Assembly: GCA_005862225.1 (NCBI GenBank)
Contig: SZXV01000002.1
Span: 186,001 to 250,000 of the forward strand
Source: Chlorobium sp.
GTDB lineage: Bacteria > Bacteroidota > Chlorobiia > Chlorobiales > Chlorobiaceae
DNA: 64,000 nt
Reading direction: 5' to 3'
The translations under genes and the position numbers were made by a program. How positions within the stretch are numbered: position 1 is the stretch's first letter; the number at the start of each line of letters is the position of its first letter. Shown here piece by piece: positions 1-64,000 of the stretch. The notes below the pieces were generated by a model. That model made no database searches and was not told the origin of the DNA. It worked only from the letters and a program-made list of their open reading frames with translations.

Positions 1-2
1 AC

Positions 3-464
3 TGGCGTCAGCTCATTGATGAACTGCTTGCACAAAAAGTCATCGAGAAATCTGAAGGACTCTATCCAACCCTTTTTCTGCTGCCCAAGGCAATTCAACT
101 GCTGAAGGGTGAGGTGCACATTCAAATTGTCAGAGTTCAGGAAAAGAAAAAAGCAACGTCGCACAGAGCAAAATCAGAGGTGGCGTCCACTCCTTACAAC
201 CAAAAACTTTTTGATCTCCTTAGAATACTTCGTAAACAGATAGCCGATGAACAGGGAATTCCGCCTTATGTGGTTTTCTCGGATCGCACACTTCATGATA
301 TGGCCGCTAACTTTCCCCGGACTGCCGAAACCATGCTCACGGTTTCCGGAGTCGGTGAAGTAAAGCTCGAACGCTATGGTCGTCAGTTTCTTCGTCTCAT
401 TGATCGTTTTTGCAGCGATCATAACCTTGATTACAGCAAGCCGGGCATTCCGGCAGAATGCTGA
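3..464 (+). CDS. recQ: ATP-dependent DNA helicase RecQ, C-terminal part
   Basis: Only the last 153 codons are present; the frame is open from the window edge (W-R-Q-L-I-D-E-L at base 3). RecQ is a 3'-5' helicase used in recombination and replication repair. What is visible is the end of the RQC winged-helix region, then a variable linker rich in K and S, then an HRDC domain (about residues 65-145 of the fragment) with the typical pattern F-D-L-L-R-x-L-R-K followed by G-V-G-E-x-K-L-E-R-Y-G. The HRDC domain binds DNA and tunes substrate choice. The helicase motifs themselves lie outside the window, so the assignment rests on the RQC-HRDC arrangement alone. Confidence 0.85.
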   Translation, partial: WRQLIDELLAQKVIEKSEGLYPTLFLLPKAIQLLKGEVHIQIVRVQEKKKATSHRAKSEVASTPYNQKLFDLLRILRKQIADEQGIPPYVVFSDRTLHDMAANFPRTAETMLTVSGVGEVKLERYGRQFLRLIDRFCSDHNLDYSKPGIPAEC

Positions 465-506
465 GCCGTTACTTTTGTTCTCGCAAAATAAAACGTTGAA
501 TTGATC

Positions 507-1253
507 ATGCTTTTGGTTAATAAAATTCTTCCAATATTTTTTATGCCGCTTGGCGTTACTCTGCTGTGTCTGCTGGCGGGTCTGATTTTGCGCAAAAGGT
601 TATTGTTCTTGTATGCCGCGCTCATTCTGTGGGTTTTCAGTATGCCTGTGGTGTGTGACGGCTTGATGCGCTTTGTTGAGGGTGGTACCGAACGTGTTCG
701 CGTGAGTGCGGTTCATAAAGCAGATGCGATTGTTATCTTGAGTGGCATGATTCGCGAGGTTAATGGGGCGCCATTGGGGGAATGGAATGATGCGGTTGAT
801 CGTTTTGAAGGAGGTATCGACCTTTTCAAGGCAGGGAAAGCTCCGGTCATTGTGTTTACCAGGGGGCAGATGCCCTGGGATACAGAGGCAATACCCGAGG
901 GAGAGCTTCTGGCTAAAAGGGCGGTACTGCTTGGGGTTCCCCAAAGAGCGATTCGGTTAACCGACAGGGTTGCCAATACTGCTGACGAAGCAGAAGCGGC
1001 CTTGAAGTTGCTTGGACGTAAACGAATTATTCTGGTCACCAGTGCTTTTCATGAGCGCAGAGCCACTATGGTATTTGAACATGAAGGGTTTGAGGTTGTG
1101 CCGTTTCGGGTGGATTATCGCGTGTCTCCGAACTCCGGGCTTACGGTATTACGTTTTTTGCCGAGCGCAGAGGCCCTTGCGCAGTCAGAAACTGCTTTAC
1201 ATGAGATTATTGGATGGATCTATTATTGGGCTCGGGGGGTATTTGCAAAATAA
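507..1253 (+). CDS. DUF218/YdcF-ElyC family membrane protein
   Basis: A protein of 248 residues. Two hydrophobic segments occupy the first ~55 residues, followed by a soluble DUF218 domain with the family features D-A-I-V-I-L-S-G near the start of the domain and later T-S-A-F-H-x-R-R. E. coli members (ElyC, SanA, YdcF) are linked to cell-envelope integrity and lipid-carrier/peptidoglycan metabolism; the exact reaction here cannot be read from sequence. I start it at ATG 507; an in-frame TTG at 501 is possible, and neither has a clear ribosome binding site. It follows recQ after about 40 bases. Confidence 0.85.
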   Translation: MLLVNKILPIFFMPLGVTLLCLLAGLILRKRLLFLYAALILWVFSMPVVCDGLMRFVEGGTERVRVSAVHKADAIVILSGMIREVNGAPLGEWNDAVDRFEGGIDLFKAGKAPVIVFTRGQMPWDTEAIPEGELLAKRAVLLGVPQRAIRLTDRVANTADEAEAALKLLGRKRIILVTSAFHERRATMVFEHEGFEVVPFRVDYRVSPNSGLTVLRFLPSAEALAQSETALHEIIGWIYYWARGVFAK

Positions 1254-1346
1254 TGCACAGTTGTTACCTTTGTGTTGAATAATGGTCAAGCTATTGGTCT
1301 GGTATGGCTTGTCGTTTTTTACAACGCTATAATATTTTTTTGTCGA

Positions 1347-1934
1347 ATGCGTGAAGTTGAAGCTTTACAGTGGTATGCTGTCTATGTTCGCTCCCGGTAT
1401 GAAAAAAAAGTGCATCAGATGTTGCTTGAACAGGAGATTGTGAGTTTTCTACCACTGCTCGAGACGTGGAAGCAATGGAGCGACAGAAAGAAAAAGGTTT
1501 CAGAGCCCTTGTTCAGGGGATATGTCTTTGTCAATATTGAACTGCGCAAAGATAATATCAATGTGCTCGATACGGAAGGTGTTGTCAAGTTTATCGGGAT
1601 TGGAAGAAATCCGTCGGTCATTGGAAAGAAAGATATTGAATGGTTGAAAAAACTGGTCAGGGAGCCTGATGCTGTCACCGGAACCGTCTCTTCCTTGCCT
1701 GCGGGTCAAAAGGTCAGGGTTCTTGCCGGTCCATTCAAGGATTTGGAAGGTGTGGTTGTAAAGCAGGGCCGAGAGGCCAGGCTTGTGGTTTTTTTTGATA
1801 CCATTATGCAGGGTGTGGAAGTCAGTATTTTTTCTGATTTACTCATGCCGATCAAGGGGGCCATTGACCCTCGCGTCAGCAATCCGATTTATCAGGAAAC
1901 AGATCCCATTGCAAAGCATTTCCTGCACTTGTGA
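1347..1934 (+). CDS. NusG-family specialised antiterminator (UpxY/RfaH-like)
   Basis: A NusG N-terminal domain (L-Q-W-Y-A-V-Y-V-R-S-R-Y-E-K-K at the start, P-L-F-R-G-Y-V-F-V in the middle) is followed by a KOW domain with A-G-P-F-K-D-L-E-G-V-V. Such paralogues ride on RNA polymerase and prevent early termination in long operons, usually polysaccharide clusters. The frame is open back to a TTG at 1272, but the family start is the ATG at 1347, giving 195 residues. Housekeeping nusG normally sits with secE and rplK, which are absent here, so I call a specialised paralogue. The following genes on this strand are not a polysaccharide cluster, so its target operon is not evident. Confidence 0.8.
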   Translation: MREVEALQWYAVYVRSRYEKKVHQMLLEQEIVSFLPLLETWKQWSDRKKKVSEPLFRGYVFVNIELRKDNINVLDTEGVVKFIGIGRNPSVIGKKDIEWLKKLVREPDAVTGTVSSLPAGQKVRVLAGPFKDLEGVVVKQGREARLVVFFDTIMQGVEVSIFSDLLMPIKGAIDPRVSNPIYQETDPIAKHFLHL

Positions 1935-1990
1935 TTTTCTGGATGTAACAAGGGCGATGGGGCCGGGACAGAGCGATTAATATCTCAGGA

Positions 1991-2080
1991 TTGAATTTTC
2001 CACCGTTTGCGGTGAGGTTTGTTTAGGCACTTCTAAAAATAGTTACCCCGCAGCTTGCAGCGGGGAGCTTCATTGGATCA
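1991..2080. repeat. Degenerate dispersed double-hairpin repeat, copy A
   Basis: Two short GC-rich hairpins (CCACCGTTTGCGGTG at 2000-2014 and CCCCGCAGCTTGCAGCGGGG at 2046-2065) are joined by an A-rich linker. A clearly related but degenerate unit lies at 56458-56541, with the same order: TTGAAT, CCACCG hairpin, AGGC, TCTAAAAA, CCCC hairpin. The arrangement resembles REP/BIME-type elements. The second hairpin could also stop transcription from the nusG paralogue, although it lacks a clean T-run. Confidence 0.5.
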
Positions 2081-2091
2081 TATAATGCTAT

Positions 2092-2097
2092 GGAGGG
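2092..2097 (+). promoter_or_regulatory. Ribosome binding site deciding the MFS start
   Basis: GGAGGG lies 4 bases upstream of GTG 2102. It sits inside the reading frame that begins at ATG 2090, so it would be useless for that ATG but is well placed for the GTG. Confidence 0.55.
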
Positions 2098-2101
2098 TTT
2101 T

Positions 2102-3343
2102 GTGAATCAGAACAAGTCTGCATCTGTTCGTGAGATTTTCAGTTTACCGGTTATTGTCGCCGCTCTGGGTTATTTTGTTGACATCTATGATCTGGTGCTC
2201 TTCAGCATCGTCAGAGTGCCGAGTCTGAAATCGTTTGGACTTTCCGGAAAGGAGCTGATTGATTACGGCGTTTTCCTGCTTAATATGCAGATGGTCGGTA
2301 TGCTGGTTGGCGGCATTCTCTGGGGCTGGCTTGGTGACAAGAAGGGGCGTCTGAAAATCATGTTTGCCTCTATTTTGCTCTACTCTCTTGCCAACATTGC
2401 CAATGGCTTTGTCTCTTCGCTTCCGGCGTATGCGGTCTTGCGTTTTATTGCCGGAGTTGGTCTTGCCGGGGAGCTTGGAGCTGGCATCACGCTTGTTTCA
2501 GAAGTTTTGCACACCAAAATAAGGGGATACGGCACTATGCTTGTCGCTTCAATCGGAGTGTCGGGCGCTATTCTTGCCAATATGGTAGCAAATACCTATG
2601 AGTGGCATAATGCCTTTTTTATTGGCGGTGGTCTTGGACTTCTGCTGCTTGTTGCACGGTTAAAAGTTGCTGAGTCAGGTATGTTTAAGGCTATGGAGGA
2701 AAAAACCGGCTTGAGCCGTGGCAATATGTTGGCTCTGTTTACCGACCGGAATCGTTTTTTCCGCTATGTCAACTCTATAATGATTGGCGTCCCGATCTGG
2801 TTTGTGGTTGGAGTGCTGATTACTTTTTCGCCTGAATTCGGCACTGAACTTGGAATTACCGGGCCGGTTTCTGCCGGTAATGCGGTGATGTACTGCTATC
2901 TTGGTCTGGTCTTTGGCGATTTTTCAAGTGGTCTGTTGAGCCAGCTTTTGAAGAGCCGGAAAAAGGTTATTCTGCTGTTTATGCTGCTTACTGTTGGATC
3001 GATTGCACTCTATTTTCTTCAAGGGCATCAGAATCCGCAATTCTTTTATATGGTTTGTGCACTTCTTGGTTTTGCCGGTGGTTACTGGGCTATTTTTGTC
3101 ACCGTGGCTGCTGAACAGTTTGGGACAAATCTTCGCGCTACCGTTGCAACCACAGTTCCCAATCTTGTCCGTGGTATGGTTGTGCCCATTACCATGCTGT
3201 TTCAGTTTTTCCGTGGCATGTTTGGTATGGAATCAGGGGCATTGCTGGTTGGAGGGCTCTGCATTTCAGTCGCCTTTCTGTCGCTCAGCGTCCTTGAAGA
3301 GACCTTCCATAAAGATCTTGATTATTACGAAGAGTTTCTCTGA
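2102..3343 (+). CDS. MFS transporter
   Basis: A polytopic protein of 413 residues with about 12 hydrophobic segments and the MFS loop 2-3 signature G-x-x-x-D-x-x-G-R-x (G-W-L-G-D-K-K-G-R-L). It is a secondary carrier of the inner membrane. The length and overall layout resemble metabolite:H+ symporters, but I cannot name the substrate. I choose GTG 2102 over ATG 2090 because of the ribosome binding site at 2092-2097. DUF2127 follows after 20 bases and may be cotranscribed. Confidence 0.85.
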   Translation: MNQNKSASVREIFSLPVIVAALGYFVDIYDLVLFSIVRVPSLKSFGLSGKELIDYGVFLLNMQMVGMLVGGILWGWLGDKKGRLKIMFASILLYSLANIANGFVSSLPAYAVLRFIAGVGLAGELGAGITLVSEVLHTKIRGYGTMLVASIGVSGAILANMVANTYEWHNAFFIGGGLGLLLLVARLKVAESGMFKAMEEKTGLSRGNMLALFTDRNRFFRYVNSIMIGVPIWFVVGVLITFSPEFGTELGITGPVSAGNAVMYCYLGLVFGDFSSGLLSQLLKSRKKVILLFMLLTVGSIALYFLQGHQNPQFFYMVCALLGFAGGYWAIFVTVAAEQFGTNLRATVATTVPNLVRGMVVPITMLFQFFRGMFGMESGALLVGGLCISVAFLSLSVLEETFHKDLDYYEEFL

Positions 3344-3363
3344 GAGAGCTGTAAAAATATTAC

Positions 3364-3885
3364 ATGATCGCCGGTAATCGGGATTCAGATAAAATTGTTC
3401 TCTCTATGAATGTTTTGAACGACAAAACGCGGTTCGGCATAAAAGGGATAGCTTTTTTTGAGGCGGCAAAGGGTCTTCTCGTTCTTGTTGCCGGGTTTTC
3501 GCTGTTTGCATTGATACATCAGAATTTGCAGGTATTTGCCGGGCAACTGGTCGGGCATCTGCATCTCAATGCGGCAAAACACATTCCCGAGATTTTTTTA
3601 AAAGCCATCGGCAATCTTACCGACAGCCGGTTACTGCTTCTGGCGGTTCTTGCATTTCTGTATTCGGTTATGCGATTTGTCGAGGCTTACGGCCTCTGGT
3701 TTGCAAAACGATGGGCGCAATGGTTTGCGTTGTTCAGCGGAGGCGTTTATCTGCCGGTCGAACTGTACGAACTTGTAAAAGGTTTTTCTTGGATTACTAT
3801 TGTTTTTGTCGTGGTCAACCTCATTGTTGTCCTGTTTATGGCCGTTACGCTCGCGAAAAAAAGGACCGGGAACAACCACTACTGA
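3364..3885 (+). CDS. DUF2127 integral membrane protein
   Basis: 173 residues with four hydrophobic segments. The family pattern is clear: G-I-K-G-I-A-F-F-E-A-A-K-G-L-L-V-L near the start, then R-F-V-E-A-Y-G-L-W, R-W-A-Q-W-F-A and G-G-V-Y-L-P-V-E-L. The function of DUF2127 is unknown. A second in-frame ATG at 3406 is an equally plausible start, since the conserved part begins just after it and neither start has a convincing ribosome binding site. Confidence 0.8.
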   Translation: MIAGNRDSDKIVLSMNVLNDKTRFGIKGIAFFEAAKGLLVLVAGFSLFALIHQNLQVFAGQLVGHLHLNAAKHIPEIFLKAIGNLTDSRLLLLAVLAFLYSVMRFVEAYGLWFAKRWAQWFALFSGGVYLPVELYELVKGFSWITIVFVVVNLIVVLFMAVTLAKKRTGNNHY

Positions 3886-3977
3886 TGTCATGCAATTTGC
3901 TGGAATGTTCCTGTTGTTCTGATTGATTCAAGAATGCTTTTGACTGTTTTTTTCTACTAAACCTTTGGAGATATCAC

Positions 3978-5603
3978 ATGACTCCACAAATAAAAAAAAT
4001 TCACATTCTTCTTGTAGTGGCACAAATCTGCCTCTGCGGATATAAGCCGTCTGGTTCCGGGCATCAACCAAACTCCTTTTCGGGAACAGCAACAGCTTCC
4101 TCTAAAACTCAAGGTGTTGTCGAAGCGTCCGTAAATATTCCTGAGCCTTCGGAAATTCGTAGCATCAATGGCAGATTGGATGTGACGCTCGAAGGAAAAC
4201 CTTCCAAGGTTATCGTCGCGGGAAAAACTTTCGTCAGCAATGTGTTCAATGGAAGCTATATCCCTCCTGTACTGGTGGTCCAGCGTGGTGACGAAGTACG
4301 CATCAGGTTTGTCAACAATGTAGGCAAGGCTGATATCGAGATAGACGGGCCGCAGCCCTCGAATATTCATACTCACGGTATGGCAATCAGCCCTCAGCAA
4401 CCCGCCGATAATGCGTTTGTTGTTTTGCCTTCGGGTGCTTCTTCAGGAAAAATGAATGGCAGTATGCCTCATGGCCATGATATGGTAGCGGAAACACCGA
4501 AATCATTCCCCGATGGTTCCGGTTTGCAATCGGCGAACGTGTATGAATATCGCTGGAAGGTTCCACCCGACCATGCTCAAGGTCTCCACTGGTATCACCC
4601 GCACGCTCACGGAATGGTTGAGCCGCAGGTGCTCAGCGGGATGTCGGGGCTATTGGTTGTGGATGGCTTTATACAGGACCATTACCCGGAGCTGGCCGGT
4701 CTTAAGGTTCGCCGACTGCTTCTCAAAGACATTGATCTTCCTGGCGCAAAGGATGGTGATCCAAAAACCAAGACTATAAATGGTGTAAGCGGAGGTATCA
4801 TGCACATGCAGCCCGGAGAGCATCAGATTTGGGAAATTGGCAATGTTGGCTCCGATGCATTTTTCGATCTGGCACTCGATGGGCACCAATTCTGGATTCT
4901 GGGTCACGACGGAAATATTCTGCTCAAGCCAGTGTTGGCAAAAAGTCTGTTTCTTCCTGCTGGAGCCAGGGTTACTGTTGTCGTCCAGGCAGGAGCAAAA
5001 GGCAGCTACGCTCTGCGATCCCTTGATGTGGATACTGGGCCTGCAGGTGACCCCAATCCTATGGTGATTCTGGGCAAAGTCGTTGTGAATGGCCCGTCAA
5101 TGGACGGTACGGCAAAAAATCTGCGGCTTGAACAAAAAGCCGTTAATCGATCCACGATTCAACCGGTACTGCAGGATGTCATTTCCCTTCCTGTCACTCG
5201 GAAAAGAACGATAACATTCTCTGAAAGCAGGGATGGGAAGACGTTTTATATTGACGGAAAAGAATTCGATCCTGCTCGCGATGATATCACCGTACATGTT
5301 GGAGATGTCGAGGAATGGACACTGCTCAATACGACCACTGAACGGCATATATTTCATATTCATCAACTGGATTTTTTAGTTGAAAAGATCAATGAAAATG
5401 ATCCCGATGCGACAGGCTTGCGGGATACGATCGATCTTCCCTACGCAATAAAAGGTAAGCCGGGCATGGTCAGACTAAAGATCCCTTTTACCAATCCCCT
5501 GATTGTTGGACGTTTTCCTTATCATTGTCATATTTTGGAACATGAAGATCACGGCATGATGGCGACAGTGCGCGTATTGCCAAAAGTAATCTCCACACCT
5601 TAG
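3978..5603 (+). CDS. Multicopper oxidase (exported)
   Basis: 541 residues with all copper ligands visible. H131-T-H133 and H-W-Y-H-P-H-A-H at 204-211 supply type 2/3 ligands. H-I-F-H-I-H lies about 60 residues before the end region. Y-H-C-H-I-L-E-H-x4-M at 515-527 contains the trinuclear ligands H516 and H518 plus type 1 ligands C517, H522 and M527. It should oxidise a substrate (cuprous ion, metals or phenols) with four-electron reduction of O2, outside the cytoplasm. The N-terminus is a hydrophobic export segment with Cys20, but the lipobox I-C-L-C is poor and there is no twin-arginine motif. A Met/His-rich loop at 155-170 suggests copper binding, as in CueO. It is odd to find an oxygen-using enzyme in an anaerobic phototroph; detoxification of copper or trace O2 is the likely use. 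Confidence 0.9.
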   Translation: MTPQIKKIHILLVVAQICLCGYKPSGSGHQPNSFSGTATASSKTQGVVEASVNIPEPSEIRSINGRLDVTLEGKPSKVIVAGKTFVSNVFNGSYIPPVLVVQRGDEVRIRFVNNVGKADIEIDGPQPSNIHTHGMAISPQQPADNAFVVLPSGASSGKMNGSMPHGHDMVAETPKSFPDGSGLQSANVYEYRWKVPPDHAQGLHWYHPHAHGMVEPQVLSGMSGLLVVDGFIQDHYPELAGLKVRRLLLKDIDLPGAKDGDPKTKTINGVSGGIMHMQPGEHQIWEIGNVGSDAFFDLALDGHQFWILGHDGNILLKPVLAKSLFLPAGARVTVVVQAGAKGSYALRSLDVDTGPAGDPNPMVILGKVVVNGPSMDGTAKNLRLEQKAVNRSTIQPVLQDVISLPVTRKRTITFSESRDGKTFYIDGKEFDPARDDITVHVGDVEEWTLLNTTTERHIFHIHQLDFLVEKINENDPDATGLRDTIDLPYAIKGKPGMVRLKIPFTNPLIVGRFPYHCHILEHEDHGMMATVRVLPKVISTP

Positions 5604-5624
5604 GGCGGGTTTATCCCAATGTTT

Positions 5625-5658
5625 CGGTGAGTTCCTGCCGCTCTGCAGGTACTCACCG
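5625..5658 (+). terminator. Hairpin after the multicopper oxidase
   Basis: A stem of 14 pairs with one mismatch (CGGTGAGTTCCTGC pairing with GCAGGTACTCACCG) and a 6-base loop lies 22 bases after the oxidase stop. There is no T-run directly after it, so it may terminate poorly or instead stabilise the 3' end. Confidence 0.4.
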
Positions 5659-5796
5659 GGGGATGTTAACAAAAATTTTCCGGGGTTCTGAACATTGATG
5701 CTCAAAACTTCAGTGTTATAGCCTCGTAAAGATCATGTAATATTTTTACAGTTCCTGAGGCCACCAACATGCGCCACTCCGGGGCTGTTTTTGCTC

Positions 5797-5820
5797 CAGT
5801 CCCGTAGGGACGGCATATTG
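5797..5820. repeat. Short palindromic repeat motif GTCCCGTAGGGAC
   Basis: A perfect palindrome with a 3-base centre followed by GGCATATTGG, lying between two convergent genes. From memory this motif is dispersed in many Chlorobi, Bacteroidetes and cyanobacterial genomes; only one copy is present in the window, so the repeat status cannot be shown here. Confidence 0.3.
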
Positions 5821-5839
5821 GTAGCGCGCGCCGTATTGT

Positions 5840-8680
5840 TTATACGACTCCCAACTCTGTTTTTAAAAAATTTCCGGTATAGGAGTGTTCCATCAGTGCC
5901 ACCTGTTCCGGAGTTCCTTCAGCAATGACTACTCCCCCTTCGTCTCCGCCTTCCGGTCCAATGTCGACAATCCAGTCGCTGTTTTTGATAATATCAAGAT
6001 TATGCTCAATGATGATGACGCTGTTGCCTTTGTCAACAAGTTTTCGGAGCACTTCGAGCAAGTGCTGGATATCCTGAAAATGCAGGCCTGTGGTTGGTTC
6101 ATCAAGAATGTAGAGCGTCTTGCCGGTCTGTATTTTTGCCAGTTCAGCGGAGAGCTTGATGCGCTGAGCTTCTCCTCCCGAAAGCATGGGAGATGGCTGG
6201 CCAAGTTTGAGGTAGCCAAGCCCGACACTCTGCATGGTTTTGAGAATTCTGAGGATTCTTGGGAAGTCCACAAAAAACTCTGTCGCCTCAGTGATGGTCA
6301 TCTCCAAAACGTCAGCAATTGATTTTCCCCTGTATTTGACGAGCAGTGTTTCGCGGTTGTAGCGTTCACCTTTGCAGTTTTCGCATCGGACATAAACGTC
6401 CGGTAGAAAGTTCATCTCGATTTTCCGGGTTCCGGCGCCCTGGCACACTTCACATCGTCCCCCTTTGACGTTGAAGCTGAAACGTCCAGCCTTGTATCCC
6501 CTGATTTGTGCTTCGGGCAGGCGAGTGAAAAAATCTCGGATAAAGGTGAAAGCACCGGTGTAAGTGGCCGGATTGGATCGGGGTGTGCGCCCAATTGGTG
6601 ACTGGTCGACATTCACCACTTTGTCGATATGCTGGATTCCTTCTATGCTGTCATAAGGATAGGTGAGCAGTTTTGATCGATAAAAGTAGCGAGCCAGAAT
6701 AGGAAAAAGTGTTTCGTTGATAATGGTCGATTTGCCTGAGCCACTGACTCCGGTAATGCTGACAAGTGAACGAAGCGGGATGGTGATGTCAATATTTTTG
6801 AGGTTGTTTCCCTTGCATCCTTTCAGTTTCAGGAGTTGTGGTGTTTCATCTGTTGCGTTCCGCTCACCCTTGAAGGCGACTTGCCGGTGTCCAGAGAGAT
6901 ATGCAGCGGTCAGTGAATTCGGATCAAGAGCGGTTGCTGTTCCCTGGGCGACAATTTCGCCTCCGTACTCTCCTGCGCCAGGGCCAAGATCGATAATTTC
7001 ATCTGCTTCAAGCATGGTGTCCTTGTCGTGCTCAACAACCAGAACAGTATTACCCAGATCGCGGAGCCGTTTCAGTGAGGTGATGAGCTTGTGGTTGTCT
7101 CGCTGGTGCAGTCCGATACTCGGTTCGTCGAGCACATAGAGCACACCACTGAGTTGTGAACCAAGCTGTGACGCAAGCCGGATACGCTGCGCTTCACCGC
7201 CAGAGAGGGTTTGTGAGCTTCTGTCAAGGGAAAGGTAGCCCAGTCCGACATTCATGAGAAAGTCAAGTCGTTTGACGATTTCATGCAGGACAGGAGTCGC
7301 AACAAGTCGCTCTTTTGGTGTGAGTTGATCGGGAAGAGCTGAAAAAAAGGCATGTGCCTGTGGAAGGCAAAGCGCTTCGGCTTCAGCAATATTCAGATCG
7401 TTTATCTTCACCAGGAGGCTCTCTTTGCGGAGTCTTGCGCCATGACATGCAGGACAGGATTGGCGGATCATATAACTCTCGGCCCATTCCCTTACTTTAG
7501 AGGTACTGGCATGCTTGCGGATCTCTTCAACATAAGGAAGAGCGCCCTGAAATGGTTGGGGATAGAGCGTATCGCGCCCGGAGTAGGAGTAGCTCACGTT
7601 AAATGTTCGGCTGCCGGAACCTTCCAGCAGAATTTTCAGTGCTTCTGGCGGGATATCACTTAACGGGGTGTCAAGGGTAAAGTTGAACTCTTTGGCAATA
7701 GCCCTGATGACCTGCCAGAGATTGCGTTTTCCTGATTTTCCGAATGGGTCAAGCCCTCCTTCATTGAGTGAAAGTGCAGGATCGGGAATCATCAGTTCCC
7801 CGGAAAGCTGCATGAGTTCTCCGAGACCGTTGCACTTTGGGCATGCGCCGTAGGGCGAGTTGAAACTGAAGTGATTTGGTGCGAGAGTGTCGACAGGCAC
7901 AGAACCGTCTGAATAGGCATAGCGCGTGCTGAAGGTGAGCTCTTTCAGGCCGCTTTCCGTTAGATCGCAGAGTATCGATGATTTGTGCTCTGACATGCTG
8001 ACAGCAAGGGTAATAGCCTGTTTCAGGCGCTCCTGGCAGTCGGGGCCAATAACCAGTCGGTCAACCACCAGCTCAATTGAGTGACTTTTATAGCGCTCAA
8101 TCTGCATATTTTTTTCCATCTCCCGGTAAGTGCCGTCAACACGAACCCGCAGAAAGCCTTTAAGGAGCAGGCGCTCAAACAGTTCACGATAATGCCCTTT
8201 TCGTCCAGTGACAAGGGGTGAAAGAATCTGGATTTTTGTGCCATGTGGCAGGGTAAGAATTGCCTCAACGATGCTCTCTTCACTTTGCTGTTGCAGCATG
8301 GCACCAGTGACCGGGTCGTAACGACGCCCGGCCTTTGCGTAAAGGAGCCTCATAAAGTCATGAAGTTCAGTAATGGTGCCAACCGTTGAGCGCGGGGAAC
8401 GATTGGTGCTTTTCTGATCGATGGCAATGACTGGAGAGAGACCCTCAATAAAATCAACGTCGGGGCGTTCGATGCTGCCTATATATTGTCGGGCATAAGG
8501 TGAAAGCGTCTCCATAAAGCGCCTTTGCCCTTCGGCATAAATGGTGTCGAAGGCGAGGCTCGATTTTCCAGAGCCTGAAAGACCGGTAATGACGACAAAC
8601 TTGTTTCGCGGAATATCAAGAGAGATGTTCTTGAGGTTGTGTACTCTGGCTCCCCTGATGTTGATATGACTGAATTCCAT
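5840..8680 (-). CDS. uvrA: Excinuclease ABC subunit A
   Basis: 946 residues, the usual UvrA size. It is the damage-recognition ATPase of nucleotide excision repair. Two ABC ATPase modules are visible: Walker A G-L-S-G-S-G-K-S near the N-terminus and G-V-S-G-S-G-K-S in the second half, each with a signature L-S-G-G-E-A-Q-R. Zinc modules C-P-K-C, C-P-A-C and C-E-V-C/C-E-N-C are present. The frame extends upstream to 8773, but the conserved start [10 protein letters not shown] is the ATG at 8680, preceded by a purine-rich stretch. It is convergent with the multicopper oxidase and divergent from the small cysteine protein. Confidence 0.97.
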
Positions 8681-8877
8681 GTTTCTGTTTTCTCTTCTCT
8701 TTGAGCTGCAAAACCGGCAACAATCGGCGTTAAACTGGATGATGCTTATTGTTGAACAGCAAGGTAAGTCCAATAGTTTTTTGAAAAAAAACTTTTCAAA
8801 AAAGGTTTCTGTTTTATATTTGGCTTGATAAAAGTGGGTTCAAAACTCTTTGTTCATAAAAAACGTCATAAATACAA

Positions 8878-8883
8878 GAAGGA
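8878..8883 (+). promoter_or_regulatory. Ribosome binding site of the 53-residue protein
   Basis: AAGGA within AGAAGGATT lies 6-7 bases before ATG 8890. This is a good Shine-Dalgarno match in a window where most genes have weak ones, and it supports translation of the short gene. Confidence 0.6.
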
Positions 8884-8889
8884 TTCAAT

Positions 8890-9051
8890 ATGGAAATTAT
8901 TTACCAGAAGCAAGCTGAAAAAGGTAAACAGTGTCAGGATTGCCAGAGCTTTGTTCCAAAAGATACCGATTCTGCGGTCGGCACCTGCTTTGGCAAAGAT
9001 GTTGTCGCTGAAGGTGGTTGCATGTTTTTCAAGAAAAAAGAGGTGGTGTGA
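8890..9051 (+). CDS. Small four-cysteine protein, HiPIP-like
   Basis: A 53-residue gene with ATG, a good ribosome binding site and a strong terminator 33 bases after the stop. Cysteines at 15, 18, 33 and 44 give C-x2-C-x14-C-x10-C. The context of these residues, C-Q-D-C-Q-S-F ... T-C-F-G-K-D-V-V ... G-G-C-M-F-F, resembles the cluster-binding part of high-potential iron-sulfur proteins (C-x2-C ... C-x-x-F-x-G-K ... G-W-C). I infer a [4Fe-4S] electron carrier or a zinc-binding protein. Unlike typical HiPIPs it has no signal peptide and lacks the N-terminal third, so it would be cytoplasmic. It stands alone between uvrA and ppdK. Confidence 0.7.
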   Translation: MEIIYQKQAEKGKQCQDCQSFVPKDTDSAVGTCFGKDVVAEGGCMFFKKKEVV

Positions 9052-9083
9052 TAAAGTTTTTCTTGAGTCAGAGCGAACTGTCA

Positions 9084-9118
9084 TGCAAAAAGGCGGCCCA
9101 ACGGGTCGCCTTTTTGCA
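9084..9118. terminator. Bidirectional intrinsic terminator
   Basis: A 16-pair stem with a 3-base loop (TGCAAAAAGGCGGCCC, AAC, GGGTCGCCTTTTTGCA; one G-T wobble). It has A-runs and T-runs on both sides, so it can end both the small cysteine gene on the plus strand and ppdK on the minus strand. Confidence 0.9.
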
Positions 9119-9145
9119 TATACATCGTTATTCAGTTCGCAAAAC

Positions 9146-11896
9146 TCAGCCTTTCAGTGCTGCTCTTGCAGCAGCAAGGCGTGCAATCGGCACCCTGAAC
9201 GGACTGCATGAAACATAGTTCAGCCCCAACTGATGGCAGAACTCGACAGTTGCGGGATCGCCACCGTGTTCGCCGCAGATGCCCAGTTTCAGCTCAGGTT
9301 TAACGGCACGCCCCTCTTTTGCGGAGATGCTCATCAACCTGCCGACGCCCTCTATGTCGAGGGATTCAAACGGATTGCGTGCAAAGATATCCTGCTGCTG
9401 ATATACAGGCAGGAACTGTCCGGAGTCGTCGCGGCTCATGCCGAGGCCCATCTGGGTAAGGTCATTGGTGCCATAACTGAAGAAATCGGCAGCGGTTGCA
9501 ATCTGGTCTGAGGTGATTGCTGCACGAGGAACCTCAATCATGGTGCCTACCAGGTATTTTACTCCTGTGCCCTGCTCAGCAAAGACGCTGCGCGCTGTTT
9601 TGTGAATGATTTCACTGGTGATTTCAAGCTCTTTGACTGTGCTGATCAGTGGAACCATAATTTCAGGGACAACTTCAAAGCCCTCTTTCTTCAGTTGGCA
9701 GGCAGCTTCGATAATAGCCCTGACCTGCATAACAGTGATTTCAGGATGAAGGATGCCAAGGCGGCAGCCACGGAGCCCAAGCATTGGATTAAATTCGTGG
9801 AGACTGCCGATACGCTCTTTAACGGCTTCGAAAGATTTACCTATCTTGCTGGCCAAAGCCTTGATTTCGGTGTCGGTGTGTGGCAAAAATTCATGGAGCG
9901 GAGGATCAAGCAGTCTGATGGTGACCGGACGGGCTCCCATGGCTTTGAAAAGGCCATAAAAGTCCTCGCGCTGATAAGGAAGAAGTTTTTCAAGAGCCTT
10001 TTTACGGCCTTCAACATCATCGGCCAGAATCATCTCTCTCATTGAATCAATACGCTCGCCGCCGAAGAACATGTGCTCAGTGCGACAAAGTCCGATTCCT
10101 TCCGCGCCGAAGGTGATGGCAATTTCTGCCTGGTCTGGCTGGTCGGCATTGGTGCGAATATTGAGTTTACGGTACTTGTCGGCCCACTCCATAAGCTGTT
10201 TGTAAATAGGCCATGTCTCTGCATCTTCAGGCTTGAGCGTTTTATCGACAAGCACTTCAATGATTTCGGAGTTTTTGGTTGGAATCTTGCCGGCAATGAC
10301 TTCGCCGGTGCTTCCGTCAATGGAGATGTAATCGCCTTCTAAAAGAACGATATCCTTTCCGGTGATCCTCATTTCGCCTTTCTGGTAGTCGATATTGAGT
10401 GCTCCGCATCCTGCTACGCAGACCTTGCCCATCTGACGCGCAACCAGCGCTGCATGGGAGGTCATGCCGCCCCGTGCTGTAAGAATACCTTCAGAGGCGT
10501 CCATGCCCTTGATATCTTCCGGTGAAGTTTCAATACGGACAAGAATAACCGCCTCACCCCGCTTGCCAGCTTCGTAGGCATCGACAGCATTAAAATAAAT
10601 CTTGCCGGTAGCAGCTCCTGGTCCAGCATTCAGGCCTGTCGCGAGAAGTCTTCCGCCAGCGACAGCCGCCTTTTTTTCTTTCATGTCAAAAACAGGTCTG
10701 AGCAACTGGTTGAGTTGTTCAGGTTCAATGCGCATCAGCGCCTCTTTTTCGTCGATCAGTTTTTCATTGAACATGTCAACGGCAATTTTCACCGCCGCCA
10801 TTCCGGTTCGTTTGCCGACACGGCACTGCAACATGAAGAGTTTGTCGTTCTCAATGGTGAACTCGATGTCCATCATGTCGTGATAGTGATGTTCGAGAAT
10901 CGAGCGTATCTCTTCGAGCTGGTTGTAAATGCGGGGGTTTTCTGCCTTGAGTTGTTCGATTTTCAGAGGAGTTCTTGTTCCGGCAACCACATCTTCTCCC
11001 TGTGCGTTCATGAGAAACTCACCATAGAAGATATTGTCGCCGGTGGCGGCATCGCGGGTAAACGCTACGCCTGTTCCGCAATCTTCGCCCATGTTGCCGA
11101 AAACCATCGCCTGGACGTTACAGGCGGTTCCCCAGTAGCCGGGAATATGGTTCAGCTTGCGATAGACAATGGCGCGCTCATTGTTCCAACTGTTGAAAAC
11201 GGCGCCGATTGCGCCAATAAGTTGTTCGTGCGGATCTTCAGGGAATGTTCTGCCGGTTTTTTCAAGAATTGCGGCTTTGTATTTGGAGACGATATCCTGG
11301 AGGTCTTCGACACTGAATTCAGTGTCAAGCTCTATGCCGAGTTCGTGTTTTTTGGCTTCAAGAATTTTTTCAAAAGGATCAATCTGCTTTTTGTCGGTTG
11401 GTTTGAGGTCAAGCACGACATCGCCGTACATCTGTACAAAACGGCGGTAACAGTCCCATGCAAAACGGGGGTTGCCTGATTTTCTGGCCAGTCCGTCAAC
11501 AGTTGCTGTGTTCAGGCCAAGGTTCAGAATCGTGTCCATCATGCCGGGCATTGAGGCTCTTGCGCCTGAGCGCACTGAGACAAGCAGCGGATTTTCTGGA
11601 TCACCAAACTTCTTTCCTAATGCATCTTCAACTTTTTTGAGTGCATCCGGAATCTCCTTTTCAAAAAGATTCAGAGGATAGTTTTTCTGGTTGTCGTAAT
11701 AGTACGTACAAACTTCGGTTGAAATGGTGAAGCCCGGAGGGACAGGCAACCCGATGTTTGCCATTTCAGCAAGGTTAGCGCCTTTGCCGCCAAGCAGGTT
11801 TTTCATGGACGCATCACCTTCAGAAGAGCCGCCCGAAAAACTGTAAATGTATTGCTTGCTGGCAGCCGTTTTGTTGGTAGTCTCAGATTTTGGCAT
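9146..11896 (-). CDS. ppdK: Pyruvate, phosphate dikinase
   Basis: 916 residues. It interconverts pyruvate, ATP and phosphate with PEP, AMP and pyrophosphate. In green sulfur bacteria it makes PEP from the pyruvate formed by reductive TCA fixation. The N-terminal ATP-grasp nucleotide domain ([11 protein letters not shown]) is followed by the swivelling phosphohistidine domain with [12 protein letters not shown], where His is the phosphate carrier. The C-terminal PEP/pyruvate barrel ends with C-G-E-H-G-G-D-P. Full length and intact. The start ATG at 11896 lacks an obvious ribosome binding site. It is divergent from the ABC permease, with a 149-base AT-rich spacer holding both promoters. Confidence 0.97.
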
Positions 11897-12045
11897 GATT
11901 TTCAGGAGTAATTATGTTTGTTTCACCCAAAAAAACTGGAGCAGATGGTGATAAAACAGGTGAAGTTGACTATTTTTATTAGAATTGAAATTTAATAAAA
12001 ACCACGTGGAAAAACTACCTGAAAGGATATTGATTCTTATTTATT

Positions 12046-12927
12046 ATGGGAATTGAGGCCTTTGTCATTCTTTTGCAGATTCTGCGTCTTGCTGTTCCTT
12101 ATGTATTAACCTCTGTCGGGGCAACATTTTCGGAACGGGGAGGCGTGGTTAATCTTGCTCTTGAAGGCATGATGCTTGTTGGCGCATTCGGTGCCGCTTT
12201 TGGCCAGTATCGCACCGGTTCTGCTTTCATGGGCATTATTATGGCTCTGCTCTGTGGCCTTGGTGTGGCACTGCTTTTTGCCTTTCTTACGGTGACTCTC
12301 AAAGCCGATCAGATTGTTGCTGGTATAGCTGTTAATATTCTTGTTATGGGTGCGACTCGTTTCGGTCTCACTCTTCTTTTCGGAAGCTCCATGAATTCGG
12401 AGCGGATAGCAGGTGTTGAGGTACCCTCTCTTTTTATGGATCCGCTTTTTCTTGTGGCGGTTGTTTCAGTCTTTGCTGGTCAACTGATTCTTTTCAGGAC
12501 ACCTTATGGACTGCGTCTTCGGGCAACTGGAGAGAGCGCTGCGACTGCCGACAGTGCCGGAGTCAATGTTGACCGCATGAGGTATTCCGGTGTGCTTGTG
12601 TCAGGGGCGCTTGCTGCTCTCGGGGGCGCCTTCCTTGTTTTTCAGCAACACACCTTTACTGATAATATGTCGGCGGGCCGGGGATATATCGCCCTTGCTG
12701 CCATGATTATCGGCAAGTGGACTCCGGCAGGCGCTGCGCTTGCAAGTTTGTTGTTTGCCGCCACTGAATCAATGGAAATCTGGTCTCAGACAGGCTGGAT
12801 TCCTTCCCAGTTGGTACAGTCAATGCCCTATGTCATCACACTTGTTGTTCTTGCCGGTTTTGTCGGCAGAGCGTCAGCTCCGCGAGATTCGGGTATTCCC
12901 TTTGAGAAGAACCGCAGATCAGAGTAG
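12046..12927 (+). CDS. ABC transporter permease, nucleoside/simple-sugar type (YufQ-like)
   Basis: 293 residues, very hydrophobic, with the BPD_transp_2 layout of the permeases paired with BMP-family nucleoside-binding lipoproteins (E-R-G-G-V-V-N-L-A-L-E-G-M-M-L at residues 27-41; later A-D-S-A-G-V-N-V-D-R-M-R-Y and the G-R-G-Y-I-A-L-A-A-M-I motif). Such a transporter needs a second permease, an ATPase with two ABC modules and a binding protein; none is next to it. It is therefore an orphan here, and its partners must be encoded elsewhere or be lost. Confidence 0.85.
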   Translation: MGIEAFVILLQILRLAVPYVLTSVGATFSERGGVVNLALEGMMLVGAFGAAFGQYRTGSAFMGIIMALLCGLGVALLFAFLTVTLKADQIVAGIAVNILVMGATRFGLTLLFGSSMNSERIAGVEVPSLFMDPLFLVAVVSVFAGQLILFRTPYGLRLRATGESAATADSAGVNVDRMRYSGVLVSGALAALGGAFLVFQQHTFTDNMSAGRGYIALAAMIIGKWTPAGAALASLLFAATESMEIWSQTGWIPSQLVQSMPYVITLVVLAGFVGRASAPRDSGIPFEKNRRSE

Positions 12928-13216
12928 ATTGAGCAGGTCACTGACAAGTTTTGCAATGCCTTTGGCCACTTCTCATCTTGACGCCCCCAATCATATAGGC
13001 CAGAGTACTGACTCCTTTTTTCTTTTTACCGCAAGCTGCGTAATAAATGCGCACACCAAAAGCAGGATAGCGACTCTTTTTGGCTCGGGGCCTATGGTTT
13101 CTCGCGTCCTTGCTATAACTGATAAAAGTTATTTTTGCTGTTGTGTTATTCTATTTTTTTTCTTTCTGTATTACAATGAAGTTATTCTGTCCAATGTTTT
13201 TATCCTGACATCCATT

Positions 13217-13759
13217 ATGATTACTCCCAAAGAGACCCTCCTTTTGCTTATTGATGTGCAGGGCCGACTTGCAGAGGCTGTTTTTCAGCATGAGGAGGTG
13301 GCAAAAAACATAAGCAAATTGATCAGGGCATGCACGATTCTTGATGTGCCGGTTCTGGTGACTGAGCAGTACCCGAAGGGTCTTGGCCACACTATTGATG
13401 CGTTGAAAGAGTTGCTTCCGGGAAATCTGCCTGTTGAAAAAAAATCATTCAGTTGTTGTGGTGCGCCGGAGTTTATGAAGCAGCTTCGGTTATGCAGGCG
13501 GAACGATATTCTTGTTGTCGGCATGGAGACCCATGTCTGTGTCTACCAGACCTCTGTCGAGCTTCTTGAATTTGGCTACAATGTTCATCTGGTCACCGAT
13601 GGTGTTTCATCAAGAACGGCAGAGAACAAACATATCGGCATTCGCTGTATTGAAAAAGCAGGCGCATCTCTTACCAGCACTGAAATGGCTGTTTTTGAAT
13701 TATTGCGCGTGGCCGAGGGAGAGAAATTCAAGGCTATCTCCAACATTGTGAAAGAGTAG
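13217..13759 (+). CDS. Isochorismatase-family hydrolase
   Basis: 180 residues with the cysteine-hydrolase triad of this fold: Asp in L-I-D-V-Q-G-R-L-A, Lys in V-E-K-K-S-F-S, and Cys in G-M-E-T-H-V-C-V-Y-Q-T. The short form is closest to YcaC/isochorismatase-related proteins rather than PncA; the substrate is unknown. The open frame continues upstream to 12740, but that part overlaps the permease and is unlike any protein. The start is ATG 13217, where similarity begins. The ~290 bases before it hold no gene I can support. Confidence 0.85.
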   Translation: MITPKETLLLLIDVQGRLAEAVFQHEEVAKNISKLIRACTILDVPVLVTEQYPKGLGHTIDALKELLPGNLPVEKKSFSCCGAPEFMKQLRLCRRNDILVVGMETHVCVYQTSVELLEFGYNVHLVTDGVSSRTAENKHIGIRCIEKAGASLTSTEMAVFELLRVAEGEKFKAISNIVKE

Positions 13760-13800
13760 GGAGCTCCTGTTGCGGCTGCAATGATGATCATGCAGCGGCA

Positions 13801-14895
13801 TCAGAATATCGATGGCAACCGATCCGAATCATCATTATTCAGAACCGCTTTAAGCATCGACTTCATTATTTCCTCTCCTTCAAAGATATCAGTTGCTATT
13901 TTCAGATAATAACAGGGCCTTGAGGTAATGATGCGAATAAGTTCAGGACGTCCGAGCATCCGGAAATAGTCTTTTTCTGTTGTGATAATGCTCAGCCCTT
14001 TTTCTTCGGCTTCTTGTCGGACAGCTTGCAGTTTTTTTGCGCTGTATGGCTCATGATCGTGGAAAAAGCGGTGGGCAACGACATTTATGCCCTCATTGAC
14101 AAGGCTTTCGACAAGGCTTTCGGGAGATGCAATACCTGCAAACGCAAGGACGTTAAGGTTTGCGGGAGACGGGGCCTCTTCTGACGTGTTTAATTCTCCT
14201 GAAAAACAGATCAGTTCCCCGATTTTCATGCGTGCCTTTAAAACTGGTTGGCCGTGTTTTTCCAGTTCATGCATGATAACATCAGCGGTTTCCCTGTCGG
14301 TAATCTTGCTCAGAACAATCAGATCAGCCCTTGAAAGATTTTTTAACGGCTCTCTCAGACGGCCTTCCGGCAGCATTTTTGCCGTTAAAAAAGGCTCTGC
14401 TGCGTTGACGATGGCGATATTGAGATCCCGGTCAATCTGGCGATGCTGGAAGGCATCGTCAAGAATAATCACGGAGGGAAGCCTTTTTGCAAAGTGGTTG
14501 GCAATCCAGATGATGGCGTCAGCTCTTTTTTTTGCGACAATCACAATGGCATCAGGGTTGTTCCAGGCGAGCATCGCAGTTTCGTCTCCAGCCTCCCTGC
14601 TGCTGAGAAAGATCCTCTGGCCGTCAGATACAAGCTGCACTCCCTTTGACTCCCTCATGTAGCCTCGTGATACAATCGCAGGTTGGCAGCCTATTGAGAG
14701 ATAGTACTTGACGACCCAGTCCACAAGAGGAGTTTTTCCAGTGCCTCCAGCCGACAGATTGCCGATTGAGACCACAGGAACAGGCGATTTCCATGCCTTG
14801 AAGATTTTTCGGTCAAAAAGCGTATTGCGAAACTGCACAATAATGCGATAAAGCAGTGCGGCTGGTCGGAAGAGTATAAAAACCAATTTATGCAT
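13801..14895 (-). CDS. lpxK: Tetraacyldisaccharide 4'-kinase
   Basis: 364 residues. LpxK phosphorylates the 4' position of the lipid A disaccharide at the inner membrane. A hydrophobic N-terminal segment precedes the Walker A stretch S-I-G-N-L-S-A-G-G-T-G-K-T-P, typical of the family, and D-D-A-F-Q-H-R appears later. The frame is open to 15015, but ATG 14895 matches the family start and overlaps the stop of the acyltransferase gene by 8 bases. The two genes are thus translationally coupled in a lipid A operon. Confidence 0.93.
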   Translation of the reverse strand: MHKLVFILFRPAALLYRIIVQFRNTLFDRKIFKAWKSPVPVVSIGNLSAGGTGKTPLVDWVVKYYLSIGCQPAIVSRGYMRESKGVQLVSDGQRIFLSSREAGDETAMLAWNNPDAIVIVAKKRADAIIWIANHFAKRLPSVIILDDAFQHRQIDRDLNIAIVNAAEPFLTAKMLPEGRLREPLKNLSRADLIVLSKITDRETADVIMHELEKHGQPVLKARMKIGELICFSGELNTSEEAPSPANLNVLAFAGIASPESLVESLVNEGINVVAHRFFHDHEPYSAKKLQAVRQEAEEKGLSIITTEKDYFRMLGRPELIRIITSRPCYYLKIATDIFEGEEIMKSMLKAVLNNDDSDRLPSIF

Positions 14896-15505
14896 GAGTA
14901 AAACGATCAGAAAGGATTGTGGAATAGGTGTGAAGCTCTTTTTCGCTTTTGAAGTCAGGAAGCTCAAGCAGATGAAGCTTGATAAACGTTTTGCTGAAAG
15001 GTTTGGGAATTTCAAACTGATCCCAACTCTTGAGCATCCATTTTTTTGTATAGTTTATCTCTGCAAAAACAAGAGAGTAGTTGTTTTTTGAGGCTAATCG
15101 CAACAAGCCGTATTTGAACTGGTTGATCGGTCCGCGCGGTCCGTCCGGTGTCATAACAACAATACTGTCGTGATCGAGAGCATCCTGTATTGAGCGCCTG
15201 ACCTCTTCGCCACCCCTTGAGCTTGAACCACGGATAAGCGCAAAACCTAATTGGTCAAGAGTGTCGGCAAGAGTACGTCCATCTTTAGAGAGGCTGACCA
15301 CAGCGGTAGTTTTTTGAGGGGAAAAAAGGATTTTGGCAAAAAGCCACCCGACAACCATTTTACCATGCCAGAAGAGGATGATGGCCTTTCTGTCGCGCAA
15401 CTGGTTCTGGTGGAGTGGCTGCGTTACCGATATCCTGAGGCTTGCATAGAGAAGCTTCAGGACGACAGGAATTATATAACGTGAAATCACCGGGGAAAGT
15501 GACAT
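14888..15505 (-). CDS. DUF374 lysophospholipid-acyltransferase-like protein
   Basis: 205 residues. The DUF374 pattern is present: F-W-H-G-K-M near residue 45, S-L-S-K-D-G-R, R-G-S-S-S-R-G-G and T-P-D-G-P-R-G-P. The family belongs to the LPLAT superfamily. Next to lpxK, it is a candidate for a late acyl transfer to lipid A, in place of classical LpxL/LpxM. This role is inferred from context, not shown. Its stop overlaps the lpxK start. Confidence 0.85.
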   Translation of the reverse strand: MSLSPVISRYIIPVVLKLLYASLRISVTQPLHQNQLRDRKAIILFWHGKMVVGWLFAKILFSPQKTTAVVSLSKDGRTLADTLDQLGFALIRGSSSRGGEEVRRSIQDALDHDSIVVMTPDGPRGPINQFKYGLLRLASKNNYSLVFAEINYTKKWMLKSWDQFEIPKPFSKTFIKLHLLELPDFKSEKELHTYSTILSDRFTHA

Positions 15506-15687
15506 GGCGCTAAGGAATAATTGACAGTCGAGGAACGGGAAGGCTCCGAAATTAATTTTTTATTTGTTTACTTTACGCTTATTGCCTTCAATAAGATCGC
15601 TGTTTGTTTCAATAAGACAGGGGGAAGTTAACAATCCGTGTGGATAAACCACAGGGTGAAATATGGCCAATGCCCATAGAAAGAATC

Positions 15688-16968
15688 ATGAAAATCTTGA
15701 TTATAGGAAGCGGTGCGCGTGAACATGCCTTATGCTGGTCAGTTGCCCGCAGTGAGAGGGTGACTGAGGTTTTTGTCGCACCAGGTAATGGTGGAACCGC
15801 GCTCATGGGTGGCAAGGTGCATAATGTGCCGCTGAAAGCCACAGCGCTGCATGATCTGCTTCAGTTTGCAAAGGATAAAGAGATTGATCTGACGGTTGTC
15901 GGTTCAGAGCAACCGCTTGAACTGGGTATTGTTGATCTTTTTCGTGCCGCTCAGAAGCTGATCGTTGGGCCAACCAAAGCTGCGGCCCGTCTTGAGGCCA
16001 GCAAGCTCTTTTCCAAAGAGTTTATGGATCGGCACGGGATTCCTACAGCAGGTTATCATGTTTTTCGGGATGCCCAGGGCGCAAACAGCTTTATCGGGCA
16101 GCAAGAGACGCTGTATCCTCTGGTGATCAAGGCAAGTGGCCTGTGTGCCGGAAAAGGGGTTTTTATTGTCTCAGACAAGGGGGAAGCGCAGAAAGTCATC
16201 AGGGAGTTGTTTGAAGATCGTATTTTTGGCGATGCCGCCAACGAGGTGGTTATTGAGGAGTTTCTTCAGGGTCAGGAGGCAAGTGTTTTTGTGCTGACCG
16301 ACGGACTCAGGTACAGGCTTTTTCTGCCAGCCCAGGATCACAAGCGCATTGGGGATGGCGATACCGGCAAGAATACCGGCGGTATGGGCGCGTATGCCCC
16401 GGCTTCGCTGGTGACTCCAGAGGTGATGCAGAAGGTCGAGGAGCGCATTATTCTCCCGACACTGCAGGGGATGTCCGAAGAGGGTTATCCCTATACAGGT
16501 TTTTTGTATGTCGGGCTGATGATTAACCAGGGAGAACCTTTTGTTGTCGAGTACAATGCCCGTCTCGGCGATCCGGAAACACAGGTGGTGCTTCCTCTTC
16601 TGAAAAGCGATTTTGTTGCCGCTCTTCTGGCAAGTGTTGATGGGACGCTCGGCGATCACCCTTTTGAGATGCACCGGAAATCGGCCACAACAGTTGTCAT
16701 GGCTTCAGGTGGTTATCCTGATCACTATGAAACAGGCAAGCAGATCACCATTGCAGAGGATCTGGCCGCAATGGAAGATTGTCTGTTGTTTCACGCAGGA
16801 ACGGCTTGTGACGGTGACCAGCTTGTTACTGCAGGTGGTCGTGTGTTCTCAGTGACAGCATTGGGAGAGACTCTCGTTGAGAGCATTGAACGAGCTTACC
16901 GTGTTGTTGAAAAAATAAGCTTTGATGGCGCATATTACAGGAAAGACATAGGCAAAAAGGCACTATAA
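15688..16968 (+). CDS. purD: Phosphoribosylamine-glycine ligase
   Basis: 426 residues. GAR synthetase, step 2 of purine synthesis. The family start M-K-I-L-I-I-G-S-G-A-R-E-H-A-L is at 15688; an upstream in-frame ATG at 15640 would add 16 unrelated residues. The ATP-grasp core shows K-A-S-G-L-C-A-G-K-G-V, G-G-M-G-A-Y-A-P and E-Y-N-A-R-L-G-D-P-E-T-Q. The JAMM peptidase gene starts one base after its stop. Confidence 0.96.
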   Translation: MKILIIGSGAREHALCWSVARSERVTEVFVAPGNGGTALMGGKVHNVPLKATALHDLLQFAKDKEIDLTVVGSEQPLELGIVDLFRAAQKLIVGPTKAAARLEASKLFSKEFMDRHGIPTAGYHVFRDAQGANSFIGQQETLYPLVIKASGLCAGKGVFIVSDKGEAQKVIRELFEDRIFGDAANEVVIEEFLQGQEASVFVLTDGLRYRLFLPAQDHKRIGDGDTGKNTGGMGAYAPASLVTPEVMQKVEERIILPTLQGMSEEGYPYTGFLYVGLMINQGEPFVVEYNARLGDPETQVVLPLLKSDFVAALLASVDGTLGDHPFEMHRKSATTVVMASGGYPDHYETGKQITIAEDLAAMEDCLLFHAGTACDGDQLVTAGGRVFSVTALGETLVESIERAYRVVEKISFDGAYYRKDIGKKAL

Positions 16969-16969
16969 C

Positions 16970-17401
16970 ATGAAGCTATTCCGCCGTAAATTTGAGATTA
17001 TTCAGGAACAGGCAGTTCGTGAGTTGCCATACGAGTGTTGCGGCCTGCTCGTCGGAAAACAGAACAGTGATCACAGGGGAAACATCGAAAACATTGTTTA
17101 TGAGGTTGCCCCTTGCAGAAACTGCCTTTATTTTGGAAAAGAGCAGGGTTTTGAGATTGCCCATCAGGAGTATCTTGATGTGGAGCGGGAAGCCGCAAGA
17201 GCCGGTTATGTTATTCTCGGCTCTTATCATTCTCATATCAATTCGCCCTCTATCCCCTCCCTGCATGATGTTGATTTTGCCCATCCTGGCCATACGTTAC
17301 TGATTATTTCATTGATGAATGGGCTCCCCAGGGAGGTGACAGCATGGTTGAGACGCCAGTCGGGCGGATTTCACCAGGAGCAGATTCGTGTGGTCGAGTA
17401 G
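16970..17401 (+). CDS. JAMM/MPN+ metallopeptidase (M67 family)
   Basis: 143 residues with the zinc motif of JAB1/MPN+ proteases: E near the N-terminus (R-E-L-P-Y-E-C-C-G-L-L-V-G), then H-S-H-x7-S-x2-D in the stretch H-S-H-I-N-S-P-S-I-P-S-L-H-D. Bacterial stand-alone members process ubiquitin-like sulfur carriers (ThiS/MoaD/CysO type) or related substrates. No such carrier or E1-like protein is nearby, so the substrate is open. The gene begins one base after the purD stop and is likely cotranscribed with it. Confidence 0.88.
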   Translation: MKLFRRKFEIIQEQAVRELPYECCGLLVGKQNSDHRGNIENIVYEVAPCRNCLYFGKEQGFEIAHQEYLDVEREAARAGYVILGSYHSHINSPSIPSLHDVDFAHPGHTLLIISLMNGLPREVTAWLRRQSGGFHQEQIRVVE

Positions 17402-17491
17402 TTTGCCGTTGCAGAGGTGAACAAAACTCATTGAATATTTTGTACATTGTCTTTTTTTAGAAGCTTACCAAGTATTAAACCCCGAAAAAAC

Positions 17492-18970
17492 GTGCCAAAG
17501 CGGGAAGATATCAAGTCGATTTTAGTGATTGGAGCTGGTCCTATCGTGATCGGTCAGGCCTGTGAATTTGATTATTCCGGTACCCAGGCGTGCCGGGCAC
17601 TCAAGGAGGATGGTTACCGCGTTGTGCTGGTCAACAGCAATCCCGCTACGATTATGACTGATATAGAATTTGCGGATGCGACCTATATTGAGCCGATTAC
17701 TCCGGAGTATGTCCAGAAAATTATTGAACGGGAAAAACCTGATGCGCTTTTGCCAACCATGGGTGGGCAGACGGCACTCAATATTGCCGTCAGTCTGGCG
17801 GAATCGGGTATTCTTGAACGCAACGGAGTTGAACTGATTGGAGCCAAGCTTCGTGCCATCAGAAAAGCTGAAAATCGTGAGTTTTTCAGCGATGCAATGA
17901 AAAAAATCGGCCTTGAAATGGCCAAAGGTTATTTCGTTCGTAACGAAAAAGAGGCAAGAGAGGCGCTTGAAGAGATCGGTTTGCCGATTGTCATCAGGCC
18001 GTCATTTACGCTTGGCGGTACCGGTGGAGGTTTTGCTGAAACCAAGGCAGATTACTATGAAGCGGTTCGCAGAGGGCTTACCGAAAGCCCGATCAGTGAA
18101 GTGCTGGTAGAAGAGTGTCTGATTGGCTGGAAGGAGTATGAACTTGAGGTGATCCGCGATCTGGCCGATAATGTTATTATTGTCTGTTCTATTGAAAATG
18201 TTGATCCGATGGGTGTCCATACCGGAGACAGCATTACCGTTGCCCCGGCCCAGACGCTGACCGACCGTCAGTACCAGGAGCTCAGGGACGCCTCAATCAG
18301 AATCATCCGAGAGATCGGGGTGGAGACGGGTGGAAGCAATATTCAGTTTGCCATCAATCCGGTCAATGGCCGTATTGTTGTTATCGAGATGAATCCACGG
18401 GTGTCACGCAGTTCAGCGCTGGCCTCAAAGGCAACCGGTTTTCCGATTGCCAAGGTTGCCGCAAAACTTGCTGTCGGGTACCGGCTTGATGAAATTCTCA
18501 ATGATATAACCAAAACAACGCCAGCCAGTTTTGAGCCAACCATTGACTATTGTGTTGTCAAGATTCCTCGATGGGATTTTGAAAAGTTCAAGAACGTTGA
18601 CGCGCGTCTCGGTGTGCAGATGAAGTCGGTCGGTGAAGTCATGGCTTTTGGAAGAAACTTCAGGGAGGCGTTGCAGAAATCGCTGCGGGGTCTTGAAATA
18701 GGGCGTGCAGGGCTTGGCTCTGACGGCAAGGATGTTATGAATGTGCTTGATATGACTCAGCAGCAGAAAAAGTTTGCCAAAGAGGATATTCTTGAAAAAA
18801 TCCGGATACCGAAAGCGGATCGTATGTTTTATCTTCGTTACGCTTTTCAGGCTGGAGCGACCATTGATGAAGTCCATCAGTCGACCGGCATTGACCCCTG
18901 GTTTCTTGATAATATTCTCCAGATTGTTGAGTTTGAAGATGAACTTCGTGCAATGGCTTCCGCAGACTGA
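17492..18970 (+). CDS. carB: Carbamoyl-phosphate synthase, N-terminal half of large subunit
   Basis: 492 residues, less than half of a normal CarB (about 1070). It holds only the carboxyphosphate-forming ATP-grasp half ([20 protein letters not shown] near the start, [18 protein letters not shown]) and part of the oligomerisation domain. It ends with a normal stop, then trpC starts 6 bases later, so this is a split subunit and not a frameshift. Split CarB (medium subunit plus small half) is known in Aquifex, some archaea and annotated Chlorobi. The partner half and carA are outside the window. The start is probably GTG 17492 (V-P-K-R-E-D-I-K); a TTG at 17447 is the alternative. Confidence 0.9.
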
Positions 18971-18976
18971 TCAGCC

Positions 18977-19747
18977 ATGGCCTATCTTGACCGAATATTA
19001 GAGCAGAAAAAGCGGGAAATAGTGGAGATCAAGGCGCAGAGGCCTGATCGGCATTATCAGGAATCAAAGGACACTTTGGCGGTTACCCGTGATTTTAAGG
19101 CGGCTCTCAAGCGAACTGGTGGCGGGTTGCGGCTGATTGCCGAAATAAAAAAAGCCTCGCCGTCTCGCGGACTTATTGTTCACGATTTTGATCCTGTTGA
19201 GATGGCCCGTTGCTATGGCACGCTTGGCGCAGCGGCCTATTCGGTGCTTACCGATCTCCTTTTTTTTCAGGGTTCGAACGATTATCTGCAATTGGTCAGC
19301 CGTTCATTTCCTCTGCCGGTTCTTCGCAAGGAGTTCATCGTCGATGAATGCCAGATTTTCCAGTCCCGCCTGATTGGCGCGGATGCTATTTTGCTTATTG
19401 TGGCTGCGCTTGATCCGTGCCAGCTTGGCGACTACATGCAGTTGGCTGCCGCTGTCGGTTTGCATGTGCTTGTAGAAGTTCATGACCATCAGGAGCTTGA
19501 CATCGCTCTTGAAAAGGGCGCTGCGATTATCGGCGTCAATAACAGAAACCTGAAAGACTTTTCTGTTGATCTCCAGACCTCATTTATGCTTCGCCCCTTT
19601 ATTCCCTCAGGGGTTATTGCTGTGGCCGAAAGCGGCTTGAAAACTTCTGCCGATATAGCCCTGATTGAGCAGGCCGCTTTTGATGCGGTGCTGATCGGCG
19701 AGGGGCTTCATATCAGCCCCGAGCTTCGCCGTATTACCTGGTCATAG
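18977..19747 (+). CDS. trpC: Indole-3-glycerol-phosphate synthase
   Basis: 256 residues, a (beta/alpha)8 enzyme of tryptophan synthesis that closes the indole ring from CdRP. Catalytic motifs are visible: K-K-A-S-P-S-R-G, L-R-K-E-F-I-V-D, G-V-N-N-R-N-L and A-E-S-G-L. It follows split carB by 6 bases and is likely in the same transcript. Its last 14 bases overlap the end of rpe on the other strand. Confidence 0.96.
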   Translation: MAYLDRILEQKKREIVEIKAQRPDRHYQESKDTLAVTRDFKAALKRTGGGLRLIAEIKKASPSRGLIVHDFDPVEMARCYGTLGAAAYSVLTDLLFFQGSNDYLQLVSRSFPLPVLRKEFIVDECQIFQSRLIGADAILLIVAALDPCQLGDYMQLAAAVGLHVLVEVHDHQELDIALEKGAAIIGVNNRNLKDFSVDLQTSFMLRPFIPSGVIAVAESGLKTSADIALIEQAAFDAVLIGEGLHISPELRRITWS

Positions 19748-20399
19748 CCCTGATTGTAGCCGCAGTGGCGGCAGGGTCTGCGGATTTGAAAAATGCGGTG
19801 CCCGCAATCAGCGCATCGGCACCTGCCAAGACTACAGCCTGTGCATTTTCTTCTGTTATTCCGCCATCGACGGCAATGACCATCTGTGGATTTGCCTGCA
19901 AGCGCATGTCGTGTAGCAGCCTGATTTTTCCAATTGATGAAGGTATAAATTTCTGTCCGCCAAACCCGGGATTGACCGACATCAGCAGCACAAGATCAAG
20001 ATCCGGCAGAATGGCGTCGAGTGTCGATAGCGATGTTCCGGGATTGATTGAAACACCCGCTTTTACTCCAAGGCTTTTAATGAACTGAACCGTGCGGTGC
20101 AGATGAGGACATGCTTCCTGATGCACGGTAATCTGGTGAGAACCAGCCTTGACAAAATCTTCAATGAAACGATCCGGATCGGAAATCATCAGATGAGTGT
20201 CGATGATCATTGGTGTGCATGAAGCAACAGCCTGTACGATGAAAGGGCCAAAAGTGATGTTGGGGACAAAGTTTCCGTCCATGATATCACAGTGCATCCA
20301 GTCGGCCCCTGCTTTTGATGCAATCTCAATTGAGCGTTCAAGACAGGTAAAGTCAGCCGAAAGAATGGATGGAGCCAGAAGAGTAGAGGGTGCGGGCAT
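19734..20399 (-). CDS. rpe: Ribulose-phosphate 3-epimerase
   Basis: 221 residues. A TIM-barrel enzyme interconverting ribulose-5-P and xylulose-5-P. Metal and catalytic residues are in the expected strands: S-I-L-S-A-D, H-x-D-I-M-D-G-x-F-V-P-N, D-T-H-L-M-I, N-P-G-F-G-G-Q and V-D-G-G-I. It is convergent with trpC with a 14-base tail overlap. It lies about 45 bases after the Omp85 gene on the same strand. Confidence 0.96.
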   Translation of the reverse strand: MPAPSTLLAPSILSADFTCLERSIEIASKAGADWMHCDIMDGNFVPNITFGPFIVQAVASCTPMIIDTHLMISDPDRFIEDFVKAGSHQITVHQEACPHLHRTVQFIKSLGVKAGVSINPGTSLSTLDAILPDLDLVLLMSVNPGFGGQKFIPSSIGKIRLLHDMRLQANPQMVIAVDGGITEENAQAVVLAGADALIAGTAFFKSADPAATAATIRAMTR

Positions 20400-20444
20400 G
20401 ATGATACTTTCTTTGTCGTGAAAAAAACTGATCGAGCCAAATAA

Positions 20445-22646
20445 TTAAAATGCTTCGCCAATTCCAAAATTGAAGGTGCATTTACTGAGATCCAGCGTTG
20501 AAAAACGCCATCGTCTAACTTCGGCAGGATCATGGAGTTTATAGGCAAAATCAAAACGAAAAGGGCCAATCGGCGACCCTATTCGCAGTCCTACCCCCGA
20601 GTCGAGGGCAAAATCTCTGGTCAATGAACCAAGACTGAAGGCGTATGGTCCGGTTCTGTCCCATATATTTCCGATATCGGTAAAGAAGGTTACTCCTGAA
20701 GACTGGTTGAACAATCTGAAAAATTTGAGTCGGTATTCCAGACTGAACTCAAGCTTGATGTCGGCACCGAACGTTGCGGCAACCTCACTGGAGCTGTTTC
20801 CTGGCCCGAGGGTATTGAACAGCCAGCCTCTCATGCTGTTTGCTCCGCCAGCATAGAAACGGCGTTCTTCAGGGGTTGCTTCAGCCTTGCCGTAGGGTGT
20901 CATCCACCCGATTCTCCCTTTTCCTGCAAGCTGGCTGTGTGGAGAAAAGTTTTTGGCAAAGCTTGTGCCGGCATCAAGTTTTATATACTGCGAATAGGTT
21001 GTGCCGAATATCTGTGGTTCATTATCATTTATTCCGTTGTAATGTTTCTTGTCGATATACTTGTCAATCAACCAGGCAAGACTTCCTGATTCTTCAAGAA
21101 GAAGGTCGTAATTCCAGATTGTTTTTTCCGGCAGGACGGCATTCCGGTTTGTGGAGTTGTAACGAAGCCGGAATGTCTGGTTGACATGAGTATTAATAAG
21201 GCTGTCGATTCCGGTGTTTACCGCCGCTTCATTGGATGGGTCAATGCCGATATTATGGGCAAGATCGGTTTTAAAAAGCTGTTTGAATCCTCTGAGGGAG
21301 TCTTTTTTCACCCATTCAACCTCAAAAAAATCAAAACTCAGGCGTGATGAGGGATTCAGACGAGCATTGTAGGTGGTGCGAATAAGTCCGCTTCTGCTTG
21401 AAAGCAGTACAGGCTGTTTTGTTGTCGCGTATTCAACTGTTGCCGAATAGAAATTCCCGGGTTTTTTGAGAACCGGCATAAGAAGAGTGCTTTTCAGGCT
21501 GAATTCGTAAGGGATGACTGTGGCATACTGGTTTGCGTCAAGGCTTGAAAGCAGTTTGTTGTTGGAGCTGGCTTGTGTCCCGTATTCAGTTGATGTACGG
21601 AACTGCTCACCTCCTCCAAACATGTTTTTGTTTTCATACGCCAGAGATGTGCCGAAAAAGAGAGGTCCATAACGGTTGTCAACCAGAATTTTGGGTTCTA
21701 TCTGATGCTTTGGTGCCGGTTCAAGGTTTACCGTTGTGTAGAGTTTTCCAGCACGAACCGAGTCCGGAGTGATGTAAATTGAAGAAAAGACATTTGTTGC
21801 ACCGAGATTCTCTAAAGTGCGCTGTTCGAGACTTTGACTGGTATAGTTTCCAGGCTGGAATTCAAGTGACGATGCAATAAGGGTTGGTGAGAGTTTCTGC
21901 CGGCCAATAATTTTTATGTTGACCTTTTCCTGCGGGAAATTTTTTTCCTGCTGAGGCGCATCTTTTCCAAGAGGATTGTGAACGACAGCGTGGATGGGTG
22001 CGTATTTCAGCCGTTCAGGCAAACTGAGTCTGAAGAGTATGCCAGCATGGGTTCCGACGGTATCGATCTTGATACGAACACTGTCTTCATGAAAAAAAGC
22101 AAAACCGTACTCTTTAAAAAAAGAGATGGTGCGATCACGCTCTTCAATAAGTCGTTCAACCGAAAAAACGTCATTAACCTTCAGATGGTTTTTACGGAGA
22201 TATTCTGTTTTAAGCTCTGCTGGAACATGTTCAAGCCCCTCATAATGAATGGCATCAATTGTTGATGGCTCATTTTCACGAATCAAAATATTCAGATTGA
22301 CTTTTCTGCCGTTTTTCCGGGGGACAGTTACAGCGTTCACTTCAGCGAAAAAATATCCCTTATAGGTATAGAGTTTTTTAATCAGGGAAACGTCTTTGTC
22401 AAACTCCTCGGGATTAAAAGGCTTTTGCGCACTGCCGAAAAGACCAAGACCAAGAAATGACCTGCTTTCAGAAGAGCCTATAATTAAACGAAGCTCTTCC
22501 TCACTGATCGTTCTATTGCCCTTGAAGTTGATTTTTCCGACATACGTTGGAACAGGAATGGCCTGCTCACCGCTCTTGTCGGTCTGGCCATAGACAGAAA
22601 AGGCATAGAGCAGGATAATGGCGAGAAGAGTGAACGCTTTTGCCAA
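20445..22646 (-). CDS. Omp85-family outer-membrane protein (BamA/TamA-like)
   Basis: 733 residues. A Sec signal peptide (residues ~1-20, ending before Q-T-D) is followed by POTRA-like repeats in about the first 290 residues and a C-terminal surface-antigen beta-barrel. The barrel contains R-F-Y-A-G-G-A-N-S-M-R-G-W, the conserved lid-lock type motif, and ends with F at the C-terminus. It should sit in the outer membrane and insert or translocate proteins. I cannot tell whether it is the main BamA or a TamA-like paralogue; no lipoprotein partner is adjacent. Confidence 0.85.
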   Translation of the reverse strand: MAKAFTLLAIILLYAFSVYGQTDKSGEQAIPVPTYVGKINFKGNRTISEEELRLIIGSSESRSFLGLGLFGSAQKPFNPEEFDKDVSLIKKLYTYKGYFFAEVNAVTVPRKNGRKVNLNILIRENEPSTIDAIHYEGLEHVPAELKTEYLRKNHLKVNDVFSVERLIEERDRTISFFKEYGFAFFHEDSVRIKIDTVGTHAGILFRLSLPERLKYAPIHAVVHNPLGKDAPQQEKNFPQEKVNIKIIGRQKLSPTLIASSLEFQPGNYTSQSLEQRTLENLGATNVFSSIYITPDSVRAGKLYTTVNLEPAPKHQIEPKILVDNRYGPLFFGTSLAYENKNMFGGGEQFRTSTEYGTQASSNNKLLSSLDANQYATVIPYEFSLKSTLLMPVLKKPGNFYSATVEYATTKQPVLLSSRSGLIRTTYNARLNPSSRLSFDFFEVEWVKKDSLRGFKQLFKTDLAHNIGIDPSNEAAVNTGIDSLINTHVNQTFRLRYNSTNRNAVLPEKTIWNYDLLLEESGSLAWLIDKYIDKKHYNGINDNEPQIFGTTYSQYIKLDAGTSFAKNFSPHSQLAGKGRIGWMTPYGKAEATPEERRFYAGGANSMRGWLFNTLGPGNSSSEVAATFGADIKLEFSLEYRLKFFRLFNQSSGVTFFTDIGNIWDRTGPYAFSLGSLTRDFALDSGVGLRIGSPIGPFRFDFAYKLHDPAEVRRWRFSTLDLSKCTFNFGIGEAF

Positions 22647-22665
22647 TCATGAATTCCGTTTTGTT

Positions 22666-22893
22666 TTAGGTCAAAGGCTCTTCATCCCCATATCCAAAAT
22701 CTTCGTCAGTAGGGTAATCCGGCCAGATTTCATCAAGGCTTTCATACATTTCGTCGCTTTCGGGAAGATCCGAAAGGTTTTCAATCACCTGCTGAGGAGC
22801 GCCGGTTCTGTTGGCGTAATTGATCAGTTCATCTTTTGTTACAGGCCATGGAGCATCAGCTATATAACGGGCAAGGTCAAGATTCCAGTACAT
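22666..22893 (-). CDS. DUF2795 family small protein
   Basis: 75 residues, matching DUF2795: L-A-R-Y-I-A-D-A-P-W-P-V-T-K-D-E-L at the N-terminus, then R-T-G-A-P and a very acidic tail (D/E-rich, residues 45-75). The function is unknown. It lies 20 bases upstream of the Omp85 gene on the same strand and 25 bases downstream of the M23 peptidase gene, so the three form a probable transcript. Confidence 0.85.
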   Translation of the reverse strand: MYWNLDLARYIADAPWPVTKDELINYANRTGAPQQVIENLSDLPESDEMYESLDEIWPDYPTDEDFGYGDEEPLT

Positions 22894-22917
22894 ACTCTGT
22901 CGATTGATTTGTTCAGT

Positions 22918-23682
22918 TTAAGATTTATTGCCACTTTGTTCCGGCGCACTCTTTTGTATCGTGATGAATTTGTCCGGAGTTGTTTCATCAAAGAAAAATG
23001 CGGTTGGATTGACTTTTATATTGTCCTTCTGTATTTCGTAGTGCAAATGGGGGCCTGTCGATGTGCCTGTATTTCCTGTAAGCGCAATGATTTCACCGCG
23101 TTTGACTTTCTGTCCTTGTCGCACAAAAGATTTTGACAGATGGGCATAAATCGTTTTATAACCGTAGCCGTGGTTGATTGTTATTTTTTGCCCATAACCT
23201 TTTTCATATCCTGAAAAAGCAACAACACCGTCGCCCGTTGTCTGAACTTTTGTGCCTTCTGAAGCAGAGATATCAATACCTGAGTGAAAAAGAGAGATAT
23301 TATAAAGCGGATGGACTCTTGTGCCGAAAGTACTTGTAATGGGCCCGTTGACTGGTTTGATGTTGGGGATACTCGAAAAAAAAGCAGTTGGATTCGGGTT
23401 ATCAGGGAGTTCAGAGGGTGACGAAGTGCTCTCTCTCTGGAGGTCCATGTTCATAATCATTTCCTCAATGCTTGTCAGCAAGTCATCAGCCTTGCTTGTC
23501 GCCTCAGTTTTCGTTGCCCCAGCCGGTTTTTCATCTGCCAGGAGAGAGAGTGGATTAAACAAAAACCAGGTAAAAAGAACACATGAGAGAGCAATATTTC
23601 TTGAAGAAAGGCTTGCCATGAGACCTTTCCTCAATTTTCTGCCCTGTTCAGACAGCGTCATAAACCGATTTACGAACGTCAT
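22918..23682 (-). CDS. M23 (LytM-type) peptidoglycan endopeptidase
   Basis: 254 residues. An N-terminal membrane anchor or signal (about 25-45) is followed by a C-terminal M23 domain with the zinc ligands H-S-G-I-D-I-S-A and H-L-H-Y-E-I-Q, and the usual I-Y-A-H-L. It should cleave peptide cross-links in peptidoglycan in the periplasm. The frame is open to 23802 and would overlap polA; I choose ATG 23682 because AGGA lies 6 bases upstream of it. Confidence 0.9.
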   Translation of the reverse strand: MTFVNRFMTLSEQGRKLRKGLMASLSSRNIALSCVLFTWFLFNPLSLLADEKPAGATKTEATSKADDLLTSIEEMIMNMDLQRESTSSPSELPDNPNPTAFFSSIPNIKPVNGPITSTFGTRVHPLYNISLFHSGIDISASEGTKVQTTGDGVVAFSGYEKGYGQKITINHGYGYKTIYAHLSKSFVRQGQKVKRGEIIALTGNTGTSTGPHLHYEIQKDNIKVNPTAFFFDETTPDKFITIQKSAPEQSGNKS

Positions 23683-23688
23683 GCGGTA

Positions 23689-23692
23689 TCCT
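23689..23692 (-). promoter_or_regulatory. Ribosome binding site of the M23 peptidase
   Basis: AGGA on the minus strand, 6 bases before ATG 23682. It supports this start over the upstream in-frame ATG at 23802. Confidence 0.5.
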
Positions 23693-23761
23693 GATGGTTT
23701 GTCTGAACGATAACGAGCCCAATGGGCAAATATAAAAAAACTTTTTTGTATAAGGCAATGA

Positions 23762-26596
23762 TTAGTGGGCTTCCAGCCAGTTTTTTCCAATGCCGGTATC
23801 AACCTCGACAGGGACGGTTTTTAATCCACACGTTATTGCTGCATCAATCATCGCCTGCTCAACAAGCTGTGAAAGCTGCTCTTTTTCTGTATCAGTGGTT
23901 TCAAAGAGCAGTTCGTCGTGTACCTGGAGAAGCATGACCGAAGTCATCTTCTCTTTCAGCATCCGGGTACTGCAGAGGTTCATGGCGCACTTGATGATAT
24001 CGGCAGCGGTTCCCTGTATCGGAGTATTCATTGCAGCCCTTTCAGCAGCTTTCTGGATGTTTGTATTTCGACTGTTGAGATCGGCGATGTAGCGTCTGCG
24101 TCCAAGAAGGGTGGAGACATACCCTGTTTTTTTCCCTTTTTCAATAATGTTTTGTAAAGCAACAAAGAGGCCAGGATATTTGCTTTTATAGGTTTCGATG
24201 ATGCTCCGCGCCTCTTTCTGGGAAATGTTGAGGCGTCGTGCAAGACCAAAAGGCATGATACCGTAGAGGACTCCGAAATTTACCTCTTTTGCCTTGCGTC
24301 GCATGTCGCTGGTAATCTCTTCGATGCCAAAAATCACTTTTGCTGTCGCGGAATGAATATCTTCGTGATTGCGAAATGCTTCAAGAAGTTGAGGGTCTCC
24401 CGATATTTCAGCGGCGATTCGAAGTTCTATCTGGGAATAATCGGCAGAGAGAATCCATTTTTCAGGAGATGACGGGATAAAAGCCCGGCGAATCTCTTTG
24501 CCGAGGGGAGTTCGTATCGGAATGTTCTGCAGGTTCGGGTTAGAGGATGAGAGTCTCCCGGTAGCAGTAATAAACTGGTTGAATGAAGTATGTACTCTGC
24601 CCGTGGAGGAATTGACCATGCGGGGCAAGGCGTCAATATAGGTGCCCTTGAGTTTCTGCAGACTTCGGTATTCAAGAAGGTCGCTTGCAACGGGGTGCAT
24701 CGCAGCAAGTTCCTCAAGCACCTCAACATTGGTTGAAAAGCCGGTTTTAGTTGCTTTTTTCGTCGGCAGCCCAAGCACGTCGAACAGAATGTGAGAAAGC
24801 TGTTTCGGGGAGTCAATGTTGAAAGTCGAACCTGCTGCGGCATAAATTTTTTCAGTCAGCGACTCGAGCTCTTTTTCCGCTTTTACCGATGATTTTGCAA
24901 GATGCGCAGAGTCGATGGCAATACCCGCATACTCCATTGAGGCAAGGACAGCAACCAGCGGAAACTCAATGTTTTCGCAGAGCCAGAGAAGCTCAGGTTC
25001 GTTATCAAGTTTCTTGCGGAAAACATGTTCAAGCTGAAGCGCAAGATCAGCGTCCTGGCAGGCATAGTCTGACAGTTTTTGTTGCTCAACGTCAAAAATA
25101 TGCAGTTTGGTTTTGCCGGTTCCGACCAGTTCATCAAACGTTGTCGTCTGCAAACCGAGATAATGAGCGGCAAGATCGTCAAGATTGTGTTTTTCTTCCG
25201 GGTTGAGCACATAGCTGGCAAGCATGGTGTCAAATCCTGTTGGAGAAAGATTGATACCATACTTTTTCAGAACGAGCATATCATATTTGAGGTTCTGGCC
25301 TGTTTTTGGAAGCGATGGATCTTCCAGCAGGGGGCGAAGAGCGTCAAGTGTGCTCTCTCGTTTCAGGGCGCCATCAGCAAAAGAGAGAAAACGTGCCTTT
25401 CCTGCGTCAACGGAAATTGAGATTCCTGCCAGCTCGGCTTCAAAAGTATCAAGGCTGGTTGTTTCAGTGTCGACAGCAATCCGTGATACACCCTGCAGTG
25501 ATGCTATCAGTTCCGCCAGTTTTTCCGTTGTATCGACAAGAGCGTAGTCAGCACCTGTTTTCGGTGATCGCAGCGCGGGGGGTTGTTCTGTGCGAGAATG
25601 AAGAGGCTCATCATCAAGTGCGTTTTCTCCGGAAGAATTCTGCAAGAGAGTCTCAAAAATCGCCGGCACCCTGGCGGCAATAGATTTGAATCCCAGTTTT
25701 TGCAGCAGTGGTAAAAGCTTTGAGGAATCAGGCAATCCGCAGGCGAGATCGTCCAGGGTGAAGTCAATCTGCAAGTCAGTGCGAATGGTTACCAGTTGTG
25801 TGATCAACTCCAGTCGGGGCTGAAATTCTTCAAGGCTCAGTCTGGTTTTGGGAGAGAGATGATCAAGATGGTTGTAGATATTCTGCAGCGAGTGGTATTT
25901 GGCAAGCAGGGAAGAGGCGGTTTTCGGGCCGATTCCTTTGGCGCCGGGAATATTGTCGGAGGTGTCGCCCGTCAGGGTCAGAAACTGGGTGAAAAGTGCG
26001 GGCGGCACTCCAAAATGCTCAGCGATCTCCTTTGTGCCGAACAATTCAAGCTCATTCTGGTTTTTTCCTGGTTTAAGGATCTGTACCCCGTCGTGGACAA
26101 GCTGGGCCAGATCCTTGTCTGGAGTGACAATGTAGATCCTGCAAGTCTCTTCAAACTTTCTTGAGGCAGTCCCGATCAGATCGTCAGCCTCGTATCCCGC
26201 AGTTTTAATAAGCGGAATATTAAAGGCATCAAGCAGCTCAAAGACTGTATCAAGCTGCATAATGAGATCTTCTGGTGGTGCCGCCCGATTGGCTTTGTAT
26301 GAGGGAAAAAGATCGTGGCGAAACGTTTTTTCCTTGCTGTCAAAGACTGCTGCGAGATAGTGTGGTTTATACGTTTCAAAGATTTTCAGAAGAGCTGTGG
26401 TAAAGCCATAGATTGCGCCGGTTGGCATACCGTCAGGACTTGTCATATCTGCCCGTTGCAAGGCAAAAAAAGCGCGATAGATAACTGCCATGCCATCAAT
26501 CAGAAACAGCGGCGGCTTTTCATGAGTTTTTGTCTGCAATTCTTTTGCTTGTTCGGCTTCAGCAGGCAAAAAAAAGTCAAGTTGCCTCTTGTTCAT
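23762..26596 (-). CDS. polA: DNA polymerase I
   Basis: 944 residues with three domains. The 5' nuclease comes first (residues ~30-320, Y-E-A-D-D-L-I-G-T). The 3'-5' exonuclease follows (~350-560), with D-T-E-T, N-x-K-Y-D and Y-x3-D all intact, so proofreading is predicted active. The polymerase domain contains D-Y-S-Q-I-E-L-R, R-R-K-A-K-E-V-N-F-G-V-L-Y-G and Q-V-H-D-E-L. It fills gaps in repair and removes RNA primers. Its ATG overlaps the pheA stop by 4 bases, so the two are translationally coupled. Confidence 0.97.
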   Translation of the reverse strand: MNKRQLDFFLPAEAEQAKELQTKTHEKPPLFLIDGMAVIYRAFFALQRADMTSPDGMPTGAIYGFTTALLKIFETYKPHYLAAVFDSKEKTFRHDLFPSYKANRAAPPEDLIMQLDTVFELLDAFNIPLIKTAGYEADDLIGTASRKFEETCRIYIVTPDKDLAQLVHDGVQILKPGKNQNELELFGTKEIAEHFGVPPALFTQFLTLTGDTSDNIPGAKGIGPKTASSLLAKYHSLQNIYNHLDHLSPKTRLSLEEFQPRLELITQLVTIRTDLQIDFTLDDLACGLPDSSKLLPLLQKLGFKSIAARVPAIFETLLQNSSGENALDDEPLHSRTEQPPALRSPKTGADYALVDTTEKLAELIASLQGVSRIAVDTETTSLDTFEAELAGISISVDAGKARFLSFADGALKRESTLDALRPLLEDPSLPKTGQNLKYDMLVLKKYGINLSPTGFDTMLASYVLNPEEKHNLDDLAAHYLGLQTTTFDELVGTGKTKLHIFDVEQQKLSDYACQDADLALQLEHVFRKKLDNEPELLWLCENIEFPLVAVLASMEYAGIAIDSAHLAKSSVKAEKELESLTEKIYAAAGSTFNIDSPKQLSHILFDVLGLPTKKATKTGFSTNVEVLEELAAMHPVASDLLEYRSLQKLKGTYIDALPRMVNSSTGRVHTSFNQFITATGRLSSSNPNLQNIPIRTPLGKEIRRAFIPSSPEKWILSADYSQIELRIAAEISGDPQLLEAFRNHEDIHSATAKVIFGIEEITSDMRRKAKEVNFGVLYGIMPFGLARRLNISQKEARSIIETYKSKYPGLFVALQNIIEKGKKTGYVSTLLGRRRYIADLNSRNTNIQKAAERAAMNTPIQGTAADIIKCAMNLCSTRMLKEKMTSVMLLQVHDELLFETTDTEKEQLSQLVEQAMIDAAITCGLKTVPVEVDTGIGKNWLEAH

Positions 26597-27450
26597 GCTT
26601 CAACGACCCCATAGCTTCCAAGAACATGAACCATAGTGGCGAACTCCCTGAGATGATTGAGGGCGTTGATAATAGTAATGTCGTTCTGATGCCCTATTAA
26701 ATCGATATAAAAGAGGTACTCAAAGGCCTTTTTCCTGAAAGGTCTTGACTCAATTTTTGTCAGGTCAATATTCCTGATGGCGAAGGTGGCCAGTGCCTTG
26801 AAAAGCGATCCCTGTTCGTTTGGAAGCGCAAAAGCAAGAGAAGTTTTATATTGAGGTTCACTCCCCGTTTGTTTTGTTGTCAGTCCGGGAATGCACAGGG
26901 GGCAGCAATCTTCGGTATGAGTAATACAGAAAAACCTGGTGATGTTCCACTCTTCGTCTGCAAGGTTTTCCTGCAGGATTTCAAGTCCATAGAGTTCACC
27001 AGCCCGTTTTGATGCTATGGCCAGCTTCGAAGGATCATTTTCGGCAGCGATTATTTTTGCGCTGCCAGCGGTATCATAAGCCACTTCGGCTTTGAGCCCC
27101 TTGTGGGCGGCAAAAAAATTTCTGCACTGGGCCAATGCCTGCGGGTGGGAAAGCACTTTCAGCGCATGGTCGACGGATGAACCACGGATGCCAAGCAGGC
27201 AGTGTTCGACCTTGACAAATGTCTCCGCAACAATCGTAATTGGATGCTGGAGCAGCAGGTCATAGTTCTGATGAATACTTCCGCCAAGTGAATTTTCGAT
27301 AGGGATAACCGCATAATCAACCTTGCGTTTTTCAACGGCGTCAAAAACCTCTTCAAAAGATTCAAAGGGTTTTGGCTCTCCAATTCGCAGCGCCGCGATT
27401 TCACTGTATGCTCCCGGTTCTCCCTGATAGGCGATCATCAAGTTTGTCAT
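26593..27450 (-). CDS. pheA: Prephenate dehydratase
   Basis: 285 residues, mono-functional (no chorismate mutase domain). The dehydratase domain has G-E-P-G-A-Y-S-E near the start and P-I-E-N-S-L-G-G-S-I. A C-terminal ACT domain with T-K-I-E-S-R-P-F is the usual phenylalanine-binding feedback site. It converts prephenate to phenylpyruvate. It is divergent from yebC and overlaps polA by 4 bases, an unusual pairing of amino-acid synthesis with DNA replication. Confidence 0.96.
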   Translation of the reverse strand: MTNLMIAYQGEPGAYSEIAALRIGEPKPFESFEEVFDAVEKRKVDYAVIPIENSLGGSIHQNYDLLLQHPITIVAETFVKVEHCLLGIRGSSVDHALKVLSHPQALAQCRNFFAAHKGLKAEVAYDTAGSAKIIAAENDPSKLAIASKRAGELYGLEILQENLADEEWNITRFFCITHTEDCCPLCIPGLTTKQTGSEPQYKTSLAFALPNEQGSLFKALATFAIRNIDLTKIESRPFRKKAFEYLFYIDLIGHQNDITIINALNHLREFATMVHVLGSYGVVEA

Positions 27451-27567
27451 TGTTTTTTCTTGTTATTAACTTGCACGAATGCCGTCTGATTTGATTTTAT
27501 TTAAAGAAAATAAATCTATTATCATAGGCGGGGTGACCGGTGGATTAACAAATCAGCAGTTTTTGTT

Positions 27568-28320
27568 ATGTCAGGACATAGTAAATGGGCAACAATCAAA
27601 AGAAAAAAGGCGGTAACTGATCAGAAACGTGGCAGTTTGTTTACCAAACTGGTCAAGGAGATCACGATTGCGGCAAAGATGGGTGGCGGCGACCCATCCG
27701 GCAATCCTCGCCTCAGGCTTGCTATTGATACGGCAAGAGACAACTCCATGCCGATGGAAAATATCCAGCGTGCTATCAAGAAAGGCACTGGTGAGCTTGA
27801 GGGTGTTACCTGGGATGAGATTACTTATGAAGGGTATGGGCCAGCAGGAATAGCCCTGATTATTGAGACAGCAACGGATAATCGTAACCGGACAGTTGCG
27901 GATATCCGTCACATCATGAGTCGCAACAACGGATCTCTTGGTGAAAGCGGCAGTGTTGCCTGGATGTTCCAGCGCAAGGGTTCTCTTGATGTTTCACGAC
28001 TGGTTGCCAGCGAGGACCAGCTTATGGAGCTGCTTTTGGATGCGGGCCTGGAAGATCTCAACGGCGATGATGAGAGCTATTTTACCGTTATCACCGATAT
28101 GAAGGATCTTGAAACAGCAAAAATGGCGCTTAAAGAGGCTGGTATAGCTTATGAAAATGCCAATATTGAGCTTGTTGCCGAAAATTATATTGAGCTGGAA
28201 GCGGAGGACGCACGAAAGGTGATCAAGCTGATTGAGGCGCTTGAAAGTAATGATGATGTTCAGGGAGTCTACAGTAATATGGAGGTCAGCGAGAGTGCCA
28301 TGAACAGTTTAAACGAGTAA
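27568..28320 (+). CDS. yebC: YebC/PmpR (TACO1) family protein
   Basis: 250 residues, with the family start [14 protein letters not shown] and [11 protein letters not shown]. Members have been described as transcription regulators and, more recently, as ribosome-associated factors that relieve stalling at proline stretches. The gene lies directly upstream of ruvC (3-base gap), a linkage conserved in many bacteria. Confidence 0.95.
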
Positions 28321-28323
28321 AGA

Positions 28324-28908
28324 ATGGTTGTTCTCGGGATTGATCCCGGAAGTCTGAAGACTGGCTATGGGGTGATCCGTTGTGACTCTCAAGGTTGTTC
28401 TGTGCTGGTCTGTGGCTTGATCCGTCTCCATTCAAGTCGCAGCCATCCCGAGCGAATCGGTGAAATATGCCGGGAACTGGGACAGGTCATTGCCGATTTT
28501 CAGCCTGAGCGCGTGGCTCTTGAGACTGCGTTTTTAAGCAGAAATGTGCAGTCGGCACTGAAGCTTGGGCAGGTTCGCGGCGCAGTCATTGCCCTTGCGA
28601 TGAGCCACAATCTGGCGCTTCACGAGTATGCGCCTCGCGAGGTAAAATCCGCGATAACGGGACGGGGAGCGGCAAGCAAGGAACAGGTAGCGTTTATGGT
28701 GGCAAGGATGCTCTCCCTCTCTTCGGTTCCTGAGCCTTATGATGTTACCGATGCTCTTGGTCTTGCGCTGTGTGACCTGCTCAGAGGCGGCAGCCGTCAG
28801 AAGCGCACGACTCAGGTGACGGCCAGAGGGAAGAGCAGGAGCTGGTCCAGTTTTATCAGCAAATCCCCGGATATGGTCATCCGGGAGTTTCGTGCAGAAA
28901 AGGGATAA
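28324..28908 (+). CDS. ruvC: Holliday junction resolvase RuvC
   Basis: 194 residues. Acidic active-site residues are in [12 protein letters not shown] at the start, L-E-T-A-F-L near residue 62, and D-V-T-D-A-L-G-L-A near residue 140. It cleaves four-way junctions made by RuvAB. The C-terminus is longer than in E. coli by some 20 residues rich in R, K and S. ruvA and ruvB are not in the window. Confidence 0.95.
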
Positions 28909-28957
28909 GTGCTTGTGTTACGCATAGCTGATCTCACTCAACAATAAATTTACAACT

Positions 28958-29512
28958 GTGGAAGGCCGTATCTTTAATCTGCCGAATTCTCTCAGCTTTT
29001 TGAGAATATTCCTGATTCCCTGGTTTCTCTATTATTTTCATACCGGTCACCTGACTATTGCCATCGTCATCATGATTGTGGCTGTGTTGACTGACTGGTT
29101 TGACGGGCAGGTTGCAAGATGGACGAACGATGTCTCCGAAATGGGGAAAATTATTGATCCTCTCGCCGACAAACTTTGCCTTGCCAGCGTGGCGCTCTAT
29201 TTCCTCTGGATAGGCCAGCTTCCCTTATGGTTTGTCGTTTTTGCCGTTTGTCGTGATGTCCTTATTTTTATCGGAGCAGGCTATGTTAAATTCCGACATT
29301 CTGTTGTGACCACCTCTCTCTGGCCCGGAAAATGGGCGGTTGGCTTTGTCTCAATGATGTTTATTGCCATGGTCTGGCCCCATCCCGTTTTCAGGCTGTA
29401 TCATGTGAAAGAGTTCTTTTTGTATCTCTCTACCGTTATGCTGCTCTACTCCTTTTTCCTCTACTGCATGAGGTTCTACAGAATTCATAAAGGATTGGGC
29501 TATAATGCCTGA
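28958..29512 (+). CDS. pgsA: CDP-alcohol phosphatidyltransferase (PgsA-like)
   Basis: 184 residues with several membrane helices and the class signature D-G-x2-A-R-x8-G-x3-D-x3-D in the stretch F-D-G-Q-V-A-R-W ... D-P-L-A-D-K. The likely reaction is phosphatidylglycerophosphate synthesis from CDP-diacylglycerol and glycerol-3-phosphate, though other CDP-alcohol transferases share the motif. The start is GTG 28958, with no upstream ATG available. Confidence 0.85.
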   Translation: MEGRIFNLPNSLSFLRIFLIPWFLYYFHTGHLTIAIVIMIVAVLTDWFDGQVARWTNDVSEMGKIIDPLADKLCLASVALYFLWIGQLPLWFVVFAVCRDVLIFIGAGYVKFRHSVVTTSLWPGKWAVGFVSMMFIAMVWPHPVFRLYHVKEFFLYLSTVMLLYSFFLYCMRFYRIHKGLGYNA

Positions 29513-29805
29513 GTGTTATCCGGTATGTCCATGAATTTATTATGGCGTCAAATTTCCCGGGATGGCACTGCTTGTGTTAGCTGCTTTTAAGTAAAGAATT
29601 TATGGCCTGTGGATATTGACAACTTTTAAGACAACTGACAGAATGCGAAGCCTCTTTTGGTTAAGATGCTTTCTTTTATAAGCTTAACCCCGTTAATGGG
29701 CTTTTTCTTGCTTATTGCGGAATGTTGATAACTTGTTGATGAAATGTGGGAAGTCGGTATTGACGCCCCCTGGGGTAAAAGCAGAGGGCGCCTCGACTTT
29801 GGGCA

Positions 29806-31209
29806 TTACTTGTTTTTTGGCATCACAGTAGCCATAAGGGATGCTTCACAGACAAGTTCACCTCGAACGTATGCTTTGGCGTCAAACTGGCAGACATTTC
29901 TCCGCTTGTTCGTCATGGTTGCTTCAATGACAAGGGTGTCGCCGGGCAGAACTGGTTTACGGAAACGAGCTTTGTCGATACCCATGAAATAGACGACGCT
30001 CTCCTTGATATTATCGTTGCCGTTGAGCATCATGATTCCTCCGGTCTGGGCCATGGCTTCAAGGATCAGAACACCGGGCATGATCGGATTTCCCGGAAAA
30101 TGACCCTGAAAAAACGGTTCGTTCATGGTGACGTTTTTGATCGACACAATTTTCTCGTCAAGCTTGAACTCAACAATCTTGTCAATCAGCAGGAAGGGGT
30201 AACGGTGAGGGAGGATCTTTTGAATGGCGTTGATGTCAAAGATAACTCCGGCTTTTTTCTCGTGCTGATACTGTCTGGCCAGTTTGTTGCGGTCAGCATA
30301 TTTTTTGAGTTGTTTGACAAATTCAACATTTGAGGCATGACCGGGTCGGGCTGCAAGCACCTGCGCTTTTAACGGCATACCCAAAAGAGCGATATCACCA
30401 AGCAGGTCAAGCAGTTTATGCCTGGCGGGTTCATTTTTGAAGCGAAGTTCACGGTTGTTGACAATACCGTTTTCACCGGGGAGAAGATTATCGCTGTTGA
30501 TGCCAAGTTTTTTTCCAAGCTCAGAAAGCTCTTCTTGCTTCATGCTTTTATCAATAATGATGATAGCGTTGTCAATATCGCCACCCTTGATAATTCCCTG
30601 GTTAGCAAGCGCTTCGACTTCACTCAGAAAACAGAAGGTTCTGCACGGGGCAAACTCTTTGATAAATTCCTTGTCCAGATCAAACAGCCCTGAGTGCTGC
30701 GAACCGAGCGCAGGGTTTTTGTAATCGACCATGACCGTTATTCTGAAGCTGTCAAGTGGCAGTGCTACGATATCGACGCTGTTACTGGAGTCATGGTATT
30801 CAATGGTTTCATCAAGGACAAGATAATTCTTTGGCTCGTCCTGATCCTTGAAGCCAGCCTCCAGCAGTGCTTCGGCAAAAGGAAGTGAGCTGCCGTCCAT
30901 GACCGGAGGTTCAGGACCGTTCATTTCAATACAGCAGTTATCGATCTGGAGGCCGTATAAAGCGCCGAGCACATGTTCGGTGGTATGAACCTTGACATCG
31001 TTGAGTCCAATCGTTGTGCCTCGCAACACATCAATCACATTTTCAATGAGAGCAGGTATTTCCGGACTGTTTTCAATATCAGTTCGAATAAAACGGTAAC
31101 CATAATTTACTGGTGCCGGCTTGAAGGTGATCATGCATTTTTTGCCGGTATGCAACCCGGTGCCGCAAAGAGAAACTTCTTTCTGAATGGTGCGTTGCTG
31201 AATGAGCAT
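29806..31209 (-). CDS. lpxC/fabZ: Bifunctional LpxC/FabZ (UDP-3-O-acyl-GlcNAc deacetylase + 3-hydroxyacyl-ACP dehydratase)
   Basis: 467 residues, a natural fusion. The first ~300 residues are LpxC, the zinc deacetylase committing to lipid A (ligands in H75-T-T-E-H79 and a later H-K-L-L-D-L-L-G-D). The last ~150 are FabZ, the hot-dog dehydratase of fatty acid synthesis (L-P-H-R-Y-P-F-L-L-I-D, G-H-F-P-G-N-P-I-M-P-G-V-L). Both draw on the 3-hydroxyacyl-ACP pool, so the fusion couples the two fates. It is known in Bacteroidetes and Chlorobi. I take ATG 31209 (M-L-I-Q-Q-R-T-I) over 31239, as LpxC proteins start there. Confidence 0.95.
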   Translation of the reverse strand: MLIQQRTIQKEVSLCGTGLHTGKKCMITFKPAPVNYGYRFIRTDIENSPEIPALIENVIDVLRGTTIGLNDVKVHTTEHVLGALYGLQIDNCCIEMNGPEPPVMDGSSLPFAEALLEAGFKDQDEPKNYLVLDETIEYHDSSNSVDIVALPLDSFRITVMVDYKNPALGSQHSGLFDLDKEFIKEFAPCRTFCFLSEVEALANQGIIKGGDIDNAIIIIDKSMKQEELSELGKKLGINSDNLLPGENGIVNNRELRFKNEPARHKLLDLLGDIALLGMPLKAQVLAARPGHASNVEFVKQLKKYADRNKLARQYQHEKKAGVIFDINAIQKILPHRYPFLLIDKIVEFKLDEKIVSIKNVTMNEPFFQGHFPGNPIMPGVLILEAMAQTGGIMMLNGNDNIKESVVYFMGIDKARFRKPVLPGDTLVIEATMTNKRRNVCQFDAKAYVRGELVCEASLMATVMPKNK

Positions 31210-31352
31210 GGTATAATCGTTGCTCCTGAACGGGGTCAACGCTCAGGAAATGAACTCAGATTGTAAGGATGAAAACTTATGAACTGCCAAGATACTAAAG
31301 AACATTTTCTGTTCAAATCAGGGATACTCTCCACGCCGTCGCTGGCTGACAT

Positions 31353-32153
31353 TTATCCAGTAAAGTGTTGCTTTGCTTTTTCAAGGAGAAGTTTATGGGT
31401 CATGTCGCTCCCTGCAATAATACTTTGTCCTTTGAAGACATCAGCGTCTCCGCTGAAGTTGGTTACCGTTCCGCCAGCTTCCCGCACCAGCAGAACACCG
31501 GCAGCAAAATCCCATGGACAGAGCTTGTATTCCCAGAAGCCGTCAAAGCGTCCGCAAGCGGTATAGGCAAGGTCAATGGCAGCAGAGCCTGCACGTCTTA
31601 TTCCGGCAGAGTCGTGAATAACATCCCTCAACATACCGAGGGTGGAATCGAGATAGTGGTATTCACTGAATGGAAGTCCGGTTGCCATGAGAAAGCTCTC
31701 CCGGTCAGTTCTGCTGGATATGGAAATTTTTTTACCGTTCAGGAATGCACCCTTTCCGCGTTCAGCAGTAAAAAGCTCGTCCAGCACTGGCTGATAGACA
31801 ACACCGGTGAGCAGTTCATGATGACTGTCACGAAGCGCGATGCTTATCGAAAAAACCGGGAAAGAGTGAATGAAGTTCAGCGTGCCATCCAGCGGATCAA
31901 CAATCCATGTTCTGCCTGACGACCCGGCCATGACGGTTCCCTCTTCGCAGAGCATACTGTCCTCTGGAAAGCTGTCGATAATAATTGAGCTGATTGCCGC
32001 CTCACAGGCTTTATCAACGTCAGTGACAAAATCCTTATAATTTTTTGACTGGATTTCTGGATGTAAGAGTGTTCCAAATTTTTCGGCGGCGATTGTTCCT
32101 GCGGCACGAGCTGCCCTGATTGCCGTTTGCAGCTCATTGCTTATTTTTTCCAT
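31353..32153 (-). CDS. Inositol monophosphatase family protein
   Basis: 266 residues with both metal-binding signatures: W-I-V-D-P-L-D-G-T-L-N-F-I-H and W-D-F-A-A-G-V-L-L-V-R-E-A-G-G. Members dephosphorylate inositol phosphate, histidinol phosphate or PAP-like compounds, and in E. coli SuhB also acts in rRNA antitermination; sequence alone does not separate these. It is upstream of lpxC/fabZ on the same strand with a 143-base gap. Confidence 0.92.
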   Translation of the reverse strand: MEKISNELQTAIRAARAAGTIAAEKFGTLLHPEIQSKNYKDFVTDVDKACEAAISSIIIDSFPEDSMLCEEGTVMAGSSGRTWIVDPLDGTLNFIHSFPVFSISIALRDSHHELLTGVVYQPVLDELFTAERGKGAFLNGKKISISSRTDRESFLMATGLPFSEYHYLDSTLGMLRDVIHDSAGIRRAGSAAIDLAYTACGRFDGFWEYKLCPWDFAAGVLLVREAGGTVTNFSGDADVFKGQSIIAGSDMTHKLLLEKAKQHFTG

Positions 32154-32367
32154 GAAACAGTAGAGTTGAAATTATCTTGTAAACCAATATAATATTTCTT
32201 TTCCCGGAAAACCGGGTGGTGCCGGAGGATCAGGGACATTTGCTCTGCCGTTTTCGAGCGAATGACCGTATTGATATTTTTTTTCTCTGCCACGGGAATT
32301 AACAGCCAAAGGTATCTGTTTCTTTTGTATAATGATACGTAGTTTGATAATTTTTATTTAATGGACA

Positions 32368-32844
32368 ATGAAACTTAATATACCAAGGCTTGCGCTCTGT
32401 ATCGGATTGTGTTTTGTTTTTGCCTATGCGGGGAGCACCTTTACGCCGGTACCAGGTTCCGAGTGGTACTATTCTGTGCTGCATAAACCTTCATGGAATC
32501 CGCCTGACTGGCTTTTTCCGCCAGCATGGAGTTTGTTGTTTCTTCTTATGGGTATTGCACTTGCTCTGGTCGTTGAGCAACGGGGCACAAAAAAGGAGAC
32601 AACGGGAGCGCTTGTTGTCTTTGGCGTGCAGCTTCTGCTGAATCTTGGCTGGTCAGCAGCATTTTTCGGCCTTCACTCTCCTTTGCTGGCTTTGGGGGTG
32701 ATAGTGCTGCTCTGGTGTGCCATTGTGCTGACTATTGTGAAATTCAGAGCCGTTGTGCCACTCGCAGGATATCTTCTTATACCATATATCCTGTGGGTCA
32801 GTTTTGCTTCGGTTCTCAATTTTACCATTTGGCAGCTTAATTGA
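32368..32844 (+). CDS. tspO: TspO/MBR family membrane protein
   Basis: 158 residues with five hydrophobic segments. Trp- and Pro-rich family motifs are present: P-S-W-N-P-P-D-W-L-F-P-P-A-W near residue 50, L-N-L-G-W-S-A-A-F-F-G and an ending V-L-N-F-T-I-W. TspO proteins bind tetrapyrroles and are linked to porphyrin transport or degradation and to stress, which fits an organism making large amounts of bacteriochlorophyll. Confidence 0.9.
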   Translation: MKLNIPRLALCIGLCFVFAYAGSTFTPVPGSEWYYSVLHKPSWNPPDWLFPPAWSLLFLLMGIALALVVEQRGTKKETTGALVVFGVQLLLNLGWSAAFFGLHSPLLALGVIVLLWCAIVLTIVKFRAVVPLAGYLLIPYILWVSFASVLNFTIWQLN

Positions 32845-32920
32845 TTGATGCCGATGATCTCGGCAGCGCTGTATTTCCGTAGCGACACTGCCAGCATTCC
32901 CTTCAGTTAATATTGAGCAT

Positions 32921-32960
32921 AAAAACGAAAAGCGCAGTTTCAACTGCGCTTTTCGTTTTT
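32921..32960. terminator. Bidirectional intrinsic terminator between tspO and acs
   Basis: A perfect 19-pair stem with a 2-base loop (AAAAACGAAAAGCGCAGTT, TC, then its exact complement), with A and T tracts on both ends. It serves tspO on the plus strand and acs on the minus strand. Confidence 0.93.
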
Positions 32961-32992
32961 ACTATTGCATTCAGAAGCAATGAACCGAGTGC

Positions 32993-34996
32993 TTAGTCAC
33001 TCTCCTGATCACGCAGGTTCTCAAGAACACCGAAATCTTCAAGAGTGGTGACATCTCCCTTGATCTCATTGCTGGTGGCAAGTTCGCGAAGGAGGCGGCG
33101 CATGATTTTTCCGCTGCGTGTCTTTGGAAGTCCTTTGGCCCATCTGACTTCGTCAGGTTTGGCAATAGGCCCGATCTCCTTGGCAACGTGGTTGCGCAGG
33201 GCTTCACGGAGAGTCATATCGCCGACATACTCATCTTTCAGGGTAACAAAGGCGACAAGGGCATTGCCTTTCAGCTCATCAGGACGGCTGACAACAGCGG
33301 CCTCTGCAACGGCTTCGTGGGATACCAGGGCGCTTTCGACCTCGCTGGTGCCAAGGCGGTGACCTGAAACGTTGACCACATCATCAACACGTCCCATGAT
33401 CCAGATGTAGCCATCTTCATCCTTGCGGGCACCGTCACCGGTAAAGTACATGCCGGAGAATTCCGACCAGTAGGTTTTTTCATAGCGTTCGTTATCGCCA
33501 TAGATGGTGCGGAGCATTGATGGCCATGGTTTTTTGATAACCAGGTATCCGCCTTCGTTTGCTACGCACGGTGTGCCATCCTTGTGAACGACATCGACCG
33601 CAATACCGGGGAGCGGACGGGTTGCCGTGCCGGGTTTGGTCGGGGTCGCACCCGGAAGAGGAGAGACCATGATGCCGCCGGTTTCAGTCTGCCACCAGGT
33701 GTCGACAATAGGACATTTTTCCTGCCCGACAACCTTGTGGTACCACATCCATACATCAGGATTGATTGGTTCGCCTACGCTGCCGAGAAGGCGGAGCGAG
33801 CTGAGGTTGTGTTTGGTGACCCACTCGTTTCCGGCGCGGATAAAGGCGCGGATGGCAGTAGGAGCCGTATAGAATATGGTGACTTTGTGGCGGTTGATGA
33901 TATCCCAGAAGCGATCCCACTGCGGATAGTTTGGAGCGCCTTCATACATCAGCATGGTTGCGCCGGAGAGCAGAGGGCCGTAAGCCATGTAGGTGTGTCC
34001 GGTAATCCACCCGACATCGGCGGTACAGAAGTAGATATCCTCATCCTTGATATCAAAAACGTATTTGAATGAGCTGGCAGCGTGAACCATGTAGCCTGCG
34101 GTGGTGTGCAGGATACCTTTTGGCTTGCCGGTTGATCCGCTGGTGTAGAGTACAAAGAGCGGATGTTCTGCGTCGAGTTCTGCCGGTTCACATTCATCAG
34201 CGGCAAGGCCCATAAGATCATGCCACCAATGGTCCATCCCGTTATGCATGTGTACCTCTTCGTTGGTGACCTTCAGGGTGATGACACTGCGAATCGATGG
34301 GGTATTGACGATCGCCTCATCAACAATATTTTTCAGGTTGATGGAGCCGCCACGGCGTCTTGTGCCATCTGCACAGATAACCATCTTTGCACGAGAATCA
34401 TTGACTCTCTCGGTGATGGCGTGGGCAGAGAAGCCTGCAAAAATAACATTATGAACAGCTCCAACGCGAGCACATGCGAGAACGGCGATAATCAGCTCAG
34501 GAACCATGCCCATATAGATCGCAACCCTGTCGCCAGGCTTGATACCGGCGATTTTCAGCACGTTCGCAAACTTGCTGACCTGGCGGTGCAGTTCACCGTA
34601 GGTCAGAACCCGCTCATCTCCCTCTTCGCCTTCCCAGATAATGGCAGCCTTGTTTTTTCTCCAACTGTTGACATGGACATCAAGAGCGTTGTAGCAGATA
34701 TTGGTTTTGCCACCTTTAAACCATTTTGCGTAGGGAGAATTCCACTCCAGAACGCAATCCCATTTCTTGAACCAGTGGAACTTTTCAGCTATTCCTCCCC
34801 AGTAAGCATCCGGATCTGCGTCAGCGGCAGCATAGAGTTTCTCATAGTCTGCCATGGAGGAGACGTGGGCATTGAGTGCAAAATCGGCAGGAGGTGGAAA
34901 TTTTCGCTTTTCAGACATTACAGAACTGATCGATACTTCGGCAGAAGAGGAAGCCGGGGTCTGCTGTGCGTTGGAGGTTGTTTCGTCTGTAGCCAT
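32993..34996 (-). CDS. acs: Acetyl-CoA synthetase (AMP-forming)
   Basis: 667 residues. It activates acetate to acetyl-CoA through acetyl-AMP, which lets green sulfur bacteria assimilate acetate alongside CO2. The adenylation core shows Y-T-S-G-S-T-G-K-P-K-G near residue 285, W-W-Q-T-E-T-G-G near 440 and Y-F-T-G-D-G-A. The C-terminal R-S-G-K-I-M-R-R carries the regulatory lysine that is acetylated in homologues. The N-terminal ~25 residues are low-complexity (S, T, A, Q). Confidence 0.96.
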   Translation of the reverse strand: MATDETTSNAQQTPASSSAEVSISSVMSEKRKFPPPADFALNAHVSSMADYEKLYAAADADPDAYWGGIAEKFHWFKKWDCVLEWNSPYAKWFKGGKTNICYNALDVHVNSWRKNKAAIIWEGEEGDERVLTYGELHRQVSKFANVLKIAGIKPGDRVAIYMGMVPELIIAVLACARVGAVHNVIFAGFSAHAITERVNDSRAKMVICADGTRRRGGSINLKNIVDEAIVNTPSIRSVITLKVTNEEVHMHNGMDHWWHDLMGLAADECEPAELDAEHPLFVLYTSGSTGKPKGILHTTAGYMVHAASSFKYVFDIKDEDIYFCTADVGWITGHTYMAYGPLLSGATMLMYEGAPNYPQWDRFWDIINRHKVTIFYTAPTAIRAFIRAGNEWVTKHNLSSLRLLGSVGEPINPDVWMWYHKVVGQEKCPIVDTWWQTETGGIMVSPLPGATPTKPGTATRPLPGIAVDVVHKDGTPCVANEGGYLVIKKPWPSMLRTIYGDNERYEKTYWSEFSGMYFTGDGARKDEDGYIWIMGRVDDVVNVSGHRLGTSEVESALVSHEAVAEAAVVSRPDELKGNALVAFVTLKDEYVGDMTLREALRNHVAKEIGPIAKPDEVRWAKGLPKTRSGKIMRRLLRELATSNEIKGDVTTLEDFGVLENLRDQESD

Positions 34997-35183
34997 TGAT
35001 ACCAGGTTTTATGTGTTGAAAAGAAAAAATTTATCCCGTCAGCGGTTTTCGGGAAGGCCAAAAATAAATTGATAATGCAGAGAAAAAAAGCTGGATAGAA
35101 TATTTATTGCATGCTACATGAATGTTACATAAAAAAAATCTTGTTGACAACAATTGTGATGCTGCAATCCGCACTCTTTGTTG

Positions 35184-37601
35184 TTATTGTACAGCAAAAC
35201 TTACCAGTTTATCTACCACAACAATTTCCCGGATGATTGTTTTCCCTTCGAGAAATTTGATGACCGATTCAACCTTTTTTGCCTCTGCAAGAAGTACCTC
35301 TTTCGGACATTTCGCAGGCGCAGAAAAAGTGCCTCTCAGTTTTCCGTTGATCTGCACCGCAATGGTCAAAACGCTCTCTTTGACCAGCTCAGGATTATAG
35401 GCGGGAAAGGGCTGTGAGCTGATTGATGAGCGGTGACCAATGGCCTCCCAAAGCTCTTCAGTGAGATGCGGGGCGTAGGGTGCAAGCAGGAGCAGGACTG
35501 TTTCAATGGCAGTACGATTGTTGCTCGCGGCTTTGTTGAGTTCATTGACAAAGACCATCATTTCAGAAATGGCGGTATTGAATTTGAGATTTTCAGTGTC
35601 TTCCGCCACTTTTTTGATCGCTTTGTGCATGCGCCTCAGCAACTCTTCGGGCATGGGTTCCGAAGAGAGTACTGTCGGCGCTCCTTCATGAGTCGGATAA
35701 ATCAGTCGCCATACTTTTGACAGAAAACGGCTTATACCTTCAATGCCGTTGGTATTCCATGGTTTCACCTGTTCAAGCGGGCCGAGAAACATCTCATACA
35801 GGCGTACGGCATCTGCGCCATACCGTTTCAGCACGTGGTCAGCCGGAATAACATTGCCGCGTGACTTTGACATTTTCTCGTTGTCTTCGCCAAGAATCAT
35901 CCCCTGGTTGAAGAGCTTCCTGAATGGCTCTTTTGTGCTGACGACTCCAAGGTCAAAAAGAACCTTGTGCCAGAAGCGTGCATAGAGCAGGTGGAGGACG
36001 GCATGTTCGGCCCCGCCGATATAGAGATCGACGTTCATCCAGTAGCGTTCCTGTTCAGGATTGACCAGTTCCTGGCTGTTTTCAGGATCAATGAAGCGTA
36101 GATAGTACCAGCAACTGCCTGCCCATTGGGGCATGGTGTTGGTTTCTCGTCTGAAGGTGCCGTGTTCATCTGTTCCGTAGAGCCAGTGCGGAATGTTCGC
36201 AAGGGGCGATTCGCCGGTAGATGATGGATGATAGGCCTCAACGTCAGGAAGCACAAGGGGAAGACTGGTTTCTGTCCGAAGAGTTCCGTCATCATAATGC
36301 TTGATCGGAATTGGTTCTCCCCAGTACCGTTGACGGCTGAATATCCAGTCGCGCAGTTTATAGTTCACCTTTCTTGTGCCAACGCTTTTCATTTCAAGCC
36401 ATGAAGCCATTTTCTCAAATGCTTCAGCGAATGCAAGGCCGTCAAGCGAAATTTCACTGTTGGAGGAGTTGACGCAGATACTGTTTTTATCTTCAAAAAC
36501 ATTTTCCTGCACATCATGCGGGCTTTTGATCACCTCAATGATTGGCAGGTTGTACTGTTTTGCAAACTCCCAGTCACGACTGTCGTGCGCCGGAACTGAC
36601 ATGATGGCTCCTGTACCATAACTGATCAGCACAAAGTCGGAGATCCAGACAGGCAGTGGTTCCCCCGTTGCCGGGTTGATGGCGTAAGAACCGGTAAAAA
36701 CACCAGTTTTCTCTTTCTGCAGGCCGGTTCGTTCAAGCTCGGTTTTCAGCTTCGCCTGACTGATATAGTTTTTAACTGCCACCAACTGCTGCGCAGTGGC
36801 AAGCTTTTCAGCAAGGAGATGTTCCGGTGAAATAACAAGGTAGGTTGTACCAAAAAGGGTGTCTGGTCTGGTTGTATAGACTCTCAGTTTTTTATCATGG
36901 CATCGCAGCTCAAAATCAATTTCAACACCTTCCGAGCGACCAATCCAGTTGCGCTGCATCTGCTTCACATTCTCCGGCCACTCCAGTTCGTCGAGATCGG
37001 CAAGCAGACGGTCGGCATAGGCAGTGATTTTCAGCACCCACTGCCGGAGAGGGCGGCGGACAACGGTATAGCCGTCAGCAATTTTTTCTTCCACCTCTTC
37101 ATTGGCAAGAACGGTCCTGAGCTCTTCGCACCAGTTGACATCCACTTCCGACATATAGGCCAGACCCATCTCGTAAAGCTTCAGAAAAATCCACTGTGTC
37201 CATTTGAAGTATCCTGAATCGGTGGTATTGATCTCCCGTGACCAGTCGTAGGAGAAGCCCATCGCCTGAAGCGTCCCCTTGAAGCTGCGGATATTCTCTT
37301 CGGTGGTGGTTTTCGGGTGTGTCCCTGTTTTGATGGCAAACTGCTCAGCAGGAAGCCCAAAGGCATCCCATCCCATTGGGTGCAGCACATTATAGCCGCA
37401 ACTGCGTTTGTAGCGGGCGACAATATCGGAAGCGGTATATCCTTCGAGATGGCCAACGTGGAGCCCGGTTCCGCTTGGATAGGGGAACATGTCGAGCACA
37501 TAGTATTTCGGTCTGGCAGAATCTTCGCCGGTTTTAAAGGTCTGCTGCTCTTGCCATTTGGCTTGCCATTTGGCCTCTATTGATGAGAAATCGTATTTCA
37601 T
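35184..37601 (-). CDS. leuS: Leucyl-tRNA synthetase
   Basis: 805 residues, class I. The HIGH motif appears as H-V-G-H in P-Y-P-S-G-T-G-L-H-V-G-H, the CP1 editing domain is inserted in the middle (T-T-R-P-D-T-L-F-G-T), and K-M-S-K-S is at E-K-M-S-K-S-R-G-N. It charges tRNA-Leu. It is the last housekeeping gene before the accessory island. Confidence 0.97.
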   Translation of the reverse strand: MKYDFSSIEAKWQAKWQEQQTFKTGEDSARPKYYVLDMFPYPSGTGLHVGHLEGYTASDIVARYKRSCGYNVLHPMGWDAFGLPAEQFAIKTGTHPKTTTEENIRSFKGTLQAMGFSYDWSREINTTDSGYFKWTQWIFLKLYEMGLAYMSEVDVNWCEELRTVLANEEVEEKIADGYTVVRRPLRQWVLKITAYADRLLADLDELEWPENVKQMQRNWIGRSEGVEIDFELRCHDKKLRVYTTRPDTLFGTTYLVISPEHLLAEKLATAQQLVAVKNYISQAKLKTELERTGLQKEKTGVFTGSYAINPATGEPLPVWISDFVLISYGTGAIMSVPAHDSRDWEFAKQYNLPIIEVIKSPHDVQENVFEDKNSICVNSSNSEISLDGLAFAEAFEKMASWLEMKSVGTRKVNYKLRDWIFSRQRYWGEPIPIKHYDDGTLRTETSLPLVLPDVEAYHPSSTGESPLANIPHWLYGTDEHGTFRRETNTMPQWAGSCWYYLRFIDPENSQELVNPEQERYWMNVDLYIGGAEHAVLHLLYARFWHKVLFDLGVVSTKEPFRKLFNQGMILGEDNEKMSKSRGNVIPADHVLKRYGADAVRLYEMFLGPLEQVKPWNTNGIEGISRFLSKVWRLIYPTHEGAPTVLSSEPMPEELLRRMHKAIKKVAEDTENLKFNTAISEMMVFVNELNKAASNNRTAIETVLLLLAPYAPHLTEELWEAIGHRSSISSQPFPAYNPELVKESVLTIAVQINGKLRGTFSAPAKCPKEVLLAEAKKVESVIKFLEGKTIIREIVVVDKLVSFAVQ

Positions 37602-38215
37602 GTATTCTTTTCGGGTAAAACGATAGATGCAATTATTTTAAAACATGTACAAGCAGAGGCAGGAACATCGGGAACAACGAAAGCTTTACAGGAACGTTAC
37701 AAGTTTTTCAATAATCCTTTTTTTGATATCCCCTTCCATACTCCGGAAAGGTTGCGGGAATTTAAACATAAAGAGGGAAAGAGAGAGAATAGTATTTTCG
37801 GGACGATGAATATTTTTGCGCTTCTGAAAAGTGGCAAGGTCGAATGTTCAAGAGATTTCGGAATGTGATTCCGATGTGGGAGAGGCTGATAGAGAGCCGT
37901 TTTCTTGATAACAAGATGTAGTGAGCATACAAGCAACTTATTTTGAAGAAATTTTGTCAACTCAATCTGTTGGCTGAGTGCTGTGTTGCTTGTTGATCGA
38001 CTTGGCGATCATTCGCATCGGCAGGAATGTGATATCAAGGTCAAGACCAAACCGTGTCAAAAATCAGGCGTTTTTCGACATATCCCGGCAACATGTCGAT
38101 CACATCGACATAATCACCCTTTGAGCTTCACATGCAGCGGCATCTGCAGCTCAAAATGGTAAATTCCTGTAAAAAATAAATACGGGCGAGACCCTGAACA
38201 TTAACCTTCTGAAGA
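37602..38215. other. Gene-free 614-base spacer, possibly containing decayed sequence
   Basis: I see no supported gene. Two things can be read. On the plus strand a frame stays open without ATG from the leuS start to 37868. On the minus strand the bases 38165-38045 give two short open pieces joined by a frame change around 38113. Around 38117-38155 there is an imperfect hairpin (TTGAGCT ... GCTCAA). Together with the two pseudogenes that follow, the stretch looks like debris at an island edge. Confidence 0.35.
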
Positions 38216-38635
38216 ATGAAATCATACCACAAGGAACTCTGGCTACAAATACCTGCAAGAATGGATTTTGTCAATATCACTGGCGATGTTGAGCGGGCTC
38301 TTCAGGAGAGCGGCATTCAGGAGGGGCTCTGCCTGGTGAATGCGATGCACATAACTGCGTCAGTCTTTATCAACGATGACGAACCGGGGCTTCATCAGGA
38401 CTACAAACGGTGGCTTGAGGATCTGTCTCCGCATGAACCGTTAAGCCGCTACCAGCACAACAGAACCTGAGAGGATAACGGTGATGCCCATCACAAGCGT
38501 CAGATCATGGGCAGGGAGGTCGTTGTTGCCGTCACAAAAGGTCGGCTGCATTTTGGTACCTGGGAGCAGATTTTCTATGGGGAATTTGATGGTAAGAGAA
38601 AAAAACGGGTACTTATCAAGATTATCGGCGAATAA
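38216..38635 (+). pseudogene. YjbQ family (UPF0047) gene with an in-frame stop
   Basis: The frame is intact over 140 codons except for TGA at 38468-38470. Codons before it read as the N-terminal half of a YjbQ protein ([18 protein letters not shown] ... Y-Q-H-N-R-T). Codons after it read as the C-terminal half ([17 protein letters not shown] ... [13 protein letters not shown]), ending at TAA 38633. The family has Gly at the TGA position (N-x-T-G-E-D-N), so a single GGA to TGA change explains it. Members have secondary thiamine-phosphate synthase activity in vitro; the physiological role is unclear. Recent inactivation, or a sequencing error, is possible. Confidence 0.8.
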
Positions 38636-38685
38636 GGTATCGCTTCAGGATGGGAGCATTTCACCCTGAAAGGTGGTTATGTATC

Positions 38686-38844
38686 GTGCAACCTTCAGAG
38701 TTGATAAGGGAAGCTGCGAGACTCTATATTCAGCGCCAGTGTCTGTGGAATGATCTTTTTTAGCTTGGCGATATGGCAGTGCAGAAACAGCATCTGAATG
38801 AGCATGATGTAGCCGCAGAGATCGACGCTGTTCGTCAGTCAAAG
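38686..38844 (+). pseudogene. Remnant of a ribbon-helix-helix (CopG/VapB-type) antitoxin
   Basis: In one frame the bases read Q-P-S-E-L-I-R-E-A-A-R-L-Y-I-Q-R-Q-C-L-W-N-D-L-F, then TAG at 38761-38763, then L-G-D-M-A-V-Q-K and H-L-N-E-H-D-V-A-A-E-I-D-A-V-R. This is the order seen in short RHH antitoxins: P-S-x-x-I-R-E-A-x-R-x-Y-I, an aromatic-rich link, and a C-terminal E-x-D-V-x-x-x-I-x-x-x-R helix. The N-terminal strand is missing and no toxin gene follows. The call rests on pattern memory over ~50 residues. Confidence 0.5.
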
Positions 38845-38919
38845 TCAACATTGTCATACTCTGCACTTTCAACAGTTAGAAATGGCCAGTGAAGCAGCAA
38901 TATCGTTATTTTTTGGCGC

Positions 38920-41880
38920 TCAGTAGTACTGCCGGATATAGCCATAAGCCTTGTCGAACAAGTCTTGATCTTTGATCTGGTATTTCACGTAAATCACTTT
39001 GCGGAGCGCCCTCTGAACTTCTCGCTCTCCGGCTTTGGTGCTTTGCCATCCCGGAAAACGAACCAGACGAACAATTTCGTCGATGTCGGTCACGATTCGC
39101 TCAACGACGATTGGTGTTTTGACATTTTTCACTTCTGCCAAAAGCTCGGTCAAAGCAGTTTTAGCCTTGCTCTGGTCATCGACAGGAAATACCTGTTTCT
39201 CTGCTTGTAAAACATCCTTTGCCAGCATCAGCAACTCTTTCAAAAAGTCAAGGCTATGGAGCAATCCCTGCTCATGTTTTTCCTTGAGTTTTTCAAGACG
39301 CTCACCCAAGGCGATAAACATCGGATTGTTTCTATGCCTACGCAAGCGGGCAATGAGCTTGATCTCAACCTCTTTTGACTTCTTGCCAGGCTCACCGGAG
39401 TCGAGCAGACTTTCCAGTACATCGGCATCCATCACCAGTGTATCGAGATCGTCACGAAGCGCTTGCAGATGCACATTTTCGTGAACCAGCTCAATCGTTT
39501 TGGCTCCAAGGGCGTGCCAGAGCAGCTTGCCATTCCCGCTTGGCGGCTTTACCGATTCATACACCTGAGTCAGCCACTTGTAATCGGCCTCACAGGGTTC
39601 GAGGCTGTGGTCGGGCGACAACGCTTCCCAAAGTCTGGAGAGCACCGAGTATTCAGCCGCAAACCTGTCGCGAGTCTCGTTGTCAGGCAGGCAATCCTGA
39701 GCGGCAATAAGCCCTTCATAACCACCAACGGAGCGATCCACTCCGGGAAAAAACAGCAGGCATTTTTCTACCTGTGTTGGCAGCTCTTTTTTAAGCTCAT
39801 CCAGATTGGTAATAACCCGCAATACCGCTTTTTCATCGAAATCGAGCGCCGTTGCAACGTCATCAAAAATGCCGAGATAATCGACAATCAGCCCGTGGGT
39901 TTTGCCCGGATAGAGGCGGTTTGTGCGGCAGATGGCCTGGAGCAGGCTGTGATCTTTCATCAGCTTGTCGAGGTACATCACCTGAAGAATCGGTGCATCG
40001 AAACCGGTCAACAGCTTGGCCGTGACAATCAGGAACTTGAGCGGATCAGCCGGGTCACGAAAGCGGTCGAGCAACTTTGCCTCATCATCTTTGGAGAGTT
40101 TCCATTTGGCGTATTCATCACCCTTTCCAGCCTGGGTGTGCATAACAATGGCGCAGGCATCTTCGCCGAGCAGCTTGTCCAAGGCTTTTTTATAGAGGAC
40201 GCAGCACTCCCGGTCCAGCGTAACCACTTGCGCCTTGAAGCCGTTGGGTTCAACTTTGGCTTGATAATGCTTTGCGATGTGGTGGCAGATTGCATCCACC
40301 CGTGCAGGCGCCTTGACCAGCACGGCCATCTTCGCCGCCCGTTTGGCCAGATCATCGCGATCCTGCCCGTTCAACTGATCGGTGATCAGCAGATAGGCTT
40401 CATTGATCGCCTCCTTTTTGATATGGAGCTTGACATCGACCGCCTCAAAGTGGAGTGGCAGCGTGGCGTTGTCGCGAATCGAGTCCTGAAAGGAGTATCG
40501 GCTCATATACCCCTGCTTGTCCTCCTCCGCTCCGAAGGCCCAGAAAGTATTGCGGTCGCGCTTGTTGATGGGCGTACCGGTCAGTCCAAAGAGAAAGGCG
40601 TGGGGCAGCGCTGCCCGCATTTTGCGCCCCAGATCACCCTCTTGGGTACGATGGGCCTCGTCTACCATCACAATGATGTTTGAACGGTCATTCAGGCATC
40701 CCTCTGCTTCACCAAATTTGTGAATGGTTGTGATGATAATCTTTCGAGTATCCGCCCCGAGAAGTTTTTGAAGTTTCTGCCGGGTTGCCGCCCCGATCAT
40801 GTTTGGAATATCGGTGGCATTGAAGGTTGCTGTAATCTGGGTGTCGAGATCAATACGGTCAACAACAATGATCACCGTCGGGTTACCAAGCTTACCGTGC
40901 ATCCGCAGCTTCTGCGCTGCAAAGACCATTAGCAGCGACTTGCCCGAACCCTGAAAATGCCAAACGAGACCTTTTTTCGGGTAGCCATTAACAACACGGG
41001 AGACCATGAGGTTTGCCGTTTCATACTGCTGGTACCGGCTGATGATTTTGATCCGCCGATGCTTTTTGTCGGTGGCAAAGAGGGTAAAGTTCTGCAACAT
41101 ATCGAGCACAATATGCGGACGAAGCATCGCGCCGATTGAGCGCTGCACATCAGCCATTGTCCCTTCCGTCTTGTTCTCGCTCTCATGCCAGGGGCCCCAG
41201 ATATCAATGGGCATGCGCACGGTGCCATAACGATAGCATTTGCCTTCGGTCGCAAACGAGAGGACATTCGGCACAAAAATTTGCGGCACGCTCTGCTCAT
41301 AGCCGTTGTAAATATCGCTGGCGCCATCCACCCAGGTAACTGCCGGACGAACCGGCGTTTTGGCCTCGCCAATAACGAGCGGAATTCCGTTGACCAGCAG
41401 CAGGATGTCGAAGCGGCGGCCACCCTCCTTGACCGGGTAGACCCATTGGCTGGTCACCACATAGTCGTTATTGCCCAAATCCTCAAAATCAATCAGCCGC
41501 ACCGACGAGTATTCACCGCCCGTACCAAAAGGCATGGACTTTTCGCCACGAAGCCACTCAGCAAACAGCTCATTGGCCCGAACCAGCCCCTCGCTCCGCA
41601 CCGAGAGCGGAATGGTACGAAGACGATAGAGTACCTCATCGGCACGATCCGGCTGCACCATAATTTCCGGGTTCAGGCGGATGAGCGCATCACGAACCAT
41701 CGGTTCTACCAGAACGCTGGAGTATTGGCGTGGCAGCTCTTCGGCTGGTACAAATCGCCATCCTTTAACCGCACCTGAATAAAGCGCTCGTTCCTCGGCA
41801 AGCAAGCTCTGCGACATACTTCCGGAGAGCGTGTCGAGAACCATCTGCTCGACGGTGTTGGTTTCGTTGAAACAGCTCAC
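38920..41880 (-). CDS. hsdR: Type I restriction enzyme R subunit
   Basis: 986 residues, normal HsdR size. The N-terminal PD-(D/E)xK nuclease has D158 (R-F-D-I-L-L-L) and E172-A-K174. The SF2 translocase follows, with Walker A F-Q-G-S-G-K-S at 309-315, D-E-A-H at 407-410 and later motifs including Q-A-I-C-R-T-N-R. A C-terminal helical part should bind the M2S core. The start is GTG 41880, overlapping the TGA of the ASCH-kinase gene in GTGA. It is thus the last gene of the operon and depends on ribosomes that translate the cassette. All catalytic motifs look intact. Confidence 0.95.
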   Translation of the reverse strand: MSCFNETNTVEQMVLDTLSGSMSQSLLAEERALYSGAVKGWRFVPAEELPRQYSSVLVEPMVRDALIRLNPEIMVQPDRADEVLYRLRTIPLSVRSEGLVRANELFAEWLRGEKSMPFGTGGEYSSVRLIDFEDLGNNDYVVTSQWVYPVKEGGRRFDILLLVNGIPLVIGEAKTPVRPAVTWVDGASDIYNGYEQSVPQIFVPNVLSFATEGKCYRYGTVRMPIDIWGPWHESENKTEGTMADVQRSIGAMLRPHIVLDMLQNFTLFATDKKHRRIKIISRYQQYETANLMVSRVVNGYPKKGLVWHFQGSGKSLLMVFAAQKLRMHGKLGNPTVIIVVDRIDLDTQITATFNATDIPNMIGAATRQKLQKLLGADTRKIIITTIHKFGEAEGCLNDRSNIIVMVDEAHRTQEGDLGRKMRAALPHAFLFGLTGTPINKRDRNTFWAFGAEEDKQGYMSRYSFQDSIRDNATLPLHFEAVDVKLHIKKEAINEAYLLITDQLNGQDRDDLAKRAAKMAVLVKAPARVDAICHHIAKHYQAKVEPNGFKAQVVTLDRECCVLYKKALDKLLGEDACAIVMHTQAGKGDEYAKWKLSKDDEAKLLDRFRDPADPLKFLIVTAKLLTGFDAPILQVMYLDKLMKDHSLLQAICRTNRLYPGKTHGLIVDYLGIFDDVATALDFDEKAVLRVITNLDELKKELPTQVEKCLLFFPGVDRSVGGYEGLIAAQDCLPDNETRDRFAAEYSVLSRLWEALSPDHSLEPCEADYKWLTQVYESVKPPSGNGKLLWHALGAKTIELVHENVHLQALRDDLDTLVMDADVLESLLDSGEPGKKSKEVEIKLIARLRRHRNNPMFIALGERLEKLKEKHEQGLLHSLDFLKELLMLAKDVLQAEKQVFPVDDQSKAKTALTELLAEVKNVKTPIVVERIVTDIDEIVRLVRFPGWQSTKAGEREVQRALRKVIYVKYQIKDQDLFDKAYGYIRQYY

Positions 41881-42830
41881 GAGAGCATTCCTTTAATTAA
41901 CTTAACTGGCATGGAGAACTCAATATCACTTTGAATAATTCGCAACGGAACTCCGATTCTTTTTGACACATAATGAGCGTGCTTTTCTTCCTGTGCTTGA
42001 AATTTTGAGAGAAATTCTTCAGACCAGATATCCCCATCTCGTTCTTTAATTCTGCTTGCGATTTCATTCGGACAACCTTTAATCAAAAAGAGTTTATTTG
42101 GCTTCATGGCATCAAAAACCGCAGCCGGGATTGGCTCGATATCGCCTTGGTTATTTATAAGTGTAAAGTGTCCGTCGAGTAACAAACGACTATATTTTAC
42201 TTTAGCTGATGCAAGTTGTTGTAGCAATACATTCTGGTTATCTTCAATATGATCAACGTTTTTATTTTTACCAGTATCTTTTCCTTGTGAAGCAATCAGA
42301 GCACTAGCTGTTAAACATTGATATCCCGCTGGGCCAAATACACTCTTGCACATACTAGTTTTTCCAACACCATGAACTCCGCCCACAAAAATAATAGAAG
42401 GAGGTACAGAAGGAGCTATTTGTTGACACTGAGAAATCAGGTTCATGTCCTCCTCTTCGAGGTAGTAAAAGGACTGTGGCGGAAGTTTATGACCAGTTAG
42501 ATCAGATAAATCAATAGGTCTTGACATTTCATAAACATTGCCAAGAACATAAGCGATTGCCTTGCTGTGTTCTGAGAAGTAATCCTGGAAATAAAAACGA
42601 GATACTCCAGAAGCAAACGATGTTGCATTCCAAACATATGTAGGAGATCCAATTACACGATCGACTACTTCCGCAACTGCAACAATTTTCTTTACTGGTG
42701 CAGTGCAATAAAAAACAATGCGTGAAATATTGTGCCTTGGGGTTACTTTCCTGTACTCGAATACCTTTTTTCCAGTTAAAATGTTTGCAAGATGTTCTGG
42801 GTTAATTGAGAAAAGCGCAGATCGATTCAT
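41877..42830 (-). CDS. ASCH domain fused to a P-loop kinase-like domain
   Basis: 317 residues. Residues 1-120 look like an ASCH (PUA-like, RNA-binding) domain: A-L-F-S-I-N-P-E-H-L-A-N-I-L-T-G-K-K at 5-22, then E-Y-R-K, and V-A-E-V-V. Residues 145-317 form a P-loop NTPase with Walker A G-G-V-H-G-V-G-K-T-S at 150-159. The layout of the rest (L-L-L-D-G-H-F near 217, R-I-K-E-R-D at 260) resembles small-molecule or polynucleotide kinases of the AAA_33 type. The start is ATG 42830, sharing its A with the TGA of the upstream gene (TGATG). An upstream in-frame ATG at 42854 is less likely. The gene is AT-rich compared with hsdR. The family is not one I can name; the role in RNA handling is inferred. 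Confidence 0.75.
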   Translation of the reverse strand: MNRSALFSINPEHLANILTGKKVFEYRKVTPRHNISRIVFYCTAPVKKIVAVAEVVDRVIGSPTYVWNATSFASGVSRFYFQDYFSEHSKAIAYVLGNVYEMSRPIDLSDLTGHKLPPQSFYYLEEEDMNLISQCQQIAPSVPPSIIFVGGVHGVGKTSMCKSVFGPAGYQCLTASALIASQGKDTGKNKNVDHIEDNQNVLLQQLASAKVKYSRLLLDGHFTLINNQGDIEPIPAAVFDAMKPNKLFLIKGCPNEIASRIKERDGDIWSEEFLSKFQAQEEKHAHYVSKRIGVPLRIIQSDIEFSMPVKLIKGMLS

Positions 42831-44308
42831 CAATTTACGCTCCGGTTGATGCATTGTAAATATTGCTCATGTGTTATTTTTCGTATACTTTGAATAGGGC
42901 CTTTAATTTCGGCTTTTTCAAGTATATGATGGCTTATTGGAGATATGTTTCTTATAAATCTAAAGAGAATGACTAAAGTCTCTTTTAGTAGACGCTTTTC
43001 AATTTCACCTTTTGAATAAACAGTCCGTTTTGAAACCAGTGGAAGCACTTTATCAATATCTCGTCCACGATAATTCTGCTCTACGACTCCAATACATTCA
43101 ATACTTTTTCGGTCTTGAGTTCTAAAAAAAAGCAATAAGTCTCCAGGTCGAACTCCTGTCGTATTTGAGTGGCAGATATAAGCCTTTTTTATGGTATTTG
43201 ACTGAGGACTATAAAAACTATGATCACCAGAAAATAATCCTCGTGCAGTATCACTGGTATCGGCAAAAAGATCGTTATAGTATTCTGGCTGAATTGGAAC
43301 AATAAATTTTGCAATATGCGGATTATCCAGATAATGAGGATAATATCTTATCGCATACGATAACGGATCAAGCTCAATTTCCGGTTTTGACGGACAGATC
43401 ATTTCTTTAAGATACACATTGTCTCGACTATCATATTTTCCATAATATTGAAATCCATAATCCAAACACAATGACACAAGCATGTCGTGTTCTTCACCAA
43501 ATGTATGCAAGTATACATACTGGATATTATTCTCCACCGCATATTTGAATGAGGCGAACAGTAGCCGCTCTCCAAGCTTTCGGCCACGAACACTTTTTCC
43601 TACCTTGAAAGTACAAAGTTTTAAGGCCCTACCGTTTAACGATAGGCCACCATCACCTATGCAAGGTCTATCTTCTATCTTATATATGCAGATAGCGTGA
43701 ACAACTCCATTATCGCTAATACACCAAGCTTTTCGTTGGTTTCTGGCTGATTTCAGATACCACTCATTAAATTGATCATATCCTTCACGCAGAGAATCAA
43801 AAAAGGGCTGGGTGACGTCAAATTGATGCAGGTAACGTTCTTGAATCCCAAAAGGAGGTGGTTGCTCATCTTTGTTTTGAGATTTAAGAAAAGCAAGGAA
43901 CTGATCTATCCGATGAACTTGTTCCTGAACGTTTGCCTGTTTAGCTTTTTTATGGATTTCTTTGTCACCAGTGACAAGGAAGTGAACTGCACCTCGACAA
44001 AGAGCATGCAAAAGCAGATTATCAACGTGATCATTATCGTTGTTCTGTTTCCAGTCATAACGAAGCAAATCGTCAGCAGTAATTTGAGGAGGAAAGGGAA
44101 TTGACTGATATTGCTTTACTCTGGAAAGGACAATATTTTTCCTTGCCTCGTTTGAATCCCTAAGTATGTCTTCTTCTTGAGAAGGATGAGTATATAAAAT
44201 ATGACCATGTTGATCAGCTAATCGGCACATTTCTGCGAGTGAAGGATCTAGTACTCGTCCAGTATCCTCTAAAGGAATTAAAATATTAGTGTCAATCAAA
44301 ATATTCAT
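42830..44308 (-). CDS. PIN - GNAT - ASCH/EVE-like three-domain protein
   Basis: 492 residues. Residues 1-145 are a PIN nuclease domain: L-I-D6-T-N-I-L-I at the start, D96 in H-V-D-N-L-L-L-H and D115 in V-T-G-D-K-E-I-H. Residues ~165-305 are a GNAT acetyltransferase with the acetyl-CoA loop R-G-R-K-L-G-E-R-L-L at 241-250 and C-L-D-Y-G-F-Q-Y-Y-G near 281. Residues ~330-490 look like an ASCH/EVE-type PUA-like domain (F-I-V-P-I-Q-P-E-Y, G-D-L-L-L-F-F-R-T, C-I-G-V-V-E). PIN domains are mostly RNases and PUA-like domains bind RNA or modified bases. The gene follows hsdS by 84 bases and is coupled to the ASCH-kinase gene. I infer a regulated RNase effector; the target is unknown. Confidence 0.8.
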   Translation of the reverse strand: MNILIDTNILIPLEDTGRVLDPSLAEMCRLADQHGHILYTHPSQEEDILRDSNEARKNIVLSRVKQYQSIPFPPQITADDLLRYDWKQNNDNDHVDNLLLHALCRGAVHFLVTGDKEIHKKAKQANVQEQVHRIDQFLAFLKSQNKDEQPPPFGIQERYLHQFDVTQPFFDSLREGYDQFNEWYLKSARNQRKAWCISDNGVVHAICIYKIEDRPCIGDGGLSLNGRALKLCTFKVGKSVRGRKLGERLLFASFKYAVENNIQYVYLHTFGEEHDMLVSLCLDYGFQYYGKYDSRDNVYLKEMICPSKPEIELDPLSYAIRYYPHYLDNPHIAKFIVPIQPEYYNDLFADTSDTARGLFSGDHSFYSPQSNTIKKAYICHSNTTGVRPGDLLLFFRTQDRKSIECIGVVEQNYRGRDIDKVLPLVSKRTVYSKGEIEKRLLKETLVILFRFIRNISPISHHILEKAEIKGPIQSIRKITHEQYLQCINRSVN

Positions 44309-44392
44309 TTTGGCTGATTATCGCTTATTGTTATTTTACAGAACAATAGAAGTAAATGTTTTAAACATCATGTTTTTTAAATATAGACAAGG

Positions 44393-45598
44393 TCAATTTA
44401 TATCAATACTATTAACAAGTTTGTTAAGTATCTTTTTTTGAAGATAATTCAGAACTTCAATGTGTTGAGCGATTGCCTTAGTGCTTTCGTCAAGTGAACG
44501 AAGCATATGGCCAATATTTGCTCTTTCTTGAGCCGGAGGTACGATGATAGGTTTTTTTTCAAAGAAATCTCTTGGAACCCTAAGTTGTCCCGCCGAACCC
44601 TGCATCCAGCGTTCAGCTTTTTTTCTATATATTTTTGACATGCTTAGGTAATAAACAAAATTTGTGTCTGATATATTTTTAGGGCTCAGGACAAAGAATT
44701 CGGTACTACCCATTCCAATTCTATTGGTTAGTCCTTCAGCAACAGCTCCTTTGTTGTTTTCCATGCATGGAGTAATCTTTGCGAAGAGTATATCGCCTTC
44801 AGCGAAATAAGTGTATCCTGTCCTTACCTCAGCTAAGATTTTTATTTCTTTTTTGGATATACCTCCGCGTTCCAATACGTTCTCCATTGGAACGAAGGAT
44901 ATTTCCATGAAGTTACTAAGATCTTTTGGAAGTTTTGGATCGAGTCGAACCAGATCAGTAATGAACCCAATCGACCATCTCTCGGGGATAAGTGGGTTCT
45001 TTTTTATCGCCTCATGGAGTAAAAAATTATTAACTGAAAAAATATGGAAAAGGACTTTTTGTTGCTGAAATACAGCTATCCATTTCTCCAGTGTCTCATT
45101 TACCGCCCACAAAATCTCAGCAATGCGCTTCTGATCCCTAATAGGTGGCAGTGGAAACTCAAAATCTTTTAACGCTGTCCAACTGGTTCTTGGTGAAAGC
45201 GACCCAGCAGATGTTCCAAGAGCATAATCAAAGAAAGCCTCGCTTTGGCAGATAAACGGCAGCAGTTCCGGCAGCAGAATATTCCTGTCCTTGGTCTCGA
45301 AAGTCAGGATGTCGCCAGAACAGATCCCTTCAAATTCGGCATAGGCAACCTTGCGCTGATAGGTGCGGCGTTTCCCGAACAGCGTCTGCCCCGGGATAAA
45401 TTTGCGGGAGAAGGACGTTGCATCTTCAGACGAGCTCATCCACCGACGAATGTGCAGATTCTCCGGATCGAGATGCTCCAGACCAACGATTCGTTCGATA
45501 CCATTGGTCACGGGATCACGCTCTACCAGATTTGTATTACGAACCACGTCGCCGAACTTCACTAGCTTCCAGCCGAGCTTCAAAGGTTTTTCACTCAT
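44393..45598 (-). CDS. hsdS: Type I restriction-modification specificity subunit
   Basis: 401 residues with two target recognition domains, each followed by a conserved helix (F-P-L-P-P-I-R-D-Q-K-R-I-A-E-I-L near 150 and I-V-P-P-A-Q-E-R-A-N-I near 355). It sets the DNA sequence recognised. ATG 45598 (M-S-E-K-P-L) overlaps the hsdM2 stop by 8 bases; ATG 45616 is the less likely alternative. The 5' half is near neighbour composition, while the 3' half with the second recognition domain is clearly AT-richer, as expected for domain swapping. Confidence 0.93.
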   Translation of the reverse strand: MSEKPLKLGWKLVKFGDVVRNTNLVERDPVTNGIERIVGLEHLDPENLHIRRWMSSSEDATSFSRKFIPGQTLFGKRRTYQRKVAYAEFEGICSGDILTFETKDRNILLPELLPFICQSEAFFDYALGTSAGSLSPRTSWTALKDFEFPLPPIRDQKRIAEILWAVNETLEKWIAVFQQQKVLFHIFSVNNFLLHEAIKKNPLIPERWSIGFITDLVRLDPKLPKDLSNFMEISFVPMENVLERGGISKKEIKILAEVRTGYTYFAEGDILFAKITPCMENNKGAVAEGLTNRIGMGSTEFFVLSPKNISDTNFVYYLSMSKIYRKKAERWMQGSAGQLRVPRDFFEKKPIIVPPAQERANIGHMLRSLDESTKAIAQHIEVLNYLQKKILNKLVNSIDIN

Positions 45599-47747
45599 TT
45601 GAAAAAAACTTCCCAAGACTGTTCAATGGAGTCAATTTATTATAACGCATCCAGCCAAGAGCGTTATACCATCGAGCTTCTTCGATACGTTTTTTATTTT
45701 CATGCCAATTGTTGAGAACTTCTTCAACTATTTGTGACTCAGATGCATCTATTCCGGCATAAAGAAAATCACTCCAAGCGCCATACAAGGTGGCTATAAT
45801 CTCGCACTGCTCAGTTTTAGCATGTCGCAATAACTGTACAATTCTTGCTATCTCTTCTTCTCCGCTTCCGAAATAGTTTGTAAAGTATTTTTCGTAATAA
45901 CCAAATTTCTTTCCAGGAAGATATGTTATGCGGTCGCTTTTCTTTTGAATCTTAAACCATTCATTTTGAATAAATATCTTCTCGATTGAGCGTCGTGCTT
46001 TAGGGTCATAAGGGCCTGCTGCTTGCCGCAAATGATGGTGATGTAATGCATCCGTTAGGCCGAGCATTTTCTCACAAAGGAAAATAATTTTTTCCTGTTT
46101 GACCGCTCCAAATGTTGGCTCTTTATAAAGTTGAGGCGTAATTTTTGCGGCAAAAACCGCTCTTTTGAATGCAGGAGGTACAACTTTATTCTTATTTATA
46201 GATACTGTATCGGGTACTGTGTTATTTTCTTCAGGCGCTTTTCCAATCAAATTTAACAAGCTGATCATCGACTCACGCAAAGCCACGGAACTCTCCTGCC
46301 ACTCGGTAATAGTTTGTTTCAGGGAGCCTTGGCCATAGGTGTCGGGCTGTTCTGAGAGCGTCAGTTGTTGTTTGTTTGTCGTTTGGACATAGAGCGGAAT
46401 ACTGAGATTGCTCCCTTTTTCGCGAATCTCGTCATTGGTGGCCACGCGGGCAAAGCCATCTTCATTGGTAAAGGTTTGCCAGACGGCGACAATCCGCTGA
46501 ATATGTTCATCCGTCAAAAAGCTTTGCGCCCGTTCGCGGGTCACTTCGTTGATGGCGTTGATGAAAAGCACCTTGTTTCGGCGCTCTTTTGGCTTGTTCA
46601 TGCGGCATATGACGATGCAGGCCTCCATCGGGGAGTTGTAAAAGAGGTTGGGGCCCAGGCCAAGCACGCACTCTATTACATCATGAGCAACCAGCTTTTC
46701 GCGCATGGCTGACTCTTCGTTGCGGAAGAGGACTCCGTGGGGGAAAAGGATAGCGCAGCGGCCTGAGCTGGTTTTCATGCTTTTGATAATGTGCTGCCAG
46801 AAGGCATAATCGGCGCGGCCCTGCGAGGGGGTGCCGTAGATGTTTCGTCCCCAAGGATCGGAGGACCAGACGTTTCGATCCCACTGTTTGATGGAGTAGG
46901 GTGGATTGGCAAGCACCATATCAAATTGCATCAGGCGATCGCCTTCAACGAAGAGGGGATTGGCAAGCGTGTCGTCTCGAACAATACGGAAATTCTCGAT
47001 ACCGTGGAGAAAGAGATTCATGCGGCCAATCGCCGAGGTGAGCAGATTGCGTTCCTGCCCAAAGAGGCGGAGATTGCGCCACTCTTTGTTCTGACGCTTC
47101 AGGTAAATGACGGCTGAGAGCAGCATACCGGCTGAGCCGCAAGTAGGATCGTAGATTGACTCGCCCTGTTTGGGCTCAAGCATTTCGGTCATCAGGTGAA
47201 CGACCGTGCGATTGGTGTAGAACTCAGCTGCGGTGTGGCCGGAGTCGTCGGCAAATTTTTTGATAAGAAACTCATAGCCGATACCGAGTTCATCTTCAGG
47301 GCAGTTGGCGAGTGAGAGCGTTTGCGAGCTGAAATGCTCTATCAGCTCACGAAGCGTATGGTCTGCCAAGCGCTCTTTGTTGGTCCATTGGGCATCACCG
47401 AAAACTCCGTAGAGGGTATCCTGATTGGCGCCCTCTATCTCCCGCAATGCGCTCTGGATGGCTTTGCCGACGTTGTGCACCCTGGTGCGGGTGACCTGCC
47501 AATGGGCCTCGATGGGAATCTGAAAACGGTGTTGCTCTGGCAGTTCGGCATAGTTCCGGTCACCACCGGAGAGTTGCAGCGCTTCAGCACTCTCTTCGTC
47601 ATGGACGTCGCAGAGGCGTTTGTAGAAGAGCAGGGGGAAGATGAACTGCTTGTAATCTCCAGCGTCGATATAGCCTCGCAGTAGGGTAGCCGCGCCCCAG
47701 AGGTAGGATTCGAGTTTTGATTGGGAGATCGTTCTGTTCTTTTTCAC
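45591..47747 (-). CDS. hsdM: Type I methyltransferase subunit 2 (NPPY type) with C-terminal extension
   Basis: 718 residues, about 200 longer than usual. The first ~490 residues parallel HsdM1 along their length: S-adenosylmethionine motif D-P-T-C-G-S-A-G at 200-207 and catalytic N-P-P-Y at 281-284. In type I systems with two M subunits the NPPY member has been shown to make N4-methylcytosine. The extra C-terminal part (about 510-718) is much AT-richer and includes F-K-R-A-V-F-A-A-K-I and Y-D-P-K-A-R-R-S-I-E-K. I do not recognise it as catalytic; similar tails are, from memory, found on HsdS or alone near hsd genes. Start GTG 47747 overlaps the hsdM1 stop (GTGA). Confidence 0.93.
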   Translation of the reverse strand: MKKNRTISQSKLESYLWGAATLLRGYIDAGDYKQFIFPLLFYKRLCDVHDEESAEALQLSGGDRNYAELPEQHRFQIPIEAHWQVTRTRVHNVGKAIQSALREIEGANQDTLYGVFGDAQWTNKERLADHTLRELIEHFSSQTLSLANCPEDELGIGYEFLIKKFADDSGHTAAEFYTNRTVVHLMTEMLEPKQGESIYDPTCGSAGMLLSAVIYLKRQNKEWRNLRLFGQERNLLTSAIGRMNLFLHGIENFRIVRDDTLANPLFVEGDRLMQFDMVLANPPYSIKQWDRNVWSSDPWGRNIYGTPSQGRADYAFWQHIIKSMKTSSGRCAILFPHGVLFRNEESAMREKLVAHDVIECVLGLGPNLFYNSPMEACIVICRMNKPKERRNKVLFINAINEVTRERAQSFLTDEHIQRIVAVWQTFTNEDGFARVATNDEIREKGSNLSIPLYVQTTNKQQLTLSEQPDTYGQGSLKQTITEWQESSVALRESMISLLNLIGKAPEENNTVPDTVSINKNKVVPPAFKRAVFAAKITPQLYKEPTFGAVKQEKIIFLCEKMLGLTDALHHHHLRQAAGPYDPKARRSIEKIFIQNEWFKIQKKSDRITYLPGKKFGYYEKYFTNYFGSGEEEIARIVQLLRHAKTEQCEIIATLYGAWSDFLYAGIDASESQIVEEVLNNWHENKKRIEEARWYNALGWMRYNKLTPLNSLGKFFSNE

Positions 47748-49255
47748 AGTAACCCCTCCCGAATCAGCAGTTCTTTGAGATGATCTTCGGCAGCATAGGC
47801 CGCACCGAGAGAGAGCTTGAGACTCTCCATGGCTTGCTCAATCGTCAGAGTTTCTTCTTCAATGAGAGGTTCAATATAGCGAGGAATGTTCAGGTTGAAA
47901 TTGTTCTCCCGAATTTCGTCGAGGGTGACGACCCGGCAAATTCCCTCTACATCCTGAAAGTCATGATACCAACGGTGGATGTTTTTTACATGTTCCGCCA
48001 GCAGTTCGTTCTGTGCCCGGCAGGTTTTGAACTCCTTGGAGGCATCAATGAACAAAATCTTCTGGCGACGCTTGTGAAGTTTGGTTTCACGGAAAACAAG
48101 CGTGCAGGCGGCCAGACCGGTACCGTAAAAGAGGTTGGAGCCAAGCCCAATGACCGCTTCAAGCTTGTCCATCTCCACCAGTTTGCGACGGATTTCTCCC
48201 TCCTTCGACATGCGAAAGAGCACGCCGTGAGGCAGCACCACCGCCATGCGTCCCTTTTTGGGAGCCAAGGACTTGATCATGTGCTGCACCCATGCGAAGT
48301 CGCCTGATTTTGCGGGTGGTAGTCCGGCAATGTTGCGCCCGAATGGATCGTTCACCCAGGCATCCTCACCCCATCGGTCGAGCGAAAAGGGAGGATTGGC
48401 AATCACGCAGTCGAACGTGTCAAGGCTGTCGCCGGAATAGAAGGCGGGTTGGCGCAAGGTGTCCCCGCGTTCAATATGAAAATCTTCCGCACCGTGTAAA
48501 AAGAGGTTCATGCGGGCAATGGCAGAGGTGGTGAGGTTCTTTTCCTGACCGTAGAGTTTGCCGAGCATCAGTTTTTCGTCGCCGCCATGCTCTTTGACGA
48601 GGTGCAGAGCTTCAAGCAGCATTCCGCCGGTACCGCAGGCGGGGTCGTATACGCTCTCGCCAGCTTCGGGCGCCAGAATGCGCACCAGAAGAGCGACCAC
48701 AGAACGGGGTGTGTAAAACTCTCCAGCTTTCTTGTTGGTGAGATCGGCAAATTTTTTGATCAGGTATTCGTAGGATTGACCAAGAATATCGGTTCTGCAA
48801 TGCTCGTTTCCGAGGTTCAGCGATGAAAAGTGTTCGATCAGATCTTTGAGAAGGGCGTCAGAGAGGCGCTCCTTGTTGCTCCATTGGGCATCACCAAAAA
48901 TTCCGTGCAGGGTATCCGGGTTGGCCTGCTCAATGTTGCGCATGGCTTTTTGGAGCGCATGTCCAATGTTGGTGCTTCTTGATCGAACGTCGTTCCAGTG
49001 GCACTCATCAGGGACCTGAAAGCGATGGTTTTCTGGAAAAAATGCAAAATCGAGGTCACCACCAGACTCTTCAAGAGCAACAGTGAACTCTTCGTCATAA
49101 ACGTCGGAAAGGCGCTTGAAAAACAGGAGTGGAAAAATGTACGTTTTGAAATCAGCGGCATCAACTGGGCCCCGCAGAATATTGGCAGCTTCCCAGAGGT
49201 GACTGGAGAGGGTTCCCTGCTGGATCACCTGATCATTTTCGCCCTTTTGCCTCAT
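47744..49255 (-). CDS. hsdM: Type I methyltransferase subunit 1 (NPPF type)
   Basis: 503 residues, standard HsdM. An N-terminal helical domain is followed by the methyltransferase core with D-P-A-C-G-T-G-G at 204-211 and N-P-P-F at 287-290, the form that makes N6-methyladenine. It is the first gene of the operon, reading away from pnp and the Fic remnant. A second, clearly related HsdM follows with a 4-base overlap, so the natural complex is probably M1-M2-S. No ribosome binding site is evident before ATG 49255. Confidence 0.95.
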   Translation of the reverse strand: MRQKGENDQVIQQGTLSSHLWEAANILRGPVDAADFKTYIFPLLFFKRLSDVYDEEFTVALEESGGDLDFAFFPENHRFQVPDECHWNDVRSRSTNIGHALQKAMRNIEQANPDTLHGIFGDAQWSNKERLSDALLKDLIEHFSSLNLGNEHCRTDILGQSYEYLIKKFADLTNKKAGEFYTPRSVVALLVRILAPEAGESVYDPACGTGGMLLEALHLVKEHGGDEKLMLGKLYGQEKNLTTSAIARMNLFLHGAEDFHIERGDTLRQPAFYSGDSLDTFDCVIANPPFSLDRWGEDAWVNDPFGRNIAGLPPAKSGDFAWVQHMIKSLAPKKGRMAVVLPHGVLFRMSKEGEIRRKLVEMDKLEAVIGLGSNLFYGTGLAACTLVFRETKLHKRRQKILFIDASKEFKTCRAQNELLAEHVKNIHRWYHDFQDVEGICRVVTLDEIRENNFNLNIPRYIEPLIEEETLTIEQAMESLKLSLGAAYAAEDHLKELLIREGLL

Positions 49256-49411
49256 GGAGTTTCAATAAGCAGTTTCTTTTCTTGTTTGAAGCGTAAGCTT
49301 TGTTGCCGTCAACTTAGCATAGAGAATAACATTACGGCAAAAACAGGAAATCGTTGTTAACTGGTGATGCGGGTTTGATGTGCAAAAGATAATCGATTTT
49401 AACTTCATTGG

Positions 49412-49448
49412 TTATTGTAAAATAACTATTGATCTTATTTTACAATAA
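49412..49448. promoter_or_regulatory. Perfect 14-bp inverted repeat, candidate operator
   Basis: TTATTGTAAAATAA and its exact complement, separated by 9 bases, lie 11 bases before the Fic remnant start and about 160 bases upstream of hsdM1. The A/T-rich arms with a 9-base spacer fit a dimeric DNA-binding protein rather than a terminator. It could control the former fic gene, the hsd operon, or both. Confidence 0.6.
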
Positions 49449-49459
49449 AGCGTCCATGT

Positions 49460-49594
49460 ATGAGGCGCAAACTTCAGGGTTCTTACACAAAGGTATCGAT
49501 GATTGGAGAGAGCGTTCTTGCTTTTGTTCCGGTTCCACTTCCACCGTATCCGTCAATTGAGTGGTCTCTGGAATTGCTTGGCAAGTTTGATCAG
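49460..49594 (+). pseudogene. Truncated Fic family protein, N-terminus only
   Basis: About 45 codons read as the N-terminus of a Fic protein of the type found beside type I hsd loci: M-R-R-K-L-Q-G-S-Y near the start, then G-E-S-V-L-A-F-V-P-V-P-L-P-P-Y-P-S-I-E-W and L-L-G-K-F-D-Q. After that the similarity stops, the H-x-F-x-D/E-G-N-G-R catalytic motif is absent, and the frame runs into the pnp 3' end. It is a deletion remnant at the island edge. Confidence 0.65.
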
Positions 49595-49640
49595 TGTTTC
49601 GACGCCCGTTTCTTGATTTGCATTGACCGGGTTAAATTAA

Positions 49641-49672
49641 CAAGGCAGTACCGTGTGGACGCTACTGCCTTG
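49641..49672. terminator. Hairpin between the Fic remnant and pnp
   Basis: A perfect 10-pair stem (CAAGGCAGTA / TACTGCCTTG) with a 12-base loop. TTTT follows on the plus side, and a weaker T/A mix on the minus side, where it lies about 20 bases past the pnp stop. It probably ends pnp. Confidence 0.6.
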
Positions 49673-49690
49673 TTTTCAGTCTTGATGTGT

Positions 49691-51877
49691 TCAGTTATTC
49701 CCGGTGCCGCTATCTTTCGCACTATCCTGATCAACGGCCTTAATTGAGAGGGCAAACTTTGTTTTTCCGGTGCGAGGATCCTTGCGGACATCCACCAGCT
49801 TGACCTTTACCTTCTCGCCGATTTTCAGGTGATCGCTCACCTTTGTCACTCTTGTGCTTGATATTTCGGAGATATGAACAAGCCCGTCAGTTTTGGGAAG
49901 AAATTCCACAAAAGCGCCAAGCTCATCACGAATGTCGCGTACCTTTCCAACATAAATCATACCGACTTCGGGTTTTGCCGTAAGACTTTTTATGGTAGCC
50001 AGCGCTGCGTTTGTTCCCTCACTGGTCGAGCAGGCAATGGTGACGGTGCCGTCGTCCGAAATATTGATCTCTGCGCCGGTCTCTTCTGTAATGCTTCGGA
50101 TAGTTTCGCCCCCTTTGCCGATAATCATGCCGATACAGTCAACAGGCACCTTGATGGTGGTCAGTTTCGGAGCGAAATTGGCAAGTTCACTTCGGGTCGA
50201 GGAGATTGCCTTCTCCATCTCTCCAAGAATGTGAAGCCGTCCCTTGCGAGCCTGTTCCAGAGCATTTTCGAGAATATGATAGTCGAGCCCGTCAATCTTG
50301 ATGTCCATCTGGCATGCGGTAATTCCGTCTCTGGTGCCTGAAACCTTGAAATCCATATCTCCAAGGTGATCTTCGTTACCGAGAATATCGGAGAGCACTG
50401 CATACGATGAATCCTCTTTGATCAAACCCATGGCAATCCCTGAAACCGGTTTTTTGATCGGCACACCACCATCCATGAGGGCAAGTGTTCCGCCGCAGAC
50501 TGAAGCCATTGATGAGGAGCCGTTCGATTCAAGAATATCCGACACTATGCGGATGGTGTAGGGGAACTCCTCCTGTGTGGGAGCGACCATCTTGATGGAT
50601 CGTTCGGCAAGGTTGCCGTGGCCGATCTCTCTGCGTCCGATGCTTCCAAGTCTTCCGCACTCTCCAACGCTGAACGGCGGGAAGTTGTAGTGGAGAAAGA
50701 ATGTTTTGTCATCACTGTTTGTCAGGGTATCAACAGATTGCGCATCTTTTTTGGTGCCCAGAGTAATGGTGACAAGGGCCTGGGTTTCGCCTCTGGTGAA
50801 GAGGGCTGAACCGTGGGCTCTCGGGATGATTCCAAGTTCAATGCTGATGGGACGGACCTCGTCAAGAGCGCGACCGTCAAGACGTTTGGCATCGTCAAGA
50901 ATCATGTGGCGCATGACTCTTTTTTCGATAGCGTGAATCTGCTCTTCGATGATATGAGCGTTCAGACAGAGTGCTTTTGAGGCGTCAGCCTGTATATCTT
51001 CGCTGCTGATTGCCGCCTTGAAATGTTCAAGGGTCGCATCAATGATTTCGTGATAGATGAGGGCGGTCTGATCTGCTCTCTGCTCTTTTGCGAGCGGGGT
51101 ATAGGCAAGCTCCTTCAAACGGGTTTCACAGAGCCCGCGAACAACTTCGGTAAGTGCCGCCGGTATCACTGTCGGCGTAAATGGACGTTGTGGTTTGGCA
51201 ACTTCAGCAGCAATTTCGTTTTGAAGAGCGCAGAGTTTTCGGATTGCATTATGGCCGAACTGGATGGCCTCAACCATCTCGGCTTCGGAGATCTCTTTCA
51301 TTTCACCCTCAAGCATACAGATGGTATCATTGGTGCCGCCAATGCAGATATCAATGTCACTCTTCTGCAATTCGTTGATATCAGGATTGATGATATAGAG
51401 CCCATTGATTCTGCCGACCCTCACTTCAGACATAGGGTTCCGGAAAGGGATATCAGAGACCATGATGGCGGCTGAAGCAGCAAGGCCGCCGAGCACATCA
51501 CCATCATTAATCTGGTCTGAAGAGATAACGGTAACAATAATCTGGGTTTCATAAAGGTAGCCGTCCGGAAAGAGCGGACGAAGTGCGCGATCAATAAGCC
51601 TGGCGGAGAGAATCTCTTTTTCCGAAGGACGGCTTTCGCGTTTGAAAAAGCCACCCGGAAATTTTCCGGCGGCCGAATATTTTTCGCGGTATTCAACCTG
51701 GAGAGGGAAGAAGTCCTGGTTTGGAGGTGGAGTCTTTTTGCTTGAAACAACCGTTGCAATCACCATAGTGTCGCCAAGGCGGACAACTACAGCACCATCG
51801 GCCTGTTTTGCCATTTTACCGGTCTCAATCGAGATTACCTTGCCTTGTCCCAGATCAATTGCTTTGTTAACAATCAT
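49691..51877 (-). CDS. pnp: Polyribonucleotide nucleotidyltransferase
   Basis: 728 residues. It degrades RNA phosphorolytically from the 3' end. Two RNase PH domains flank a helical linker; a KH domain ([11 protein letters not shown] near 590) and an S1 domain ([11 protein letters not shown] onward) close the protein. It is normally next to rpsO, but rpsO is not here; the neighbours are panC upstream and the hsd island downstream. Confidence 0.97.
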
Positions 51878-51993
51878 GGAAATCGTGTTGTAAGTAGTGA
51901 TAAAAATAGTGCCCGGTCTTACTCAAGCAAAAAATATGTTTTGTAATATAATAATAAAAAAGTCTCTTCCGGTACATTGATCTTTGGTGCCGG

Positions 51994-52845
51994 TCATGTT
52001 CGGAACTTCCCGTTGTCGATAAGCCGGACACTCCCGATAGAGACGGCAAGGAGCAGGCGATACTCCTTTGCCGCTTCGGCAGTTTCGGCAGGTTCAAAGG
52101 TTGCTTCATCCACAAAACTGACATACTCAGGCCTGCATCCAGGCGCAGAGATGATCATCGCTTCAATTTCTGCGGCAATTGTCCCAAGATTTTTTTCCTG
52201 CGCAGCAAGACGTTTTTCGGCATGACAGATTCCCTGATAAAGAATACCAGCAGTGCTGTGTTGCTGACTTGAGAGGTATATATTTCTTGAGCTTACGGCC
52301 AAACCATTTTCTTCTCTTACAATAGGCGCCGCCACAATGGAAATATCCATGTTGAGATCAGAAACAAGCCGTCGGATGATGGCAAGCTGCTGCGCATCCT
52401 TTTCACCAAAGATTGCTGTATGTGGTTTTGTAATATTGAACAGTTTTGTCACGATGGTGGCAACACCGTTAAAATGCCCCGGTCGGAGCACTCCTTCAAA
52501 TCGTTCTGCCAGCGCGCCGCACGAAAGAGTGGTCTGAAAAAGTTCGGGGTAGATGCTTTCGACATCAGGTGCGAAGAGATAATCGACACCCGCTGATTTG
52601 GCCAGAGCAACATCCTTTTCGAAAGGTCTTGGGTAACGATGGAGATCTTCAGCAGGTCCAAACTGTCTTGGGTTGACAAAGATGGTGAAAATAACCGTTC
52701 CGGCACTCTCCCTGGCAAGTTTCACAAGACTCAGATGCCCTTCGTGCAGCGCACCCATGGTCATGACGACACCAATACGCTGACGGTTGAGCCTTAACTT
52801 GTTGGCAACATCCTGCATCTGAACGGGGTCAGTGATGATCTGCAT
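51994..52845 (-). CDS. panC: Pantothenate synthetase
   Basis: 283 residues. It joins pantoate and beta-alanine using ATP. Family motifs: [15 protein letters not shown] near the start, [17 protein letters not shown] and S-S-R-N-I-Y-L-S. The frame is open to 52890, but ATG 52845 (M-Q-I-I-T) fits family length. That start lies 17 bases inside the 3' end of rsmI, so the two are probably coupled. Confidence 0.96.
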
Positions 52846-53563
52846 GGTTCTCTTCTGATTTGATTGTTTTTTTGTCGGACGGGCGAACAATCACAACAAA
52901 CTCTCCGCGCGTTTTTCCGTCAGCAAGCTGTTGACGGATCTCTTCAATTGTTCCGGTAAGATACTCTTCAAACATTTTGGTCATCTCCCGGCCAATAAAA
53001 ATCTGTGCATCAGGCAGGAGGAGGCTCACTTCGTCAAGAAGCTTGAGAATTCTGTAGGGCGATTCGTACACAACAAACGAAGCGTGCAGTCCGGCCAGAT
53101 ATTCAAGGCGACTTTTACGCCCTTTCTTGTGTGGAAGAAAGCCGGCGAAAAAGAAATTGTTGACCGGAAGCGGACAGACTGACAGTGCCGCAGTCAGGGC
53201 GCTTGCGCCCGGAACAGGAATCATCCTGAACTGTCGTTCATGCAAGGCGTGCAGCAGCGCATAACCGGGATCACTGATAACCGGAGTTCCGGCATCGGTG
53301 ATCAGTGAGACATCAGTTCCCTCTTCAAGCAGTGCTATAATCTGCCCGATAGCACGTGGTTCGTTGTAGTTATGGTAACTGATGAGCTTTTTGCCTGAAA
53401 TGTCAAGATGGTGCAGCAGAATTGATGCGCGTCGCGTATCTTCACAGGCAATTGCACCGGATTGTTTCAGGGTCTTTATTGCTCTCAGGGTAATGTCTTC
53501 GAGATTGCCAAGAGGCGTTGCAACAACGTACAGTGTTCCGGTATGTGAGAGTTCGGCTTGCAA
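52829..53563 (-). CDS. rsmI: 16S rRNA (cytidine1402-2'-O)-methyltransferase
   Basis: 244 residues, a tetrapyrrole-methylase-fold enzyme that 2'-O-methylates C1402 in the decoding centre. Motifs: [15 protein letters not shown] at the start, C-E-D-T-R-R, S-Y-H-N-Y-N-E and [13 protein letters not shown]. The start codon is TTG 53563, where homologues begin. It is divergent from the ABC ATPase gene. Confidence 0.95.
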
Positions 53564-53658
53564 GGGAAGAAGAGTTCCTTGAACAAATGGTTTGTTATGT
53601 AGATTCGACAGTTTTGTATTATAATAATAAAAATACGATAAACAGCGTTCAGAAGCAG

Positions 53659-54648
53659 ATGAAGGATCAGGAACAGTTACTGTCGGTCAGCGACTTGCGG
53701 GTTCATTTTCCCGGAAGAAAAAGTGGCTTTATAGGCAAACCCCTTCCGATACAAGTGGTTAACGGTGTCTCTTTCGAGGTTTATAAAGGTGAGACGCTTG
53801 GTCTTGTCGGTGAATCGGGTTGTGGGAAAACAACTCTCGGCAGAGCTTTGATTCGTCTTGGTCATCCCGTGGTGAGCGGCAAGCTTTTGTTTGAAGGCCG
53901 GGAAATTTCCGGTATTGGAAATCGGGAGTTTCGCTTTCTGCGTAAAGAGATGCAGATGATTTTTCAGGATCCTTTCGGCTCGCTGAACCCCCGGTTGACG
54001 GTCGGGCAGATGCTTGCAGAGGTCTTGCTGGTTCATGGGATTGCCCGGGGTGAGGCTGCCCGCAGGAGGATTGAGGAGCTGCTCAATATCGTCGGCTTGA
54101 ACAGCGAGTACTATAATCGGTATCCGCATGAATTTTCCGGCGGGCAACGGCAGCGGATCGGCATTGCAAGGGCGATAGCGGTCAACCCGAAATTTATTAT
54201 CTGTGATGAACCTGTTTCAGCGCTTGATGTTTCAATTCAGTCACAGATTATCAATTTACTCAAGGATCTTCAGCGAGATTTAGGATTGACGTATCTCTTC
54301 ATTGCCCACGATCTTTCGGTGGTTGAATATATTTCCGACAGGGTTGCTGTCATGTATCTTGGTAAAATTGTGGAGATTGCAGACTCTGCTGAACTCTATG
54401 CCAACCCGAAACATCCATATACAAAAGCGCTGCTGTCGGCAATTCCCAACCCTGAGCCGGGAGGCAAAAAAGAGAGGATTCTTTTGAACGGCGATTTACC
54501 CGGACCGCTCTCCATCCCTTCAGGATGCAGTTTTCATCCGCGTTGTCCTGTCGCAACGGCGGAGTGCCGCAACAGGGAGCCGAAACTTCGAAATCTTAAT
54601 AATAATAATAATAACAGCCACCAGGCAAGTTGTCTTCTTTATGAATAA
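53659..54648 (+). CDS. Oligopeptide-type ABC transporter ATPase (OppF/DppF-like)
   Basis: 329 residues. Walker A G-E-S-G-C-G-K-T-T, signature F-S-G-G-Q-R-Q-R, Walker B I-I-C-D-E-P-V-S-A-L-D-V-S and H-loop I-A-H-D-L-S-V are present. The C-terminal oligo_HPY region includes C-S-F-H-P-R-C-P. It energises peptide or nickel uptake with a partner ATPase, two permeases and a binding protein, none of which is next to it. An (AAT)5-AAC tract at 54598-54615 encodes six asparagines near the C-terminus. The start ATG 53659 fits family length; the frame is open to 53518. Confidence 0.93.
   Translation: MKDQEQLLSVSDLRVHFPGRKSGFIGKPLPIQVVNGVSFEVYKGETLGLVGESGCGKTTLGRALIRLGHPVVSGKLLFEGREISGIGNREFRFLRKEMQMIFQDPFGSLNPRLTVGQMLAEVLLVHGIARGEAARRRIEELLNIVGLNSEYYNRYPHEFSGGQRQRIGIARAIAVNPKFIICDEPVSALDVSIQSQIINLLKDLQRDLGLTYLFIAHDLSVVEYISDRVAVMYLGKIVEIADSAELYANPKHPYTKALLSAIPNPEPGGKKERILLNGDLPGPLSIPSGCSFHPRCPVATAECRNREPKLRNLNNNNNNSHQASCLLYE
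54598..54615 (+). repeat. AAT trinucleotide tract inside the ABC ATPase gene
   Basis: Five AAT units followed by AAC encode Asn-6 in the variable tail after the cysteine motif. Length change would add or remove Asn residues without shifting frame. Confidence 0.8.
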
Positions 54649-56443
54649 TTCGAGTATGCCAGCAAAGAGAGGGGGATGTTTTCGCAAAGGATGCCTTGCC
54701 CTCGTTATTATTCCGGTTTTGATTCTGGCTGGAGTATTCTGGAGCATTCGTTCTTCTCATTCCGTTCCCGACAGCTTTGTGCTGACGCTCCCTCTCAGCG
54801 GAGGGCTTGATGAAATTCGCAATGAAAGCTCTTCACTGCCCTTGATGCCAGCCCGAGGGCCGCTCTCTCTTCAGGAGCTGCTGTTTGTGCTCAATCAGGC
54901 GGCGACGGATGATCGGGTCAAGGAGGTTGTGCTCGATATCGACGGGCTTCATGCCACTCCGGCAAAAATTGCGGAAGTGAGGGTGGCTGTTGAAAAGTAT
55001 CGTCAAAAGGGCAAAAAAGTTACAGCGTTTCTTCATTCTGCCGAAGACAGTGATTATCTCCTGGCATCGTCATGTGACGCTATTATCGTCGAACGGGGCG
55101 GCTATCTTCTGCTTGACGGGCTGAAGGCCGAGTCTCTTTTTTATACCACACCGCTTGGGAAAATAGGTGTACAGGTGCAGGCCGCGCAGTGGAAAAAGTA
55201 CAAGAGCGGCATTGAGCCTTTTGTCAGAACCGGAGCAAGCAAAGAGTACTTTGAGCAGATGAACGCCTTGCTTGATGAGGTGTACGATGATTATCTCACG
55301 TACGTTTCGAAGCGTCGCCACATCAGCAGAAGCTCTTTTGAGGCGATCATCAATAATGAAGCGCTGGTGTCGGCCAAAAAAGCAAAAACTCTCGGACTTG
55401 TTGACGGCATTTCCTCATACTGGGAGTTGCAGCGGGCGTTGACCCGGAAAATTACGGGCAAGGAGCTTACCAGTGAGAACGACGCTTATGTCAGCGCCTC
55501 CGAGTATCGTTCCTCAGTGACATGGCCGCAGAAATCAACCACTGATGAGGCGATTGCGGTCATTACCATGTCAGGGACGATTGTCCGTTCAGGAGGGGAG
55601 TTGGCTGAAGGTATCGATGTGGAGACGCTGAAAAACTCTCTTGATGCCGCTCTGGAGAACAAAAAAGTCAAAGCGCTTGTGCTGCGCATTGACAGCCCCG
55701 GTGGTGATGCTCTTGCATCAGCGGATATGCTTCAGATGCTTGATTCCGCTGCAGTGAAAAAACCTCTTGTGGTTTCAATGTCGGGTGTCGCGGCCTCGGG
55801 TGGTTATATGACCGCTCTTGCAGGAAAAACCATTTTTGCAGAGCCACTGACTATTACCGGATCAATCGGCGTCTACGCCCTGAAGCCAAATATCAGCGGA
55901 CTTGCCGATAAAATCGGTCTGAAGCGCGATGTTGTGACACGGGGCAGGTATGCTGATGCAAACAGCCCGTTCAAGCCTCTTGAGGGTGAAGCGTATAATA
56001 AATTTGTCGCGGCATCGGGAGAGGTGTATGATGATTTCATCAGCAAGGTTGCACGATCAAGAAAGATGACGATTACTGCAGTTGACTCTGTTGCCGGTGG
56101 AAGGGTCTGGACAGGAAGTCGTGCGATAAAGGCTGGTCTGGTTGATCGAACCGGAGGACTGTTTGATGCTCTTCAGGCAGCCCAGCGGCTCGCTAAAATT
56201 GATATGGGCAAACAGCCGAAAATATTGCTTTTTCCTGTGCAGAAAAGCTGGTTTGAATCTCTTCTGCAGGGCAATATGGCGAGTTTCAGCGACAGGATTG
56301 TTGTTGCCATCAAACAACAGTTACTGCACGAGATGGTGCCCCGGCGGCAATTTTCCTCCATTGAAGCATTTTATGACATGCTGACGCATTCGGGTCAGCT
56401 TCATATCCTTGCGGTGATGCCTTGCGAGGTTATTATTAATTGA
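54641..56443 (+). CDS. sppA: Signal peptide peptidase SppA, long form
   Basis: 600 residues, the 67-kDa form made of two homologous halves. A membrane anchor lies at residues ~18-40. The general-base Lys is expected in Q-W-K-K-Y-K-S-G-I-E-P-F of the N-terminal half. The nucleophile Ser is in G-V-A-A-S-G-G-Y-M of the C-terminal half. It digests signal peptides left in the membrane. The start overlaps the ABC ATPase stop by 8 bases. Confidence 0.95.
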   Translation: MNNSSMPAKRGGCFRKGCLALVIIPVLILAGVFWSIRSSHSVPDSFVLTLPLSGGLDEIRNESSSLPLMPARGPLSLQELLFVLNQAATDDRVKEVVLDIDGLHATPAKIAEVRVAVEKYRQKGKKVTAFLHSAEDSDYLLASSCDAIIVERGGYLLLDGLKAESLFYTTPLGKIGVQVQAAQWKKYKSGIEPFVRTGASKEYFEQMNALLDEVYDDYLTYVSKRRHISRSSFEAIINNEALVSAKKAKTLGLVDGISSYWELQRALTRKITGKELTSENDAYVSASEYRSSVTWPQKSTTDEAIAVITMSGTIVRSGGELAEGIDVETLKNSLDAALENKKVKALVLRIDSPGGDALASADMLQMLDSAAVKKPLVVSMSGVAASGGYMTALAGKTIFAEPLTITGSIGVYALKPNISGLADKIGLKRDVVTRGRYADANSPFKPLEGEAYNKFVAASGEVYDDFISKVARSRKMTITAVDSVAGGRVWTGSRAIKAGLVDRTGGLFDALQAAQRLAKIDMGKQPKILLFPVQKSWFESLLQGNMASFSDRIVVAIKQQLLHEMVPRRQFSSIEAFYDMLTHSGQLHILAVMPCEVIIN

Positions 56444-56457
56444 TTCATCTCTCGGGG

Positions 56458-56541
56458 TTGAATGCTCCACCGCTTGAGGGGAATGTGTGCCAGGCCACAT
56501 CTAAAAAAAGACCCCTTGCCGATTGCAGTGGGGAAGATTCA
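56458..56541. repeat. Degenerate dispersed double-hairpin repeat, copy B
   Basis: Related to copy A at 1991-2080: TTGAAT, CCACCG-C-TTG, AGGC, TCTAAAAA and a CCCC ... TTGCAGTGGGG hairpin occur in the same order. It is more decayed; the first hairpin is broken. It lies just after the sppA stop. Confidence 0.5.
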
Positions 56542-56649
56542 ATTGTTGAAAAGTTTTCCGCGACTTCAGTGGCCGAAGTGAGGTACAATCTCTATGGGTC
56601 ATATTCCCAACCTCTTGAGGCGTAAAGTATGATAGAGTCGTCTTCAAAA

Positions 56650-56672
56650 TACCCCGCAGCTTGTGACGGGGT
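56650..56672. repeat. Single hairpin related to the dispersed repeat, copy C
   Basis: TACCCCGCAGCTTGTGACGGGGT nearly repeats TACCCCGCAGCTTGCAGCGGGG of copy A, followed in both by a C/T-rich tail and ATT. It is followed by TTCTTTATT and may work as a terminator. Confidence 0.5.
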
Positions 56673-56699
56673 TCTTTATTCAGGGAGACCCTACTGACA

Positions 56700-56723
56700 G
56701 GGGCGGGATATAAGGCCCGCCCC
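56700..56723 (-). terminator. Hairpin directly after the porin gene
   Basis: A perfect 8-pair GC stem (GGGGCGGG / CCCGCCCC) with an 8-base loop starts 10 bases after the porin stop. It lacks a T-run; it may terminate weakly or protect the abundant porin mRNA. Confidence 0.5.
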
Positions 56724-56733
56724 GAAAGAGGAT

Positions 56734-58068
56734 CTAAAACTTGTAGGTCAGTGAGGTCTGTGTGCGTAATGCATCGCCTTCGGAAGCTCCCTTGTATTCA
56801 GTTTTCCAATCCGACAACTGAAGCCCGAGGATTAGGTTGGGTGTTAACTTGGTGATGACATTGCCGAAGATGGTCTGGTTCCGTGAGCGTGCAACGGCAG
56901 CGAGGTCGTTATCATTGGGGTTGTCGAGGCCAGCGCCGAGACTTAACGTGGTTGAGGGGTTTATGGTGTACCTGATGGCTCCCCATCCACCGTTTGAACG
57001 GATCTCTTTGGGGTCAGTGGGTACGGCACTGTTTACCCCCTGGCCGATTCCTCCATAGTAATCGTCAAGATTTGATCCGGTAAAGTATTCGCCTGCAAGG
57101 AGCATTTTTTCGCTGAGTGGCATTGAAAGCTCAAGGTTGCAGGACCACGAGTCAAGCGTTTTGTAACTTCCTGTGCCATTGGTGTCCCACTCCTCCTGCC
57201 CGTAATGGCCCGAGAGCCCAAGTGTTGCTGGCTGAGTCGCCACAAGGAGTGGAGTGGAAAGGGCTATGCGTCCCTGGATGGAAGGGATGGCGGCATCTTT
57301 GCCGGTGTCATTTTGAAGAGCGGCAGTTTGATTTGCGGTTCTCTCTCCAATCGTTCTTGATGCGGCTACAGCCAGTTCAAGACGGCTTTTTTCACCGGTT
57401 GCAAATCCCTTGGTGAGTCGTATCTGCGGGTGGCGTGAACCAATATTGCCTGCATCCCATATAAGTGCGGGGTCATCCACAAAGGGGATCAGCGAAGAGA
57501 CCAGATCCCAGGTCTGACCAGCGATAATGCTGAAATCAGAAGCAGGATAATAGGCTTTTATGTAGCCATGACGAAGGCGTGGTGCCTGGTTGTTTTCGGT
57601 TGAGATGCCGGTAAGAAAATCAAATTCGATATTGCCTGTCAATTTCATACTCTCCGTATCCGGACCACTGAGGTTCAGCCCGACTCTTGTGGCACCTGCC
57701 GTGAGATTCCATTCACCGTCATGTGTTCTGCCGTTTTCCGGTTGAGCCCATAGAGCAATATTACCGGGATATATTGTTCCTGTATCATAGGATGTGTCAA
57801 ACCTGACAAAACCGTAGAGCTGGACTTTGACGCCAGAACCGACCGATACCGGAAGGGAAGTTGACGGTTCAGCTTTTTTGATTGGTGCCGCTGTGTCAAC
57901 GGTTGCCGGAGCAGCAGGCCGGGTTTGTACCAACGCTTTCAGTTCAGCGAGCTCCTGCTCAAGACGATTGATACGCATCTCAACCGTTTCTGCGGCAAAG
58001 CAGGGAACTGCGGTGAAGAGGGTGCCTGCGAGCAGCAAGGCGTAACGGAATTTTCCCCTTTCGTTCAT
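56734..58068 (-). CDS. Outer-membrane porin (DcaP-like)
   Basis: 444 residues. The signal peptide ends at about residue 26 (P-C-F-A-A-E). A short coiled coil follows (M-R-I-N-R-L-E-Q-E-L-A-E-L-K at ~31-44), then a Pro/Ala linker, then a beta-barrel from ~85 starting V-K-V-Q-L-Y-G-F-V-R-F-D and ending with aromatic F. This layout matches trimeric DcaP-type porins that pass small anionic solutes. It has its own spacers on both sides and is probably monocistronic. Confidence 0.85.
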   Translation of the reverse strand: MNERGKFRYALLLAGTLFTAVPCFAAETVEMRINRLEQELAELKALVQTRPAAPATVDTAAPIKKAEPSTSLPVSVGSGVKVQLYGFVRFDTSYDTGTIYPGNIALWAQPENGRTHDGEWNLTAGATRVGLNLSGPDTESMKLTGNIEFDFLTGISTENNQAPRLRHGYIKAYYPASDFSIIAGQTWDLVSSLIPFVDDPALIWDAGNIGSRHPQIRLTKGFATGEKSRLELAVAASRTIGERTANQTAALQNDTGKDAAIPSIQGRIALSTPLLVATQPATLGLSGHYGQEEWDTNGTGSYKTLDSWSCNLELSMPLSEKMLLAGEYFTGSNLDDYYGGIGQGVNSAVPTDPKEIRSNGGWGAIRYTINPSTTLSLGAGLDNPNDNDLAAVARSRNQTIFGNVITKLTPNLILGLQLSDWKTEYKGASEGDALRTQTSLTYKF

Positions 58069-58183
58069 GAGGATTCTCCTTGGACGATGTTTTGGTTACA
58101 GGAGGCAGCGATTTCTGTATTAAAAGTAAATATAGACAGAGAGGGGGTAAATTCTTAGCTGATTTGTGAAGATTCCTCGTTTA

Positions 58184-59740
58184 TCAGAAGCTCCAGAAAT
58201 CCCGGTCAAGGTTGCGGTACTGAATGCCCTGGATAAGATGCTTCATGGCAATCTGTTCAGAATTGTCGAGGTCTGCTATGGTTCGGCTTACCTTGAGTAT
58301 CCGGTCGTGGGCCCTTGCCGAAAGGTTCATTCGGTTCATGGCATCCATGAGCTTTTGCGAGCACTCTCTGTCGAGACGGCAGAAGCTTTTGATCTGACGG
58401 GGACTCATCTGGGAGTTCGTAAAGATTTTTGGTGATGTCGTGGAAGCTAATCGCTCCTGCTGTATTTTTCTTGCAGCCATGACTCGCTGGCGAATCACTG
58501 CCGAGTTCTCGGCGGTTGATGAAGAAAAGAGGTCGGAATTTTCAACTTTTGGCACGTCAATATGAATATCGATGCGGTCAAGCAGCGGGCCTGATATTTT
58601 GGAGAGATAACGCTGAATCTGTTGGGGCGGGGCGGTCAGGTTTCCGTCCCGGTCTTTCAGTGCTCCTGCCGGACTCGGGTTCATGGCGGCAATCAGCATA
58701 AAGCCTGCCGGGTACTTTGTGGTCATGGAAATTCTTGAGACTGTAACCTCGCGCTCTTCCAGAGGCTGTCGGAGCACTTCAAGCGCATTGCGACTGAATT
58801 CCGGAAGCTCATCAAGAAAAAGAATGCCATTATGGGCAAGGCTGACCTCTCCGGGTTTGGCCGTTGTGCCCCCGCCAATCAGTGCGATGTTGCTTGTGGT
58901 ATGATGGGGGCTGCGGAAAGGCCTCGTCACCATGAGAGGCCGATCTTTTTCCAGCAGGTTTGCAACCGAATAGATTTTTGTGGTTTCGAGTGACTCTTCG
59001 AAGCCGAGAGGAGGAAGAATGCCCGGTAATCCTTTTGCCAGCATTGTTTTTCCGCTGCCGGGCGGGCCGATCATGATGACGTTATGCCCCCCGGCCGCCG
59101 CAATTTCAAGTGCTTTTTTTGCCGCACCCTGCCCCTTGATATCTGCAAAATCGACAGGGTATTCCTGTTCTCCCTTAAAAAGCTCCGCGACATTGATGGT
59201 TACTGGTATTGGCACACTCTTTCCGCCCATCAGGGCAACGGTCTCGTTCAGGGTTGCGACGCCGTATACCTCAATGCTTGAACATGACGCGGAGACTGCC
59301 ACGGCAGCCTCCGCCGCATTTTCCAACGGCACAATCAGTCGTTTTATTCCCGCTTTTCCTGCCATAATTGCGACAGGAAGGGCTCCGTTGATTCTCCTCA
59401 GTGAACCGTCAAGCGCAAGTTCACCCATGATGAGAGTCTCTTCAAACCGGTTGCTGATAAGATCAAGCGAACCAAGCAGCCCGATGGCAATCGGGAGGTC
59501 AAATGCAGTGCCCTCTTTTTTTATGTCTGCTGGCGCCAGGTTGACCGTAATTTTTTTCGGAGGGATAATAAATCCAGAATTTCTTATGGCCGTCAGAATT
59601 CTCTCCCGACTCTCCCTGATGGCATTGTCTGGAAGGCCCACAACGGTAAAAGAGGGTATACCAGCAGTCACGTTGATTTCAACAGTAACCTTCATGGCAT
59701 CAATGCCAATCAGTGCAGCGGCGTTGAGTGTTGAGAGCAT
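58184..59740 (-). CDS. comM: YifB/ComM family AAA+ ATPase (magnesium chelatase-like)
   Basis: 518 residues. An N-terminal Lon-like S5-fold domain (V-T-V-E-I-N-V-T-A-G-I-P-S-F-T-V-V-G-L-P) precedes the AAA+ module with Walker A G-P-P-G-S-G-K-T-M-L-A and Walker B L-F-L-D-E-L-P-E-F. A C-terminal Mg-chelatase-type domain ends the protein. ComM is a hexameric helicase that helps branch migration during natural transformation. It is not the BchI chelatase subunit, despite Pfam naming. Confidence 0.93.
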   Translation of the reverse strand: MLSTLNAAALIGIDAMKVTVEINVTAGIPSFTVVGLPDNAIRESRERILTAIRNSGFIIPPKKITVNLAPADIKKEGTAFDLPIAIGLLGSLDLISNRFEETLIMGELALDGSLRRINGALPVAIMAGKAGIKRLIVPLENAAEAAVAVSASCSSIEVYGVATLNETVALMGGKSVPIPVTINVAELFKGEQEYPVDFADIKGQGAAKKALEIAAAGGHNVIMIGPPGSGKTMLAKGLPGILPPLGFEESLETTKIYSVANLLEKDRPLMVTRPFRSPHHTTSNIALIGGGTTAKPGEVSLAHNGILFLDELPEFSRNALEVLRQPLEEREVTVSRISMTTKYPAGFMLIAAMNPSPAGALKDRDGNLTAPPQQIQRYLSKISGPLLDRIDIHIDVPKVENSDLFSSSTAENSAVIRQRVMAARKIQQERLASTTSPKIFTNSQMSPRQIKSFCRLDRECSQKLMDAMNRMNLSARAHDRILKVSRTIADLDNSEQIAMKHLIQGIQYRNLDRDFWSF

Positions 59741-59851
59741 GATGGATTAAATAGCTGATTTCGACATTTATACGCAAGGTAGATAAATATTGAAAATACG
59801 CAACTATTTCTTTTTTGCCATCAGGCGATAAACGTCATCGGTTACCCCTTG

Positions 59852-60321
59852 CTATCCCGTGGTGCGCAACCCTCCTGATATCGCGTTGACCGTCAGGAAA
59901 AGCTCAACCAGAAGCTTTTCGGCCTCCTCCTGTTTTCCCAAATGCTGAAGCTCTCTCCATTGCCTGAGCAGTTTTATTTGTTGCTGGTGCAGCATGTCAA
60001 GACCCTCCTGGCGAGGAGTAATAAATTTATTGACATTGAGACGCTGGGTTGCAAGGGGGTTGACTGATGCCAGGCTGGTGTCGGCATTGCTGATGATGTA
60101 GCGAAGCGGAGTCCTCTTCTGCCATATTATCGAAAAAACCTGAAGAGCCCTTTCTGTGTCGGGATATTGTTTATAGGCATGCTTGCATTCCCGGAAGGGA
60201 GGTGGTTAGCCAGTTGCCCTTCGCCAAGGTCACGGAGCATCTCCTGAAAGCACTGAAGAAGAAAGATGAAATCGCGTTCCGCTTTTTCAAAGTCGATAAT
60301 ACTGCTGGTGGTGGTGATCAT
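59852..60321 (-). pseudogene. ppc: Remnant of phosphoenolpyruvate carboxylase gene (both ends, middle deleted)
   Basis: From ATG 60321 about 40 codons match the PEPC N-terminus (I-D-F-E-K-A-E-R-D-F and L-L-Q-C-F-Q-E-M-L-R-D-L-G-E). At about 60200 the similarity moves to another frame and reads as the PEPC C-terminus: F-S-I-I-W-Q-K-R-T-P-L-R-Y-I-I-S-N, N-K-F-I-T-P-R-Q-E-G-L and the closing G-G-L-R-T-T-G before TAG 59854. The several hundred residues in between, with the catalytic His and Arg, are missing. A normal ppc is ~900 codons, so this is an internal deletion. It lies divergently upstream of pscC. Confidence 0.75.
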
Positions 60322-60540
60322 GAGATCAAATGATTAAAATGACTGTCCTGAATTTTGCGAAGTATTCGAAAAAAACAAATGAGTTACAAATGATCTTTTT
60401 TTCTGGATTTTACCGTTTTAGGCGAGTCAGATTTTTTTACAACAGCTTTTTTAAGCTTTCTGTTTGTCGGCTTTACAATTTATGCTTATCTTTCCCTATA
60501 ATTTTTGGGTAAGCCACTAACACCTAATTCATTACCTGAC

Positions 60541-61182
60541 ATGGACAACAAATCAAATGGTAAGCTTCTTGCGTTAGCTGGAGGCGCGGCTGTCTTAATG
60601 GGGTCATTGTTTTTCGGGTTGTCATTTTTAACCGGGTATAAGGTACCCGCCGAGAATATCTCCTTGTTTTTAACACCTTTACGTTCATTTGCCGGGTGGA
60701 TTGCCCTTATTCTTTTTGCTTCGCTCACTATTATGGGGCTTGGCAAAATGTCCGCCAGAATCAGTACCAAATGGTTTTTAAGTTTTCCACTCAGCATTAT
60801 CGCCATTGTTGCGGTCATGTTTGCCTCGCTCTGGTTCAGACCATCAGGTTTATTGATGTCAACCACAGGCAGAACGACAACCATGGACGGAAAGTACATT
60901 CGTTCGGTTAGCGAATTGAAAGCCTATCTCGAAAAGCCGGTCTTATCGGCAAATGTTCCTGTAGCGCCTCCGGGCTATGACTTTAATGCCGCCAAGGCTC
61001 TTTGGGTTGCAAAGTGCAACGTCTGCCATACCCAGGCTTCAACGATGGATGCTTTCAAAACCAAGTACAAGAAAACAGGAAAAGTTGATGTGATTGTTAA
61101 TCGTATGCAGGCAACTCCCGGATCCGGGATCACTGTTGACGATGCTAAAGCTATCATGATGTATATGAACGAGAAGCTTTGA
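60541..61182 (+). CDS. pscC: Photosynthetic reaction centre cytochrome c (PscC, cytochrome c-551/cz)
   Basis: 213 residues. Three hydrophobic segments (~8-32, 47-68, 79-99) anchor the protein; the C-terminal domain carries one haem site C-N-V-C-H at 159-163 and a likely axial Met at 189 (R-M-Q-A-T-P-G-S-G). PscC donates electrons to P840 of the green sulfur bacterial homodimeric reaction centre, receiving them from the menaquinol:cytochrome c oxidoreductase or soluble cytochrome. This gene fixes the lineage. The frame opens at 60505, but ATG 60541 gives the known length. Confidence 0.93.
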   Translation: MDNKSNGKLLALAGGAAVLMGSLFFGLSFLTGYKVPAENISLFLTPLRSFAGWIALILFASLTIMGLGKMSARISTKWFLSFPLSIIAIVAVMFASLWFRPSGLLMSTTGRTTTMDGKYIRSVSELKAYLEKPVLSANVPVAPPGYDFNAAKALWVAKCNVCHTQASTMDAFKTKYKKTGKVDVIVNRMQATPGSGITVDDAKAIMMYMNEKL

Positions 61183-61209
61183 CCTCATCAATTTTCGGAT
61201 CAGTCTAAC

Positions 61210-61244
61210 AAAAAAGCCTCAGGGTTCTCCTCTGGGGCTTTTTT
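61210..61244. terminator. Bidirectional intrinsic terminator between pscC and queF
   Basis: A 13-pair stem with one G-T wobble (AAAAAAGCCTCAG ... CTGGGGCTTTTTT) lies 27 bases after the pscC stop and 28 bases past the queF stop, with A and T runs on both ends. Confidence 0.88.
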
Positions 61245-61271
61245 ATTACAGAGTTGTTTAAAAGCTAGCGT

Positions 61272-61622
61272 TCAACTGTTTGCGCGATAGTTGACAGTGA
61301 CAGTTTCTGTTATTCCTCCCCTTGCTTTCCATTCCGTGATGACAGAAAGTGATCTTGGCTTCAGAAGGGCAACAAGATCATCAAGAATTCTGTTGGTGAT
61401 GTTCTCGTAAAAAATACCCGCATTCCGGAACTCAAGAAAATAGTACTTCAGCGATTTCAGCTCTATGCAGCTTTTATCAGGAACGTAGCGTATGATAATG
61501 GTGCCAAAATCCGGAAGTCCGGTTATGGGGCAGACTGACGTAAACTCGGGATTGACAATCTCAATGGTGTAGTCCCGGTCAGGGTAGGTATTATCGAAAA
61601 GTTCAAGAATCTCTTTTTTCAT
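61272..61622 (-). CDS. queF: NADPH-dependent 7-cyano-7-deazaguanine reductase
   Basis: 116 residues, the short YkvM-type QueF. It reduces preQ0 to preQ1 in queuosine synthesis. The catalytic Cys is in E-F-T-S-V-C-P-I-T-G-L-P-D and the substrate-binding E-L-K-S-L-K-Y-Y follows. It is convergent with pscC. Confidence 0.95.
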   Translation of the reverse strand: MKKEILELFDNTYPDRDYTIEIVNPEFTSVCPITGLPDFGTIIIRYVPDKSCIELKSLKYYFLEFRNAGIFYENITNRILDDLVALLKPRSLSVITEWKARGGITETVTVNYRANS

Positions 61623-61768
61623 CGTGCGTCAGAGTTGGTTGATTATTTTTTTTCTGCTTTTGGATATTTCCAGTCCAGAACACTCTTTTCGATGCAAAAT
61701 AGAAATCCATGGCGATTTTTCGGTAACTTCTCATGATTTTTATTGCTGTTTATCGAAGTAACCTCTTG

Positions 61769-62473
61769 ATGATTATGGCTTCATTTTCCGGGAAGGAAAA
61801 TTCTGAACTTGAGCAGCTTTATCTGGAATTGGCTGCTGAGTATGATCTTTCCGAAACTACCTATACCTTTGGCGGGCATACGTTCCGTTTTTTGAGTGTG
61901 CTCGACAGTTATGCCCTTCTTGACCGCATTTCTCCCGAAGAGTTCATCAAGGACGAGCAGATGCCGTATTGGGCGGAAATATGGCCTTCATCAGTAGCCC
62001 TCGCTTCATTTCTTGCGGATGAACTTCAGCTTGAAGGGTTGCGTGTGATTGAAATTGGCGCAGGGGTCGGTATGGCCTCGGTTGTTGCTGCCCGTGAAGG
62101 CGCCAGTGTTCTGGCGACAGATTATTCTCTTGAAGCGCTTCGTTTTGCACGATACAATGGAATGAAAAATGGTGTCAATCTTGCTTATGAGCGGCTCGAC
62201 TGGCGGATGGTGCAATGCAGCGAACAGTTCGATCTTTTGCTTGCCGCCGATGTGCTTTATGAAAGGGTGAACCTGCTTCCTATTGTTACCGCAATTGATA
62301 AACTGCTTAAACCGGGAGGCGCAGCGTACATTGCGGACCCTCGAAGGAGAATGGCGGAACAATTTCTTGAATTAGCCGCAGAAAATAATTTTTCAATAAC
62401 CTCTTTTCCGGGGAAGTATTCCAGCGGCACGATGCCAGTGACGGTGAATATCTATCAAATGAAAAGAGCATGA
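61769..62473 (+). CDS. SAM-dependent methyltransferase (methyltransferase 16-like)
   Basis: 234 residues. Motif I V-I-E-I-G-A-G-V-G-M-A-S lies at about 105, preceded by Y-W-A-E-I-W-P-S-S, as in the ETFB-lysine/protein-lysine methyltransferase group. A D-L-L-L-A-A-D-V-L-Y motif follows, as in that family. The substrate, likely a protein, is unknown. I prefer ATG 61769; ATG 61733 upstream and 61775 downstream are possible. The stop overlaps the next gene by 4 bases. Confidence 0.88.
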   Translation: MIMASFSGKENSELEQLYLELAAEYDLSETTYTFGGHTFRFLSVLDSYALLDRISPEEFIKDEQMPYWAEIWPSSVALASFLADELQLEGLRVIEIGAGVGMASVVAAREGASVLATDYSLEALRFARYNGMKNGVNLAYERLDWRMVQCSEQFDLLLAADVLYERVNLLPIVTAIDKLLKPGGAAYIADPRRRMAEQFLELAAENNFSITSFPGKYSSGTMPVTVNIYQMKRA

Positions 62474-63327
62474 AAGAAAAGAAAAAACAGCTCTCTCAGC
62501 GCTGGCGGTATGATGGCGGTCATGGAGCACTTGTCTGGCAAATGATGTTTACCGAACATGGTGACCTGATCGGTCAAAAGCGCTTCGCGTCCAACAGGCA
62601 AACGCTGTATTTTTGTATCGAACCCGAAACAGGGAAGGTGTTGTGTGATAATTATCTCTTGATGGATCATGCTCTTCCTGCTGGGGACGGATGGTTTACC
62701 GGGCTTGAGACAACCTGGAAAGATTTTGCTTATTGTTACGCCTGCCTGCCATTGAGCCCGGAACACAAGGGAGTGTGGGCGATCGATTTCAGAACTGGAA
62801 AAGTGGTCTGGTCACGTTCTGATATTGGTTTTGTTGCAAACCTCAATGACAAGTTTCTTGTCTCCCGCTCTTCAGTCTTTGGCGGGTTTCCCGAAAGGAC
62901 TTTTCTGTTCGTTGACCCGTTAACGGGCAGCACCATCAGCCAACATGCTCTTGACAGCGCTCAGGTCAATGCCTTGAGGCAAGAAGCTGTTCCGGAGGAG
63001 ATTCGGCAAAAGGTTATTCTGCCCTGTATTCTCAATGAAGAGATGGCCGAGATACCTTTAGTCATAAAGAATATGGGGTTCAATACCCCAGCACTTTGCG
63101 AATATATTCTTCAAGAAACACTGACCGTCGTTGCGCTTCACGAAAAGACAAAACTGACCGGGTTATGGCGATCGTCACTGAAGGTGTGGAGTATGGATTG
63201 TTTGGTCTATGCCGATAGTATGGAAGAGTGTGCCGAGAAGCCGTGCCTGAATAATTTTCTGATTCGTGGCGATAATTTGTATTACCTTAAAGAGAAAGGG
63301 GAAATTGTCTGTGTCGTGCTCTCATGA
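62470..63327 (+). CDS. Conserved protein of unknown function (possibly DUF4905)
   Basis: 285 residues, soluble, no signal peptide. Repeated blades such as [20 protein letters not shown] and [11 protein letters not shown] look like PQQ-type beta-propeller strands. I associate it only loosely with DUF4905. It is coupled at both ends: ATGA overlaps with the methyltransferase before it and the recombinase after it, so the three genes form one transcript. Confidence 0.8.
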
Positions 63328-64000
63328 AAGATTCTTCACTCTCTTCATTACCTGCCATTGTTCGGGAGAGCTCTCTTCCGGTGGGGGAGTTTCTCAGCAA
63401 ACTCAGCAGCCGCAAAAATTTGTCGCCGCATACGATTATCGCATACAGAACTGACCTGGTCCAGTTTTTCTGTTTTCTGCCTCAGCAGCTCGGGCTTGCC
63501 GATTTAACCAGTTTTCATCCCGAGCAGATAACAATGCTTGACGTGCGCCTGTTTATGGGAGCCTTGATTCAGCGAGGTATTCAGCCCCGGTCAATTGCCA
63601 GAAAACTTGCCGCGCTGAAAAGCTTTTTCCGATACATGCAGGAGACAGGGTATATAAAAGCCTCCGTATTCTCCACAATCGTTACACCAAAGTATCCACA
63701 CAGAGTGCCCGGTTTTTTGACTGAACAGCAGACGGAGAAGCTTTTCAACGAGCAGCTTCCTGCTCTTTCGCCACAAGTTCGTGCGCCGGAAAAAGTACCC
63801 CTCGATGAATCTTTTGTTCTTGAACGGGATCGCAGTATTCTTGAACTTCTCTATGGCAGCGGGCTTCGTCTTTCAGAACTGACAGGACTGACAACGGAAA
63901 ATCTCAATCTTGAAGGCGGCTATGTTAAATTGACAGGAAAGGGCAGGAAGCAGAGAATTGTTCCTGTCGGAGAGCCGACTATCGTGGCGCTTAAAAAATA
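63324..64000 (+). CDS. Tyrosine recombinase XerC/XerD, 5' part
   Basis: The first 225 codons; the gene runs off the window. An N-terminal SAM-like core-binding domain ([15 protein letters not shown] near 36) precedes the catalytic domain with the first active-site Arg in [10 protein letters not shown] and the K-G-R-K-Q-R-I-V-P strand turn. Xer proteins resolve chromosome dimers at dif. The position in a housekeeping operon argues for a chromosomal Xer rather than a phage integrase. XerC and XerD cannot be separated here. Confidence 0.9.

Follow-up and report, generated by a model that had tools for sequence, protein, structure and literature searches.

In silico analysis of a Chlorobium sp. 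window (the whole stretch of DNA that was analysed, 64,000 nucleotides) revealed a locus which very probably encodes a non-canonical m6A/m4C type I restriction-modification (RM) system of the M1-M2-S type, in which the first TRD of the specificity subunit (TRD1) would serve a cytosine half-site together with M2, and the second (TRD2) an adenine half-site together with M1. The locus is assigned to this subgroup because of its gene content, homology, signature and contact residues, clade membership and the type of TRD1, and from these observations we infer the assembly of the subunits, the modified bases and the half-site sequences. The m6A/m4C type I subgroup itself was reportedly described by Morgan et al. 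in 2016.

Two hsdM genes head a minus-strand gene cluster of the window, followed by hsdS, two cargo genes and hsdR. This cluster (38920-49255) probably constitutes one operon. The first gene (hsdM of M1 type; 47744-49255, minus strand) encodes a protein of 503 aa (FDCVIANPPFSL) with the NPPF and AGEF motifs, which is the predicted m6A subunit, while the second (hsdM of M2 type; 45591-47747, minus strand) encodes a protein of 718 aa (FDMVLANPPYSI) with NPPY and AAEF, the predicted m4C subunit. N6_Mtase and HsdM_N domains were found in both proteins, and their reading frames share 4 bases. The hsdS gene (44393-45616, minus strand; Methylase_S), whose start is likely an internal ATG, encodes two TRDs, and hsdR (38920-41880, minus strand) encodes a restriction/translocation subunit of 986 aa (HSDR_N and SWI2_SNF2; TIGR00348, 497 bits). 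Adjacent unlike M genes, one hsdS and hsdR are all present at the locus, and the NPPF HsdM1 and NPPY HsdM2, which the preliminary description had placed at 45591-49255 together with one HsdS, were recovered there as minus-strand ORFs.

A search of all PDB chains assigned the two M subunits to different classes. The best match of the NPPY subunit is M2 of PacII (7vru_B; E = 6.4e-185; 619 bits vs. 424 bits for 7vru_A), and that of the NPPF subunit is PacII M1 (7vru_A; E = 1.6e-177; 594 bits vs. 479 bits for M2), with 58.5 and 57.6% identity, respectively. According to the accessible part of the PacII study (PMC9613975), PacII M1 combines AGEF with NPPF, and M2 combines AAEF with NPPY; both pairs are present in the window subunits (NKKAGEFYTPR and CVIANPPFSL in M1, GHTAAEFYTNR and MVLANPPYSI in M2). 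Among the mappable residues tested or described in the accessible part of that paper (R11 lies outside the alignment), 29 of 31 are kept, i.e., 10/10 in M1 and 19/21 in M2, with K15 and D19 differing in the latter. Chance is not an issue for the motif IV difference, since the motif sits in full-length family members. Arg at the position of PacII R29, described there as M2-specific, was rejected as an M2 marker, because the window NPPF subunit also has Arg at this position. The host genome (2.5 Mb, 13 contigs) gave 13 N6_Mtase matches, and NPPF was found in all six further HsdM-like frames that were read, drawn from nine other N6_Mtase frames of at least 480 aa.

A similarity scan with the NPPY subunit, using search patterns without motif IV, yielded 281 relatives, 80 of which were listed and used. 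The hosts of these 80 belong to many bacterial groups and include some archaea. NPPY is present at all 80 listed loci, and an NPPF-class M1 homologue lies upstream at 78 of them; at the other two the NPPY gene begins 0.9-1.4 kb from the locus start. This pairing of M1 and M2 genes argues against the two proteins being separate homodimeric methyltransferases that share one HsdS and leave mixed marks. In the accessible part of PMC9613975, PacII M1 with S alone is described as keeping partial m6A activity, which would speak for separate enzymes, yet M2 alone does not bind S, and we consider such an arrangement extremely improbable compared with a joint M1-M2-S enzyme. In 13 of the 80 listed relatives M2 is directly fused to the S protein, with TRD1 first. 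Among long segments from the listed loci, 72 of 73 M1 sequences carry AGEF and NPPF, and 79 of 80 M2 sequences carry AAEF and NPPY. An M1-type subunit of another locus (L106; 7664-9175) has AGEF and no readable NPPF, and adjoins a normal M2.

From 232 available M sequences, 131 entered the phylogenetic tree, drawn from one in three of the 80 listed loci and from all later loci. M2 sequences (47/47, local support 1.0) and M1 sequences (45/45, 0.953) each formed a clade, a monophyly that is partly built in, as sequences had been assigned to the M classes according to their scores with the window subunits. M1 and M2 together were monophyletic (0.884) to the exclusion of 39 other HsdMs, and the window M subunits fall in two separate clades, one in M1 and one in M2. 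The agreement between clade and motif (46/46 for M2 and 44/44 for M1, apart from the window) is not built in. In the HsdMs of five loci (L191, L192, L194, L265 and L275), the pattern search detected neither NPPF nor NPPY in motif IV.

NPPY alone was rejected as sufficient proof of m4C, since HsdMs with NPPY, lacking AAEF and placed outside the M2 clade, occur at six loci (L258, L261, L263, L269, L272 and L274), where the neighbouring TRDs are of the Leu/Ile type. Moreover, PacII M2 is described as also methylating an adenine offered by a switched substrate (PMC9613975, accessible part), so the m4C mark would depend on TRD1. For both reasons, the specificity subunit must be read as well. Both observations would also suit a canonical m6A/m6A type I system, with two adenine-methylating M subunits and NPPY as a mere variant of motif IV. 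For the window locus this is very improbable, since its NPPY subunit carries AAEF and lies in the M2 clade, and since its TRD1 has an Arg that none of the TRDs counted at loci lacking an M2-clade M possesses, as described below.

TRD1 of the window HsdS (45060-45598, approximate ends, minus strand; GKRRTYQRK, with Arg at the positions of PacII R75 and R76) matches residues 4-167 of PacII S in the PDB search (E = 9.7e-35 for the whole sequence). In the PacII study, as far as its text is accessible (PMC9613975), TRD1 reads CCC and feeds M2. Five of the six DNA-contact residues reported there for PacII TRD1 (R75, R76, Y78, Q79 and K81) are kept in the window protein, and H94, one of three base-contact residues, is replaced by Asp. 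In 64 relatives the H94 position is occupied by Asp (30), His (25), Thr (8) or Lys (1). The half-site of TRD1 is predicted to be related to CCC, though perhaps not identical to it in view of the Asp. TRD2 (44393-45045, approximate ends, minus strand) is of the non-Arg type and gave no match to PacII TRD2 in the PDB search; it is the predicted reader of an adenine half-site, with m6A on the opposite strand. Nearly every HsdS of the 80 listed loci (of 281) has a TRD1 of the same family and a variable TRD2, as seen among HsdS proteins gathered by similarity to the window HsdS, a procedure which an unrelated TRD1 would escape.

TRD1-like loci were collected in a scan of 394 genomes belonging to the phylum of the window and in two further draws of 378 genomes; the first scan supplied the stronger matches only, and the two later draws supplied all listed matches, bar two already in the set. 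Distinct TRDs of at least 40 bits were counted, leaving out duplicates and sequences with a gap at the column. Where the locus has an M2-clade M, 80 of 85 TRDs carry Arg at the position of PacII R75, compared with none of 51 TRDs where it has another M; the residue in these 51 is Leu (37), Ile (12) or Met (2). The five exceptions at M2-clade loci are all second TRDs, including the window's own TRD2. Outside the count stand the second TRDs of L235 and L241 (FPKRGAFLNK), with Arg at the column in another context, as well as L202 and L211, where Arg comes from another TRD type. For three Arg-type TRDs, the sequence initially retrieved contained no M: those of L184 and L187, both near contig ends, and that of L243, for which a longer stretch contained an M1-M2 pair upstream, beyond an inserted zot-like cluster. 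Inspection by eye placed a zot-like, filamentous-phage-type cluster with a resolvase between hsdM2 and hsdS both at L243 and at L330. Fisher's test gave p = 5e-32 for the Arg association, a value which treats TRDs of shared ancestry as independent events; the link between Arg at R75 and the M2 clade is a family-level association among similarity-collected TRDs of common descent.

The distribution of Arg-type TRDs fits the prediction that they read cytosine half-sites and work with an NPPY M2. A natural test is offered by two M2-only operons, L189 (2390-10196) and L193 (4305-9911), each encoding a single NPPY/AAEF M subunit and an HsdS whose two TRDs are both of the Arg type, as would be expected if this TRD type read cytosine. 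Both are predicted, from their sequences, to be cytosine-only systems placing m4C on both strands. Cytosine-only type I systems have reportedly been described by Morgan et al. Genes for a macrodomain protein and for an ATPase also lie within the L189 operon.

Homology and contact residues point to a cytosine-reading TRD adjoining M2. The preliminary description had predicted one adenine and one cytosine half-site for the two TRDs; the sequence comparisons support this and sharpen it, with TRD1 as the probable cytosine side, adjoining the NPPY subunit. Its broader proposal, that the locus fits the m6A/m4C (M1-M2-S) subgroup, is supported by homology and subunit phylogeny, by the catalytic signatures and interface residues, and by the TRD1 type, all of which agree. 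In the mechanism that we propose, the NPPF M1, the NPPY M2 and one HsdS would assemble into an M1-M2-S methyltransferase, which would form the restriction complex with two HsdR subunits. TRD1 would present the cytosine of its half-site to M2, giving m4C, and TRD2 would present to M1 an adenine from the second half-site, located on the opposite strand, giving m6A, while unmodified phage DNA would be translocated and then cut.

In length, the NPPY subunit exceeds most of its relatives by approximately 210 aa, a feature missed in the preliminary description, as were the two cargo genes between hsdS and hsdR. The additional part forms a tail domain (residues about 520-710; the last 194 residues are encoded at 45594-46175, minus strand). 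Among the 80 loci listed of 281, the same tail was found only in L030, L060 and L062, and it is absent from 77. The PADLOC type I methyltransferase model PDLC03039 spans the whole length of the NPPY subunit, so the tailed architecture already exists in databases. Of 394 genomes of the phylum, 15 were found to encode the domain, which mostly forms the C-terminal end of HsdS-like proteins and sometimes stands alone; one of these occurrences is in a macrodomain protein (L122), part of a DarT-DarG pair (1414-3154; identified with Pfam and PADLOC). Over its length the window tail aligns to the C-terminal part of this DarG (BLASTP, E = 1e-10, 25% identity).

An AlphaFold (AF2) model of the tail, built from five sequences, reached a pLDDT of 84.6; the fold of the 718-aa subunit predicted without an alignment (pLDDT 33.8) was useless. 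In Foldseek, the tail model matched at rank 1 chain 7yk3_B, the DarG part of the Mycobacterium tuberculosis DarTG complex, with probability 1.00 and TM 0.56/0.57, but with E = 0.068. The same chain was the top VIA match (Z 12.5, rmsd 4.2, 167 aligned residues; next row Z 7.7) and also the top, non-significant, sequence-profile match of the tail (E = 0.91). By homology and modelled fold, the tail is a domain of the type that forms the DarT-binding C-terminus of DarG. It resembles the C-terminal domain of DarG (7yk3_B; L122) in sequence and in fold, but differs from DarG in having no macrodomain and no DarT in the genome and in being fused to HsdM. Among the fetched loci, DarT was detected next to DarG in L122 and otherwise only as a weak match in L100.

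Two other identities were considered for the tail. Panacea (SocA; PF13274) was matched by 2 of 13 tail-domain relatives (best E = 0.0031), and hhalign of the tail against PF13274 gave a probability of 8.3 (E = 0.004) compared with a top value of 2.8 in 30 shuffles; as a name it is suggestive only, and the DarG match is stronger. An acidic DNA mimic is unsupported, the tail being basic (pI 9.2). Viral contigs gave no tail in a first scan and one locus (L152) in a second, and a pattern scan of 52 loci added none; the viral fold library contained no match to the tail with E < 0.001. Within the part of the literature covered, no report of a DarG-type domain on HsdM or HsdS was found.

DarG-type domains bind toxins, as established for DarTG. 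The most likely ligand of the window tail is a protein, either a toxin or one encoded by a phage, and the tail is most likely dispensable for methylation, because 77 of the 80 listed relatives (of 281) lack it; a C-terminal extension could also alter enzyme function. A type I operon that harbours a DarTG2 system is on record (PMC12255303, accessible part), which provides a route to an HsdM-tail fusion. A fuller reading, in which the m4C subunit is an antitoxin-type partner whose tail binds a DarT-like toxin or phage protein, and in which Arg rather than Leu, Ile or Met at the R75 position marks cytosine TRDs, is put forward tentatively, as a whole more doubtful than probable.

The two cargo genes lie adjacent to each other between hsdS and hsdR (41877-44308). 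The first encodes a PIN-GNAT-EVE protein (PADLOC PDC-M11A; 42830-44308, minus strand; PDLC04421, E = 1.2e-125), with GNAT assigned by Pfam, and PIN and EVE by eye and by the match of its architecture to that in the accessible part of PMC7641849. The second encodes a fusion of an ASCH-like domain with an AAA_17 P-loop ATPase (PDC-M11B; 41877-42854, minus strand; PDLC04425, E = 1.5e-33), with AAA_17 assigned by Pfam and ASCH by eye and from the same source. The accessible part of Bell et al. (2020; PMC7641849) describes a PIN-GNAT-EVE, ASCH and AAA_17 module that is associated with type I operons; the window shares its domain order and operon association, but has the ASCH and ATPase parts in one protein.

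PDC-M11A was found in 9 of 296 genomes of the phylum. Its eight loci outside the window comprise (i) five that stand alone with PDC-M11B in the fetched stretches, (ii) one near another type I-like hsdR, and (iii) two located before an hsdR of the window kind, one of them with an M1-M2 pair in view. An extra same-strand ORF of at least 120 aa is present in 42 of 53 complete M1-M2-S-R loci (L030-L109, among the 80 listed of 281), and the cargo of eight sampled loci includes AAA_13 (in our reading, PrrC/RloC-like), GmrSD, Schlafen-type AlbA, a DUF1016 nuclease and helicases.

Tail and cargo could in principle form one unit with the RM enzyme, the M2 tail restraining a PIN-GNAT toxin. They share an operon, DarG-type domains bind toxins in DarTG, and DarTG2 has been reported within a type I operon (PMC12255303, accessible part), but the two do not co-occur elsewhere among the 80 listed relatives (of 281), where L030, L060 and L062 carry the tail but no such cargo and L055 carries the cargo but no tail, and the cargo is usually a stand-alone pair. 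Such a unit is consequently not favoured and appears very improbable.

Compared with PacII M1M2S (7vru, 7vs4; PMC9613975, accessible part), the window locus has the same adjacent M1 and M2 genes, one HsdS and HsdR, the same signature pairs, approximately 58% identity per subunit and a cytosine-type TRD1, and it differs in the DarG-type C-terminal domain of M2, in Asp at H94 of TRD1, in a TRD2 that gave no match to that of PacII in the PDB search, and in the PIN-GNAT-EVE/ASCH cargo between hsdS and hsdR. Membership of the locus in the m6A/m4C type I subgroup is well supported; it is a new representative, whose cytosine subunit bears an uncommon antitoxin-type domain. The two-M arrangement is an addition to a known subgroup, and the TRD residue rule offers a means of recognising m4C type I systems that is superior to NPPY; if it holds, a single residue at the position of PacII R75 would allow such systems to be called from sequence. 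If the tail does have an antitoxin-type role, a phage that captured the methyltransferase or caused its loss would set free a second layer of defence. A DarG-type domain on HsdM, as in the window, or at the C-terminus of HsdS, as in others, would join restriction and toxin-antitoxin defence in one complex, a link which fits the embedding of DarTG2 within type I operons described in the accessible part of PMC12255303.

Follow-up and report, generated by a model that had tools for sequence, protein, structure and literature searches.

In green sulfur bacteria, phosphoenolpyruvate carboxylase (PEPC, encoded by ppc) is commonly drawn as the step by which C3 units enter oxaloacetate. Published surveys indicate a patchy distribution of the gene in this group: among coral-associated Prosthecochloris, ppc is reported in two members only and the genes of the reductive TCA (rTCA) cycle are complete in all but one (PMC8209720), while pycA is reported as lacking throughout Prosthecochloris and pckG is called conserved (PMC10158934). 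A review of green sulfur bacteria raises the possibility that pyruvate is carboxylated to oxaloacetate at the expense of ATP; neither PEP nor phosphoenolpyruvate is mentioned in its main text (PMC11269200). The patchiness of ppc is thus already published, and our searches of open-licence papers turned up no statement on ppc decay in Chlorobium, nor any series of genes decaying in place there.

Here we describe a ppc remnant in a window of 64,000 nucleotides (i.e., the whole stretch of DNA analysed) from Chlorobium sp. and compare it with the corresponding loci and genomes of its relatives. Our preferred reading, which we hold to be probable, is that of a recently dead ppc, the loss of which is recurrent, ordinary and tolerated thanks to other oxaloacetate-making enzymes.

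A dead ppc between comM and pscC

The remnant (59852-60321, minus strand, exact coordinates) lies between comM/yifB, its downstream neighbour, which encodes a Mg chelatase-like AAA ATPase (58184..59740, minus strand; TIGR00368, 608 bits, over the cut-off), and the divergent pscC, for the photosystem P840 reaction-centre cytochrome c-551 (60541..61182, plus strand; PF10643, 352 bits), the neighbour already named by the first-pass annotation. When the minus strand is translated in three frames (59800-60321), both ends of ppc are legible and mutually out of frame, in agreement with that annotation. The 5' remnant (60129..60321, minus strand) reads MITTTSSIIDFEKAERDF... from an ATG at 60319-60321 and stops after 64 amino acids, its frame closing at 60127-60129. 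The 3' remnant (59852..60062, minus strand) corresponds to the last ~70 codons of ppc, as judged against an intact relative; in the other frame, the C-terminal piece reads ...RYIISNADTSLASVNPLATQRLNVNKFITPR...LFLTVNAISGGLRTTG and ends at the stop codon 59852-59854. The identification as ppc holds for both segments. Indeed, the C-terminal piece matches Pfam PF00311 with 33.6 bits (cut-off 22.4; E 1.4e-8) over positions 846-919 of 919, and the remnant hits NCBIfam PRK00009.1 with an E-value of 3.4e-6, far under the cut-off of that model. The 64-residue N-terminal piece has no match among Pfam or NCBIfam models; it aligns, as DNA and as protein, to the intact gene of a relative (locus L096), with 74% identity to its PEPC over 58 residues (E 9.9e-21).

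When the comM-pscC interval is aligned to L096 DNA, three blocks match, the first ending at reference position 419, the second covering 2609-2663 and the third running from 2784 onward, hence two deletions, of ~2.19 kb and ~0.12 kb. The first joint carries an unaligned 14-bp filler (60115..60128) and the second shows ~3 shared bases. Between them survives an internal island of 55 bp or ~18 codons (60060..60114, minus strand; the RYIISNADTSLAS region), 91% identical to L096 and 96% to L111, so that the claim of a missing middle is right for the two deleted stretches and wrong for this island. With two frames and ~2.3 kb missing, there is no single frame of ~920 amino acids with its catalytic middle. 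The gene at 59852-60321 is therefore a real but dead ppc, an ordinary pseudogene lost through internal deletions in place. Judging from the few bases shared at the joints, these deletions probably arose by short-homology recombination.

That the middle of the gene merely dropped out during sequencing or assembly is exceedingly improbable. Nothing direct speaks for such an artefact, beyond the fact that several relatives are MAGs, and the contig that carries the remnant is 884 kb long, with the remnant 246 kb from its start, in a genome (G000; 2,498,969 bases) that is 99.96% complete in 13 contigs. Moreover, the frames differ, the 55-bp island persists, and other deletions are found at the same place in 12 loci of relatives.

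Repeated loss in relatives and the age of the deletions

These relatives come from a scan based on a PscC alignment, which yielded 71 loci, mostly from MAGs, in which ppc was scored with the PEPC of L096 as the query. The gene is full-length in 57, partial in six and without match in eight; since L160 (partial) and L134 (no match) are cut by a contig end, 69 loci are readable. The neighbourhood check proposed along with the first-pass annotation shows that the order comM-ppc-pscC is conserved, with ppc intact in most relatives. It also reveals a repetition of the loss that had not been foreseen, the gene being gutted or gone in 12 of the 69 readable loci (L097, L099, L100, L101, L102, L104, L108, L110, L113, L131, L140, L146), among which are those of Chlorobium chlorochromatii (MAG), Chlorobium sp. 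N1 and Chlorobium phaeovibrioides BrKhr17. Around a plain intact ppc, comM and pscC are ~3.1 kb apart (tblastn measure), to be compared with 2114, 1194, 801 (this remnant), 665, 568, 562, 398, 281, 227, 213, 201 and 199 bases in the loci with a loss; L131, where comM is not within the locus, has no such distance. Locus L101 (6070-7848) holds a gutted ppc with two deletions (~522 and 486 bp), both multiples of three, which leave an open frame of 603 codons. Internal stops were flagged in 10 of the 57 full-length loci, eight of them upstream of the start (the query begins 19 residues before the Met), and those truly inside ppc are in L105 (query residue 595) and in L151 (residue 938, four residues short of the end). 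The in-frame stop of L105, in an otherwise full-length gene, could mark either a pseudogene in the making or an error in the MAG; this locus is probably that of genome G023, the ppc of which has one TAA.

How often ppc was lost was read from two trees. In a DNA tree of comM+pscC (58 rows, 12 lost, this remnant included), the loss label needs at least five changes, also in bootstrap trees, while it needs seven in a PscC protein tree (69 rows, 13 lost), four of them forced by strongly supported branches. Our reading of the two trees is about seven to nine separate losses, including this one, if loss is irreversible; both trees place this remnant's locus only approximately, and recombination has affected comM in L111 at least. 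The breakpoints of this remnant, L097, L100, L104 and L108 all differ from one another on at least one side, and decay has reached different stages in the sister loci L101 and L113. A re-acquisition of ppc by transfer in the intact members of this lossy clade had been suspected from unequal dS values (L111-L096). Nothing in the ppc tree points to it, and we rejected the idea because this tree and PscC agree, the misplaced gene in L111 being comM. In the latter locus (3334-4887), comM is 97% like that of L105, yet ppc and pscC group with L096, which points to recombination at comM.

In relatives, the ppc-comM gap serves as a site of insertion (L107 108-4891, L135 1185-4903, L123 1452-4182, L127 3683-4890, L156 414-5028), where genes judged by eye are DNA methyltransferase-like, toxin-antitoxin-like, or an AAA ATPase with HNH (PtuAB-like).

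Rough dN/dS values, computed from short pieces of ppc, suggest that the loss is recent here. For the C-terminal piece, they are 0.06, 0.07, 0.10 and 0.05 against L096, L098, L111 and L136, i.e., within or just below the range of 14 pairs of intact ppc (0.07-0.17), while the N-terminal piece gives 0.18-0.25 against relatives. Because the C-terminal values resemble those of intact pairs, most of the divergence of this piece would have gathered while the gene still worked. The same low values (0.05-0.10) might be read as a sign that the short C-terminal frame, open without a stop over 117 codons, continues to be expressed as a product with its own function, the more so as L104 and L108 have likewise retained a piece from about codon 874. 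We deem this very improbable, given that a young pseudogene yields low dN/dS too, that no start signal is shown, and that no match to the C-terminal piece is left beside pscC in six loci (L099, L102, L110, L113, L140, L146).

The right-hand deletion ends of this remnant, L104 and L108 fall within ~8 bp of each other near codon 874 of ppc. In simulations, the chance of such clustering is 0.002 (breakpoints uniform over the gene) to 0.014 (over the last 700 bp), for a test devised after the data had been seen, and we leave this weak pattern without explanation. In 57 loci, we looked downstream of ppc for direct repeats of its 3' end. L156 (Chlorobaculum thiosulfatiphilum; 3533-3739 and 5029 onward) has an intact ppc plus a 207-bp direct repeat (96% identity) of its 3' end, ~1.3 kb downstream, which starts at the codon where the three Chlorobium deletions end. 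L158 has a second ppc 3' copy downstream of an intact gene (around 2246-2458; 76% identity), in this case a decayed and longer piece, and other matches are of 15-23 bp only (L123, L149, L154). An integrative element as the source of these breakpoints was demoted to a weak rival, the repeat being clear in L156 alone. In the version that we still weighed, a mobile element or a site-specific recombinase acting at about codon 874 would cause the recurrent ends, as the clustering and the starting point of the L156 repeat might suggest. We find this quite improbable, in view of the post hoc test and of the decayed, longer copy of L158, and because no integrase was recognised by eye among the ORFs listed in the ppc-comM gap and plain deletion between short homologies would account for the few bases shared at the joints.

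Carboxylating enzymes in genomes with and without ppc

The first-pass annotation had expected that another copy or another carboxylating enzyme would make up for the loss, and proposed a search of the rest of the genome, which bore out the second option. In G000, whole-genome searches recovered no PF00311 match other than the remnant, no archaeal-type PEPC and no ATP-dependent PEP carboxykinase (ATP-PEPCK). They did recover a GTP-PEPCK (L172; 636-codon frame, C4:47613-48668; PRK04210, 1029 bits for a cut-off of 504), which matches solved GTP-PEPCKs over its full length (alignment to 9e32 over residues 13-609), along with a malic enzyme (423-codon frame), a PycB-like carboxyltransferase and a transcarboxylase-like operon. 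The latter (contig C11; L034 6486-10200) groups 5S, 12S and 1.3S genes, the set of a methylmalonyl-CoA carboxyltransferase, the 5S gene scoring 986 bits with PRK12330 (cut-off 827) and being followed by mmdA-like (777 bits, under the cut-off of 999) and BCCP genes. The PycB-like protein (contig C9; L035 7951-9885) has 645 amino acids and a fused biotin domain (BCCP), and its gene adjoins a class I fumarase-like gene. It scores under the NCBIfam cut-offs for PycB (PRK09282; 288 bits of 402) and oadA (291 of 756), yet keeps the motifs RDGFQ, RGANVVG, FKDASG, HTHD, VTP and EAMKM, which we take to be those of PYC/5S carboxyltransferase catalysis and of the biotinyl lysine. There is no dedicated PycA, the only PF02785 biotin carboxylase match of G000 being on another contig.

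Across 37 genomes of the genus (G000 included), a largely complete PF00311 match is found in 29, G003 and G031 having it split over contig ends and G023 having the internal TAA. The other eight (G000, G010, G012, G017, G018, G019, G028, G030) have no usable ppc; among them, G018 has the gutted gene with the 603-codon frame, and G019 is 81% complete and lacks a detectable pscC as well. From matching contig numbers or pscC coordinates, we infer that loci L131, L097, L100, L101, L108 and L113 belong to G010, G012, G017, G018, G028 and G030, in which the whole-genome PF00311 search found no other ppc; this genome-wide check covers these six of the 12 lost loci. GTP-PEPCK is encoded in 36 of the 37 genomes, G021, which has ppc, being the exception, and is the only alternative found in all eight ppc-defective ones. 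As it is equally present in ppc-bearing genomes, its presence alone does not prove a replacement. A malic enzyme as a general back-up was discarded, since it is absent from four ppc-defective genomes (G010, G012, G017, G018) in a search covering 25 of the 37 (G028 and G030 left out).

The PycB-like type, which we distinguished from the remaining PF02436 types through its score and length (our own grouping), is found in seven of the eight ppc-defective genomes, and all ten proteins read have the active-site motifs. It is missing from the incomplete G019 and from four ppc-bearing genomes (G007, G009, G029, G034). One could thus argue that this carboxyltransferase, rather than PEPCK, is the main replacement, relying on AccC as the sole biotin carboxylase and converting pyruvate to oxaloacetate where the malate-fumarate arm begins, a role with which its distribution, its conserved motifs and fused biotin domain, and the adjacent fumarase gene of G000 would agree. 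We consider this rather unlikely, owing to its sub-threshold scores, to the lone biotin carboxylase of G000, to its absence from G019 and from G009 (where ppc is intact), and to the existence in G001, G007, G029, G031 and G034 of a distinct PycB type that has a biotin carboxylase of its own next to it.

Under our preferred reading of a recurrent and tolerated loss, two internal deletions removed most of the ppc coding sequence and left the comM and pscC flanks in place. GTP-PEPCK, nearly genus-wide, would run in the carboxylating direction, from PEP to oxaloacetate, even though in many bacteria this enzyme works towards PEP, and ppc would be dispensable in the genus because oxaloacetate could be obtained from PEP in this way. 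The PycB-like biotin-dependent carboxyltransferase, nearly genus-wide too, might provide a second route, from pyruvate. Compared with PEPC, PEPCK would save one nucleotide triphosphate per oxaloacetate, a saving that could favour the loss of ppc in CO2-rich, light-poor anoxic water. More tentatively, we propose that PEPC is no permanent component of autotrophy in Chlorobium, whose lineages would repeatedly drop ppc and make oxaloacetate either with a carboxylating GTP-PEPCK, at this lower cost, or by means of an unusual biotin carboxyltransferase, linked to fumarase and borrowing the biotin carboxylase of fatty-acid synthesis.

Comparison with known systems

With ppc caught at several stages of decay beside intact relatives, which enzyme feeds the rTCA cycle becomes a testable question. 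The pseudogene gains interest from the parallel losses of this textbook anaplerotic enzyme, of which it is one among several, and such a decay series is a warning against inferring the make-up of a pathway from one model species.

Compared with bacterial-type PEPC (PF00311 / PRK00009), the remnant is alike in both ends, in one island and in its position beside pscC, where relatives have the intact gene, but differs in having lost ~2.3 kb of coding sequence, the catalytic middle included, and in the mismatched frames of its two ends. The enzyme retained in G000 belongs to the known family of GTP-dependent PEP carboxykinases (PRK04210, PF00821). Finally, the coral-associated Prosthecochloris are likewise green sulfur bacteria with a patchy ppc and nearly all rTCA genes kept (PMC8209720); the difference is that presence and absence were reported there, while the Chlorobium loci, in another genus, exhibit decay in place, with remnants and breakpoints.
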